Positions 1-63,065 of a DNA stretch of 63,065 nt are shown one piece after another. A model generated the notes under the pieces. The model was not told the DNA's origin and searched no databases. It was given only the letters and a program-made list of their open reading frames with translations. Made by a program: the position numbers and the translations under genes. Within the stretch, counting starts at the first letter, position 1. Every line of letters starts with the position of its first letter. The DNA is from Planoprotostelium fungivorum (taxonomy: Eukaryota; Evosea; Variosea; Cavosteliida; Cavosteliaceae), in NCBI GenBank assembly GCA_003024175.1, contig MDYQ01000167.1:1-63065 (forward strand). The letters run 5' to 3'.

Positions 1-584
1 TTCTTGTCCAACATCATCGGAAGACATTGCCAGTATTACGCTATAGACATCAATCCCATCGCGGCTAGGGCTGCAAAAGAAACAGCTCGAAGGGCCAACG
101 TGAGCTCCACATCATGAGTAAGGCACACTCACATCCCCACAGATCCCTTTAGACATCATATGTGGAGATCTCGTGTCACCTCTGTCACGAATGAAGGGCA
201 GCATCGATGTCTTATTGTTCAATCCACCGTATGTCCCCACCAGCATGGAAGAGTACTTGGAGTCGATCGACACGAGCGCATCTGAACATGATGTCATAGC
301 GGCCGCATGGGCAGGCGGTCCAGATGGAAGATGTGTCCTCGATCGACTGCTTCCCATCGTCGGAGTGAGTCCTCCATATCACATCACATGGATCCATCGT
401 ATCGTTCGCTGACATCATGATGTAGGAGTATCTATCTCCCAATGGAAGATTCTATCTGGTCACCGTTGAAGAGAATAGACCGAAAGAGATCTGTTCGATA
501 TTGAAGAAACAGAATTTAGACGGACAGGTGATGCATGATGCATCGCACGAGGAGACTGAGAGATACACAGAAAGTTATAGATAG
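1..584 (+). CDS. N6AMT1: HemK2/N6AMT1-like methyltransferase, 3' part
   Basis: Three exons are visible (1-99, 143-364, 426-584), joined by GT-AG introns of 43 and 61 nt; the 5' end lies outside the window. The second exon has the NPPYVPT motif, which in the HemK family binds the glutamine side chain to be methylated, and the first exon (FLSNIIG...YAIDINPIAARAAKETA) fits the SAM-binding Rossmann strand with its acidic Asp. The next residues (EYLSPNGRFYLVTVEENRP) match the strand region typical of HemK2. In eukaryotes HemK2/N6AMT1 with TRMT112 methylates the GGQ glutamine of release factor eRF1. The stop is TAG at 582-584. The C-terminal tail is poorly conserved, so I rely on the NPPY motif and the order of motifs. 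Confidence 0.85.
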
Positions 585-786
585 GAAAGCTAGAAACGAA
601 CACTTATCCATCTATCGCTTCACAAAGCGAGTGACTGAATAAAACCAAACGAGAAAAGAAAACAAAGTAGCTCGGTTCATCATCGTCTACTTTTTCGTCA
701 TCCACTTTATCATCTCGTACAGCTGTCTTCTCACGACTCGACACATCCAACGACAGATACACATAAAGACGTTCGTTTATTCATCA

Positions 787-2820
787 TCATCCCATGTGAT
801 CTGCGTTTCTCGTGTGGTGGGTCGTCACCTTCTGATAAGCGTTGCAGACTCTCAACACCAAGTCCTCTCTGAACATAGCACCCACTACTTGCATCGAAAT
901 GGGCACTTGTTTGCCCCACGAGAACTTTCCACACGGCACGGCGGCCGCAGGTTGCTTTGTCATGTTGAAGACGTAAGACATGGCCGTCCAAGTGAAGAAC
1001 CTCTTAAGATCTGTGTCTGCGTTCCAGCCCTTCTTGCCCGGGCCAGTTGCAATGGTCTCTACGTCCTCTGGAACCTGATAGGGTGGGTCGGCAGGTTGTA
1101 GATGGAAGTATGACGGGTTGTAGATGGAATATTACCTCTCGGTCGGCAGCGAAGGGGGGAATGCACATGTTGGGGGTGATGAGAACGTCGTACTTCTGGT
1201 GGAACTTGTTCATCATGACTCCAAGTTCGGCTCTCGTGTGCTCCGCTTCCATCACCTGCGATGATTCAGTGGATGTCACTTGGTCGCTCGTCTGATGGAT
1301 CGATTTTATGATGATGATCTTGATGATTGTGATGATCGCGATGATCCATCATGTGAGATGATGATCACGATCATTTCAGATGAAATATCAAAGAATTCAG
1401 CTCACGTCAGGTGCAGAGTACTTCCTCCCCAACATGGCCAACTCATACAACCCTCCATCCATCTTCTCCTTGATCTCTTCCTCCGTCATCCCGTACGATT
1501 CCTTCTTCATCGAGATGACCTGAGCTGCCGCGGCCGACCACAAGACTTTGTACGTGTGGTAGATATCGAGACGGTTCAGATTCCAATCTTCCTCTCGATC
1601 GTCCACGTTGGTGACTGTGGCCCCGAGTGATTCCAAGACACTGACGGCCTCTCGAATGGATCGTTTGACTTCCTCGTCGATGTAGCGGACGTAGTGGTTG
1701 AGGTCGTAGCTGACGGCGATTCGGAGGCCTCGGAGGTCTCCTCCCTGGACGCGAGTGAGAGGTGGGATGAACGAAGATGGTGATGATGGTGTGTCGATGG
1801 ACACGATGTGATGATGGACATGATGTGATGATGATATGATGGACACGGTGACGAACGTGATGTGATGATGAAGGCCATGACGATGAAGATGATGTGATGA
1901 TGAATGCACCTCTTCGCAGATTCTAGAGTAGGGGTTGGGCATGAGCGTGTCTCTTCTTCCCGGATACACGGACAGCCAGTCCTCCACGGACGTCTTCGCG
2001 ATGACGTCCAAGAGCAGCGAGAGATCGCGAACGTCTCTGGCAAAGGGGCCGACGGTGGACAGTGATCCGAACACCGAGACGGGTGCATGAGGTACCACAC
2101 CGATGGTCGCCTTCAGTGTCACCACTCCGCAGAAACCTGAACACGTTCAACATCTCATCTTCACGTCGTCACGTGCTGCGAGCGATAGAGGATGGAACGA
2201 TGGAAGCGATCTCACCTGCTGGGATCCTGAGAGAGCCACCTGCATCGGATCCGATGGACAATGGTGCGATGCCGAGGGCGACGGCCGTCGCACTGCCTCC
2301 GGAGCTGCCACCGGTGATGCGATCTGCATCATATGGGTTTCTCGTGATGCCCGTTCGGGGGCACACTGTCACGGCCTTCCATCCAAAGTCTGAAGTTGTC
2401 GTCTTTCCGATGATGATACCGCCCTCTTGGATGATACTGAGGACACAAGGCGTGATAAGAGGATGTTCTTTGTGTGGGGGTAACATGGATCCGTTGAGAG
2501 TTGGCATGTCGGGCACGTAAAGGAGGTCTTTGATGCTGGACGGGTCAGATGCGATACGATTGGGACGTGAAATCATCATCTCACGTGATGGGAATGCCAT
2601 CGAGTTTGCCACTGGACTTACCCTGCAGGTAACGTTGTTCAGCTGCTGCAGCCTTGTCAATCAGCGTCTGCTCATTTTCCAGGAAGCAGATGCAATTGTA
2701 GGTGGAGTTGACCTCCCTGACACGAAGGAGGGTGTCTTTCATCACCTCCACGGGTGATAACTGCCCCGATCGAAACCCCTCGAGCATCTGATGTGCAGAT
2801 AAGAAACAGAGTCGACCCAT
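787..2820 (-). CDS. Amidase-signature family enzyme (FAAH/amidase-like)
   Basis: Six exons on the minus strand (2585-2820, 2216-2535, 1910-2136, 1406-1744, 1136-1255, 787-1074) sum to 1530 nt, exactly 510 codons including stop, so the model gives 509 aa. The Ser-cisSer-Lys triad is readable: LDGIPITIKD holds the lysine across the first splice junction, GGSSGGSA holds the cis-serine, and GSDAGGSLRIPAG holds the nucleophile. Later segments VTLKATIGVVPH and GPFARDVRDLSLLLDV match the family core. The enzyme should hydrolyse an amide (fatty-acid amide, or another small amide); substrate cannot be read from sequence. No signal peptide or membrane segment is evident. The long intron at 1745-1909 is a GATGAT/CATCAT-type microsatellite. 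Confidence 0.93.
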
Positions 2821-3238
2821 TAGAAGTGTTTGTGATGATCAGCGTGCGTCGCGTGTGGTTTCTCGTTCGGTTTGTCTTTGTGGGGTAGTTTCCGTGTGGC
2901 GTGACGCCTGTTCTGCGAGATTTCATTGGTGGATTCATTACCACCGTGTCAAGATTTTTCATCTTGTGGAGGAAAGACGAAAAGAATCTTCACAAAGGCT
3001 TCCTGAGGACCTCTTGATCAAGCTCGAAAGAAGGGAAGTCTCGAAATCCATCATGTGTCATCGTCCAATTTACAAGCGACGCCGAAAATTCTTTGTCCTG
3101 TCTATACAGCAGCGCCAAGACAGGAACGAATTTCACACCTTTCGTGCCTTTAGTGCGTTCTCCTGGACACCAAAAGCTGCCTCTTTTGTATTATTATTTG
3201 CGGGTGCACCTGGCAGGTGCATCTCACACTAGAACAGC

Positions 3239-6200
3239 ATGAAGTTGATAGAGGTGTTAATTATCCTCTGCTGCTGCGCTGGTACATCTCTGGCAGCTGT
3301 ATCAGAAGATACGAAGGCGACTCTGTTAGAGTTTCATGCTGCGCTGGGGGGTCCTTGTGAGTTCTGTCGTCTATGTTATCATCTCTGATGTGTGTATAGA
3401 CTGGTATACTGTAACAGTATATAAGACAGCACCACCGTGGTCGAATGAGACAGACCCCTGCGGTTGGTTCGGAGTCAAGTGTGGAGGTTTCAATAACTCT
3501 GATGTGGTTGAGCTCTCTCTCCCCAACAACAACCTCACGGGTGATTTCGATAATGCATTACCACCGGCTGATGTGAAAGGTACTATTCCTCTCTCTTTCT
3601 ACGGAATCACCACCATCCAACACTTGGACCTGAATTCCAACTTCTTCACGGGCAACTTGTTGATCGATTTCGGTCGTATGACCCGTCTCAACTGGCTCAG
3701 CCTCGCCCAATATTTTGCTCCGGCAAACATCACGCTCATCTCTCTACCCCCCAGCATGCTCGATCTGAGTCTATATGGCCTCGCCATTCCCATTCCATCC
3801 GATCTGATTCGATCTATTCCTCTCATTCGACACTTGGAGCTTTCCAACAACCCTTTCGCCGCCGCTCTAGACTTTGACGTCCTCTCTCAGAGCATCTTCC
3901 TCACAGGGCTTCGACTCAATAATGTCGGACTCACTGGCACCATTCCCTCATGGATGCTGAAGAGGATGATTCTGTTAGACCTCGGTAACAATCGCATGAC
4001 ATTGGACTTTCAACCGGGCTGCAGAGTCCAAAATCTCGTGTTTGCAGGCAACCAAGATCGAGGTGATCATGTTGATGTGACGGTGTCTTCATCGTGCTGA
4101 TGGATGCAGGGCCCGTTCCGAATCTGTCCAACTGTCCGACTCTGACATCGGTGGATCTCAGCCGAAATCTTTACACCGGAAGTCTTGCATTACCATCCCC
4201 CTGTCTCTTACAGGTGACATCATCGTGATTCTCATCACGATCATCATCATCACAATCGCATCACCTTCATCATCATCACCACTATTACCACTGTTATCAT
4301 ACCATCATCATCATCATCATGATCACGCGCCTAATGACATCAACACATCATCGTTATCTCATCGAACGGCACACATCAACAAACAACAGTACTTGGATGC
4401 TTCCAGCAACCTGCTGACAAAGATGAACGACATATCTGGATGTACCGCCCTGAACTCGCTCATTCTCGGAAGTAATCAGATCTCATCACCCCTGCCCAAC
4501 GTCACAGGCATGACGAATCTAGGCTTTCTCTACCTCGGTAGCAATCAATTCTACGGTGAATTACTCTTCACACTTTCTATTCTCATTTGAAATCGAATGG
4601 ATCATCTCTGTCTGTAGAATGGTTCTGAATTGATTCGAGCCTTCATCATTTGAGCTATTTGGTAGATCGATATCGTACGATGAGAAGTGAAGATTAACGT
4701 CCAACAGGAACCGTTCCTGATATGTTCTACCACACACCTCTACTCTACATCGATCTCAGCACAAACTTTTTGGTTGGTCAACTGCCTCCCTCTCTCTTCT
4801 CCAACAGCAAGACGTTCAGCATCACGCTGAAGGGAAACACGTGAGACGTTCCACACCTTCACGATCGATTGACATCTAAAGCTTCTCGGGCAACTTACCA
4901 CCCCTCCTCACACCTTCTCTCATCACGTTGGACTTGTCTTACAACAATTTAACCGGGCCCGTCGTCAGCTTACCGGCTAATCTGCTGTATTTGTACTTGC
5001 AGTATAACGATTTCGAGGGAAGATTTCCCAACGTAACCACGGCACCGAACATGGCATCGATCACCATCAATAATAACGGATTCAGCGGTGAGAATGAGTG
5101 ATGAGGAGATGATGAGCTGAACGAAATAAGGTCCCCTGCCTGAAATTGGAGCCCAGTGTTCGATTTTCGATGGTTCTTACAATCAGGTGACGTTCAGATA
5201 AGGATTGACCTCTTGATGATTCATTTCGATTCCATTCTTCTGATGGTCTCTTAGTTCAGTGGACACATTCCCAAATCGTTTTACGAGAGTAAGACCCTCA
5301 ACTCACTCAATCTCAATCACAATCAATTGGGTGAGTCCAGTTCCATTCACAGACCGTCATACATCGAATCACACGTCGACGTGATGCCGGCGGGACACCT
5401 CGCGTTCCTCTTCTAAAGAAAACAGATGGAAGTCTGCCCACGTTCAACGGTGCCTCCATCTACTTCTTCTCTCTCAGCCACAATTTGTTCAGCGGACCAC
5501 TACCACAGGTTCTCTTTCCTTTCTCAATGCTTTCCATCTTGTCGTTAGATCTGAGCCACAACAATCTGTCCGGTACCCTGCAGGTGATTCCACATCGATG
5601 GTAACTGTTAAACGTCTCAGGCTTTCGACGTTGTATTGTACAACTTGCGTTACATCGATTTGTCTTACAATCGATTTAGCGGAGATCTGTTTGGCCCGAG
5701 ACGATACTTATTCAAGTGAGTGAATCACGATTCAATCAGACATCAGACGTCATACAATGCGAACGTGATGCATCCACGATGGATCGATTATTGAAAACTT
5801 CACTTTCAATTCGTTTCCATGAGCCATCTTAGTATGATGAAAATGATTTTCTCTCGTTTCATTCGCTGATGAAAAACTACACATTTAAGGAAAATTGACC
5901 CAAAACAGCGCAATCTATTATCAGAACCTATTGACCTTGGATCTATCTCACAATCTCTTCTCTACCTACATCTTCGGTTCGATCTTGCCTCCTTACGATT
6001 TCACTACGACCCTCCCGATCAGTCTGACTTACTTTGACTTGTCTTACAATAGTTTCTACGGCACTCCGAATTTGTTACAGAATCAATTGGCTTACACCAG
6101 CCTGCAGACAGTCATTCTCAGGTGAATCTTCATCTCTCACTCATTTCATCCTTCGCGAGAATGGAATGATATTGATGCGTGAGACAGTAACAATCAGCTG

Positions 6201-9200
6201 AGTGGTACGGCTCTCTCTACCTTGTTCTTTTTTCCATCGATTCAGGTGATTTCAACATCACATCACTGTCCACATCAACGCATCAACTCCCATCGTTTCA
6301 TCCTCTATATCATCTATCCATCTCGTCACGCGATGTATCTGTGTCGATGTGAGAGATTGAGAGGACGATCAGGAGATCGATCTGTCAAACAATCCCATCT
6401 CTGGTTCAATACCATCGGCCATAGGCTCTCTCACAGCCCTGACCACGTTGAATCTGAGCAGCACTCAACTGAGTGGTGGCATATCTGCCGTGGCTATGAG
6501 TCGGTTGAAGGCGATGCAGGTGAGGCACCATCATTCTATCTCATTTCCATCGATAGAATGATGAACCATTCAAAGTGAACGATCATATTATCATTTGATG
6601 AACGATATCAAATGAGAGAATAATTCAACACGATGAAACGATCGAATGAGATTCTGATTGAATGTACCATTAAATTTGACTTGTGATAGGTATTGGACTT
6701 GCACAACAACAGTCTTATCGCGGACGATCTCTCTTGGATCGGCGGTTTGACTCAATTGCAATTCGCAGACTTATCTCTCAACAACCTCACGGGTTCATTA
6801 CCTTCCGTCGATCTCTTGACTCAATTGAAATCGATCGATCTGGTGAGTCGATGCGAAACATTTCGAATTGAAACGAAATCAGTCGAACAACCGATTGAAC
6901 GGCAGCATCAGCACGTACTGCAACGTGAAATCTCTCAACGATTTCAGGTGAATCATCTTTACACGTGAGAATGAGAGCTGAAGAGAGAGATAGAGTGAGT
7001 TATAATCGATTGAACGGAGGCGTCTGCTCGTTCGTGGGAGATCTGACGACTCTTCATCTGGATCACAACGAGTTCACCGGGGATGCATCGTTCTTGTCTT
7101 CACTGACTTCGATCCAATCGGTCGACGTGTCCTCTAATCAATTGTCGAATCAGGTGTGTCCTTCGTGATGAACATCGCATCAAGATGCAATCAAGATGCA
7201 ACCAAGATGCATCTCATCATCTCATCATCACATCATCACATCACATCATCATCACATCATCACAGCACGATCTATCATTGATATCCTGTAGCTACCGAGT
7301 CTCAATCGATTGGGAAAACTCATCAAAGCCAATCTCAGCCGAAACTCTTTCGTCGGCACTACACCCAGCCTGACCGACCTCACCACGCTCGTTTCCATCG
7401 ATCTCAGTCACAATCGATTCAACGACACCGTACCTTACCTATCCCCATCCAACTCTCAAATCAAGTGAGTCACATCGACATCCTTCTTCGATTGATGTCG
7501 TCAGATACTTTGATGTCAGCGCGAACAACTTCACGTGGGCCAACCAATTTCAACTACCGGGAGAAAACATCACTTGTGATCTGTCTGGTGTGATGTATGA
7601 ATGCCCCATCAGCTATGATGCTCGATATTCCTGTGGCGCATCGTGTATGGCGAGGGACACATCGGCGGCTAACATCAGCATCCGAATCGCCGGTGACATC
7701 CAATCGTTCAATCAATCGATGTGAGTCGACCACATCGATGAGATAGACCGATGACCATCACATCAGGTTCATCCGAGTCATCGCGGATTCTCTCGGCGTG
7801 CGTGAAGTTCGATTTCGCATCGATCGATTGAGATCAGGATCCGTCATCGTCGATTTGACCGTCAACCCACCCACCACATCCAATCAGTGAGATAAAAAAA
7901 ATCGACGCCGGGAGCGGGAATTGAACCGTGGTAGGGACGGAGAAGGTTCAGCACAGACTCTCCTCTCTCAGATGAAGACATCAGCCTTTCAAAATTCTCT
8001 CGCATCACGTGATATCACCGTCCTACTCATCGCAAACAACATCCCAGACCCAACTTACAGCTCGACGTATTCCAACGACATCATCGATGCACCCACATCA
8101 AATCGAGCGAGCAACACGAACCTCATCATTGGAGTCGTCATCGGATGTGTCTCTCTCATCATCATCGCCATCATCGTGGTGGCAATCATCGCGATGAAGA
8201 GAAAGAGGGTGATGGGACATCAGCAGATCGTCATGATCGATATGTCATCGATGAACATCAACGATGTGAAGCAGAGTGTCATCCGGTACGAGGTGAGAGG
8301 GAAGAGTGTGGAATTGTATCTGATCAAGTGGTAGGAATTGGAGAGCATGGAGATGGTGGGAGTTTATTCTATTTCACACCTTTCTTCGTTCGATTGTCGT
8401 TGTTCATTCTGATTTACGCACTATACATTCATATTCACCGATAAAAAACGATTATAATTAGATCGACATCCATTTGAATCAAAATCACAAGACGATACAA
8501 ACATCTTCACCTCTTCTTCTTTTTCTGTTCTGACATTGTTAACAGATCGGTTCAGGAGCGTGAGTCCATACATCCCTCTTCTATTCTCCTCTGACACGAA
8601 CAGTTTCGGTATCGTCTTCTCTTCTCATTGGAGAGGCATCAAAGTTGCAGTGAAACAAGTCAAGGCCGAATACGTCGACGAGCACCAAGTGAGAGAATTT
8701 CTACACGAGGTGGCCGTCATGCAGAATCTGAGGCCTCATCCTTACGTCGTTCTCTTCATGGGAATCACCTTACCACCTTCTCCTCTGTCCATCGTGACGT
8801 GAGTCATCTTATTTCGAATGGACAACTTCGATATATTATCGTATGTAGATGAGTCGAATAACGATCCGTCAGCGAATATTGTGGGGGAGGCAGTCTATTG
8901 AGGTGAGTTCAATTCGAATGGATTTCAATTCGTTATTGGTTGATCGTGTGACAGTTACCTTCGAGCGAATCCTGATATATCGTCCGATGAGAAATTGAGG
9001 CTTTCATCGCAGATCGGTGAATAATCATTCATCTTCATGTTTTCATCCGAAATGTTGATTGTCATTCGATTGAAATCGATTCAGCACAAGGCATGCTGCA
9101 TCTTCACATGGAGAAGATCATTCATCGTGATCTCGCCGTACGCAACGTAAGTGTTAACACTGTTAAATAGTCCAGTACATATTGAAATGACATCAGATCT

Positions 9201-10048
9201 TATTGACCAACCACCTCGATGCAAAGGTGAGATTTGTTCATCTCAAACCTTCATTTCGAAATTTTATCGTTTCAAATACTGAAGAGTGTGAATCAGGTGG
9301 CTGATTTTGGTATGTCCAGACAGCAGGACATCGTGGATAACGTGCAGACGACATCTACGGCCATAGGACCCGTGAGTGAAAGATGCGAGAGATCGAAATG
9401 TTCTGAGAGAAGAAGGTGCGCTGGATGGCGCCAGAAGCGATGAGAGAGAGGAAGTATTCTAACAAGACAGATGGTGACCATCTCATCATCTCCATCATCA
9501 ACACGATCACACATCATCAACACGATCATCTACACGATCATCAACACCATCACAACTGATCACGTTCAGTCTTCTCCTTTGGCGTTCTTGTGTGGGAGAT
9601 TGAAACCAACCGAGAGCCATACGAAGGCATGGACAACCTTCTCGTTGCCATGGGTGTGATGAAAGACAACCTTCGATTAGAGGTTCCTCCCAACACCGAT
9701 CCTGTCTTGAAACATCTCATGGAACGTAAGTTTTATTTTATTTTGGTTTGTTTGATTTTGATACATCAAACTCCTCAATCTATCCCATCTTGCTTCATTT
9801 TCATTTGTTCTTTATTATTTTGTTCTACACATTGTTTCATCTATCTTATCCTCACTCATCACATAGGCTGTTGGCAAGAGCTACCAGACGACAGACCAAA
9901 TTTCAGAGAGATCTGCATGTTGTTGGGCAAGATTGATTCAGAGGGTAATGGTGCAATGAGGAACATTGGGTCGTTCTTGAACATGGAAGACACAGGAAGG
10001 AGTGAAACGTCGCAGTATGAGCCTCTGCAGATGGGAGGAGATCAATAA
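3239..10048 (+). CDS. LRR receptor kinase with an active, tyrosine-kinase-like domain (receptor A)
   Basis: The ATG at 3239 opens a hydrophobic signal peptide (MKLIEVLIILCCCAG). An LRRNT-like cap follows (WSNETDPCGWFGVKC, ~3440-3486), then many plant-type LRRs over ~3500-7470 split into small exons. A juxtamembrane region around 7660-7886 (RIAGDIQSFNQ...GSVIVDLTV) resembles SEA-like stalk modules. One membrane helix (LIIGVVIGCVSLIIIAIIVV) is at ~8125-8185. A 21-nt microexon (8335-8355) leads to the glycine loop IGSGAFGIV, itself split by an intron. Catalytic motifs are intact: VAVK lysine, HRDLAVRN, DFG in VADFGMS, and GPVRWMAPEA before a normal C-lobe (TDVFSFGVLVWEI). HRDLAxRN and PVRWMAPEA recall tyrosine kinases more than classical Ser/Thr kinases. 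The stop is at 10046-10048. Exact exon count is uncertain. Confidence 0.85.
7887..7934 (-). other. 48-nt intron resembling the 3' end of a tRNA gene
   Basis: The intron of receptor A between ...TTSNQ and DGEGSAQT is read here on its minus strand. It carries GGTTCAATTCC, a T-loop/B-box-like sequence, then CGCTCCCGGCG, shaped like an acceptor 3' strand, then a run of seven T, shaped like a Pol III terminator. No matching 5' half (D-arm/A-box or a GCCGGGA acceptor strand) lies upstream, and the T-stem pairs poorly, so it is not a complete tRNA gene. Splicing at 7887/7934 keeps the receptor frame open. Origin from a tRNA-derived insertion is an inference. Confidence 0.5.
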
Positions 10049-10309
10049 AGAAGACAAAGTTATTGATGGTGAAGAAGAGAGAGGAGGATATATCAGAAGG
10101 GAGAATATTGACTGGTTCTGAATTGGCTGACCACATCCCTTGCTCACATCCATCTGCATAGATGCATCTGCGTTGTTCAAATCACAGTTGCACTGTAATT
10201 CTTCTTCATAGAATAGACAGTGTTTCAGAAGATGTTCCTCACCAATGTCTCTGATGTTGTCATCAATGACCCAGACCAGAAATGATACCAATGCTGTAAG
10301 GACCTGCAG

Positions 10310-10495
10310 AGACGTTCAATTTTGTGTCTCTGTCTTGTCTTGCAAATTTCGAGTCGGTCTTGCGAAAAAATGCTGTGATCCGTCTCTGTCTCGTCTCGCG
10401 AATTTTGCGGGACGAGACGAGACGCGTGAGAAATTTTTTTTGTCTCTGTCTCGTCTCGATGTTTTTCTTCAACAGAGACCAAGACAGAGACGTCC
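10310..10495. repeat. Cluster of direct and inverted GTCTCTGTC/GTCTCGTCTC repeats
   Basis: The stretch contains several near-copies of GTCTCTGTCTTGTC in direct orientation and its complement (ACAAGACAGAGAC-like) at 10482-10495. A strong hairpin is formed by 10388-10398 and 10413-10423 around a 14-nt loop. It lies about 40 bp outside the left inverted repeat of the mobile element and has no coding signal I trust. Confidence 0.6.
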
Positions 10496-10535
10496 ATCAT
10501 GGGAAAGGAGGAGAAGGAGGAGAAGAAGGAATGTG

Positions 10536-10735
10536 TTATAAAAGGATTATCTCACACTTGATGTTGGGGTAAAGGATGGATGCAGATGGTGGACTTGATG
10601 GTGATGTACGAGACCTCTCGACTTGCAGAGGGGCTTCGATCAATCCCCTTTTATTACACAATACAATTGTAGACCGTTAAATCAATTCCTTTTCTCGTCG
10701 ATATTCCTTCTCTGCAACGTAGCGTCATAACAGTA
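10536..10735 (+). repeat. Left arm of the long terminal inverted repeat
   Basis: The arm runs from TTATAAAAGG to the block ending AACGTAGCGTCATAAC. It is matched in inverted orientation by 16021-16220 with scattered substitutions and few small indels. Confidence 0.85.
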
Positions 10736-10841
10736 TGCATGGATTGCAGTTACAAATGCAATGATAAGGATTATGAAGCACATCAATTAGAATACCATTG
10801 TTCAGAATACGAAATATAAATGGAGATTGAATGATTTTATT

Positions 10842-10981
10842 CATATGATTCGGTTTTTCCGGTTGGTAGTCAAATGGTGCATTGAGAATGGATCACTTCT
10901 CTCCCAACTACTGGGATATGCACGACAAAAAAATTAGTGATCCAAATGCACGGATACCAACCAGAAAAACCAAATCATATG
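10842..10981. repeat. Small MITE-like palindromic element
   Basis: The arms 10842-10870 and 10953-10981 are inverted repeats of about 29 bp (CATATGATT..GGTTTTTC..GGTTGGTA and its complement) with a few mismatches. The inner part (from about 10887) and the right arm recur as a diverged direct copy at 11094-11187. Confidence 0.7.
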
Positions 10982-11093
10982 CACGAAACTACCTTCCAAG
11001 GGATTCAATGAGGAAGTATCGAGAAGTTTAGTGTCTTTGCATGCGTCCTCCTCCATCCAAATTGCAAACGCAAGTTGGCAGGGTGGCAGCAAA

Positions 11094-11187
11094 GATGGAT
11101 CACTTCTCTCTCGACTACTGATAAATGCACAACAAAAAAATAGTGATCCAAATGGATGGCCACCAATCAGAAAAAACGAATCCTATC
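11094..11187. repeat. Diverged direct copy of the inner and right part of the 10842-10981 element
   Basis: It begins GATGGATCACTTCTCTC, passes through ACAAAAAAATAGTGATCCAAATG, and ends in a diverged version of the right arm (CCAATCAGAAAAAACGAATCC), closely matching 10887-10980. The left arm is absent, so this is a truncated copy. Confidence 0.65.
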
Positions 11188-12442
11188 CCGGTTTTTACTT
11201 TGTTTGAAAGGAAATTAAAAAAACAGGATGTATATGAAACCAAAAATTTGTCATGGTCAACAACGTCAACTGGAAACAAGATGGCTTTGAAGGAATACAC
11301 TGAGTCCCACGAGGACAGCAAACTCAGAAGGGGAAATGTTGAAGAGGACAATGGCAGGACCGCAAAGAGAAGCAGAACTGATGATACATCTGTACCAGAG
11401 CTACCAAATGAGATTTGGACAGAGATCATCTTATTTTGCACCTCTCTGGACCAATATCTAAAAAAAAACAAGAAATCTCTGTTTGGTTTCCGAAAAATTC
11501 CGAGACATATACGATGGGGTAGAACAACAGAGATGGAAGAATTTTTGGGTTGATCAACACGTCGATGAAGGGTGGTGGCTAAGAGGCAGGAATTATACGC
11601 AACATTTTCTAAATCGCATTTTGGTCTCTTAACACTATAGGATGATGCATTATGCTCTGAAAGTACTCTATGTGCTGTTGGATTGATTTTTTGAAAAGTT
11701 TTTTGGTACTCATGGTGATGATTTTTACAAAAAGCTAAACAGCAGAAGCGATTTAGCTCTAATACTGGGAGTGCTTAAGCGATATCGCTCTGCAGAGGAA
11801 TCAGATGATCCATACACTATGCACTTATGGTCACAGATTGATCCCATAGTTGTTGGTAAAGCTAAAGCGATTTAGCTGAAATGATGAATGCGATTTAGCC
11901 CAATGTTGCGTATAAACCCTGCCTCTTAGCCACCACCCCCCGTCAATGTATTGTCCAGCGGGTTCGTTTTAATATCCATATGGGCTACCATCCTCTTTAC
12001 ATTACAGCAAAAAAAAATCTCTGTCTATGAAATGGATTTATCCACAGAAAACAAAAACAACGACGGAGTGACCAGTTGGTTCACAGAGACCAAAAAACAA
12101 GGTCATCTCAAGCAACTCAGTTACGATTGCAGCGGCAAGATATTGGATGATATAACTAAGCAACGCGCTTATAAGACTGAAATCACTGGATTGAGGAACT
12201 TGGAACATATTATGAGCTTTGAGAGATTGAGAGAAGCCAGCAAGAAAGACAACTCAATTGATCCCATTTTAAAAATTGTGTGGAACGCTCGTAGTACACG
12301 ATATATTGAGGAGATGTACTCCGAGATGGAAGCATACAAGGTTGAAGAAGATCTCTGGTCTCTATCTCAAGAAGATATAGGAGGTCTGGAATTTCCTGTG
12401 AGTGAACTTGTCGTTCATAAGAGAGAACTAACTTCAAATTGA
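11125..12442 (+). pseudogene. F-box-like protein gene, frameshifted and split by a MITE
   Basis: The first part encodes a basic N-terminus and an F-box-like start, ELPNEIWTEIILFC (~11395-11437). The matching second half of an F-box (LCLVSEKFRDIY, QQRWKNFW) continues in another frame after the nine-A run at ~11461-11469, so a one-base indel (real or sequencing error) breaks the frame. The MITE at 11570-11941 then interrupts the coding sequence; the downstream part (VNVLSSGFVLIS... to the stop at 12440-12442) continues in the frame that preceded the MITE if the element and one target copy are ignored. F-box proteins recruit substrates to SCF ubiquitin ligases. The C-terminal half is not recognised. 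Confidence 0.6.
11570..11941. mobile_element. MITE copy 1 (~372 bp)
   Basis: The terminal inverted repeats are about 36 bp: GGTGGTGGCTAAGAGGCAGG... at the left and its complement at the right, followed inward by ATACGCAACATT. The interior is A/T-rich, has no coding capacity and repeats the motif GCGATTTAGC. The flanks GTCGATGA (11561-11568) and GTCAATGT (11942-11949) match at six of eight positions, consistent with a degraded 8-bp target duplication. It is very similar to copy 2 at 16374-16746. Confidence 0.9.
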
Positions 12443-12794
12443 AGGATTATTTCATTCAGTTGTCAAAGCTGGGAGCAGATATCCAGAGGATTGTGGAAAA
12501 TACCCAAGCAAAAAAGGATCTCTTTCACATACTTGCGAGAGTTCATAGATAAATCACCCCTTTCAACTCCCCCCTTCGTCTGTCTCTTCTGTTTTTCTAT
12601 CCCTCCAATAAATCACTCGTCCTGTATCCTGCGGCGTCACGCTCGGTGTGTTCAATTCACAGGCAGTGTATGATGCACCTGTATAATGATGAACCAATGT
12701 AACCTCACCTCGTGTCTGTAGTTTCCTTTGAAATATAGCTATATGTCGCATCAGACTCGCTGGCGGAGGTGAAATTTTTACAAGTTACAGGGTG

Positions 12795-13322
12795 TCACCT
12801 TCCACCCCCCTCCCTACGGTCCCGCATGGGAGAAACGCAAAGAGTCAATGACCAAGGAGGGCAATCCACGTGTATGGTGCCAAACGATGTAGAAAGACCA
12901 AACCTTTTGATGTAGTCGTAAGGATCCCCACGCGTCCCCTTTATGTGATGGTGGTATAGAAGGATGTGTGATGGGACGGGGAGAGAGAGAGTGGGACAAG
13001 AGAACGATCGAATGAAGAGACCCAATATCCGACACGTACGTACGAAACGATGATGGAAATGGGGAAATCTATTGAAGAGAACGAAACTCACCATCTTCTT
13101 GTGAATGTCCTCTCCGATAAATCCGGTTCCGTATCCCTGATTGATGGCGGCAGTCAATGAGTTGAATAATTGATCATCTCTGAACCGATAGACCTGCAGA
13201 TCTTCCGTACCATGCTGAAAACATATGGCGAGGTAATCTCCCATTCGAACTTTGGGGTTTTTGTAGAGATGATGAATCTGACCCACAGATTGACCTGGAT
13301 AAATAGATTCGTGAGGTAACAC
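12795..13322 (-). CDS. Unrecognised protein, probably two exons
   Basis: A first exon (to ~13093) reads ESIYPGQSVGQIHHLYKN, then VRMGDYLAICFQHGTEDLQV and GYGTGFIGEDIHKK; a GTGAG donor follows directly. A second exon probably begins after an AAAG acceptor near 12943 with GDPYDYIKRFGLS. I see no catalytic motif, signal peptide or membrane helix, and the true start could be upstream of 13322. It lies inside the inverted-repeat-bounded insert on the strand opposite to the plus-strand ORFs. It may be a captured host gene piece. No function is assigned. Confidence 0.35.
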   Translation of the reverse strand: MLPHESIYPGQSVGQIHHLYKNPKVRMGDYLAICFQHGTEDLQVYRFRDDQLFNSLTAAINQGYGTGFIGEDIHKKMVSFVLFNRFPHFHHRFVRTCRILGLFIRSFSCPTLSLPVPSHILLYHHHIKGTRGDPYDYIKRFGLSTSFGTIHVDCPPWSLTLCVSPMRDRREGGGR

Positions 13323-13392
13323 CAGATGATGGTGAAAGTACCGGATATGTGATAAGCAGGATCGATCTTTTGATTATTTATTGTAGAATATC

Positions 13393-13901
13393 TCAGAGTA
13401 CGAGAAGGACGGTGACAACCACAATCATACCACTGAACATGATATTGGTGGCCGAATTCAAACTCTGCACGTATCCAGGCAGACTCGTTGAGTTACCACA
13501 CACGAACCTTGTGGAAGTACCGTAATTTGTCTTCACGCAGGCGGACGAAGTACATTTTGTGGAGTTGGAAGTAAGAAGTCCAGGTACTACGAGTATACTG
13601 TAGGCTTTGCCCTGGCATGATGTACCTGGGAAGGATCTCAGAGACGTTCAATTCATATGGAGTGAAATACCCGAAAAGGTCACGGTGAGACCGTCTGAAG
13701 AGCTGTTTCCGGTGTACAGAAAGGAGGCCAGGCATGATATTTCAGTCGAACCAGTGCCTTCAGAATTCTGGTTGCACTGGTTCAAGTTGTTGGAAGCCTG
13801 ATTGGAGGCCTTTCCTGAGCAAGAACTTCCATAGTAGACTGAGGTGGTCACAGCATTAGAACTGCATTGGTTGATGTTTGACGAGCTGATACCTGAGGCA
13901 G
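13393..13901 (-). CDS. Cysteine- and serine-rich surface protein, C-terminal part
   Basis: One GT-AG intron (about 46 nt, near 13630-13676) joins two exons into a Ser/Thr/Asn-rich chain with many cysteines (NINQCSSN, GSSCSGKA, GTSCQGKAYS, TSSACVKTNYG, RFVCGNSTS). The end is a hydrophobic tail, NIMFSGMIVVVTVLLVL, directly before the stop. A short hydrophobic C-terminus without a cytoplasmic tail is typical of GPI-anchor signals; a plain tail anchor is possible. The 5' exon with a signal peptide is not found; it may be lost at the element interior. This looks like a fragment of a host surface protein carried inside the insert. Confidence 0.5.
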
Positions 13902-14208
13902 CTGATGGTCGATCAGTCGATTAGATACGCTAAAAGAAGGATCTCACTCAGCGTTTGGCACTTTTTAAATTAACGCAAACCTGAACAAGACACCATTTGG
14001 TCTCATTCGTACTCTATACCATCCGTTATAAGACTAGGTTCGTGTGGTCATCTCATTGTCATGAGCTCATGATGACCTCATCATCAATTCCGAGAAGCCG
14101 CACCCTAGTGCCCAAATTTTTGAAGCTTTCCTATGAACGCTGGAAGTCGCTCCAGAAGTCTATGAAAAATCATTTCTCTCGCAGATGATATGCTTTTGCG
14201 TGAATTGA

Positions 14209-15034
14209 ATGTGGCAGAAAATAAGGGAGAATGATGAAAACATTCGAAACGAAGCTGTACCGACTGCCCGATTGAAGAATGCTTACGCTTCCATGAATCA
14301 ATATCTCCGTCAGGCTGCATTGATGTGGAAGACTGTACGTCCCAATGAAGAATTCTCGTGGAAGACACTGTTCAATCGATCATTCATCAAGATATGGATA
14401 TGGTTTTGGGACAAACGTGCATCCATGGGAGAGACATCATTTGCCACTCCTCAAAATCGAGTGAAAGGTATTGCAGAGGTAACAACGTCTTCAGTAAACA
14501 CATGAAATCTCAACGCAACAGGTGATCAATAGGTCAATGGCATATCTACCAGAGGATGCAGACCAAGAATACTACAGTACTCAGATTGTTGTATCTCGTG
14601 ATCTCTTGAATGGGGCTCGTAGTATTGCACGTGGAACAGAAGCTGCCAATCGTGCTGCCAATTTGCACAGGGGGATACTAGAACAGAACAAGCAATGGTT
14701 CACACAGACACACTTTTGCCGCATGATACACGAGGCACTGCAGATCTTTCGAAGAGTGACCTACTACCAATCACACGAGGGACATCTGGATCTTCTTGCT
14801 GCTAGAAGATTACAAGATGCTTTGATCATCCTATTGTCTCTCTCTGCAGGTGGCCAACGACCTCAATTTGTCCATCTCTTAGAGTACGATACGATCGATG
14901 GCAACCCAAAGATAGGATTCTTCCTTCGTATGCCCGATGAGAAGATTGTACGAGTGGCTGGAAGTAGAGTACCATTACCGCTATCAATAGCTCGTTTCTG
15001 GGATATTTTGTCAAACATGCAAGACCTGTACTGA
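14209..15034 (+). CDS. Element-encoded protein; possible tyrosine recombinase (hypothesis)
   Basis: Two exons (about 14209-14478 and 14522-15034) join across a 43-nt intron. The second carries the helix-rich stretch ARRLQDALIILLSLSAGGQRP followed by QFVHLLEYDTID and EKIVRVAGSRVPLPLS. A helix followed by GxRPQ and then a beta hairpin with a lysine is how the first catalytic Arg and the Lys of tyrosine recombinases are arranged, for example in Crypton-type or fungal DUF3435 proteins. I do not see a clear HxxR...Tyr end, so this is only a hypothesis. The frame ends in TGA at 15032-15034, overlapping the ATG of the next ORF by one base. An upstream stretch (13997-14188) may be a frameshifted N-terminal piece. 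Confidence 0.4.
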
Positions 15035-15825
15035 TGTCAGAGGATCAACAAGAAGCTTGGTACAGATCGCAGGATCCACATCTCAGTGCCGAGAAGAGAA
15101 AGGTAGCAATCAGACAGATCGATTGCCATCTCTTTTATGATACAAAGGGCAAAGGAGCAGGTGAAAACGAGATGCAAGTAACGTCTCTAAACTGGGATCA
15201 GAGCCAAAATCAGTTGATTGCTGCATCAAGAACTTTGTTTCCACATATGTACCAGAGGCTAAATATGGTACTGGAATGTCCATCCGTAGATGCTTCGCAT
15301 CTTATGTCTTCCTTGGATGGCAAACTGAAACAGGAGAGAGAGTTGAGGTGGGGGACTATTGTAAGCTGATCAATACCTCTGAGAAGATGTGAGAGGATGT
15401 ATTCTAGTATATTTCTGATGATCTTAGGTTCATGGATCATTACAATCGAGAGGCTGGCACTGAAAAGTTAAGGTGAATGTTGCACACTGATTGATCCCTT
15501 GTTTCTTAAAGATTTCAGAGAGACTCAAGATAAACTATCCAAATCTCTCCATCCCACCAGTCACAACAAATCTGTATCCGATATTCTCGGCTTCATACGT
15601 GATATTGACAATGTTATTGATCAAGAGGATGAAAGAAAAGAGTCAGATCAAGAACAGGAGGAGGAAACATATGATCTGTGTGATCTTGAGGAATACCCCA
15701 CTCAATACGAGTGGATTCAGGCCAACCCTTCTCAGAATCGATCCTACAACTACAAGGTGAATCTATCCTCTTTCTGTACATGGGAATACATCTCAGGCAG
15801 TGGATCATATTTATGTGAAGATTGA
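15034..15825 (+). CDS. Downstream ORFs of the insert, probably parts of the same protein
   Basis: ORF 15034-15369 (MSEDQQEAWYRSQDPHL...) starts inside the preceding stop codon. A plausible intron after RELRWGTI leads to a small exon reading ISDDLRFMDHYNREAGTEKL at ~15410-15472. The ORF 15499-15825 is acidic and low in complexity (EDERKESDQEQEEETYDL). The frames do not join cleanly by my splicing, so one or more indels are likely. No domain is recognised; the set is best read as the 3' part of a degenerate element protein. Confidence 0.35.
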
Positions 15826-16020
15826 CATTGATGTGAGACTCAATCCCAAAAGATGCCGCTTGGAGTAGAGATTTGATGGAAAGAAGAATAAAACAATGAA
15901 AATCGGAGGGAAAAAGTCAGTTGAATGCATCGATCTCAAAATAGACTCAGTGATGACGTGGCAGCTGTATGAACCCTAAACTCTAAACCCCGCCACATTC
16001 AGTCGCAATCAAGATGGAGA

Positions 16021-16220
16021 TATTGTTATGACGCTACGTTGTAGAGAAGGAATATCGATGAGAAAAGGAATTGATTTAACGGTCTACAATTGTATTGTGA
16101 AATAAAAAGGGATTGTTCGAAGCCCCTCTGCAAGAAGAGAGGTCTCAGGCAACATCACCAAGTCTAGCATCCGCATCCATCCTTTATCCAAACATCAAGT
16201 GTGAGATAATCCTTTTATAA
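16021..16220 (-). repeat. Right arm of the long terminal inverted repeat
   Basis: Reverse complement of the arm at 10536-10735, ending ATAATCCTTTTATAA. Just inside it, at 15973-15990, is a telomere-like AACCCTAAACTCTAAACC stretch. Confidence 0.85.
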
Positions 16221-16231
16221 CAGATGTGGTC

Positions 16232-17298
16232 ATGCATTACTCAGATGACATCAACCCTGCATCACAAGCCGTAGGTGTATTAGGTGGGTCTGCAGGGATC
16301 AGGGTGAGTGAGAACATTTTCACTGAAGGTTGAAATGAGATCAGATGTGGAACACATTTCCCACTGGCACAACAAGGGTGGTGGCTAAGAGGCAGGAATT
16401 ATACGCAACATTTTCTAAATCGCATTTTGGCCTCTGAACACTATAGGATGATGCATTGTGCTCTGAAAGTACTCTATGTGCTGTTGGATTGATTTTTTGA
16501 AAAGCTTTTTGGTACTCTTGGTGATGATTTTTACAAAAAGCTAAACAGCAGAAGCAATTTAGCTCTGATACTGGGAGTGCTTAAGCGATATTGCTCTGCA
16601 GAGGAATCAGATGATCCATACAATATGCACTTATGGTCACAGATTGATCCCATAGTTGTTGATAAAGCTAAAGCGATTTAGCTGAAATGATGAACGCGAT
16701 TTAGCCCAATGTTGCGTATAAACCCTGCCTCTTAGCCACCACCCCCGGCACAACTTTACTGCCCATCACTAAAGTGGCAGAAGACTGGGATGCAGAGCAG
16801 TTAAGAGCTTTACAAAGTGCAGAGCAATTCATCAAAGATGTTGATGAACATTGGAAGTGGTATCAAACCCCCACTGTCTCAGATAACATTGTCAACTTTT
16901 GGGAATGGAGCACCCATTTTCCAGATCAGCATGAAGATGTGTCATATCAAGTGGGACGTCCTCCTGGAGAGCTATCATCCTGCCCATTGTGGTCTGTGTA
17001 CACCAGTGAGATTGAGCAGAACAATAGGCCCATGTACATTGCCTATGAAGATATAGACAATCAATGGACTTTGGGGAAAATCATCAAGTTTTGCAACTGC
17101 AATGGATACAAGGTTCAACAGATGATCTTTGCAGATCCACAATGGAGGCTCCTCAATTGCTATGAGATAGTATTCCCACAACGAGTCATCCACCAAGATG
17201 TCAAGTTCAAGAGGAATCAGACTGTGAAGAAGAGTTATATGGATGAGATTTCATTGGCTCATTCCATTACACTACCCAACATGTTTACAATTAGTTGA
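16232..17298 (+). pseudogene. Unrecognised gene with a MITE inserted in its second exon
   Basis: A candidate start at 16232 opens an exon ending ...VLGGSAGIR at a GTGAG donor (~16302). The next exon starts MWNTFPTGTT after a GATCAG acceptor (~16346), and is cut by the MITE at 16374-16746. Reading resumes in the same frame as LLPITKVAEDWDAEQL and runs to the stop at 17296-17298, if the MITE and one copy of the 8-bp duplication are ignored. The C-terminal half includes SVYTSEIEQNNRPMYIAYED, IDNQWTLGKIIKF and NCNGYKVQQMIFADPQW, which I cannot assign to a family. As it stands the allele is broken unless the MITE is spliced or lost; splice sites inside its ends would not restore frame. Confidence 0.5.
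16374..16746. mobile_element. MITE copy 2 with exact 8-bp target duplication
   Basis: It is very close to copy 1 in sequence and length, with the same ~36-bp terminal inverted repeats. It is flanked by GGCACAAC at 16366-16373 and 16747-16754, a perfect 8-bp duplication. An 8-bp duplication fits hAT- or P-like transposases acting in trans; the superfamily is not proven. Confidence 0.95.
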
Positions 17299-17326
17299 TA
17301 TTTTTGCATTTGGTGATTTTTATATA

Positions 17327-17845
17327 TTCTTGTTTTTTCTCAATGGTTTGATAGATGTAAATAATCAGGACAATAATTGGGCCAATTACTTATCATTTTA
17401 GATGTTGGGAATTATAGAATAAACGCGCATTCAAAGCGCATCTGAGAACCAAAAGGTTGTTGTGTCTTTGTCTAAAAGAGAGTCTAGTAGTCCACTGGGG
17501 CTTACAATATCAATACAATCTTACACCTGCCCAGCTAGGAGGTCAGGTCAATCAGGTGAAATATGATGTTAAACAATATCCCGCTAAATTGCAAAGTAAA
17601 TTAGCGATATGGCAGACTCAAACAGCAACATTGCACTGCCTCTGGCACCACTGTCTGGATAGCTCCTCACCATCATTACAACCGCAGACTGACCATTTGC
17701 ATCAATCAATGTATAATAAAAAAATCAGTACAATGCAATTTAGGACTGCAATTTAGCTGAATGTTGCGTATAAACCCTGCCTCTTAGCCACCACCCCGTT
17801 TTTTTCTTGCACAGGGTTGAATGTTCTTGTTTTTTCTCAATGGTT
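17327..17845. repeat. 22-bp direct repeat flanking a ~475-bp segment
   Basis: The identical 22-mer beginning TTCTTGTTTTTTCTCAAT occurs at 17327-17348 and 17824-17845. The segment between them ends with a MITE right end (17758-17797) and otherwise has no supported gene. The layout suggests an insertion or tandem duplication of a 3' untranslated region. Confidence 0.6.
17758..17797. mobile_element. Solo right end of the same MITE family
   Basis: The sequence AATGTTGCGTATAAACC then CTGCCTCTTAGCCACCACC matches the right terminal repeat of copies 1 and 2. No matching left end was found nearby; the upstream 17700-17757 sequence only loosely resembles the MITE interior. Confidence 0.8.
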
Positions 17846-18079
17846 CAATAAAGGTATTATGCATTCTCTATCTTATGTCCAATCTCTTCCAGAACCTCAA
17901 ATCAAAGAGTGTCTTCTGACTGATGTTCTTCTCCATCTATTCCTATATCCATATGGCCAGCGCGGCCACAATAGGGACAGCACCTGGAGTGAAAGCCTCT
18001 AGATTGAAGACAAAGATCCGTCACATAGACATTGAATCACCAGATAAATCTCAATGATAACAAACATCTTTGTTCTCTT

Positions 18080-20456
18080 TCATTTCCATATCTTCAACAG
18101 CCCCTCGTCACTGTAAGTGGCCACCATGCTGTTGATGGGATGATGACAGAATCCAATGACGTCCTTCTCGTGTGCCTTCAGAGAGTGCTCCATGTATCGA
18201 TTCAAAGTGTTGAAGCAGTAGAGGTGGCGGTCCTCTGATATGGCAAATAGGTAGTCACCCTTTGGTGAATAGAGACAAGTGATAAAGTCTCGCTCTCCCG
18301 TCATCTTATCGGTCTCATATCGCTCTACAACCTATTGAGATCAGATGATGACAAATTGAATCTTTGTGTTGAGTGATTTGTATTTGTATGATTTTGCCTC
18401 ACCTGTCCCTTCTGATTGAGTACGTAGAGAGTGGGTGAACGATTGCAGACGACGATCTGGTCTTTGTTCTTTGGATTGAGGCACAGAGTGTTCACCGCAA
18501 TGTCTTTGATCTTTTTCTCTCCTTGCTGTGTGACCTTTCCGTCTTTGTGTAGAATGGGTGCAATGGCTGGAGAAAACGTGTCGATGCATTCTGTTGTTTT
18601 TGTGTCCCACACCTATCCCATCTTCAGCGATCAATGAAATAAAATGAAATAAAAATGAAATAAAAGAAGGATTGGTATGTGGTCGATCACCTTGACAGTG
18701 GAATCACTGGAGGCAGAGTAGATTTTTGTGTTGTCAAGAGAGAAGATGCAATCGTTGACGAAACTGCTGTGACCTCGAAAGATCTTGAGAGTCTTTCCAC
18801 TCTTCAGGCCGTGAATCCTACTGACGATGAGGTGACATGAGATGATGTGACGAGATGGATGATGAGATGGATGATGTCATGAAGTGATCGAGTCACGAAA
18901 TGAGCAGGGGGCACCTGATGGTGGCATCAAAAGAACCGCTCAAGAGTTGAGTGTTGTCTTTGGCAAACTGTACGCAAGTAACTCCCTGAGAATGAGCTTG
19001 CTCGAATTTGACCAGGCACTTTCCAGTAGAAATCTGCCAGACCTGACTATCTTTAACAAACAATCCATGTTCAAATCGTTCAGGTCACTCACTTTGATCT
19101 TACCATCTTGACTCCCCGAAGCCAGATTAACACTATCTGAAGTGAAAGCCAGACACAGGATGGCATCGTCGTGCATCATGAACTGATCTTGTGCTTGGTA
19201 TTTGAGGACATCCTTCACTAATTTTCCAGTAACCCAGTTCCAGACTTCTACGAAACCGTCGACCGAGCCTGCAGCTATCAGCCGGACTCTTCGTGTGAGT
19301 TTTATCACCAGTGACAAGATAGTTTCCATCGGGTGAGAATCTGGCCACTTCAGGATGTGACTTGTCGCCAAACTGGATGTCGTCAGCGTTCTACGTCGTC
19401 ATCACGACATCATGATCGTTCATCACGGTCTCATATCATGACATCGTACGTTGATACGCGATTGTGATGATCATCACTGCAATTTTGATCATCTCACCTT
19501 GATTGTCTTGTCCAACAGACTTGGCCATGTCTCGTTCTCGATGGCCTTGGCCGGCTTGATGCCTCTGAACAGATCGAAACGACCACCGGAGGGTAAAGAT
19601 CCTTGTGATTGCTGGTACTTGAGAGATTGACTCAAGACGGTCATCAGTCTGCCCGGAGGAACAACGACGATCTGTGATGTGTGAGGTGGTGAGAGATATG
19701 AACGGATGGATCAGATATTGGTGTATCGTTTCTTACAATTCATGATCTTTGTCATGAATGCGACGATCTTGTGATGATTTCTGATCACGAACGACATGAT
19801 CTCTTCTCACGATATTTATATTTACGGTGGATGACGAATGAGTGATGGATCATCATCAATCACCTGTTCCTGAAGTGCGTTGGCGATGAGCGCTCTCCTC
19901 TTATCACGATTGACTCCTTCGTAGCCATCGAATGTATCGAAATTTTGTTTCTGAGAGAGTCTCTGCAACCGAAGATATTTCTCGGGCCTCTGAGATCGCA
20001 TGGACGTCATCGGACCCACAGAAGAGAAGGCAGATGTGTTGTCTTCTCCATTGTAACCACCTCCAGACTATAACATCTATCAGTAAATGTCGCAGAGAAC
20101 GTGAACTGCGTGTATGATGATATGATAATCCCAACCTGTCCAGATCGGATGATCATCTTCGCCGTATCTACTTCTCCTGCCTCCAAAAGTTCTAATACGA
20201 TCTGTTCAAAGATGTCTTCCAACAGAGTGGTGGGTAACTTGAGAGAACTGATCGCCTGAATGACTTGATCCCAATTGCCGGTGTTGACGTGATTGATCAG
20301 CGACCCTAGATTGTCTACGATGTTAAGAGGGACCTGACTTTCCTCTTGCATGACTCGAAGTGTCCGAGTCAATCCGTTCTCTTTACAAAACTGAAGCATG
20401 AGACGTATAACGTCTCCTGCGTCGATCTCCACCGTCTCTGAACTCATGTCTTCCAC
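18080..20456 (-). CDS. SMU1: SMU1-like WD40 spliceosome protein
   Basis: The N-terminus ([21 protein letters not shown], then [17 protein letters not shown]) is a LisH motif, followed by a CTLH-like segment ([18 protein letters not shown]) and then WD40 repeats such as [39 protein letters not shown] and [19 protein letters not shown]. Order and wording match human SMU1 along the whole length. SMU1 with RED (IK) acts in spliceosome activation. Two in-frame ATGs (20456 and 20447) are possible starts. About eight introns are present, one of them (~18830-18910) microsatellite-like. The start lies only 123 bp from the divergent J-domain gene, so a shared promoter region is likely. Confidence 0.93.
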
Positions 20457-20579
20457 TCACGTTGCTGTTACGATTCACCAGATGAGATCAGGTGATCTCC
20501 GTTGTAGATGGTGGATAAAAACGCGGGAGAGTTTCGATTTAAACCAGTTGATCATCGTTGATCGTTGCAACACATTGTG

Positions 20580-22045
20580 ATGGAGGAGACGAAGAAAGTG
20601 GATTATTATGAGTTCCTCTCCGTCTCCAGAGATGCTTCTGAATCGGATATCAAGAAGGCGTATTACAAATTAGCTCTTCAATTACATCCAGACAAGAACC
20701 CAGGAGATGAGGTGATCTATAAATCCATCTTATATTCATCAATCGTTCTGATGTGAAGACGCTTGACATCAACCATTTCACCTCGTGATTTTTTCCAGGA
20801 AGCCAAGAACAAATTCCAGCTCTTGGGCCGCATCTACGGAGTCTTATCCAACGAAGAGAAGCGATCCAATTACAATCTGTACGGTGAAGATGATGAGGAC
20901 GATGATGGAGTGAGCGAACATCGGCTATCCCATCTTCTGACGTTACCCTCCCAGGAAGAAGCCGACGAGGGTCCACAGGAAGAATTCAACTGGCCATCTT
21001 ACGAAGAGTTGGCCAAGGTCTTCTCATCTTTCGCCGGCGGCAGGATGGGTTACGAGGAGCTGCAGCAAGAGATCGAACATCGCAAGACCATCAGCCCCAT
21101 GACGACGTGGACAGTAGACATCATCACCGATGAAGTGTGTCCACTTTGCATCTTTGAGACTTTACGGTGACGAATCTGCAGTTGAACCGAGCGAAAGAGT
21201 TGAACATCACCTGTCTCGATTTCAGCGGAAAGAAGATACCCAAACTGCCTCCCCTCATCGGCTCGTTGGTTCAACTGAAGAAGTTGGATCTATCTAGAGG
21301 AGAGATCACTTCGTTACCCGATGCTTTCTGTCAGCTGGTTCAACTGGAGACGTTGGATTTGTCGGGCAACAAACTGAAGACTCTCCCCTCTCGTTTCGGT
21401 GACAGAGATGATCGTGACTCTACCTCATTCATTTGTAGGAAGTCTGAACAAGATGAAGAAATTACGATTGGATCACAATCAACTAACAAAGCTGCCTCCT
21501 TCGATTGGAGAAATGACAGAACTGAGAGAACTGAACCTTTTTGGTAACAGACTGACTGCTCTACCTCAGGAGACGTCTCAGTTGACCGAATTGAGAGAGG
21601 TACTGCCCCTCTTCCAAGTCATTTCACTCACTCTCACAGTTGGACGTAGAGTGCAACTCTCTCAAATCACTTCCGGATGGTTTGGATGATCTACCTCATC
21701 TGAAACGTCTCAGCGTGGATGAATCTCTCAGTAAGAAGAAGAATTCGAAAGCTGCTCCCCCCTTGAAACAAGGTGATTTCATCTTCTTCTCTTCTCTTGA
21801 TGTGAACCTCCACAGGTCTCTTCAACGATGGTTTCTTAGAACAAATGGCACGGAAATACGGTGGAGGGAAAGAGGAATCGGTGTCTGCCAACAAGAAGAC
21901 GAAGAGGAAGAAGAAGGAAGTGGACAGTGAGGAGGAAGAAGAGCCCGCACCACCCAAGAAGAAGAGAGCTGCGACGAAACGAGAGGAGACACCATCAAAG
22001 AAGACACCCCCAAAGAAGAAGCCCTCGAAGAAGATAAAGAAGTGA
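20580..22045 (+). CDS. J-domain / leucine-rich repeat fusion protein
   Basis: The ATG at 20580 opens a J domain: [20 protein letters not shown], the HPD motif in [12 protein letters not shown], then [17 protein letters not shown], closest in feel to DNAJC9. A DNAJC9-like acidic and helical segment follows ([19 protein letters not shown]). A 47-nt intron (~21136-21182, GTGTGT...CTGCAG) joins ...VDIITDE in frame to [20 protein letters not shown]. About six LRRs of the intracellular Ras-group type come next ([32 protein letters not shown]). The C-terminus is a Lys/Glu-rich tail ([21 protein letters not shown]) that looks like a nuclear localisation signal. The stop is at 22043-22045. A readthrough stop at 21168-21170 would apply if the intron were retained. 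Confidence 0.8.
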
Positions 22046-22099
22046 AGAACTTTGTTTATTGCAGTTGGTAAGACAGAAAGATGTCAGGAGTCATTTTCC

Positions 22100-25000
22100 C
22101 TATATACGATCAGTATTTATCACGATAACAATAAACAACAAATAACAATATTGATGATGATCATAACAATGATAAGCACCTGTGGCCACGTTTCTAAAAT
22201 CATTGATGATAGACTTGAATCTCCTGTTATCTCGAACCGAAAACAAGACGGAGATACATAATGCCTTGGCCTCCGCATCCATGAGAGGAATGTTTGCACC
22301 CTCGATCTTCTCTCTGATCCATCCCTCTACGTTATTCTTATCGTTGAATACTGCACGAACAATCAATATCATCTCTTCTATTCCAATGATCTTACCCAGG
22401 TAATATAACAACTTTCCGTGGATGATGGGTTGCGGCATGAGACCAGTGATGAGCGCCTCGAACGAAGACTGAACGACGAGCTTACCGTACCTCGCGTACA
22501 ATTCCCTCTCCCTCTCTCTCATCTCCCTCGGTGGTGCGAACAAGAGCTCCAGGAATTGTACGGCGGCTTTACAGGTGTCCCTCTCTGTAAAATGTTAGAT
22601 CAAAATAAAGCGATGGAAGATGGAAGAGAGACCGTTTGTGGGTAGAGCGTAGACGGCCAGTTGGATGAGTCTGTCGATGCCATTCCACTGGAGGAACTTT
22701 GGAATGGATTTGCTGGTTGCCTCGGCCAATTGAAGAATGCTCTTCAATATCGAAGTGTCTGTGGCATTTACATCTAGTCGGTGTTAGAGCGAATGAAGAC
22801 GGACATTGCATTCGTATTTCATTTTCCTTCACTCGATATCGATGAGATGTTCTATTCTCGTAGAATTATGAGTTATCTATCTCCTGGTGATGAATGATGA
22901 ACACGAAAGGAGATGATGAATGAATGATTCGATGTGATTCACCTGATTGAATGAGAGGAAACGTGGCCTCTACAAATCCAGCGACGACGTTGCACATGTC
23001 ATCCTCCATGTGAATCGTCACGGCGAGAGGTACCGACTTGATGCAGAGATCGATGCAGAAGGAATACCGATACTGGACGTACAATCCTCTCATCTTCTCT
23101 AAGATATCGTACAGGTGTCGGTTGCCTTCGAATTGACTGACGTTGACGCATTTGATCGTGATGACGTACAGATCGCACAGTAGCTAGTGAAATTGAGTAT
23201 CTGACGTGATGTGATGATGTGATGTGATTTGATGTTCTGATGTGATGATGTTCTGATCTGATGTGATGATGTGATGATGTGATGTTCTGATGTGAAGAAT
23301 ACACACCGACATGACATCACTATTGTATGACCACGTATCGACGAGAGAATCGAGTATGGGAAGAATGGCATCCAATGGCAGATCCATCGTCTGGATGTTT
23401 TGATCATTGTCCGGTAGTCTAACGGAAAGTTTAGAAACAGAGTGAAGATATATTTCAATCGCATCCATCTTCATTTTCTCTTCATGAGAACACAGTATGA
23501 TCGATCGTTGTAAGAAACCATCAAACTATGACGAAAGTGAACAGATTTGACTCACTCGAATGCCTTGGCTAATAACAATAGATCCGATTTCACTGCCTCA
23601 GTGGCTTGTGGTGTCTGCTCGCTGTCATTCCTCCACACACACCTACCACTCACGTTCGCCTTCTGATACTGTTCGATCCTCTGCAATACAGGTCCGATGA
23701 TATGCAGCATGGCCACAGCAATCTATCTCGTTCAACGATCGATCGTGTGATACAAAAGAGACTCTCACTTGTTCTTCCGGTAGATAGACGATGACGTAGC
23801 CTAAACCCTCCATCAGTGCCGAACGATCTGAAATGTCGACGAGTGGCCACGTGACTTCAGCCAATTGAATCAATTTGTCGATGAAAGGAGCCAGTTGACT
23901 CCCACACGTCTCACAGATGGATCTCAATCCTTCTACTCCGTTCGTTCTAACGGTGGGGTGGATCGATTGGAGGTGTGTGCTGATGTAGGTGATGCTCCTC
24001 ATCAGCAGCTCGTCTCTGTCTTCGTACCAACTTCTCAATTCACCTGTTCGAGTGTGGGTTCGAGGAAATAAAATGAAATAAAATCGGGGGAATCGTGGTC
24101 ATGGTGTTTACCTACGGCCAAGAGAGAGGTCTGGTGGAGGTACCTCATCGGGTCCAATCGATTGGGCCGTCCGGTTGTAGATGGAGTGGGAGTCCAGGTG
24201 AATATGCTGTTTAAGATCCTCTCGACGAGGGGGGAGGAGGTGCTGTTGGATAATTCGTCCACGTTGACACTGCACGTGACACAACCAAAGATGAATACGA
24301 CCTGATATTATCGTCACTGACCTCTCTTTGTAGTGATAGGGTGATTCATCGATTATTTACATGATGGATAGGATATTCATTGGATGATTCTCACCGCTTC
24401 AAATTGAGCCCAATCTGCGTTCCATTGCTGTTTGAAATATTATTGGACGATGTAATAAAGAGATAACCGTACAATCCTTGACGAACGAGATACAAAGATA
24501 ACTCACGTCGATTTTGCTGTTGATAAACTGCAGCATGGTGGGTGTACCAACATATCGATTCAATGATGTGAAGAACGTGTTGGCCGATGCCCTCAGTACC
24601 TCCAACTCCTCTTCGTCTTGTTCATCGTCTGATCTCTCCGTCATCACACACATCCCACATCCTCTCATGACTCACTTCGCTTGAGCGATGCAAACAATCT
24701 CTCGATCAGATTCGATAAGAGGGGCTGAATGAACCCCTGACGAACCTTCAGTGCTCGTTCTCTCTTCAATGGACTCACTCTCTGAGCTGAATCTTCCGGC
24801 TTCAAGGATTCAACCAAGTGATTCCACAGGTTCAGCAGGTGCTCTAATGCGGTGACATGTTGACACGAAGAGAAGTGTACGAGCATGTTCAAGAAGGTGA
24901 GCCTCAGTTGATCCGTCGTGGTGTCTTGTGATCCGAAGCTCAGTAAGGCCGTGAGGTTTCCCTCGGCGACTCCGACTTGCAGCTTGACGACCATTCTGAC

Positions 25001-26440
25001 GAAATCTTCTTCGTCTGTGGGTGTGAGTGATGCTCTATCGATGGTGGAGAATCGTTCACCTTGCATGGCGTCCCACAATGGAACGAATTGAGTCACTCTG
25101 TGTAGGATGTAAGAGAACAATTGGCCTCCGGTTGATCCCTGTACATCGTTCATCACATCGTCGTGAAAATCGCGATCGTGATTCAATGTATCACATCATG
25201 ATCGATCCGTCTCATCCTATGATGTCGTTGTTTACAAAGAGCGATGGATTTGATTGTAGATTGATCGAGTGAAGAGATGTATTATTTCTGCTTTTACCTC
25301 GTCTGAAGCTAAGGAATCGTTCAACGCCCTCGCACTGCCAAATTTCGTAGGCTTAGAAAAGAGCTGCACTAATACTTCTACGGCAGCTTTGTACGGTCCG
25401 TTTGGATTGATCGATTGAAATAATTGATCGAGCAGACTGGCACCCTCACTGTTATCACAGATCATCCTGTCTCCTTTCAGAAATCACGATCGTGAACGGT
25501 AATCATTTCACAACAGATCATCATTCGATTGTGTAGATGAAATCTGTATTTTTCTCCCACATATCTGTAATGTACGAAGAAATGAAGCTGACTCACCGTG
25601 TGGATATACCGAATCGAACCCATTGATTCAAACACAAGAGACATCTCTCGAGCATCACGTGATCGGCTGAACTGATGGTGGGGTTGATGGAAGGATCGAC
25701 TCTCTTCATGGCCTCCCGAATGATCTTCAGCACGATGGGAACGAATTCGTTCATGGCCCTCTTCTTGTTCTCTCTCTCGTTGAAAGTCAAGACTGCCTTG
25801 TTCAACTCTTCGGGCATACCGGTCACCACTAGGATGAAGCGATATTGTCCTTCCACGGTGGTGATGGTCTGCATCAGATTGTCCATGACACCTTTGATGA
25901 TCTCTCCGCTCGATCTCGCAGCTGATGGATAATGTCATCGATGGAGATCATGGATGGATGTCACCTGCGGCGGCGAGGCAGAGGGAGATTCTTTCGAACA
26001 GGGGAGGATTGCTCTTCGTAGTGTCCAACATGCTGAAGAGAGATTGCATGAGAGACACTCGATCGGTCTCTGATAATCTCATCCTACGGGTGCGGTGAGA
26101 AGTCCGAACGAGACGGAAGATGGGGATACACACCATTCGTTTCGTATCTTGTTGTGTAAGATGATGGCACATGTGAATCGCACCGATTGATCCTGGTGAA
26201 GGTTCAGTGACTCTCAATATGACGTTACGTACCGATGACTGAGTGAGGAGAAGGTGTGAGACCGCCCAAGCTTCGTGTGTCTCTTGGAATGATATCATGT
26301 ACTCATCGGCTTGTTTCCTGACCGCCTGATTGGCCGCGTTTCCGTTCAACGTGACGATCGCCTTTCGAATCGTCACCGACTCGAATCATCTCTTATCATA
26401 ACGATCTCACATGATGAACCGTCTGTGTGAGTTGTTCCAT
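22100..26440 (-). CDS. TNPO3: Transportin-3/importin-13-type nuclear transport receptor
   Basis: The start is ATG at 26438-26440: a 30-nt first exon (MEQLTQTVHH) joins VTIRKAIVTLNG across a short intron, followed by ADEYMISFQETHEAWAVSHLLL, the conserved first HEAT helix pair of this family. Further matches to TNPO3 order are CLLCLNQWVRFGIS, IPVLEALM-like helices, LRSICETCGSQLAPFIDKL, RSALMEGLGYVIVYLPEEQ and, near the end, AKALCISVLFSVRDNRRFKS. TNPO3 imports SR splicing factors; importin-13 carries other cargo, and the two cannot be split here with certainty. The last ~20 codons before 22100 are low-complexity, so the true stop may differ. Roughly twelve exons; the intron at ~23185-23305 is a TGATGTGATG-type satellite. 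Confidence 0.88.
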
Positions 26441-26607
26441 GTAATTTATCGAGGGAAGTCGTCCCCTCCTCTCTCCTCCTCTTCACGTCCCCAATGATGA
26501 TCTTCCAAATGCGTTGTAGACTATACGTAATTCGAAACGGCTCTTTTTTCCTTCGGATTCAAATCATCCTCATGCAGAGTGGATTGGAGGGAAAGAGAAA
26601 CGAATGA

Positions 26608-27904
26608 ATGCATCGTTCCAGGAAATCGAGAGATAGACCCACCACGAGGAGTATCAATGGCATAGATAAGTCGTTCAAGAGAGAAGATGATTCGGATGAC
26701 GAAGGTGGAGACGAGGAGTATGAGGCACCTGTGCAACGAACACAACAGACGAGGAATACGAAGAAGGTGACCGGTGAGTGCTGACGTGGAGAGATGTGGG
26801 GCTGATGGAAGATAGTGTCGCAGAAATGTCCGATATGTGATCGGACGATCAGAGGAGATGTGGATGTTCACGTGAATCAGTGTTTAGACTCTTCCGTCAC
26901 GAGTGAAGTCGCGTCAGAGGTAAGTGAACATTTGTCACATTTTGTGACGTGATCATACAATCGCATCATCATCCATGCATCCTTCGACGATGTATTTCAA
27001 GATGAAAAAAGAAAGTGAAACGAGATACGATTGTATCTCACATACGACATAAAAAACACATCCATTCATCCATCATGGAAAGAGTAATGAAAGAAGGAAT
27101 AGGAAGAGATGGAGACGTACACGATATGTGGAGAGACGAGAGTCCGCATGTCCACCGCCGTAGAAGGAGGCTACTCTTCCATCTACCCAAAGTCCACCAG
27201 ACCCATCGTGATGCATCTCCACGCGATGACGTCTGATCCCTCTCAGGCTGAAGACAACAACAACGACTTGGACATTCTGCAAGACGAAAATTTCGGCGAC
27301 ACACAATTCAACGAGTCCGATCTAGCGAGACAGACGAGAAGCACGTCGAGAGAGAAGGAAGGAGGTAGAGCACCCATGGAGAACGAGACGGCAACACCAA
27401 CGCAGCAGCGTGAAGACGTGAATCTCTTCTCCCAAAACGAGGTGGATCCAGATTTCGTGGAATCAGACGAGGAGGAGAGACAGAAGAAGAGGGCGAGGGG
27501 AAACGGGGCGAGAGGTGAGAGGATGATGAAAGTCGATGCATTCGATGAACAGAGACAGAAGCGGAATACATGAGTTACGTCAAGAGCGGACAGTATCAGA
27601 ACAATCAGTTGGTCATTCGTGCCTTGAAGGCACAGATACAAGACATGGTGAGTCCACATTTATTCACATTTCATTTCTTCTCGTTTGGATGTGAGGAGAG
27701 AATGACGAGATGCAGGAGAAGACGTTATCTGGGGTGACTCGCTGCACCGTCTGCATGTCCAATTACGTTCAGCCTCTCGTTTCGACTCAGTGTTGGCATG
27801 TTCACTGCGAGGACTGTTGGCTGTCTTCTCTGTCAGCGAAGAGGTTGTGTCCTCAGTGTAACGTGATCACTCTGCCCTCTCAACTGCGTAGGATCTTTCT
27901 GTGA
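26608..27904 (+). CDS. RNF220: RNF220-like E3 ubiquitin ligase
   Basis: The last exon is a RING finger, CTVCMSNYVQPLVSTQCWHV then HCEDCWLSSLSAKRLCPQCN and the ending LPSQLRRIFL; this ending (LRRIxL directly at the C-terminus) and the WHVHCE core are typical of RNF220. Upstream exons have a UBZ-like zinc finger (QKCPICDRTI...HVNQCL) and TYTICGETRVR..STAVEGG, also seen in RNF220 order. The middle is acidic and disordered (ESDEEERQKKRARG). The chosen start is the second of two overlapping ATGs (26608), since the first runs into a stop. It diverges from TNPO3 with 167 bp between starts. Confidence 0.88.
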
Positions 27905-28392
27905 GCCATCTATTTGTTAATAATAAAGTTTTGAAAAGAAAAGACGGATCGATGCGATGTGATGGATCTTCATTTCTTTATGGCTGATTGATCACAATAT
28001 TGACGCAGGCAAGACACTCACACCAGCAGACAGAATGGAAATGCAGGACAGGTCTGTTTATACCTCTGTTCACCCAGAATTCTTATGTCTGGATTAGATC
28101 GACCCTACGAATGGCGAGAGATCATCATAGGACACCAGTAAGATTCAGATCAAATTCCCTACAGTTCCTACACCATCAGATTTTGTTCAAATGAATACCT
28201 TCTGTTCCTAATACATTGCCTCTTGTCTGTCTCGTCTCTTCGTTTGTTCTCAGATCCTCAAGATTCTAAACAACTCAGCCGAGTGTCCAAAACCCCTACA
28301 TGTGTGTCAGCCGAGTGTCCAAAACCAGTCCTATAAGTACAGTATAAGAGACTCTATTCCATACGATCGCACGAGCACAGGCATATCAAACG
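27905..28392. other. Intergenic stretch, 488 bp
   Basis: No gene is supported. It contains an AATAAAG polyadenylation-like signal at ~27921 and a short repeated phrase, CAGCCGAGTGTCCAAAACC, at ~28279 and ~28307. The latter half is the probable promoter of receptor B. Confidence 0.6.
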
Positions 28393-31326
28393 ATGGTTTC
28401 ATCATCTTTCATCTGGAAATTCTTCGTCTTCTCCTTCTATCTATCCACGCCAGCAGGATGTAACGACACGAAAGTGGAACCTCTCGTGGCCACGATGCAA
28501 GAGATATGGAAGACACTCGGAGGTGAGAGAAGTGAAGATGGTGTCATGAGTTGATGGTCGAACAGGATCAGCCGAGTTTTGGAGGGGGACCGACGTGAGT
28601 GAAGTCAATTTGATCCTTTCCAAACCATCGCACACCGATCCTCAGTCACATGATCATCACGTGGAATACCACCTGCATATTATCATCGTTATCTCCTGTC
28701 TCATCATCACAGTCATCGACATATCTTCAACGACGCATCACACTCGATCGATCATCTGACGATCGTGATTCCTCATCTTCCGTCAGGTGTGCGATCCGAC
28801 CAACTACATCGGTGTCACCTGCGACACTCTCCTCACCCACCCCACCTCCCTCCTCCTCTCGGGTCTGAGTTTGAACGGCTCACTATCCCCTTCCATCGGC
28901 ACCCTCCACCATCTCACTCGGATCGATCTATCCTCCAATCGACTCGGTGGAATCATACCGTACACCATCGGACACCTCACTGAACTGGAGAATCTCAAAC
29001 TCTCTCGAAATCGTCTCACTGGATGCATTCCTTCTACCTTCAGTGGACTCTTGTTACTTCAGAATGTCGATGTGTCGCACAATCGAATGGAGGGATCGCT
29101 CGCGTTGAACAATGATGATGATAAGGGAGAAGAACGGTCAGCGTACAAGAAGAAATCGAATTCTGTCAGGAGAGGGCTGTTGGGAAGCCTATTGAACATC
29201 ACCGTGCAACAAGCGGAGGTGGGAGGATTCGCTAGAGATCGTATGAATCGTCTTCCAGAATATTCTCAATGGTATCGTTGGTACTGGGGTTGATGTGAGG
29301 GAAATACGAGACTTGAAATTGATCGCTCTAGATCGTCAAGACTATTTCAGACGTTGCTCTCAGTTTATCTTCTAATGCAACATCCTTTGTATACAGTACA
29401 CCGAACGTGTCGATCAGTCTGCAGGCTTACAACCTAAGAAACATCAGTGGCCAGTATATCAAGACGAAATTGATGAATACCACTGTCACCGTGGCGATAC
29501 CCATCTCAGTGTTCAACACACCTCGAGGTAAAAGGGTTTAGGGTTTATCGACTCACTTGCACACAGTCAGCTTGTTACTTTCATCCGTATCATTCAACCC
29601 CTTCGTGTCGATGGACAATCAATCCATGTGAGTCGATCTCCTCTGACGTGTTGAGAGATCGATTGACATGGAGATAGATTCAGCCGTGTTATTGGTGTGG
29701 CTTTGTATTCAGAGGGAAGAGAGATAGAAGTCAAGGACGTAACAGACTCGATCAACATCACCATGGGCATCATCGATTCCATTCCGCCTGATCACCGTGA
29801 GATATCACTTCACATCGAGATTTTGATCAGTTATAAATAACCGTCGTGTTTCAGATGCAGTGTGTCAATACTGGAACGAATACTCTTCTCTCTGGTCGAG
29901 GGAGGGCTGCAACCTCGTTGTAGACGGCAATGTGACGATGTGTCAGACCAATCACCTCACGAACTTTTCCATCGGAATTCAACCCATTGTCTCACCATCC
30001 TCTAACCAAGCGGAAGTAAACGTTCAGATGGGAGGAGCGAGTGACAAGAAGAAGATGATCGTCATCGCATCTTGCGTGGCCGGCGGCCTCGTTCTCATTC
30101 TTGTCTCGTCTCTTCTTCTCTTTCGACTTCTGAGAGCTAGAGAAGTGAACAAAAGAGATCAGATGTTTGAACTCACGAACTTAAGGTCGATCTGAAAAGT
30201 TCTGAGGGAACTGCCGAAAAGAATGAAACGATTGAATGGAAGGAGAGAGTAAGCGGAGGAGGGAATGCTCAAGTGTGGAAAGCCACACGAAATGAGACGA
30301 TCACAGTGGCGATCAAGAGGAGAGAAGATGCGGGAATACGCTCCCTCGTACGAGAAGCGACTCGATTGAAGGTATGTGTGACATCGATTGTTCCGTGGTC
30401 TGAAGAGGGACAGACTATGCATCATCCGAACATCGTCATGTATCTCGCTCAGAATCTAACCGGTGAGATCTGAATCGAACGATTCATACGTTAAATCGAT
30501 GAACAGAAGGATGGATGATGATGGAATGGATGGAGGAAGGCAGCCTCTTCTCTTACGCTCGATCTCACCTTGTCTCTCCTTTGTTCTTTTCCATGTGATC
30601 CTCATGATTTCGTCATATCTCTCGTTCCCTCTCCATCTGTGACATCCTGACGATCTAATAGAGGAAGAGATGTGGCTCAAGGAATGTCTTACTTATCAGA
30701 ACAGAAGATCGTACATACTCAGCTCCACCCTCACCACGTGCGTATACACAGTACGTACTGTCATCATCATTTGATCTTCTGTTAGATTCTATTGAGAATT
30801 ACTGAGGGTTCGATCGTGGCCAAAATCACAAGTTTCAGTGAGTGCACAGAAGACGGAGCAAAATACGAGGGGACACCATCTGATCACACGGTGAATATTT
30901 CCCTCGTGATGATCATCACAAAGAGTTCTCAATCTTGATCCAGGCGCCTGAGGTGGTGAAGTTTGGTATACAGTATGTTCAATCTGATGTATGGAGTTTC
31001 GGTCTCATCTTACTCTTCATCGCCAGAGATGGACGAGAGACACACCAGGTGATCACGGTGCATTATCACAACCGTTCTGACTGTTTGTTCGACAGACACA
31101 GAGGAAAAGTGGAATAATGATCGCAGAAGAATGGGAAGCATCTGTGAAGGGAATGATCCACCACTGTACGAGAGAGGAGATAAGAGATCGACCTACGTTC
31201 AGTGACATCACAAAGAGGATGTCTCGAAGCGTCGTGAAACAGAAAGTAACAGAGAGAGTGATGGAAGGGAATGAGAGGGTTGACGATCCGTACGGACTGC
31301 ACGAAGTGATGGAAGATCATCGTTAA
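28393..31326 (+). CDS. LRR - GAIN/GPS - TM - pseudokinase receptor (receptor B)
   Basis: The ATG at 28393 begins a signal peptide (WKFFVFSFYLSTPAG). Exon 3 completes an LRRNT cap (VCDPTNYIGVTC), and about four LRRs follow (LSLSPSIGTLHHLTRIDLSS-like). A GAIN-like region begins at NITVQQAE and includes NILNGIVG and IVKTISDVALSL. The GPS motif is at 29863-29976: CQYWNE, LWSREGCN and CQTNHLTNFSIG; three of the four canonical cysteines are kept and the His-Leu-Thr cleavage site is intact (codons 29953-29961). A TM helix (MIVIASCVAGGLVLILVSSL) follows at ~30055. In the kinase-like domain the VAIK lysine is kept, HRD is HTQ (IVHTQLHPHH), DFG is SFS (AKITSFSE), and APE and DVWSFG are intact. It ends 44 bp from convergent receptor C. 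Confidence 0.88.
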
Positions 31327-31370
31327 AGGGTACATATCTATTCTGTAGTCTCATCTATTTCATTCGATCT

Positions 31371-34300
31371 TCATTCAAATCTGTATGGATCGTGCTCCTC
31401 CTCAGTCATATCTTCCATCTTCATCTCCATGTTTCTCCTTAGATCGTTCTTATCTCTCTCCCTCTCCGTTTGTCTCTTCATCTTTCTTGCTATCTCGGTG
31501 AATGTCGGTCTGTTGTTCATCTCTTCTTCCATGCAGTCTTGAATCATTCCCCTAACTGATGCTTCCCATTCTTCTTCAATCATCTCGCTCCGTCTCTTCA
31601 CACTCTTTCTCTGCATCAAAGTCAGGGAGAGAAGGTTATATGTGATCACCTCAGACATCTCTCTTCCATCTCTGGCGATGAACAGCAAGATGTTGCCGAA
31701 ACTCCACACATCGGACTGGACATACTGCACTCCATATTTGACCACTTCAGGTGCCTGCATCATATGGTCAGCACATTCTAGCGAGAGGAAATGTCGAAAT
31801 AAATTCACCGTGTGGTGAGATGGTTTTCTCTCCGATTTCATCCCCTCCTCAATACATTCGCCGAAGCTTGTGATTTTAGCTACGATCGAACCGTCCGCTC
31901 CGGATTGCAATAGAATCTATTGTCATGATAAATAAGGGAACAGTAGATGCAACTCACATGATGAGAATGAAGCTGAGTGTGCACGATCTTCTGTTCTGCC
32001 ACGTAAGACATTCCTTGTGCTACGTCTCTTCCACTGTCACGTGTCAGCCACTCAAAGACGTGAATGACATGGTATCACATGGATGAGAAGAGGGAGGAAA
32101 TGGAGTGATGCTGAGCATAAGAGAAGAGACTTCCTTTGTCCATCCATTCTATCATCAACCATCCCTCTGACGAAAGAGTCAGCCTTGGACGATTTCGTTC
32201 CATTATCTGCCAGAAGTCGATGTGACCACTCACCAGAAAGATTCTGTGCGAGATACATGACGATGTTTGGATGATGCATGGTCTATCTCTCTCATTAGCC
32301 AATGAACGGGTCAATGTTTTCATCGCACCTTGAGTCTAGTAGCTTCTGCTAGAAGAGCGCGGATGTTCTTTGAGCCCTTCTTCTTGATGGCCACTAAGGT
32401 CGTTTCGTTCTGGGTCGCTCTCCACACATCGGCCGCATCACCATGGCTCACTCTCTCTCTCCATTCAATCTTTCCGCTGCTCTCACTGTCTGCAACTTCC
32501 ATCAGAATGATTGAGCTTCTCAATTCTACATCCTGTCCTATCATCAGACCCGTCCGCATGGATGATTCACCTTGTTCTTCGATCGGCGATGATAGATGAA
32601 GAGAGATAAGACCAGGATGAGAAGGAGACCACCAGCTCCACAACATGCGATGATGATGATCATCTTCGTCTTGTCATCCCCTTGCGCTGAGGGAGCGTTC
32701 ACGGCTCGTTCGGTTGGAAGAACCACGGATGGTGAGATGACGGGCTGAATTCCAATGGAGAAGTTTGTGAGATGGCTCGTCTGACAGATCGTCACGTTGT
32801 CATCTACAATGAGGTTACAACCGTCTCTTGACCAGAGAGAAGAGGATTCGTTCCAGTACTGACACACTGCATCTGCTTTGTGTCAATGTCGTTCATTTCG
32901 ATGTGAACCTCTTCGGAGTTGGATAGAGGATCGAGTTCTCACAGTGATCGGGAGGAATGGCGCGGACGGATCCCATGGTGATGTTAATCAAGTCAGAGAT
33001 ACCTTTGACTTCGATCTCTCTTCCCTCGGCGTAAACATTCACTCCAATGACTCCACTGTATCTAGTAGTATCCGATCAGTACTCAGTTCCGTGAGAGTCC
33101 TTCACATCGACTGGTTGTTCACGCCACCGAAGGGATTGTACGAGATAGACGATAAGGACATGACGACTGTCTCCACCTCAGATTTTGAATGGCGATCATC
33201 GTTCACCTTTTTGCGTACCGAGTACCGATGCAGGTATGGCCACAGCGACAGTACTGTTTGTGATCTTGCTCTCTAAGCTCTGACTTCCGTTCTTATTTGT
33301 GTCGTATGTCTGTAGTTTAATGGAAACATCTCTCGTGTTGTACTCGAAAGACGCAGAAGTGTTACGCGAGAGAGCCAGCGACACGGCTGATATCGTCTTC
33401 ACGATCTGAGATCCTTCAGTCTCACTCTTCAGGCTTTACATCACCTCGATCTGTTCTCCGAGAACGCTGTTGAGTATATTCTGGAGGATGATTACGGATT
33501 GAACTCTCGTCATCTGCTCACCTCTGCCTGTTTCACAGATACGATGGTAATGTAATCGTAGAGAGTATCGACCGATGTAATGGTCTGTGATGTAGTGGTC
33601 TGTGATGTGGTAGTCTGTGATGTGGTAGTCTGTGATGTGGTAGTCTGTGATGTGGTAGCACTGATGGCGGTTGGACTAGTACTGATGGTGGATAAACTAG
33701 TTGAAGTTCCAACTGTCGAATTGCAGGGAAGAAAGCTCAGTTTGTTAAGACAGATGGAAGATACGTTCGTGGAAGCTCTCGATGAACAAGGAATTCTGTT
33801 GCCCAATAGATCGCAGTTGAATGTGACATTGACGTATCCAAAGGATGTGAAGAAGTTGTTGGCTAGATTCAGGTTACGGAGAGCTGGGAGGCTGGCGTTT
33901 CTGGCTGTCACCGTACCGTTCAGATGATTGTTCTGTAGGTAAAGGTCGAGTTGATGACCGGGAAGGTTGATGATCGAATCGGGTACAGGCCCTGGAGAAA
34001 GGTTGAGGACAAGATGATCAGTGAAATGGATCATCACCTTCCAGCTGATTATCATTCAATTGGAATAATTTGACTGTTTCGATACTCTTCATCGATGGAA
34101 TCTGTCCGGTCAATTGATTGAAGGATAGATCGAGGTCTTGGAGTAAGGGGAGGTTGGCGATGGACACTGGAATGGACCCGTTGAGTCGGTTGTTACCAAG
34201 ACGGATGAATTGGAGATACTGGATGTGGCTGACATCAGGGATCGGTCCGACTAGGAAATTATAACTCAAATCGAGGGTTATCATGGATGTGATGTTACTG

Positions 34301-35123
34301 ACGACGGATGGGATCTCTCCAGTGATGTTGTTGTTGTGAATATTGATGGTTGCGATGGATGTCAGGCCCACGATGGATGATGGAATGGATCCATTGAGAG
34401 CATTATAAGAGAGATCGAGGAATTGGAGGTTGGTGAGGTCACCGATAGTCGATGGGATCGAACCATCAAATTGATTGTTGAAGAAGCTGAGATATTGGAT
34501 GGATTTCCAGCCACCGATGGTATATGGAATGTTCCCACCCAGACTGCTCATGCTGAGGTCGATCGATAGGAGGGAAGTGAGGTTACCAATGGTGAGTGGA
34601 AGAGACCCGGTGAATAGGTTGATAGATAGATTGATCGTCGTGAGGTTGACGAGTTGACCGATGGATGGAGAGATACTTCCGTTGCACAGCATTCCCGAGA
34701 GATCGAGCTCAACTGGCCATGATTGGGATGGATCGCAGGTGACGCCCGTCCAAGTGCAGAACTGATAGATCGTGAGGAGTGGGCGATAGGGGATATCTTA
34801 TATTTCGGTGATGTGTGATGAGAGGAGACGCATGTGATTAATGTCGGATCACGGAGACGCTTAGCGTAACGTTAATGGACGGTGCATCAGATGTAGTGAT
34901 AGCATTGGACGTATTGAAAGAAAATATCGAAATTGTTTCACGTTGTTTCTGTTCCAATGCTGAGAAGGTACTGCATCGCTCATCAATACCAGTCAGTGAC
35001 TATCCTCTTCTCACCTCCCATCGTGCTCCATATCTCTGGCAACGTGGTCGAGAGGTCACCCTTACATCCTGTTACTGATAGAAAGAGGAGGAGAGTTTGA
35101 GGCAAAAACCACAAGCACCTCAT
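31371..35123 (-). CDS. LRR - GAIN/GPS - TM - pseudokinase receptor (receptor C)
   Basis: The start at 35123 gives a signal peptide MRCLWFLPQTLLLFLSVTG. The LRRNT cap (FCTWTGVTCDPSQ) is followed by about eight full plant-type LRRs (34018-34700, e.g. LTTINLSINLFTGSLPLTIG). A Cys-containing cap follows, then a T-T-S-Q repeat stalk at 33580-33657. The GAIN-like region has NILNSVLGEQIE and IVKTISAVSLALSRN, and the GPS is at ~32764-32864: CQYWNE, LWSRDGC, CQTSHLTNFSIG. A TM helix (MIIIIACCGAGGLLLILVLS) is next. The kinase-like domain keeps VAIKK and APEVVKYG, but HRD is HTQ (KIVHTQLH) and DFG is SFG (AKITSFGE). An alternative in-frame ATG lies at 35165. The C-tail is charged (NMEMKMEDMTEEEHDPYRFE). 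Confidence 0.9.
33580..33657. repeat. 15-bp tandem repeat encoding a TTSQT stalk (receptor C)
   Basis: Five imperfect copies of TCTGTGATGTGGTAG (plus strand) encode repeated Thr-Ser-Gln-Thr-Thr on the minus strand. The repeat sits between the last LRR cap and the GAIN region. Confidence 0.9.
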
Positions 35124-35406
35124 CTGTTGAGCTTCGCCAGCCGGTGAACCGAAATGAACGCCCACAGTCTTTTAAGTGGGAGAATTCTGCAGCCCCATTT
35201 CGCGAAACAGAGCCTGAGGCCCCGGGTATTGAGATGTAAGGTGGTACGGACCTTATACTGCGGGCTATTTATTAAATAATGCGCATTTATAAGCAGTTGT
35301 GACCAAAACGACGAAGGTCAGGACAGATGAAAGCGCTTTTTGTTCACATGATCGGTTTACCTCCTCTTTTCATGACACAATTCGTATACAACTATACAAT
35401 CTCTCA

Positions 35407-35487
35407 CATAGCAAATCATCTCAAATCATCTCAAATCATCTCAAACATCTCAAACATCTCAAATCATCTCAAATCATCTCAAATCGA
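35407..35487. repeat. Short tandem repeat CAAATCATCT
   Basis: About eight copies of a 10-mer (some shortened to CAAACATCT) between receptor C and the next gene. There are no spacers, so this is a microsatellite-like array and not a CRISPR. Confidence 0.9.
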
Positions 35488-35968
35488 TCCTTCATCTCTC
35501 ATCAAAACTGTCGATCGACACCTTAAATGACTGCAATAAATCAAACACCACATTCTCGTGAGCTCCACACTCTTATCTTTCCATCCCATCAAATGTTGTC
35601 GATTTCAGAATTTCAAAGGCAAAATTGTTTCGGCTGTGCTTTTCCGTCCACATCTTTCTTCTTCCTCACTCTCGATTAGACGTTTTGCTCATCCCTCCTG
35701 TGATAATGCTGGACGGAAAGGTGTATATCTCAGACAGATGTTCCAGCGGATCTCTCGCCAGCCTCGTACCACCGCTGGCGATCTTGATGCTCTGTACCTG
35801 TGAGCCCGCTGGCACCTGTGCAGACGAGAGGATGAGACGAAAGAGGTTGGTGATGGGCGATCATCTCACCTGCCCAGGTTCGTCACCGTTGCAACTTTTA
35901 ATCGTCTGAACTCTCCCGCGAAAATGAACATCTGTCTGGTATCAATGGTCTAATGGCCTACGCTGCTG

Positions 35969-36577
35969 ATGCTGCCATGGTTTGCTGTACTAAATGTGTT
36001 TCTTCGGTCGACGAAAGACAAACACCCGAATGCTGAACCTCAGGTGAGACGGTATGACGAACAACGTACAGAAAAGAACGACAGGAAACGACCCATGCCC
36101 TCCATTCTAACGGAGTCCAAAGAAGAGATCACTCTGAGTCTGGAAGATCTTCGTCCCAATGAATTCACATCTGAGAGGTATGCCAAATTATTTCTTTCGG
36201 AAGTCGAGGTCTATGGTCGTAGCGTTCGCATGTGAACGATGTTCTGATCAAGTTTCGCATGAAGTTTCTCCTTCAATCGTCCACTCCGGAAGCGAAAGTG
36301 CGGGAATGAATAGACCATCTCAGTGCAGAAAGGATCGCACTCCTTGAGTGAGATGGACGTACTGAAGGCGGAGAAAGATCTGATCGAGCAGAAGAACCTC
36401 AGACTCGAACAACAGAATCGTCTGAGTGAAGAGAGGAACAGCATCCTCCTCAAACAGATCGAACATCTAGAAACAACTCGATCGGGACATGTGGTTGCGC
36501 AAGTTGGTTGTGATGGTCAGTCATTACAAGAATTCAGCACATTCGTACAGGAGACCGAAAGGAACAATCAGAGTTAG
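35969..36577 (+). CDS. Hypothetical coiled-coil protein
   Basis: The region reads MPSILTESKEEITLSLEDLR and NEFTSERYAKLFLSEVEVYG in one exon, then VLIKFRMKFLLQSSTPEAK, and finally a clear coiled coil (MDVLKAEKDLIEQKNLRLEQ and NRLSEERNSILLKQIEHLE) ending at 36577. The joins between these pieces (about 36210-36355) are not resolved; an intron or frameshift is needed. The true start could be further 5' (ATGs at ~35952 and 35969). I do not recognise a family. Between 35124 and 35968 there is otherwise only the tandem repeat and short unsupported frames. Confidence 0.4.
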
Positions 36578-36922
36578 ACTCACAGTGATAGGCGTTGTTC
36601 GATAAATTATCTTCGTCTCATCGCTCCTTCACGTCCAGTGGAAAGATTCCATCATGATCAACTGACAACTTTTGAAGAGATGCGGACTCCATGTGTCTTA
36701 CGAGAACTCTTCTTGTCGTATGATGTAAAACTCCATCCCCTCCCTTAGCCACATCCTCCTCAAAGAAACCTCAACAACGCTCCACAGGCGCTTACTGCCA
36801 AATATGGAGTAATAATTTTTTCGTCCTACTCTCGCGTCATCCTTCGAGCGTTTTGACACTGTCCCTATAACAGACGACATTCCAGAACCAACGGCTACAC
36901 AGCACCACCTACAGCGGATGCG

Positions 36923-39900
36923 ATGAAGTCTCAGCTTCTCGTCTCTGTATTTTCTCTCCTGCTATTGATTCCCGCGGGGTGTTCCGCGTCTCTTGCGACA
37001 ACGATGAGAGGAATATGGTTACATTTGGGCGGTGAGAAGCACGTCAAAAATTGGAGATCTCATGAATATATAGGATCTTCTCAATACTGGAAGGGAAACG
37101 ATGTGAGTATTTTGTACTTCATCTCTCGGACCGATCGTCTCACCAATAGGCATGCATGTACGCGACTCTGCCTTAATCGAGACAAACAGGGCTACAATAA
37201 TAAGCTGATGATAATCAGGTCTGTGGGACCTCCTTTATCGGCGTCACCTGCGATAAAGCCGGAAAATGGCCTATCCAAATCGATCTCAGTAGTCAGAGCT
37301 TAACTGGAACTCTCTCTTCCAACATCAGTCTTCTCGTCAACCTCACCTTACTCTCCCTCAGCAACAATACCATCACTGGATCTATTCCAACCACAATCAC
37401 CCAGCTTACAAAACTGAACCGACTCGAATTGGACACCAATAGCTTCAGTGGAACCATTCCCTCAACCATTGGTCGACTCAAGAACCTCACTTACATGCAC
37501 CTTTACCAGAATCAACTCACTGGATCTTTACCATCGAGTATTGGTAATCTCACCAATCTCCGCTATCTTTTACTTCACAACAATCAGCTCAGTGGCAACC
37601 TCCCAAACGAATTGGGTAATCTCAGCTCTGTAGTGATGATCGCATTGTATCAGAATAAGTTCAATGGCTCCATCCCATTGTCGATCGGCAATTTGACCAA
37701 CCTTGAAAAGTTCCATGCGAGAACGAATAGTCTGTCAGGTGAGGACAGGATTCTATTCGTCGACCAATGATTAATGATAGGATCCGTTCCAACAGCAATC
37801 ATCAATCTGCCATCCCTGACATCGTTGATCTTACACAGCAATGCCCTCAGCGGCTCTGTGTCTGGAAGACGAACTCAACTCGTCAGTTTGAGTATTCTTC
37901 AACTCAACAACAATCGTTTCACATCTGTGGGTTACATCAGCGTCACAAGTCAATGCAATCTATTGGGAAACTTATTCCCTTGTCAACCAAAACTCAATGT
38001 ATCTTCCTTGTGTACAATCGACTATCTTCCGTGCACCAGCAGCTCTTCCAAACTGACCACAAGTTCTACCAGCTCTACGAGATCTACCAGCTCTACGAGA
38101 TCGACTAGCTCCACTACAAGCTCTGCTAGCTCTACAACAAGTTCTACCAGCTCCACAACAAGTTCTACTAGCTCTACGAGATCTACCAGCTCTACGAGAT
38201 CGACCAGCTCCACCACAAGTTCTACCAGCTCCACCACAAGTTCTGCCAGCTTCACGAGTTTCGACAACACTACGATGTCGTTGACTCCTGGGTCAACTAC
38301 TAAGTCTTCACACCCTTTCACAACTACTTCTACCAACGCACCAACAACATCTTCTTCCGCTCTCACTCATTCTACGATGGCATCTTCGACGGTAGATTCA
38401 TCCACAACGACTGCATCCACAACATCTACAAACGGGTCGACCAGTTCGTCAATCATCTCTACAACATACTCGTCCTCCATTGGTTCAACCAGTCCAGTTG
38501 TACTTACCATTGATGATCTCTATCACAACACAACGTTTGTGTCCGTGCAACAGGTCGAGGTGATAGTTGACGACGTACAAGACGATTGATCATATCCAGT
38601 ATCTTCTCAATAGCACAATGGTGAACGATGATGAAGTGATGATGGATCAGGGATGGATCATAGATGACAAATTATAGGACCACCTGGTGGTGAAGTGCAT
38701 ATCAGCTGTGTCTCTGGCCCTCTCTCGTAACGCCACATCATTCGAATATAACACGCCAGATGTGATGTTCAGCTTTCGTATATACAACGCAGACACAAAT
38801 GCAAGTCAGAGGATAGAAAATATCATAGTGAACAGCACTATTGCAGTGGTTCTACCGTTATCTGCAGCCGGTTCTCAGCGAGGTGAGTGGGATAATATGG
38901 AAGACAAGAAGATGACCTCCATAGTTGCAGTGTCACTGTCTTCTATATCGTACAATCCATTTACATCGATCAGCAACCAGTCTATGCGAGTAGTTCATTC
39001 AAAATCAATGTGGAAATGACTGTAAAATAGATATAGTCCAGTAATAGGGGTCAGTGTGTATGCAGAGGGCAGAGAGTTGAATGTCGATGGCGTCACGGAC
39101 TTGATTAACATCACCATGGGAACCATCTATGACATACCCCCTGGATATTGTGAGATATCATCGATACACCAATGGTAAACGAGAGAATGACATTTCATGT
39201 AGATGCAGTGTGTCAGTACTGGAACGAATCCTCTTCTCTCTGGTCAAGAAACGGCTGCAACCTCGTTGTAGACAACGATGTGGTGATTTGTCAGACGAGC
39301 CATCTCACAAACTTTTCCATTGGAATTCAACCAGTGAATCCACCTACAAATAACATCGCCAATGCACCAACAAACGTAGACAGCAACTGGAATCAGATGA
39401 TCATCATCAGCGCCTGTGTCATCAGTGGCCTCATTTTCGTCGTCATCTTGTCTCTTCTGGTGTATCATCGCCTATCGAATCGTCAGGTGAGCTGTGATGA
39501 AGATCATCGTATGAGCTGATACGATGCACAGAAGAAGATGGGAGACTTGGTCGTAGGCATGGATCTCTCTAAAGGAGAAGACTCCAAAGAAAAGATGGAG
39601 TGGATCACTAGACTGAACGAAGGGAGAAGGTCTGAAGTGTGGAAGGTGATATGCAATGAGACGACGACAGTGGTCGTCAAAAAGAGAGCTCTAGAGGATA
39701 TACGTTCTCTTCTGGCTGAGTCGACAAGGATGAAGGTGAAATTTATCTTTTCGTTGACTTTGCGATTGCTCAAGAATCAAACAGATGATGCATCATCCGA
39801 ACATTGTCATGTATCTTGCCCAAAATTTATCTCGTGAGTTATGCATCATGTTGTGGCTGAAGATGAAACAGAGGGATGGATGATGATGGAATGGATGGAC

Positions 39901-40650
39901 GAAGGCAGCCTCTCCTCTTACGCCCGCTCTCACCTTGTCTCTCCTCTGTTCTATTCCATGTAACTGTATTCCTCTATTCATCGTCTGACGAGAGCAGAGG
40001 CACAGATATAGCAAAGGGATTGTCTTACCTTGCAAAACTGGAGATCGTGCATACTCAGATCCATCCTCATCACGTGAGACTTGACTCTTTCTCATCCTTC
40101 TCATCAGTGATAGATTCTATTACAAATCGTAGAAGATTCTGTCGTAGCAAAAATCACAGGCTTCAGTGGATGTGTCGACAATGGAACAAAGTGCACCAGA
40201 AGGCCATCTCATCATACGGTAACAAGGAATCCGAATGACAGCGTATTGATCATGATACAGGCACCTGAAGTGGTCAAGTACGGTGTACAATATGTACAGT
40301 CTGATGTATGGAGCCTTGGCCTCATCTTACTCTTTATTGCCAGTGATGGAATGATACCCACCAAAGTGATGTCCATGACAATCGAATTTCCATCGACTAA
40401 ACAATAACAGGATTTAAATGTAAATGGCGTCAAGTTAGCATGGGATGTATCCGTTAAGGCATCGATCTACGACTGTATGGAAGAACATATCGATGATCGA
40501 CCCACGATCACCGAATTCTCGAAGAGAATGGCAAGACAGAATGAGAGCAAGATCACGATGAGGAAAAACAAAGAGATGGTGGAGGAACTCGAGACAAAGA
40601 TGAGAGGATTCGACGAAGGAAAGTCCCAAGAGCCTTATGGAACTGTTTGA
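36923..40650 (+). CDS. LRR - GAIN/GPS - TM - pseudokinase receptor (receptor D)
   Basis: Start 36923 gives the signal peptide MKSQLLVSVFSLLLLIPAG. The ectodomain has a cap (CGTSFIGVTCDKAG), about seven LRRs (37290-37740), and a long Ser/Thr stalk (38040-38480, units like TSSTRS and TTSSTSS). The GAIN-like part has YLLNSTMVNDDE and CISAVSLALSRNATSFEYNT. The GPS is at 39211-39318: CQYWNE, LWSRNGC, CQTSHLTNFSIG. A TM helix (MIIISACVISGLIFVVILSL) comes next. The kinase-like domain keeps a lysine (VVVKK) and APEVVKYGVQYV, but HRD is HTQ (IVHTQIHPHH) and DFG is GFS (AKITGFSG). The C-terminal stretch is a helix-rich tail (MRKNKEMVEELETKMRGFDE). Stop TGA at 40648-40650. Its paralogy to B and C covers the whole length. 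Confidence 0.9.
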
Positions 40651-41015
40651 GAACCCTCTTCGTTACGTCCACACCGAATCATAGATTAAAGTCAAATGTA
40701 ATTCAATGTGTACCTTAATCTTACCATGGTCTTGTATCTGTTGGATACAGGTAGTTTGTTCGTGGCGTGCCTCAAATATTGGGAGAGTGGTCGTGAAAGG
40801 CTCTGCAAATCATGGTAGCCCGCTGAGTAACGTCTCTATTGACTTACTGTACGGTAGAGGAAGAGGGATGTACCGGAGAATTGAAATCTCCGGTCTTGGA
40901 TTGGGCTGTCGAAGGCGGGAGGGATGACAAAAATAAAAGGTGCAATCCGCGGAACGGCTTGTCTACAACGAAAGGTGGAGCGGGGAGCAGATGAAAACCC
41001 GGCACAGCCAGCAAG

Positions 41016-44000
41016 ATGTCTAATATCTTCATCATGGGCCCACCGGGCGCAGGAAAGACGACCGTATCAAAGAGGATCGCTGAAGCATTATCCCTGAAAT
41101 TGGTCGATGTCGATGACGACTTATTAGAGGGAGTGAGCGATTTCCTTGTTGATACCCTCTCCATCGTCTCAGTTTGATCTTATTCGTATCTCGATCTCTG
41201 ATCTCTGAACATCAGACGTGGAAATGTAAGGTCAGTGACAAGTTAAAAGAACTAGGGGAGGATGGATTCCTTCAAGAAGAAGGTCGAGTCCTGCAAACTC
41301 TTCAGGTAGATGTGTGACATAAAGATTGAATTTGACGATCTCCGTATCAGGTAGAGGACTCTGTCGTCTCATTGACCGGTTCAAATCCTCTCATTCACGC
41401 CGCCATGGAACACATCAAGAGCTCGGGCTTTATTCTGTACCTAGACGCCTCGGAAGATGACATCTTGGAAAGATTGGAGAGGATGAAGGTAAATCATGAG
41501 GGAGATATGAGAGATATCAATCGCTTCGTAGGTGGACAGGATCGTGGGCTCGTCCACTCGTCCAATGAGAGATGTGTTGGCTTACCGAAGAACATTCTAC
41601 GAGAAATATTACGATGTACGAGCACTCCTGCCCAGGCACGCCGATCTCGATCAGGTGATCACAAAAAGAAGTGGAGACGATGATGATTGACATGATCGGA
41701 CAGACATTCAACATCTGCATGGAGAACATCCGAAGATACAGAGAGGTAACACTTTCTTCTAGCCCACTTTCTCATTCCGTTCTGATCCAAGACAGGTTCA
41801 ACTCAACGAAGCCACCTTCGTCAGCACGAGGAGCGACGAACCTTCCAAGGGACTCACCTTCGGTGAAGCAGTTCTCAGAGGTCTCTCACCCGGTGATGAC
41901 ACCTGCACATCATCATCATCGCTGACCATCACGAAAGACGGTGGACTCTTTGTACCCAGAATCACACCCGAGTTCGCCTCCTGGGAGTGGGAGAGATTCG
42001 CAGAGTTGATCGCCAGAGACAAAGCAGAAGGGTACGTGGTGTCCGACGTCGCATCTGATTCTCGCAGATTCCAGTCCCTCGCGCTGCGACTGATCGAGAG
42101 GTGGGCCCCTGAGATACCGGTTGCCCTGTCGAGGCAGTTCATTCAGAATGCTTATCAGTTCCCTTCTCGTTTCGATACGCCAGAGGTGAGGTGATGAAAG
42201 ATTGTGAGAGTCAACGTGAAAGGTGGCGCCTGTCGTAGATGTGGGAGACAATCGATACATGTTGGAATTATTCCACGGACCTACGGCCAGGTGAGGAATT
42301 CTCTCTTCAGTGCTCAGACAAGCATGATGTGTACAAATGTATTTCTATGATAACAAAATTCATCTGAGAGCTATTTTCACTCAGTCTTACGTTCTCTAGT
42401 TTCAAAGACTTTGCCCTCCAACTCTTCCCTCAGATCTTCAGACACTACGCAGGCCAGTTGCGTCCCAACACCCACTACGCCATCTTGGTCTCTACCAGCG
42501 GAGACACAGGCAGCGCCACCGTCCACGGATTCTGCGAGCAGACCGACATTCCCGTCCTCTGTCTCTACCCCGAAGACGGTGTCAGCCCCGTACAAAAATT
42601 CCAGATGGTAAGCCACGATCCATCTCCATTGCGAACGGATATTCAGATCGTTTCAAATCGACGATGAAATGTTGATGTGGAACGTAGGTCACATCACCTT
42701 CAAAGAATCTGAGTGTGATGGGAGTGAGATCTGATTTCGATTTCTGTCAGACGAGCATCAAATCGATCTTCAACGATCAAGAGTTCACTTCGAGGCTATC
42801 TGAGATGAACGTTCAACTCTCTGCCGCAAATTCGATCAATTGGGGAAGACTACTTCCTCAGGTATTCTACCACACGTGAGTTTATCATCCGTCTTCTCTT
42901 TCTCTTTCTTCTCCTCTTCTTCCCTTCTCCGCACGGCAAACTGGATCAAGATGACCTTTATCTTCCTCATTTCAATTTTATTCTCTTACTTCACGATCAT
43001 TCTCTCACTCTTCTAACAAATCCTTCTACCCCTCCATCGATAATGAATTCAACGTTCGTCTCTAAACTCACCGCATACAGTTGGGCTTATCTCTCTCTCG
43101 TCAACCGAGGAGCCATCAAGATGGGAGACAAGGTGGACATCTGTGTTCCCACCGGTAACTTTGGTAACATCTTGTCCGCCCTCTATGCAAGAAACAGCGG
43201 TCTACCCATCCGCAAATTAATCTGCGCCGCCAACGAAAACGACGTTTTAACCGAATTCCTCACCACCGGTGAATCACTTGACATCGAATAGTGGATAATT
43301 GAGAAAGGTGTCTACGACATCAGGACTCGTAATCTAAAGAAGACGGCCTCCCCTTCCATCGACATCTTGAAGTCGAGTAATCTGGAGAGGCTACTGTTCA
43401 TCTTGACACCCCTGGAAGAGAGAGGAAAGAAGATCAGTGATTATTACAGTCAATTGGACAGAGAAAAGTGAGAGTGAAGGAATGGATCAGACTGATGGAG
43501 ATGAAGGTATTTCAAGATCGACGAGGAATTGAGAAAGACGATCGACGAGATCTTCTGGTCCGGTAGCTGCAGTGACGCTCAGACGAAGGAGACTATCACT
43601 TCAGTCTACAAAGAGAGAAAGGTCTTTCACTCTTCATCTTTCATCACCGTCTTCATCATCCATCATCATCATCATCCTTCATCATCATCAACACTCTTAC
43701 ACGTCCACTCACAACCACTCAGATCATTCTGGACCCCCACACTGCAGTGGCCATGCACGTCGCGAGAGAATACAGGAAGGCTTATCCCGAGAGTAAATCG
43801 GTCAGCATGATCGTCTGCTCCACCGCCCACTATTCCAAATTCCCCCGCCCCGTCTTGGAATCCATCGGAGTACAGCCGGAAGAGGCCGTTCCCGCCCAAA
43901 TTCGACAGCTGCAGATGCTGAACCCCGAGCCACAGATGCATGAGATGGTCCTTCTCTCTGTGAACGCGGAATCTCTGCATCAGAAGGTGGAGGAGGTCTG

Positions 44001-44098
44001 GTGTGACACGTGTTGACGTTGTATAGGTGTGTGGGGAGAAGATCGAAGACATCAAGGGTGAAGTGGAAGGATTCCTCAGAGGCAAATATGGAAGATAA
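41016..44098 (+). CDS. THNSL1: Threonine synthase-like 1 (shikimate-kinase-like domain plus threonine synthase)
   Basis: The ATG at 41016 starts [16 protein letters not shown], a Walker A of a shikimate-kinase fold, followed by VDVDDDLLE and [13 protein letters not shown] where active shikimate kinases have a glycine-rich loop. After ~41740 comes a PLP enzyme of the threonine synthase type: [14 protein letters not shown] with the PLP lysine (FKDFA), [12 protein letters not shown] phosphate loop, and [20 protein letters not shown]. The same two-domain order is found in animal THNSL1. Twelve or so exons with short introns, one (43622-43720) rich in CATCAT. The stop is TAA at 44096-44098. If the kinase half lacks activity as in animals it may be a regulatory module. 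Confidence 0.93.
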
Positions 44099-44616
44099 AG
44101 AACGATGGTCTCCATTTCGATCGAATTGACGATATTTCCCTCCTTTGTGCTGGGGGTGAATCGTTCACATTCAAGAGAGAGTAGAAACTTGAGCCTCGCG
44201 GTCTCATCAACACCACTCCTCCAATATTCCTCCCACTGTCTTCCGTCACACGATGATCGCCGTGAGGCCAGCCAATATATTGGCCCAATCACTCATTCGC
44301 TGAAACTCGAGTGTAAGCCCCTGTCGAGTTCCTCCTCTTCACGTTCGTTGTCTAACTACTCCTTGTCCTCCGCCAGTGGATCCTTCCTCATCGATCAGCT
44401 CTCTCAGTTTGATCAAGTAATGATGACATGAAGACTATCTTCTTTCTGATGGTCTTGATGCTGACGCGTCTTCACTCTTTACACGATATACACAACCGAA
44501 TTATCCTTTGAGAGACTTGCACCTTACGTCTGGGGTTCTTCAATCTGATTGATCGTTGTCTATTCCGAAATTTTCTCGCTGCCATTGGCATTTATTGTTG
44601 TCTTCCATAATTCCTC

Positions 44617-45449
44617 TCAGATGATGTATTTGAAAGTGCACATCCATTGATCTGTCTCTACCTGTGAGGCTGTGACGATCTCAGGCCTAAATCGCACCTG
44701 AGATGAATCACTCACTTGTTCTGAAGTGGATAAATCCATCATTCTCGATCTTCAAGAAGAAAGACAGAGGGTCCCTCGCATCGCTATGGATCTCCTTGCA
44801 ATACTTGTGGTTGATGATCTTGTAAGGACACCTGTCTGTCTGGATGCTCTGTGAGTCACTCTGGATGAGATCAAGAGATTACCTCTGTGTGATACAAATA
44901 TATTCCATCTTCCTTGAGAACTAACCAGTTGGTCTTCCAATCTTTGAAGATGATACCATCCTCGATCAGCACGGGTCCCTTTTTGATCTGAATGACGTGA
45001 GTGGAATCGAGAGATGAACGGCCAAACATACCGTCAGATGTTGGCCGAGGTGACTATCGTATCTCAGAGCGCCTGCAAAGTTCACGAGACTGAGGAAGAT
45101 CAGCTCGAAGTGTTTTGAGTGATGTTGCAGACCTGACAGTATCTCCTTTCGACTCCCTGATCTGTCTGAGCATCAGATACTTGATCTTTCCGTCTTCAAC
45201 ATCGCTGGTGATCTTTTTCAGAAGAAGGTCCTTTTCCACCACATCATCTCCATCTTCGTCGAGAGATTTGAAGAGCTGCACGTCTTCAGTTCATTCCAAT
45301 CCCATTCCGTCCACCTCCTTCTGCCTCTCGATGTCTGCTTCTGGAATGCCCTTCACCCGATTAGACACTGCTCTTTATGAACCTCTCACCGTTCTGCTAC
45401 TGCTCGACCTTATATTGTTTGTAACGTATCCGGTAAGAATCTGGTTCAT
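44617..45449 (-). CDS. PH-domain protein with an EF-hand-like segment
   Basis: The C-terminal exons read as a pleckstrin-homology fold: KKGPVLIEDGIIFKDWKTNW, LVLKEDGIYLYHTE, CPYKIINHKYCKEI, SFFLKIENDGFIHF and the closing helix ETDQWMCTFKYII. Upstream exons give EADIERQKELFKSLDEDGDD, an EF-hand-like loop that lacks the final Glu, and a helical piece (YDSHLGQHLT). PH domains bind phosphoinositides, so membrane recruitment is likely. The 5' end (ATG at 45449 is one option) and the junction near 44700 are not settled. No wider family is recognised. Confidence 0.6.
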
Positions 45450-45868
45450 CGAGTCTGGCGTCGGAGATAATGGTATTGCGAAGACGTGAACCCTGCTTCC
45501 TTGAAAATTTTCATCGACACGGTATTACTCTTTCTGACGTTTGGCACCAGACGGTGGCAATTGAGACAACATCCACACGGCCGATCTCGTTCATCTCTGG
45601 GGGATCACTTCGCGAATCGATATTTCTAATTTGCGCAGATCTCTTTCAAAATAGCCTGTTGCAATTGCAACATCACATGAAACAGAGGCGTTCATGAGTG
45701 ATCTGTCCTCTTCTCACCAGCCATCCATCCACCCCTCGTCGTATTTTCAGATAGTCCCAGAAACAAAATTGAAGGAAAATATGGGAGTTGTAATTTGCGT
45801 CTGTAGCGGACCCCCAGCATTTCCCAACCAACATCATCTCCAGACAGCCGTCACCCACATCAGAAGCA

Positions 45869-48030
45869 ATGTCTACGATCACGAAGAAGGGCGTTCGCGT
45901 CGAATCTGATTCTTTCGGAAACATCGACTGCCCAGCCGACAAATATTGGGGTGCTCAGACTCAGAGGTGAAGAGAAGAGCGACGACGAATTGAATTGACG
46001 AATTTAGGTCGTTCACCAACTTTGAAATCGGAGGAGACAACGAGAGAATGCCTATTCCCGTCATTCATGCCATGGCCGTTCTGAAGAAGGCAGCTGCTGT
46101 CGTCAACATGACTTACGGTTTGGACCAGAAGGTCGGAAACGCCATCATCCAGGCGGCAGACGAAGTCGTCAGTGGTAAATACGACTCCCATTTTCCCTTG
46201 GTCATCTGGCAGACTGGTTCTGGAACTCAAACGAACATGAACGTCAACGAGGTGAAGACACAGTCGATCAACATCGTGTCGTCAGTGATTGACAAAGACG
46301 TAGGTCATCTCCAATCGTGCCATCGAGATCCTCGGTGGTGTTGTTGGAAGCAAGAAACCAGTCCACCCCAACGATCACGTCAACATGTCTCAATCCTCAA
46401 ACGACAGGTCATTCAACATCCCTCTCCAACAATCATTCAAGAGATCACACGAATCATCTCTCACCATCTCATTATACTGACCGACTACAGTTTCCCTACC
46501 GCGATGCACATCGCCGCCGTCGTCGAAGTCCAAAAGGTCCTCTTACCCGGCCTGAGATCTCTCCACAAGGCTCTCTTAGACAAACAGAAGGCCTTCTCTC
46601 ACATCATCAAGATCGGACGCACTCACCTTCAAGATGCCACTCCCCTCACTCTCGGACAAGAGTTCAGCGGCTACGCCACACAAGTGGAGTACGCCATCGA
46701 GAGGATCAACCAATCTCTGCCCAGAGTCCTCAAATTGGCTCAGGGTGGTACTGCCGTTGGAACGGTGAGACATGCATCTGTGAATCGTGTCGAACAGAGA
46801 AAGACTTTTGTTCATCATCATCATCTCTTCTCATCATCGTGGTCTCTGTCGTGCGAATGAAAGATCCTTTGTTTCATCGAAATCGTCTGGTTTGGTGGTG
46901 GATACTGAAGAGAGTAGGGACTCAACACTCGCGCCGGTTTCGACTCGAGAGTGGCCGCTGAGATCGCCAAGATCACCGGTCAACCATTCGAAACTGCTTC
47001 CAACAAGGTGAATTGATCATCACATCATCATCACATCACGATCACGTCAACACATCATGATCATGTCGACACATCACGTCACACATCGCTCACGTTCTAT
47101 CAGTTTGAAGCCTTGGCCGCTCACGATGCACTCGTCCAACTGAGTGGATCTCTGAACACGACCGCAGTGTCTCTCATGAAGGTGGCCAACGACATTCGTC
47201 TCTTGGGCTCCGGTCCACGCTGCGGTCTGGGAGAACTTCTCCTGCCCGAAAACGAGCCAGGAAGTTCCATCATGCCCGGTAAGGTCAACCCCACACAGTG
47301 CGAGTCTCTCACCATGGTCTGCTCTCAAGTCATTGGTAACCACACCACCGTATCCATCGCAGGATCCAATGGACATTTCGAGGTGTGCTCTTCTCCACTC
47401 TCTCGTTTCTTTGTATCTCCATTTGCATCTCATCATCTTCCTCTTACTTGTTGATATACTGTTATGTGCATCTCTTATGTCTTATCTTATGTGTCTTTAT
47501 CTATTATGTCTTCATCTTTATACATTATGTCTTCATCTTTATACATTATGTCCTCATCTTTATACATTATGTCCTCATCTCTTCATATTTTAATGTCAAT
47601 GCTGAATGGAAACAGTTGAACGTGTTCAAACCTGTCATCATTTCGAACGTCCTCCAGAGCATCCGTCTGTTGGGTGACGGAGCTGCCTCTTTCACAAAGA
47701 ACTGCGTCGTGGGCATCGAAGCCAACGAGAAGAAGATCACTCAGATCATGAACGAGTCCCTCATGCTCGTCACCGCATTGAACTCTCACATCGGTTACGA
47801 CAGTATCCTTTCCTTGAAGATGATCATGATGAAGATGATCATGATGACGATCGTATGAGTGTGATGTTCCTTGACACAAGATAGACGCAGCGAAGGCGGC
47901 GAAGAAGGCACACAAGGAGGGAACGAGCTTGAAGGAAGCAGCCGTGAGCCTGGGATTGCTGAACGAGAAGCAGTTCAACGAGTGGGTCAGACCCGAGAAG
48001 ATGATCTCTCCCACTCCATCTAAGCTGTAA
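45869..48030 (+). CDS. FH: Fumarate hydratase, class II
   Basis: The sequence starts [20 protein letters not shown] and shows the class II fumarase landmarks: WGAQTQR near the N-terminus, [28 protein letters not shown], the TH...QDATPL region ([17 protein letters not shown]), and the signature [15 protein letters not shown]. The C-terminal domain ends in [14 protein letters not shown]. It catalyses the reversible hydration of fumarate to malate. The start at 45869 gives no long mitochondrial presequence, so this form would be cytosolic unless an upstream exon exists. About nine exons. The last introns carry minisatellite sequence. The gene is convergent with the dehydrogenase at 48382. Confidence 0.95.
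47487..47577. repeat. 21-bp minisatellite in a fumarase intron
   Basis: Four near-identical copies of a 21-bp unit, ATGTC(T/C)TCATCTTTATACATT, sit within the intron that follows the ...AGSNGHFE exon. It is the most regular intronic tandem repeat in the window. Confidence 0.9.
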
Positions 48031-48381
48031 CTGAGATCAGTACATAAAATGTTGCCATTATTGTTCTATTCGTATCACGCTCGTACCAGGATCTAGGCAC
48101 TTTGAGGCTAGCACACACCAATTTCTCCATATTCACCTATCGCGTCCAATGTGTCTCTAGGATGGAGATCATTCCGCACACCTAAACCCAGCCATCTTTC
48201 ACAATGGCGACTCAGATCGAGCCATCTCATTATTCAGAGTAATTTGAAGGCAAATTGAGATCAATACGTCTGTACAATAGATCAATCGATTCAACATTCC
48301 TTAATTCTGCAGAGCTGAATTCAGCCATGAGGAATAAACGACGTTTGGGTCTATATTGTGCAGTGATGCGAGGTTGTCATT

Positions 48382-49697
48382 CTACGCCGCCAACTTGAGT
48401 TGAGAATAAGAAATCTTCATGAACTTCTCAGCTACACTGTCGTCTAATGCCAGATAGTGGGGCTTGACACTCTCATTACTGGACCAGTACAATCCACTCT
48501 TCTTCTCTGCCTCAGGGTTTGTGGCAGCTGATGAGGTCAACCGTCGATCATCATGACGATCGCGAACGTGTCGGACGAGCGTGAAATTTCATATAAGCTC
48601 ACCAAAGACGGTAGTGGAAGCACCGTATTCTGGACTTCTGTAGATGTTGTGCATCACATTCTGAGCGATCCACTTGACATTCTCTGGGAACTTGTCGAAG
48701 ATATCCGTCAACACTGCACCCGGATGAACCCCTTGGAAGATGATTTCTGGCGAATACTTGTTGCTCAGGTATCTTCATCATTGTCATCATCTCCTTCGTC
48801 ATCGCATCGTCAAGATGATGTTCACCTGACAAAGAGCAGGTTCATCAATTTCGTAGCGTTGTACTGGCTGAATTCCGACTTCTTCCTACCACCATCAGTT
48901 CATTCCTCGTAAACACATACTTTGGTTCGTCCACGTTGGAGAGATCTTCCTCTGAGGAGAGATAGTGTCCAGCAGAAGACAACACCACGACCTTTGCAGG
49001 TCTTTCAGGCTCGGACGCTCTGCGCAGGAGAGTTAACAATCTCTCGAAGAAGAGATGATGGCCGAGATGGTTGGATTGATACCTGTGGTCTCGATCAGAA
49101 GATCAGTCCAATCCGTGTCTCTCTTCACATCTGATCGTAACCGTCCGCAGTCTTCGCTCCCAGTGGGTAGAAGCCGATACCAGCATTGAGGATCAAGACA
49201 TTGATCTTCTCTTCCTTCTTGTTCAGTTCGGCTGCGGCCGATTCGACGGAGGCCAGGGAATCGAGATCTAGTTGGATGACCTCAAACTGTGTCTTGGTGG
49301 CTGAGGATTTCAACTCTTCGATGGCCTTCTGTCCCTTTTGCATATTTCTGGCAGTGATGTACACCTGTATGACGTCAGTTGAAGATGGATGGATCGTCAG
49401 TGGGGGTGAAAGGTCGTCCAGTCAATCACCTTTTTAGCACCCATAAGTCCGATTTGTCTGGCAGTCTCCTTTCCTATACCTGTCCATAATCAGATCACGT
49501 GTTTCATCTTTCGTCACCTGTATTTCCACCGGTGATGACAAAGACCTAACTCATCTTCAGAAAGAGAACGAAACTGTGACAGATACCTTTCCGGTCTGAT
49601 CGACTCGAGGGGCCACAGGCTTCCTCTTGAAGATCAGTTCTCCAAAGAGATGATACAGGAAGGTGAATATGTTGATGATTCGCTGTATGGTGGACAT
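48382..49697 (-). CDS. Short-chain dehydrogenase/reductase (retinol dehydrogenase-like)
   Basis: From the ATG at 49697 the protein has a short hydrophobic N-terminus (IINIFTFLYHLFGEL), probably a membrane anchor. The NAD(P) motif VFVITGGNTGIGKETA follows, then LILNAGIG (NAG motif), VVVLSSAGH and the catalytic YNATK (YxxxK), and then VHPGAVLTDIF. These are in the normal SDR order, close to the retinol dehydrogenase/WWOX-type subgroup. The last exon reads LYWSSNESVKPHYLALDD and ends KLAA at 48382. Seven or so exons. The substrate cannot be named from sequence. Confidence 0.9.
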
Positions 49698-50418
49698 GGC
49701 AATCGAGCTCCTGTTAGGTGTTGCTGTGGGCCGATTTATCAATAGTGAGACCTGGGGACACCGAATCGGCGAGAAATGTCCGATTACGTAATCGCCGATC
49801 AACAACGAGTCCTGCGGCCTCGGTGGATCACCCGCGGATACGATAAGATGTGATAAAAAATGCCGAGTCTTTACGTTGAGCACGCCACATGACTTCATCA
49901 TCATCGCGACACGCTCGCCTCCCTCTCCACGGACGAAGATGTGGAAACGACCAGTCGGCAGGGCAGACAAAGACGTATGGGTTTCCTTCTCGTTCCATGT
50001 CTTTGTGTGCGTATCAAGGAAATGAAGGCATCCCGCATAAGGTGTTGCTCAGCCGCCTGTCTTGGCTACCCGGGAAGTCACAATTTCCTTAGGATTACCC
50101 GGTCTCACCTTTCTTCATAGAGATTGCTACCTGTTTGTACAGCAATGTATTGGAGCTCTCTTTACGAGCTGCTTTATCGAACAGGACATGTCACAATGCC
50201 ATTTGGGCTTCTTGATCCAATCTCTAATTTCAGCAGATGGTTCTTCATTGACCGTTTTGGTCGCGCTCTACTAGAATCCAATAGTGGACAACCTGTAGAT
50301 CGCGTCTCTTGAGCTTGGTTTTCCGCGAAAACAGAATTGGGTCGCTCAAGACCAACCCAATCGAAGCTCACTCGCCCGATCTTATCATTCAAAAACAAGT
50401 ACACGAACAAGCAGCACC
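49698..50418. other. Intergenic stretch without a supported gene
   Basis: Short reading frames at 50062-50312 and 49889-50092 have no recognisable domain or splice structure. The part next to 49697 is the likely promoter of the dehydrogenase. Confidence 0.5.
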
Positions 50419-51290
50419 ATGATTCTAAAGACAACTACCACTCACACGCCACTCATTCTAGAGAAGAAGGTGAGACACGGTTCCGCTACACACTTCTCAT
50501 CACCTCAGTTCCACTATCCACCCGATGCGATCATCTCTGAAGATCTGATCTGCATCGGTGGACATCCTCTAGAGGATCCAATCGTCCTTCAGTGTTGCAA
50601 CATGGTCTGCAGAGCTTGCGTGGACAGCGACCCTTTGTCCACACTGCGGCGAGAAGGGATGCGAGGCTACCACAGACAGAATTCTCGTCCGTACGTTGAA
50701 GCTCTTGGACTCTCTCATCGTCGTGTGCAATATGTGCTATGAAACAATGGAGAGACAGAAGCTGAACGATCATCCGGACTGCAGAACAGGTGAGCTGAAC
50801 CCACTCGTGATGCCCGACCGTCGTAGACTGTCGGCTCTGTCAAGAAAAAGTGGCTCCCAATGCCGTTGCCGACCACGTACGAGAGTGTCTGGGGGAGGAG
50901 GTGAAATGCTCCGGCGAAAAATTCCTCTGCCCTTGGAAGGGACGCCGGGGACAGATGAAAGAGCACCAGAATGTCTGTAAGCACCTCGAAACAAGCTCTC
51001 CCATCGAGCAACTGCTGGTGCGAATATCCACTTGGAGGACCTTGAGAGGAATCACCAGCAAGAACTAGAGAAGGAAAGGACTCTGCACAAGTTGTGGGAG
51101 GAACAGACCTCTGCCTTGGAGCACGAGATCAAGCAGCAGAAGGCCGTCACTCTCGTGAGCGACCTTTTGATCGATCGAATTACATGTTTGCAGGGCATAG
51201 AAACTAGCTTGAGCCAGATAAACACCATATGTCATCTCAGGGCACATTCCGTTACACTGCAACCCAGCGAAAAATGGTCGCGACCCGCCT
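50419..51290 (+). pseudogene. Decayed RING/TRAF-type zinc-finger gene
   Basis: A RING-like start (LICIGGHPLEDPIVLQCCNMVC, RACVDSD) lies at 50540-50625. The matching last cysteine pair, CPHCGEKGCE, is in the +1 frame from about 50635, so a one-base change sits in CGACCCTTTGTCC. Further on, after an intron, TRAF-type fingers appear (HVRECLGEEVKC, FLCPWKGRRGQM, EHQNVCKHLE) and then a coiled coil (LERNHQQELEKERTLHKLW) in yet another frame. No MATH domain follows. Two frame changes plus loss of the C-terminal domain make a pseudogene likely, though sequencing indels or tiny unusual introns remain possible. Intact relatives are ubiquitin-ligase adaptors. Confidence 0.6.
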
Positions 51291-51645
51291 AATGGTCCGC
51301 TGTGGCGAACTGTCATAGAATTGGAAGAAAACACGCTTGGCGGGCCAAATCCGTTTTTCGTTTTAAGCCGATTTTGCAAAATCGGAGCCGCAGCAGTTCC
51401 TACAAAGAAGCTCACTGCATGTCCACGAATTTGTCTAACATAAATCTGTCATGTCAATCTCCTTCCTCCAATTGATACCTGCTTCAGTTCTGTGCTGTTG
51501 AAGTTACATAAGATCGTCATGATTCTTCGAGGATGCGATGCCTTGAGCCGTATTGAAACGATAACCATTTCCTTACCCATATTTCCATTCACAGGTTCCA
51601 TATCTGGTTGCACCTGTTGTGCTCTACCACATCTGTGGGTTCGAC

Positions 51646-51727
51646 GGTGAATGGTTTATCTGATGATCTGTGGGAAAACCAGCCGGAAAGCTTTCCCTGA
51701 AGAATAGATCATCAGAAACCATTCACC
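51646..51727. repeat. Inverted repeat with ~22-bp arms
   Basis: Arms at 51646-51669 (GGTGAATGGTTTATCTGATG...) and 51706-51727 (its complement with a 2-nt difference) enclose a second stem GGGAAA...TTTCCC. This is a strong cruciform or hairpin candidate. It lies in the ~500-bp gap (51291-51786) before the vWA gene, which otherwise has no supported gene. Confidence 0.75.
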
Positions 51728-51786
51728 GAAGAGATGAGCGAGGAACCCACCTTTGACCTCAAAGAGAAAACAACACACACACGACG

Positions 51787-53986
51787 ATGAGCAAAATAGA
51801 CGGAGTCGATGTGGAAGCCTTCACAGAAGAGTTTGTCAAGTTAGACGTTGCAGAGACCGTCCCGTCTCTTATCGGAGTGGGAGACATCAAGAATCTCCTG
51901 TTGAAAGAGAGTCAATTCATGGATCATTACAGAGCTCAGAGAGATGCCTTTGGTAATTATTGCTCGGTGCTCGTCATCTTGTTATCACAGAAGGTGGAGC
52001 TCAGCATAGGTGAAACATCTCACTCATTCATTGATGACAATCTGACGAATCGGATCAGGTACGAAGGCGAGGATATTGGCCGCCGCATGGGCCACCAAGA
52101 GGGTGGAGCTGGTGGATTATCTAATCAACGGTCTGCGTCAGATCCACAACCAGAACGATGGAACTTATCCCTTCGGCCTCGCAGAGATCCTCAAGGCACT
52201 GAATCTACTGGATTCCAAGAGGAGAATCAAGCAATTGGAGAAGAAATTGAAGAAGTTGGAATCCAGTGACAAAGTGAAGCCTCTGACTCTATCGGGATAC
52301 AAGGTGATGATCGTCGAGGCCGAAAGAAACTGAACGGATCATCAGGCGAAACTGAACGAGCTGAAGAGAGAGTCCGTACCCTACGGAAGTGTCAGCGGGG
52401 CCTTGTCCAGAAACATTCAGAGCTGGGTGAGCTCCATCCCCCCCACCGCCCTTCAATTCTACGCCATCAACCTCCCGAAAGAGCCATGGAGAGAGCTGTG
52501 TGACATGGTTCACCTGGGACCTCAACACTTTCAGCTGCCGTGGTTCCTTCCCTTCGTCTACGGGCAAGAGGCACCACCCGACTCTGTCGTCAGCGCCTCC
52601 ACCAACGTCTTCAAGCAATCTGAGGCCAAAGTTCTCGAGGTACTGAACCAGTGGAAGCTGCCTTATTCTTTCTTGAGGAGACAACTGCAGGGCACATTAG
52701 CCAGCGAGGGAGCAACTGCTGTCACCACGAGATCGTTCAGAGGAGGGAGATGTAGATCCACGAGGGGCACTAGCAGGGGAAGGGGAACTGCATCGATAGG
52801 AAGCACGAGAGGAAGAGGAGCTGTAAGAGGAAGAGGAGCTGTAAGAGGAAGAGGAGCTGTAAGAGGAAGAGGAAGCACGAGAGGAAGAGGAGCCAGCTCC
52901 AGAGGAAGAGGAGGACATCGAGGAAACGAAAATACAGATCCCGCAGTGGCTACCACAGAGCCAGAGGTACAAGAGGGCTACACCGAGTTGACTCTCTCCA
53001 TGAAAGAGACTGTGGCACGCTACAGCACCATTGATACCATCATCTGGTACCACGAGGAGCTGCAGTGCACCGGCGTCGATGAGATCCTGCAGGAGAGACT
53101 CAGAGCCGGAGAGGAACCAACCTTTGGCTACGGCAAACTGATGGAGAGGATCCTGTACGCAGAGTCCAAGGGCTACGCCTTCCTCGATCAGCTGATCCCC
53201 ATCGCAGAGAAGAGACTGCACAAAATCTCCCTTCCTCTCGAGCGCCCCGTCGTGGTCTGCGGTGACGCATCAGGTTCCATGCAAGTTGCCGTGAGAACGG
53301 CCACCATCGTCTCCTCTCTCCTCACCGTGCTGACGAACGCGGAGCTGAGGTTCTTCAACACGGAAAACTTCCTTCCCCCCGTGCAGCCTAGGACCATACA
53401 GCAGGTGTTGTCGGTGGCTCAGACGGTCCAAGCGAATGGAGGCACGACGCCTGCGGCCTGTCTGTACGAGAGCTACAAGAAGAAGGAGGTGGTCAAGGTC
53501 TTTGTGGTGGTGACCGACGAGGAAGAGAACGGACAGTGCCAGGGCCACAGCTGGACGGATCTCTTCCAGAAGTACAAGACGGAGGTGTGCCCGGACACCA
53601 AGCTGGTCTTCATCTCCTTCTTGAGTAATCCCAAGGCCAAGGGACAGATGATGGAAGCTCTGGAGAAGGTCGAAGTGCGACCCATGCAGTTCAAACTGAA
53701 CGGGACGAAGCCGGTGAGTCCACTCCGTTCAATGATCTCTCTGAATCTGTTGAAGGATCTGACCAAGTTGGATGCCTTCCTCGCTCTCCTGTCGGCCGAA
53801 TCGGTCGAGTTCAAGGAGAGGACCGATCAGCTGTCTCGCTCTTTCAGGGACGAAGCTTTCTTTGATGTCATTGGAAGGGTGTACGACGGAAAGATCACCA
53901 GCACCTACGAGAAGTCTGAGAAGAGAGAGAAGAAGAAAGAAGAGACGAGCGTCGAGAGCAAGGACGACAAGTGCCACATCTCTTGA
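51787..53986 (+). CDS. vWA-domain protein with RG-rich repeats and possible CaaX tail
   Basis: The N-terminal ~200 residues are helical (KARILAAAWATKRVELVDYL, KQLEKKLKKLESS) and not recognised. A Gly/Arg-rich region follows (52740-52925: repeats of RGRGAV from 18-bp DNA units). The second half is a von Willebrand A fold: VVVCGDASGSMQVAVRTATI with the DxSGS MIDAS motif, GGTTPAACL for the MIDAS Thr and VFVVVTDEEENGQ for the MIDAS Asp. The order resembles Ro60-type proteins (RNA-binding part then vWA), but a TROVE domain is not evident. The C-terminus KCHIS could be a prenylated CaaX box. Introns lie at ~51956-52057 and 52303-52344. GC content is higher than in neighbours. Confidence 0.8.
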
Positions 53987-54018
53987 ACATAGATAAATAG
54001 GATTGTAATCGATTCTCT

Positions 54019-57000
54019 TTATATTTGATTTCTCATCTGGTTCTGTTTCGTCCTCACGTTCAAGAGCTGAATTCCCGCAACGATAAAGGCCACGGCCGAC
54101 ATGATCTGAATGGATGGGTGATCACTGAAGATGAGCCCCAGGAATTGAAGAGGTGCCAGCAGAGTGAAATAAAAGGACCAGTGGGGCAGCATCGAATCGT
54201 TGTACAGAGTGGACAGCGTGGGCAGGTGATAAGCCAACGCCAGAGCCCACAAGATGATGTTCTTCAAGAACGTCCACAGACCCCCGAAGCTATCCAGCGA
54301 GGTGATGCCCAACCGGAAGAGGAGAGGGAGTGCTATCATCTCGTAGAGGGAGAGGTAGATGCACAGTGTCGTGATGGCAAAGATGACCATGGAGTAAGCG
54401 TTCCTCTTTCTGAACCGTGGTACGTAGAGGAACATGATGGGTGAAGCGAAGAGAACGGAGAGGTAAGATCCACCGATGAAGAGGGTGTAGAGCAGGACCA
54501 TGGATAAGTAAGAGACCACGGTCGACGTGTTCATCCACAGTTGGACTTGCATCTTCTCTTGCGTGTCCTTGAGCGTCACTCTCTCCTGTGGATTGCTCCT
54601 TCCCTCTTGTGTGTTCCCTCTTCCTTCTTGTCTGTTCGTGGGTGTCGTGCTCTTCGTCAGTTGTTGACGCAGGATGAGTGCCATGATGAGCTCCATGCAG
54701 GTGTAGATGAACATCAGGTAGAACTCTTTGTATCTTCCCTTCCTTCCCTCCGTCAGGTAGAGGAGGGACACCACCAGCGGGGCAGAGAGAGAAGAATAGT
54801 AGAAGATCCACCGGTGAACCGTGAAGCGATTGGGGATGAGAGTGGAGAAGATGAACTGCAGGCCGGAGAAGAGGAGGAGGGCGGTGTAAGTGTGAAAGGC
54901 GATGGAGTAGGGAGAGAAGGAAGAACTGAAGCAGAGGAGAGAGGACAAGAGGAAGGAGAGGAAGCCGCTGTATGTCATGATGAGGGAGCCCCTACGGTAG
55001 GATTCCATATGCCTCGAAGCTCCCGCAGAGACGTCTCTGCTGATGAGCTGGTATCCCGTGGCCGAGAACAAGATGAAAGACAGACCGGCGTACAATAACC
55101 AAGTGGGTCTGTCTCTGATCAGAGGTGAACGTCTAAGGTCTTGACTCACGTGCCGTCTCCAAATTGTCTGTGTAAGAAGATGTTGGTGGAAGAGTGCTCC
55201 ACGCAGGTGAAGAAGATACCGGCCAGAGATAAGACCACATTGAATGTTCTCATCCAGCGAGATGCTAGTTCGGAAGATTGCGATGGATAGTGAGCGGTAG
55301 TGTAAGAGTTGCTCGCTGCCTTGGACGCGCTGGGGAAGGTGATGGGACTGATACCAAGGCTCCAGAGGAGGAAAGTCATTCCAAAGGAAGAAGGTGAAGC
55401 GTCCAATTGAGCGGCCAGGGTGGTGGAGAAGATGGAATCTGGCGTGAAGAAGGTGATGACACCCATGACGATGATCATCACGATGCGCTGATGATGGTCA
55501 GTGTCACTCTCTTCACGATACGCTTCACCTGATAAGGATCGATGGATCGACTGTGTGCCAAGTAAGAGTAGAAGGAATAGATTACGGTGAGGTAGATGAA
55601 TGTAGATGCAAAAACATAAGGAGCCTCGTTGGGTTGCATGAATATCTTCGAGATGAGAAGGGGATATCCCAAGATATTCCATCGGTTATCTAATGCTCCT
55701 GCCTTCTCTAATCTACCATCATTCAGCCACGGACACTTCACATCGAGAGGACTCACTTGTACCACGTGTAGACGCCCAATAAAGAAGTGGCACACACGTA
55801 GAGACCGTTGTAGATGGGTACGTCCGAGTGGAGAGACTCGTAGTATACGAGATATTCTACTCCAGTGAGGAGGAGAGAGAGGAGTAGGAATAGGAGGGAG
55901 TTCAATCTGGGTGACAGATCGAAGCGAACGGAAGAGATGAAGAACATGGAGAGACCGATGAACAGCAGCATGTACACACTGATCCACTGGATGTCCGTCT
56001 TTCCATCGTAACTGAAGACGTACCTTCTCTCCATCAGTATAGAACCAGAATATATCTTCATTTATCCAGCAATAAGATCAATTGCAAGATAGATAAGATG
56101 TATATATCCATAGATAAGATAGATCATACGATGGATGAAGAGACTCACTGCACGTGATTAAACTTTCTAGAGACAATGTGATAAGAGACCAACATCACAG
56201 AAGCGGCCGTGACGAGGAAGCTCCAACCACTCCTCTTCCGAATGAGAATGTGTGTACCCATGGCACCACAGACGGAGGACAATAGAATCGACACGTAAGA
56301 CATCCCCATGGCTGTGGCCGCTGCCACCGTACCCACACTCGACGTGACGTACATGGACAGCTCCACTCTCCTGCTCCCGTCATTTCTCTCCTCTCTTCTC
56401 TCTCTCACCTGTTTGTCGGCAGGGTGAAGAGATACATGTACAGTGGAAGAGAATAGACGGCCGTAGTGAAAGCCCAGACGTTGTACGGGTGAGGGATGGA
56501 TAGAGAGTAGACCAGACTGGTCAGCAAGAGACGATGCTCTACGTAACCAGTGAGGAGGATAACAGAGAGAAAAGAGAGGACGTTACAGAAGACTCTCTTG
56601 TCCTTCCAGCCTTCTGGGCGGTTGAAAGGGAAGAGGGTGAGGGCGGCGAGGGGAAGGAAGAGAGAGGCCGAGAGGTTCCAGAGGTGATGTGTAGTGAAGA
56701 GGTCCGAGTGATGGAGGGAGGCATAGGTGATGGGGGGGACGATGATGGTGTAGACGGCGTGGAGGATGCTCTCGAGAGAGGTGAGGACGGAGTGGTTACC
56801 GTAAGAGGATCTGGCCGGTGTCGAGATCATGTGGAAGATGATGGCAGCGATGATGGTGTAGTAGGGGAGGGCGTATTCGAAAGAGAAAGATTGAGATAAA
56901 AAGTGCATGGTCAGTGCATGCAGGGGAAAGGGTAAAGTACCCATGAGGATCCTCTCCATCACCTGAAGACATCACCATGGACATGCAGATGGAGAATGAT

Positions 57001-57314
57001 GTGTAGGATCGACCTCTCACGTTGAGATAATCTGTACCACACACTTGGGGGAAGTGCAAGGCCGCCCAAAGACCTAGCATGGCGAGAAATTGGTTGATGT
57101 TCAGAAGGAGGAAGACGTAGAAGATGGAGACGCTGAGAGGGTCACGCGAGTTGTGATGATCTCTACGCACCTGACGACCAATTGAAAGATCTGGATGACG
57201 AGGAACACATCAACTGCGAATAATGTAACCCAGATGGACAACAAGGCTCTGGCTCGATGTCAAAATGAAGAGATAATCAGAACCTCACCCGTCTGAGTTA
57301 TTTGTAGATTTCAT
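54019..57314 (-). CDS. Very large polytopic membrane protein, unknown function
   Basis: Starting at ATG 57314 (MKSTNNSD, then RALLSIWVTLFAVDVFLVIQ), successive exons each encode one or more hydrophobic helices: FYVFLLLNINQFLAMLGLWA, TIIAAIIFHMIS, VLSFLSVILLTGYV, SMYVTSSVGTVAAATAMGMS, LLFIGLSMFFISSVR, LLLSLLLTGVEYLVY, FASTFIYLTVIYSFYSYL, VVLSLAGIFFTCVE and many in the last exon (LYAGLSFILFSATGYQLI, VSYLSMVLLYTLFIGG). More than twenty helices are likely. A hydrophilic loop rich in Gln/Arg/Thr (TNRQEGRGNTQEGRSN) divides the last part. I cannot match it to a transporter family. The stop is at 54019. Some junctions are unverified. Confidence 0.75.
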
Positions 57315-57639
57315 ATATAGACAGGAAGTCAGTCCCAGAGCTGACGTCAACAGAGCTCTGTGCGGTGAAAGTTAATCACCTCTACGACAACCACTTTAGT
57401 CACCCTCTTCCTCCAATAGACAATAGTAGGAATACGATTGGAGCGACGATTGGCCATAGCCTCTGATCGTGTAAAAACTTGGGATGAGCGACGATCGATG
57501 ACCGATCGTTTTTGGCTCCCTCTCGTATCGTTCGAGTGGTCGTTGTGTCGTCCTCCATCTTGCTGATATGATGTGATCGTGAGGCAAGTTCTACAACGAG
57601 GAGATGCATCAGACGGTGTCACCTTTTTAGAAGATCGAC

Positions 57640-57859
57640 ATGAGCTTTCAAGGATTTGCTCGATTCAACCCCACAGACGATGACATGGAAGCAGAGTTTG
57701 ATAATCACATCCCCGAGTACATGGATCAGACGGAGAGTTTGACTTCAGAGAAATTAGTAGATGCAGACTTCCTCAACGCGATCAGTGAGTGTGAATTGTA
57801 ATAAGACATGTCTAAATGATGCAGAACTCGAGGACGACTTTGACGATGACGACGTGTAA
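57640..57859 (+). CDS. COPS9: COP9 signalosome subunit 9 (CSNAP) homologue
   Basis: Two exons (57640-57784 and 57825-57859) give 180 nt, exactly 59 aa plus stop. The C-terminus reads KLVDADFLNAIKLEDDFDDD and ends in V, matching the conserved end of human COPS9 (ADFFNDF...LFDDDDIQ). The N-terminus (MSFQGFARFNPTDDDMEAEF) is acidic and unstructured. CSN9/CSNAP is the smallest COP9 signalosome subunit and modulates its binding to cullin-RING ligases. The gene is divergent from the membrane protein and convergent with cyclin B. Its small size makes it easy to miss in automated annotation. Confidence 0.82.
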
Positions 57860-58117
57860 AAATCGGTACATTGTATAAACGGACACCCAATCGTTTCCTC
57901 TGCTTTTACGAATCGAACGACATCTCATGCTGACGTAACACATTCTTAGACAATCCTACCGCCATGATTCAATAAAAGAAGAAGTGAAAGAGAGATACTG
58001 GCCACACAAAGAGGGAGACACTGTTGTTCAAAGTCGGTGAAGACAAAAGAGATGACGAACGACGAGCTGTACACACAACAGTGACGAGGGAGAGAGGGAT
58101 ATGAACAGATAAATTTA

Positions 58118-59505
58118 TTAGATACGTACGGTGGCGGTCAAGGACACCGACATGAGACGGTTGGAAGCATACTTCCTCTGGATGGCTGTATACTTGTAGC
58201 CAGCCGAGTTCTGAGCGAATGCGAGCTCATTCATTCTTCTGATGCAGGGCATGATGTCCTCCACAGAGTATCCCGTGTAGTGCTCGATGGTGTCGTTCCA
58301 GATGGGCTGACTGCCGTGGGGTCTCATCATGGCTCTGGCGATGTACGTGGCGGAGGCAGCAATCTCAGAGGGAAGGAAGTTGAGGAGTTCATAGTCCAAG
58401 ATGGTCAACTCGATGAGGTACTTTCCAAGTGTGTGAGCTCTCGAGTCAGAGTGGGCAGCCTTGGAGAATCTTCTGAGAAAGTGGATGGGAGAGGGGACGT
58501 TGAGGTTGAAGTCGAGGGTGATGAGGATGAGCTTCTCCATCTTCAAGAGCTCCTCGCGGGTGTAGGCGTTGGCGGTGAAGTAGATGAAATCGTCGACCTT
58601 GGGGGTGTAGATCTCTTCAAACTTGGACGCGATCAGCATGGCGGCGACTCCGACGAGCTGGAGGCGTGAACGAGCGACGGCCTTGTGAGAGAGGAAGCGA
58701 TCGATGATGTTGACCGAGAGGAAGAGGGTCTCGGACAGGAGCTGGAATTTGACGCAGACTTCAGCCATCCAGTCGACCATGATGGTGCGGTACTTGGCGC
58801 TCAGGTCCACTTGCTTCTCCATGTATGTCGTGTCCACGGGTGTGCCTTGCTCCTTCTCTTTAAAGTGAGCAAAGATGTCCTCCACGTATTCGACGCAAAA
58901 CTGAACGTCATCGGCATCGGCTTCGTCAATGTCCTCAATGTTCTTCAGGACCTGATAGAGGATGAGTCGAAGAGCGAATGAAGGGAGAGAGTCTCTACCT
59001 TCGATCCATTCGACTTGACGGGAGCGAGATCCTTCATCTCGGTGGAATCCTCGTCCATAGAATCGATGTCCATGGGCTCATTGTCGTCTTCCAGAGACAG
59101 ATCGTCCTCCGAGCGAGTCTTGGCCTCGTCCATCTCGTCCATCGAGTCTTCGTCGATGATCTCTTCGATTGGGGCGGCCTTGGGGGTAGGGACCTTGACG
59201 GGCTTGGTGGCGACAGGGAGTGCCGTTCTTCGTGGCTTCAGAGCACCATTAGAAGTCGAGATGGGTGCTGCCGTTGATCTTGTGGGGACATTTGACAATA
59301 CGGTTGTTGATCTCTGAGCAATGCTGGCAGCTGGCTTGAGAGCACCGGTAGGACGAGTAGCCTGAGCGTTGCTGGAGAGAGTGGCAAGAGCTACGCGGGA
59401 TTTCGTCTCGGTCACGGCAGACTTTCCTTTGATTGCATTCTCATCCAGAATTTGTGACTGGGATCTGGTTGTAACGCGGGGACGAGTGAAGGCGGTAGAA
59501 GACAT
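58118..59505 (-). CDS. CCNB: Cyclin B
   Basis: Two exons, with the single intron near 58955-59000. The second exon encodes both cyclin boxes: KYRTIMVDWMAEVCVKFQLL (the MRAILVDWL-type start), ETLFLSVNIIDRFLS, LQLVGVAAMLIASKFEEIY, then ILDYELLNFLPSEIAASATY. The first exon is a disordered N-terminus with a good destruction box, RVALATLSSN, which fits RxxLxx[LI]xxN for APC/C-dependent degradation; no KEN box is seen. It also has a run of Asp/Glu residues. Cyclin B activates Cdk1 for entry into mitosis. Putative E2F sites lie 131-202 bp upstream. Confidence 0.96.
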
Positions 59506-59635
59506 GTTCTAATCTGCCTCTCGATTAGAATATGCTCTTAATGTAAGAGCCCCATTAGAGGTGGATAGAGGGCTCACCTCGATGTCTTAGGGAATCTCTA
59601 TGGGATAATACAGAAAGTACTGAGACTCGTCCTCC

Positions 59636-59645
59636 TTTCGCGCGG
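59636..59645. promoter_or_regulatory. Putative E2F site upstream of cyclin B
   Basis: TTTCGCGCGG contains an exact TTT[CG][CG]CGC E2F/DP consensus. It is about 131 bp upstream of the cyclin B start codon. Confidence 0.5.
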
Positions 59646-59699
59646 CGTTAAAATGGTTGATCCGTCGAACCTCCTTTGAAATTTTCAAAAACGGTTTCT

Positions 59700-59707
59700 G
59701 GCGGGAA
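59700..59707. promoter_or_regulatory. Second putative E2F site upstream of cyclin B
   Basis: GGCGGGAA is the complement of TTCCCGCC, the classical E2F core, 195 bp upstream of the start codon. Confidence 0.5.
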
Positions 59708-61446
59708 TAAAGATGCCGTTTACATTCAAATATTTTATGAAATCTCCCCTGTTCTTCGAATCTTCCTCCTTAACCCGCAAAACAGATGGGTACAGGTGCA
59801 CCATTCCATCACTCATTCGATTCTCTCGATATTGTTATGTTGCATTCACAGCAGAAATCGAGTGAGTGCTCATTATGTTTGAATGGGACCTTGATACGAT
59901 GCATTTGTGTGCTGATTCCTTCCATCTATCTTTTCTGAAATGAATAAGATCAGACCCTATGGTCGTTCGGCGGTGGTTTGTTGTTTGGTGGACGACAATC
60001 GTCTCCCTTCAAAATGATGCGAAACTGTGCCATAGCGATCAGATATTCGTTGCTTTATGAATTACTCTCATATAGAGTCTGTTTCACAGATGGAAGTTTC
60101 TGCAGTACACTTCATACTTGTTCGTCCTATATACCGACGTGTCGAACACCGTCAGCTGTAAGATGGGAGGGACGAAGACGAATGGGGTGCTGCACTCCAT
60201 GATTCTCAACACCTGCACGATGTCGCTCTAAATGCCTGAGAGTGGGCCTCTGTAAGCACGTTGAACATATCGTTCATTGCTCCATTTCATTTTTGGTGCC
60301 AACCGCGATACTGGCTTTACCTTAGCCAAGAACGTTCTCACACATTCATTCATTCACTCTGAGAGTGCGGGACAGATATTTGAGGGAATCCTAACATCAC
60401 CAATGCAGACGTAAGCTCACATCATCGTCATCACCAACAATCGTTCTGTCTTGTCGCTGCATCGATGTGGCCGCGATCATGTGGATAATAATCCCGATCG
60501 CGATTGTAACTACGATCGATAGGTATCCAGAGGAATACATCCGAATGGAACGTGAGGGACTCGAGTATCAAATTTCGAGGTCAAAAACTCCTTCATCGTC
60601 GCACAGAGAACGACGGGGAGAGTCAGTGAGAAAGCTCACATCGATTCTTTTTTGGCTGAAACGATGACGCTCTCTTCCGTTCTCGTCGCAAACTCGAACA
60701 CCAGTATTCGTAAAGACGTACGCTCCGCACCTGCCAATAGCTAATAGAAGACTGTGAAGATCTTGTCCCTCACTACCATGGGCATCCATCTTGACATAGG
60801 ATCTGAACTGAACATGATTTCGGCATGGATGTGGATTTGGTAGTCCAACAGTTAAGGCTGCTTGTTCAACAGAGACATCAATTGTGAGACAAGGAGTCCA
60901 GGGGATATTTTATATCCAAGCTGTCCATCCCTCATACATAAGCGCCAGACTTGAGCGATCAACTGCCTGATGTATGACAAGATCTACTTGGTCTTCTTCT
61001 GATATTGTGGTAGATCCACCATCTTCCTTTCCATCTAATTTGTTTGCAACTTTTTTCAATACCTGCTGACTTCAGCTAAGGCAGATTCTCAGTTATCACC
61101 TTGATGGCGTGCATATTTCTGGTTGGATCCTGATGAATGGAGGAAGATAAATCGTAAGTCTTGTACATGTCCTCAAAGCTCAGTCCATCCAATTTACCCC
61201 CTTGCATCTCTGCTTGTATTTCTTCCCCATCCCCGGTCAGGTTTACCTATGTCTGTCAAAAGAGTTCCAATACTTTTTGTATACGTCGGAGTTATCTTTG
61301 TGCTTGTTTTGTGACATCAAATCGTCTCCAGAGTGTAACTGCTCAGTCAATTTTGTGGATAGTACCGTGAGATTGAATAATTGTGAGTAGAATGATGATA
61401 CATCATCCCTCGACGCGTTGATCCTCTTCTGCTTGGCATTAGACTG
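59708..61446. other. Long intergenic stretch, no supported gene
   Basis: Only short frames (60-75 codons) without recognisable domains or clean splice structure occur here on either strand. A small exon of a diverged gene cannot be excluded around 60570-60790 (minus) or 61120-61400. Confidence 0.5.
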
Positions 61447-63065
61447 TTATTGTATGATGGAGTCAACCTCAATAGATTCAGGCTCGATAGAACAATCAGA
61501 GATGGTTTCCAGCAGGAGGTTCAGGTGTGAGAGATATTTCTCTCGGTCATTCAGCAGAGATTTTGACACCGAATGTACGTCTAGTGCATGTTCCATCTGC
61601 TGTGTAATATTCATTACTGCATTCAATGACGACTCGATGTCCCTCATGAGAGCCCTGTCAATGTTTAAATCTCTCCCTCTCCCTTTTTATCACCTGTCAT
61701 CTGACATCACTTGATTTATCAAGTCCTTCTGTCTGTTGAAATCGCATTCAACAAGTGAACACTTGAGATATGTCAGAATCCTCTCTTTTCCCCTCTCACC
61801 TGTTCCTCGTTCGTCTCTCTTTCCTCTAATGCAAGATGAGCTTTCTGTTGTAACTCATTATAATGGGCCAGCTTTTGTTTTTTCGTTTGAATCAAGGTTT
61901 GAAGACCCTTGTTCAATTGATGCATCTCTTTGCTGGATTGGATCAGATTAAATAAACAGAACAGGATCCTCAACCCTTCTATGGATGTCTCTGAGATGCA
62001 TGACTCCCATTGTAGAACTAGGGGCGCTAACTCTTGTATTGTCTCTGTCACAGTCTTTGAATACATTCTATCATGTTCGTAGTTAATGATCCCCTCCATT
62101 ACTTTCATGTACTTCAAATTCTATGTCCGTCAGCTTTGTACAGCTTAGTAGATTTCAAAAGTCACCTGAGATCTACTATCGCTACCGTGGTCCGGATTCT
62201 TCATTGTTTTGTGGTAGAAATTGATGGTCTGACTCAATCTTGTAAGCATCTGTATAGGTAAGAAGTCTGCATAATGGACGAAACAAACTAGAAGGCGAGA
62301 GCCCTTCGGGGATAAAGGAGATGGAGAGTCATCCTCCGTCCAATCAAGAGAGACCAGTTGTTTACACTGACTGAGGAGGTCTGATGATGTCAGTGAGAAG
62401 GGCAAATGGAAAGACATCCACCTTGAATGAGAACAATAAGAGGACTGAGAGGGTCGTCACGAGGTTGGTTGACCGAGCAGAGACGGTAAAGATCTTGCAG
62501 GATATCATCTAGATCGATCAAGGAGGACACTGGAATGGGGATGTAAGTGGAGATGGTCACTCCCCCGGAGCTCATCGTCGCCCTTCCTCTGTTGATCCAC
62601 TCCATGATCTTTTCTCCCTCCCTTCTCTGGTCACTTCTTTGGTTTCCTCCCTCTCTGCCTTCAACCGTTTCCGCCATCCTCTTCAGTTCGCTTAACTTGT
62701 CTTTGATGTCCATCTCCACCTCCTCTCGGGCTTCCTTTGTGGCTTGACTCTTCCTCTCTGTTCCGATGTAACTCTTTATCCTCTGGTGGCTCTCTGTTGT
62801 GGGTTGTTGTATCATCTGATCCAGCATCTGAGAGATCTGATGGTACGGATTGTGATCGATGTAATCTCCTGGTAGACAGTTTAATATCCCTCTGTACTCC
62901 TTGACTACATCCTGAGCTAATTCGACCTGTGATCTGTCATTCTGAGTCTCCTCTCTTCTCTCACCGTTGATCGATCAGCGCCCTCTTCTCTCTTTGTTTG
63001 TTCCAGCTCTCTGATCATACTGAACAGAACTTGATAGATCTCTTCCCTTCACTGTGCGATGAATA
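61447..63065 (-). CDS. Unrecognised helical coiled-coil protein, 5' part missing
   Basis: The gene enters the window at 63065 with a helical exon (REEIYQVLFSMIRELEQTKR) and continues VELAQDVVKEYRGILNCLPG, DYIDHNPYHQISQMLDQMIQ, then a strongly charged coiled coil (DIKDKLSELKRMAETVEGRE). A more hydrophobic block follows (SSLIDLDDILQDLYRLCSV, LVCFVHYADFLPIQ), then more coiled coil (SSKEMHQLNKGLQTLIQTKK, MRDIESSLNAVMNITQQME) to a stop at 61447. The pieces are joined by short GT-AG introns, not all resolved. The long alternating coils recall tether or spindle/cytoskeletal components; no family could be named. Confidence 0.6.

Follow-up and report, generated by a model that had tools for sequence, protein, structure and literature searches.

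In the literature examined, self-cleavage by GAIN domains has been studied together with seven-transmembrane (7TM) or multi-transmembrane partners. According to PMC12716839, only Holozoa have GAIN linked to 7TM, and the passages of PMC10445921 on family-2 GPCRs of Amoebozoa report that GAIN was not found in them. The abstracts of PMC9672506 and PMC11458180 describe polycystin-1 (PC1) as having 11 TM segments and a GAIN domain. The full 7TM is reported to enhance cleavage (PMC12488864), and for some receptors with HLS or HLT, PMC13062082 reports little or no cleavage in the cells studied. Within Amoebozoa, tyrosine kinases with a transmembrane (TM) segment have been counted, i.e., seven in Acanthamoeba in sections of PMC4053784 and three in Physarum in sections of PMC4758236. 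A family in which GAIN/GPS is followed by one TM helix and a kinase-like domain is not described among the literature matches listed, in agreement with an earlier sequence-only reading of the locus presented here, which knew of no described family with this order of parts.

Layout of the three genes and their GAIN-like region

The window, meaning the whole stretch of DNA analysed, comprises positions 1-63,065 of the forward strand of contig MDYQ01000167.1 (Planoprotostelium fungivorum, GCA_003024175.1). An actin encoded in the same genome has its best solved matches in chains 4efh, 3chw and 1nlv, which are Acanthamoeba and Dictyostelium actins, pointing to a probable amoebozoan source. Three paralogous genes within the window splice in frame from ATG to stop and encode 710, 972 and 997 residues (genes 1, 2 and 3, respectively), and the outer limits of the set lie at exactly 28393 and 40650, as the sequence-only reading gave them. 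The features are as follows.

28393-31326, forward strand: gene 1, 15 exons, 710 aa (in-frame splice model, Pfam)
28787-29218, forward strand: gene 1 exon 3, LRR region, its end being the first piece of the GAIN-like region (Pfam LRR_8, LRR_1)
29259-29796, forward strand: gene 1 putative GAIN-B-like region before the GPS, exons 29259-29294, 29332-29527, 29567-29627 and 29678-29796 (adhesion GPCR GAIN profile match with the GPS, weak without it)
29855-30144, forward strand: gene 1 GPS and TM exon, GPS match 29860-29973, HLT at residues 368-370 (PF01825, hydropathy)
30186-31326, forward strand: gene 1 predicted pseudokinase and tail, VAIK and APE kept, HTQ for HRD, SFS for DFG (PF07714 E 9.5e-29, alignment columns)
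About 31291-31293, forward strand: Tyr codon of gene 1 tail motif DPYG
35123-31371, reverse strand: gene 2, 16 exons, 972 aa (in-frame splice model, Pfam)
32571-32872, reverse strand: gene 2 GPS and TM exon, GPS match 32754-32867 (PF01825, hydropathy)
31371-32532, reverse strand: gene 2 predicted pseudokinase and tail, VAIK, HTQ, SFG (PF07714 E 1.4e-29)
About 31383-31385, reverse strand: Tyr codon of gene 2 tail motif DPYR
36923-40650, forward strand: gene 3, 16 exons, 997 aa (in-frame splice model, Pfam)
39203-39486, forward strand: gene 3 GPS and TM exon, GPS match 39208-39321 (PF01825, hydropathy)
39532-40650, forward strand: gene 3 predicted pseudokinase and tail, VVVK, HTQ, GFS (PF07714 E 8.7e-25, alignment columns)
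About 40636-40638, forward strand: Tyr codon of gene 3 tail motif EPYG

Gene 1 encodes a signal-peptide-like start, a few LRRs, a GAIN-like region, the GPS, a TM segment and a pseudokinase. The same order is found in gene 2, with more numerous LRRs and a Thr-rich linker, and in gene 3, with a long Ser/Thr-rich linker. From the GAIN region on, intron phases and exon lengths match among the paralogs (61, 119, 49, 88, 76 and 105 nt recur), and gene 3 has a single GC-AG intron at 38986-39030. The gene 1 junctions from the GPS onward were also recovered by a spliced-profile aligner, using a profile built from the same three genes. All three proteins have Pfam matches above cut-off to LRR families, to GPS (E 2.6e-9, 3e-9 and 1.6e-8 in genes 1-3) and to PK_Tyr_Ser-Thr (PF07714, E values as listed), and in each of them hydropathy shows a single strong hydrophobic segment that separates GPS from kinase. 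At the level of the spliced models, the order LRR, GAIN-like region, GPS, TM and kinase-like domain is thus confirmed, and the sequence-only reading was right to see three paralogs of this kind in which a kinase fold, following one hydrophobic segment, stands in place of the 7TM helices of adhesion GPCRs. Its claim of a signal peptide in each protein holds by eye for all three, while the hydropathy threshold is reached by gene 3 alone.

In the three proteins, the GAIN-B-like region is around 190 residues long with the GPS at its end. The sequence-only reading had named PF01825, PF16489 and kinase profiles as the families to search for; PF01825 and the kinase profiles match, but neither the three proteins nor any of the 18 GAIN regions scanned matched PF16489 (GAIN) at E ≤ 1. 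When a profile of these 18 regions including the GPS was compared with PDB, adhesion GPCRs made up 23 of the 24 distinct sequences reaching E ≤ 10, and the more extended alignments span most of GAIN-B, with E 3.5e-13 for ADGRG1. The part before the GPS contributes about 20 bits beside the GPS, had no significant PDB match as a profile alone, and aligned in register with a three-chain adhesion GPCR profile (hhalign E 0.0027, probability only 11%). Since the GPS-inclusive profile matches adhesion GPCRs while support ahead of the GPS is weak and PF16489 does not match, the region is likely, not proven, to be GAIN-like, and the earlier claim of such a region stands to that extent.

The cleavage triad HLT is present in all three genes and at 149 of 150 GPS sites genome-wide, a count biased upward because the site-finding model itself contains HLT. 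At 144 of the 150 sites, an aromatic residue precedes the first Trp of the GPS, a position we take to be that of Phe803 of ADGRL1. As reported in sections of PMC13062082, Phe803 can be replaced by Tyr or Trp with the full-length receptor still fully cleaved, and the purified Tyr and Trp variants cleave slowly.

A genome-wide family and its kinase-like domain

Across the 36.9 Mb genome, 150 GPS sites were scored, and a kinase-like domain follows the GPS at 144 of them (134 of 140, 7 of 7 further sites and the three window genes). As the two stand together this often, their co-occurrence is not chance. Ectodomains vary across the family and include LRR, TIG, PMP and others; with at least 144 GPS-kinase sites so equipped, this is not a three-gene curiosity, three isolated paralogs are ruled out, and the scope given by the sequence-only reading was too narrow. 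At L052, L053, L074, L081 and L102, GPS and TM were found with no kinase within the 1.5 kb read. The sites are clustered, 59 of 150 lying within 10 kb of another against a random mean of 11. The site counts include pairs of almost identical rows from separate contigs (L011/L012, L023/L024, L106/L107 and L137/L142), which may be alleles or assembly copies, as well as poorly aligned rows such as L097 and L133. A FastTree family tree with long branches was used solely to place members with HRD-Asp. One GAIN-profile peptide pattern scanned against viral and prokaryote contigs revealed no relative, and a 7tm_2 search of the genome gave no match, but neither did its control.

Judged by its sequence, the kinase-like domain is a pseudokinase in each of genes 1-3 and in almost the whole family. 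The HRD and DFG aspartates are both absent in genes 1-3, and the kinase-like signalling domain of the sequence-only reading is accordingly upheld as a fold but not in its catalytic motifs. HRD-Asp is retained in 12 of 140 rows and DFG-Asp in 29 of 138 readable ones; at least one catalytic Asp is missing in 132 of the 138 readable rows, and both in 103. Lys and both aspartates are retained together in 4 of the 138 rows in which both aspartates are readable (L096, L098, L129 and L145), although all Lys counts are soft because six control kinases read K in this column in only 2 cases, compared with D/D for the Asp pair in 5 of 6. The reading as active kinases was rejected on these lost motifs. 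Among the 60 PDB matches listed for gene 2, Src-family kinases are best, with HCK at the top (E 8.1e-23); for a 140-residue piece of L145, the best solved matches are JAK, EGFR, PTK6, ABL and Src.

Purifying selection acts on the dead domain. For the kinase part, the window genes give dN/dS of 0.16-0.25, and the listed close pairs (≥ 180 codons, ≥ 70% identity) give 0.15-0.52. Values of 1 or more occur in 13 of 229 pairs; the two of these that were listed compare 61 and 78 codons at 15-21% identity. Pseudogenes were rejected, since all three window genes keep an intact frame and dN/dS stays far below 1 in close pairs.

A C-terminal D-x-Y-like motif is widespread in the family. Tails were counted where the alignment reached the kinase end and the fragment held a stop (93 of 117, from 150), leaving 81 after dereplication. 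Of these 81, 69 have a Tyr among their final 12 residues, where 25.6 would be expected, and D, N or E stands two positions before it in 58 of 70. A looser motif occurs in 34 of the 81 tails, whereas shuffling gives 5.7 on average. Because the tails share descent and the motif was picked after inspection, the nominal p value makes this look stronger than it is. The genome also has 79 SH2 exon matches from 93 candidates, which are exon pieces with no tie to these tails.

Proposed mechanism and alternatives

Our main reading, to which we assign a probability of roughly 0.55, is that these proteins are single-pass, GAIN-gated adhesion receptors whose pseudo-tyrosine-kinase tail would work by allostery and docking. 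It draws on the order of parts, the HLT triad with its partner aromatic residue, the lost catalytic aspartates, selection on the dead domain and the C-terminal tyrosine motif. Cleavage between Leu and Thr would occur in the ER, and the two fragments would remain associated when the receptor reaches the surface. A pulling force or a ligand acting on the ectodomain, which varies among members (LRR, TIG or another), may then loosen or remove it, after which the membrane part could pair or cluster, with the pseudokinase as scaffold or allosteric partner. The tail tyrosine might be phosphorylated by a catalytically competent kinase, possibly from among the few motif-intact family members, and could thereby recruit SH2 proteins. 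A bolder reading, less likely than not, is that well over 100 such self-cleaving, mechanically or ligand-gated adhesion receptors form a new surface-receptor class, descended from a GAIN-bearing tyrosine kinase ancestor, in which catalysis was given up in nearly all members, the dead domain became an allosteric switch and the C-terminal tyrosine is read by SH2, perhaps for prey or kin recognition; adhesion-GPCR logic would then be coupled to phosphotyrosine signalling in a single-celled organism.

Some of the same evidence would also suit cut, shed or decoy adhesion proteins, in which the ectodomain is released for capture or adhesion and the dead kinase is merely an anchor or partner sink. 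The frequent loss of a catalytic Asp, the five sites with GPS and TM but no kinase in the stretch read, the varied ectodomains and the Ser/Thr-rich linkers are all consistent with this, yet a mere anchor would need neither purifying selection on its kinase part nor a tail motif kept across subfamilies, and we consider such proteins unlikely. Less probable again is unorthodox catalysis of the kind seen in some pseudokinases, by which the domain would still phosphorylate. Of the 140 rows, 131 are readable at the VAIK Lys and 104 of these have it (in the column that is soft in controls), and Lys accompanies DFG-Asp without HRD-Asp in 8 rows and HRD-Asp without DFG-Asp in 6; against this, most rows (103 of 138) lack both aspartates, and the catalytic-loop Asn is kept in just 25 of 130 readable rows, with Lys or His in 93.

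Little credence is given to a tethered agonist, in which the peptide from Thr onward would act on its own stalk or a co-receptor. The residues after the cut are mostly TNF (N at +2 in 120 of 140 rows, F at +3 in 140 of 140), but they also make the last GAIN strand, and their conservation is therefore not specific to an agonist; moreover, each of the three proteins has one hydrophobic segment after the GPS rather than a 7TM. The Stachel peptide of adhesion GPCRs acts by binding the 7TM domain, absent in these proteins, which weakens the tethered-peptide idea of the sequence-only reading, whose interpretation is partly supported overall; release of the ectodomain by ligand or force, with docking on the dead kinase and its C-terminal tyrosine, would fit the anatomy better. 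Finally, a gene-model error that joined GPS and kinase exons of neighbouring genes deserves hardly any weight: a single exon holds GPS and TM, the next intron is 38-45 nt with frame and phase kept in all three genes, and the same order recurs at 144 of the 150 sites.

If the GAIN-gated receptor reading is true, GAIN would be a receptor gate for a quite different output, and it becomes testable whether GAIN cleavage is useful without a 7TM for a Stachel peptide. The genome would then hold a very large set of receptor pseudokinases with a few motif-keeping relatives, suited to the study of catalysis lost and signalling kept.

Comparison with known systems

Polycystin-1 and PKD1-like proteins likewise carry GPS/GAIN ahead of a membrane part, whereas the receptors here are single pass with a kinase fold and have no multi-TM C-terminal part. 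PKD_channel has 7 matches in the genome, none at any of the 150 GPS sites, which rules out polycystin relatives. The LRR receptor-like kinases of plants and oomycetes, some of them pseudokinases, share an LRR ectodomain, one TM and a kinase fold; PMC11259431 deals with allosteric signalling by EFR. However, the kinase here is nearest to animal tyrosine kinases among the PDB matches listed. GAIN/GPS is, to our knowledge, not known in these plant and oomycete kinases. Receptor tyrosine kinases are similar in being single pass, with a tyrosine-kinase-type domain and a possible tyrosine docking tail, and include pseudokinases such as ErbB3, ROR, RYK and PTK7. They differ from the present family, which has GAIN/GPS, LRR, TIG or PMP ectodomains and family-wide loss of catalytic Asp. 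The receptor tyrosine kinases of other Amoebozoa are single-pass tyrosine kinases too, yet have far fewer members, and GPS as a word is absent from the main texts of PMC4053784 and PMC4758236. Adhesion GPCRs (ADGR, class B2) share the GPS, the HLT triad, varied adhesive ectodomains and, probably, the GAIN-B region; the family described here has no PF16489 match, and carries one TM and a predicted pseudokinase where they have a 7TM.

Three paralogous receptor genes and their neighbours

The three window genes encode proteins in which the Pfam families for LRRs, the GPS and a kinase-like domain (PK_Tyr_Ser-Thr) all score above their cut-offs; in each protein, one strong hydrophobic segment separates the GPS from the kinase. 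This agrees with the sequence-only reading, which had described LRR receptors joined through one membrane helix to a kinase-like domain, and its coordinates for the gene trio (28393-40650) proved exact in the spliced models. Introns were placed by hand at GT-AG borders, reading frames were checked by script, and signal peptides were called by eye. Exon lengths and intron phases are common to the three genes from the GAIN-like region onward, and in gene 1 the splice junctions from the GPS onward were recovered by a custom-written spliced DNA-versus-protein-profile aligner, its profile being seeded with the proteins of genes 1-3 themselves.

Features of the window (coordinates, strand, description)
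28393-31326, +, gene 1, hand-spliced in-frame model, 710 residues
35123-31371, -, gene 2, hand-spliced in-frame model, 972 residues
36923-40650, +, gene 3, hand-spliced in-frame model with one GC-AG intron required, 997 residues
1397-2143, -, ORF with Amidase domain match
45994-46857, +, ORF with Lyase_1 domain match
58121-59077, -, ORF with cyclin N and C domain matches

LRRs and a TM helix are also encoded by a separate + strand gene, from 3330 to ~10000, whose kinase has its VAVK, HRDLAVRN and ADFG motifs intact. This gene contains none of the 150 GPS matches and looks, from its motifs, like an active LRR receptor kinase without GAIN.

The GAIN-like region and the putative cleavage site

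A GAIN-B fold before the GPS is likely in the window proteins, judging from profile comparisons. The profile check proposed at the outset held for PF01825 and the kinase but gave no match for GAIN: PF16489 matched neither the three window proteins nor the scanned GAIN regions. A GAIN-GPS profile was built from 18 regions, namely the three window genes and 15 of 26 modelled loci, the other 11 being dropped by eye as short or as Ser/Thr-rich or doubtful sequence. Against the PDB, it matched 24 distinct sequences at E <= 10, of which 23 are adhesion GPCRs, and the longer matches span most of GAIN-B. Without the GPS, the GAIN profile had no significant match in the PDB. On three adhesion GPCR chains, scores were 51-54 bits for the full region, 27-32 for the isolated GPS and 8-10 for the isolated pre-GPS part, the last lying close to the best (11.2) of 887 scored shuffles, and hhalign placed the pre-GPS parts in register with adhesion GPCRs (E 0.0027, probability only 11%).

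All three window genes have the HLT cleavage triad, which is kept in 149 of 150 GPS rows, with the site-finding model itself favouring HLT. An aromatic residue (Tyr, Trp or Phe) directly precedes the first GPS Trp in 144/150 rows, a position that we take to be that of Phe803 in ADGRL1. In PMC13062082, full-length ADGRL1 reportedly remained cleavable with Tyr or Trp at Phe803, the purified variants were cleaved slowly, and HLS or HLT by itself was no guarantee of cleavage. PMC12488864 cuts both ways here: it supports that cleavage can proceed with the first TM as a tether, and it reports that the full 7TM enhances it.

A genome-wide family with a degenerate kinase domain

In the 36.9-Mb genome, 150 of 176 PF01825 candidates were scored, all above the cut-off, and ~1.5 kb at and downstream of each of the 147 sites outside the window was taken (four stretches were shorter at contig ends). 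Judged by its best-matching solved chains, an actin of this genome suggests an amoebozoan. A kinase-like domain follows the GPS at 134 of 140 sites and at all seven remaining sites; the resulting 144, window genes included, are sites and not surely genes, because some rows that are nearly identical but sit on different contigs may represent alleles. Kinase-profile controls peaked at 18 for reversed strands and at 45 for the remaining segments of the window; in a separate scan, window scores above 22 outside genes 1-3 were confined to the other kinase gene. Of the six exceptions, L003 is truncated at a contig end. L052, L053, L074, L081 and L102 carry a GPS and TM, and their ~1.5 kb stretches show no kinase-like domain; these five are possibly truncated forms or decoys. 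Downstream of the GPS and TM, L052 and L053 show a new LRR reading. Of the 150 GPS sites, 59 have another no more than 10 kb away, versus a random mean of 11 (contigs ignored), a pattern expected if the repertoire expands through local duplication.

Judged by its residues, the kinase domain of genes 1-3 is dead: Lys and the APE motif are retained, HTQ replaces HRD, and SFS, SFG or GFS replaces DFG. For the gene 2 domain, Src-family tyrosine kinases (HCK, E 8.1e-23) are the closest solved relatives among the matches listed. In the full set of 150 rows, 12/140 readable ones retain the HRD aspartate and 29/138 the DFG aspartate; both are gone in 103/138 and at least one in 132/138. Control kinases of the same genome have both aspartates in the same columns in five of six cases, the sixth, L150 (G000:C27:45498-46379), being itself a degenerate kinase-like ORF with HQR and NFG. 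Lys and both aspartates are all retained in four rows, a soft count because the Lys column gave K in only 2/6 controls. Two of the 12 HRD-Asp rows, the identical L023 and L024, lack both the Lys and the HRD context. In a rough tree, ten of the 12 belong to a single group of 22 rows; a 15-row subset of that group holds eight of the ten, and several members of this subset carry an animal-like AARNVL signature. This grouping and signature make an active tyrosine-kinase ancestor plausible. Locus L145 (G000:C109, with L181) is a tyrosine-kinase-like GPS-TM-kinase site retaining Lys, HTD-AARN and DFG, and thus a candidate active GAIN receptor tyrosine kinase.

Kinase-part dN/dS among the window genes is 0.16, 0.18 and 0.25, with dS above 1 and therefore partly saturated. 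The close pairs shown (>= 180 codons, >= 70% identity) give 0.15-0.52, and the median over 229 pairs is 0.37, with 13 pairs at 1 or more. By these ratios, the apparently dead domain is being kept by selection.

Tail tyrosine, proposed signalling and outer domains

A stop lies within the fragment in 93 of 117 rows reaching the kinase end, leaving 81 tails after dereplication, and 69 of these have a Tyr within the last 12 residues, where the Tyr frequency in the remaining sequence predicts 25.6. D, N or E stands two residues before the tail Tyr in 58/70, and G or S most commonly follows it (29/70). The motif [DEN]x(0-2)Y[GSAVE]x?[VILMF], chosen post hoc, occurs in 34/81 tails (shuffle mean 5.7, max 17) and the stricter Yxx[VILMF] in 22 (mean 7.1, max 16), statistics that ignore kinship among tails. 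Typical ends are DPYSQIQM, DAYGTIHV, DSYSVLNV, DTYGTVDL and GNVYVEQ, and the window genes end in DPYGLHEVMEDHR, DPYRFE and EPYGTV. Among seven members traced further (six tyrosine-kinase-like and L098), L088, L092, L096 and L117 have such a terminal Tyr and none is seen in L098 or L145; the end of L129 is ambiguous. SH2 exon matches in the genome number 79 of 93 candidates, and we infer that SH2 proteins may dock on the tail Tyr. Alternatively, the motif may serve in trafficking or as a PDZ-like end.

We propose that the receptor would be cleaved in the ER and reach the cell surface in two parts, where a ligand or pull would open the gate; the pseudokinase may then act through pairing or scaffolding, and the output would be a tail tyrosine phosphorylated by another kinase. 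Of this scheme, what the sequence shows is the set of parts, the lost residues, selection on the kinase part and the tyrosine motif of the tail.

No GAIN/GPS receptor kinase was described in titles and abstract openings from an open-access library, among the matches listed, in one case 15 of 18,005; such an arrangement of domains may be present in protein databases. The available part of PMC12716839 places GAIN and 7TM domains of non-holozoans in separate genes, with kinases unnamed there, and reports 7TM-kinase fusions without a link to GAIN. Outside the cell, the family varies. Upstream stretches were read for 26 loci, and 20 were tested against Pfam with one ORF each, giving LRR in eight, TIG in two, Chlam_PMP repeats in one and none in nine; by inspection, the other six are LRR-like (L155, L156, L159) or low-complexity (L162, L175, L177). 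The Chlam_PMP match (E 1.3e-22), to a repeat named after chlamydial outer membrane proteins, is an ORF at 1118-2398 of L171 (G000:C47), upstream of the GPS-pseudokinase site L055. The varied upstream domains (LRR, TIG, Chlam_PMP) thus indicate an intracellular module combined with different outer parts, and adhesion GPCRs likewise join one module to different outer parts.
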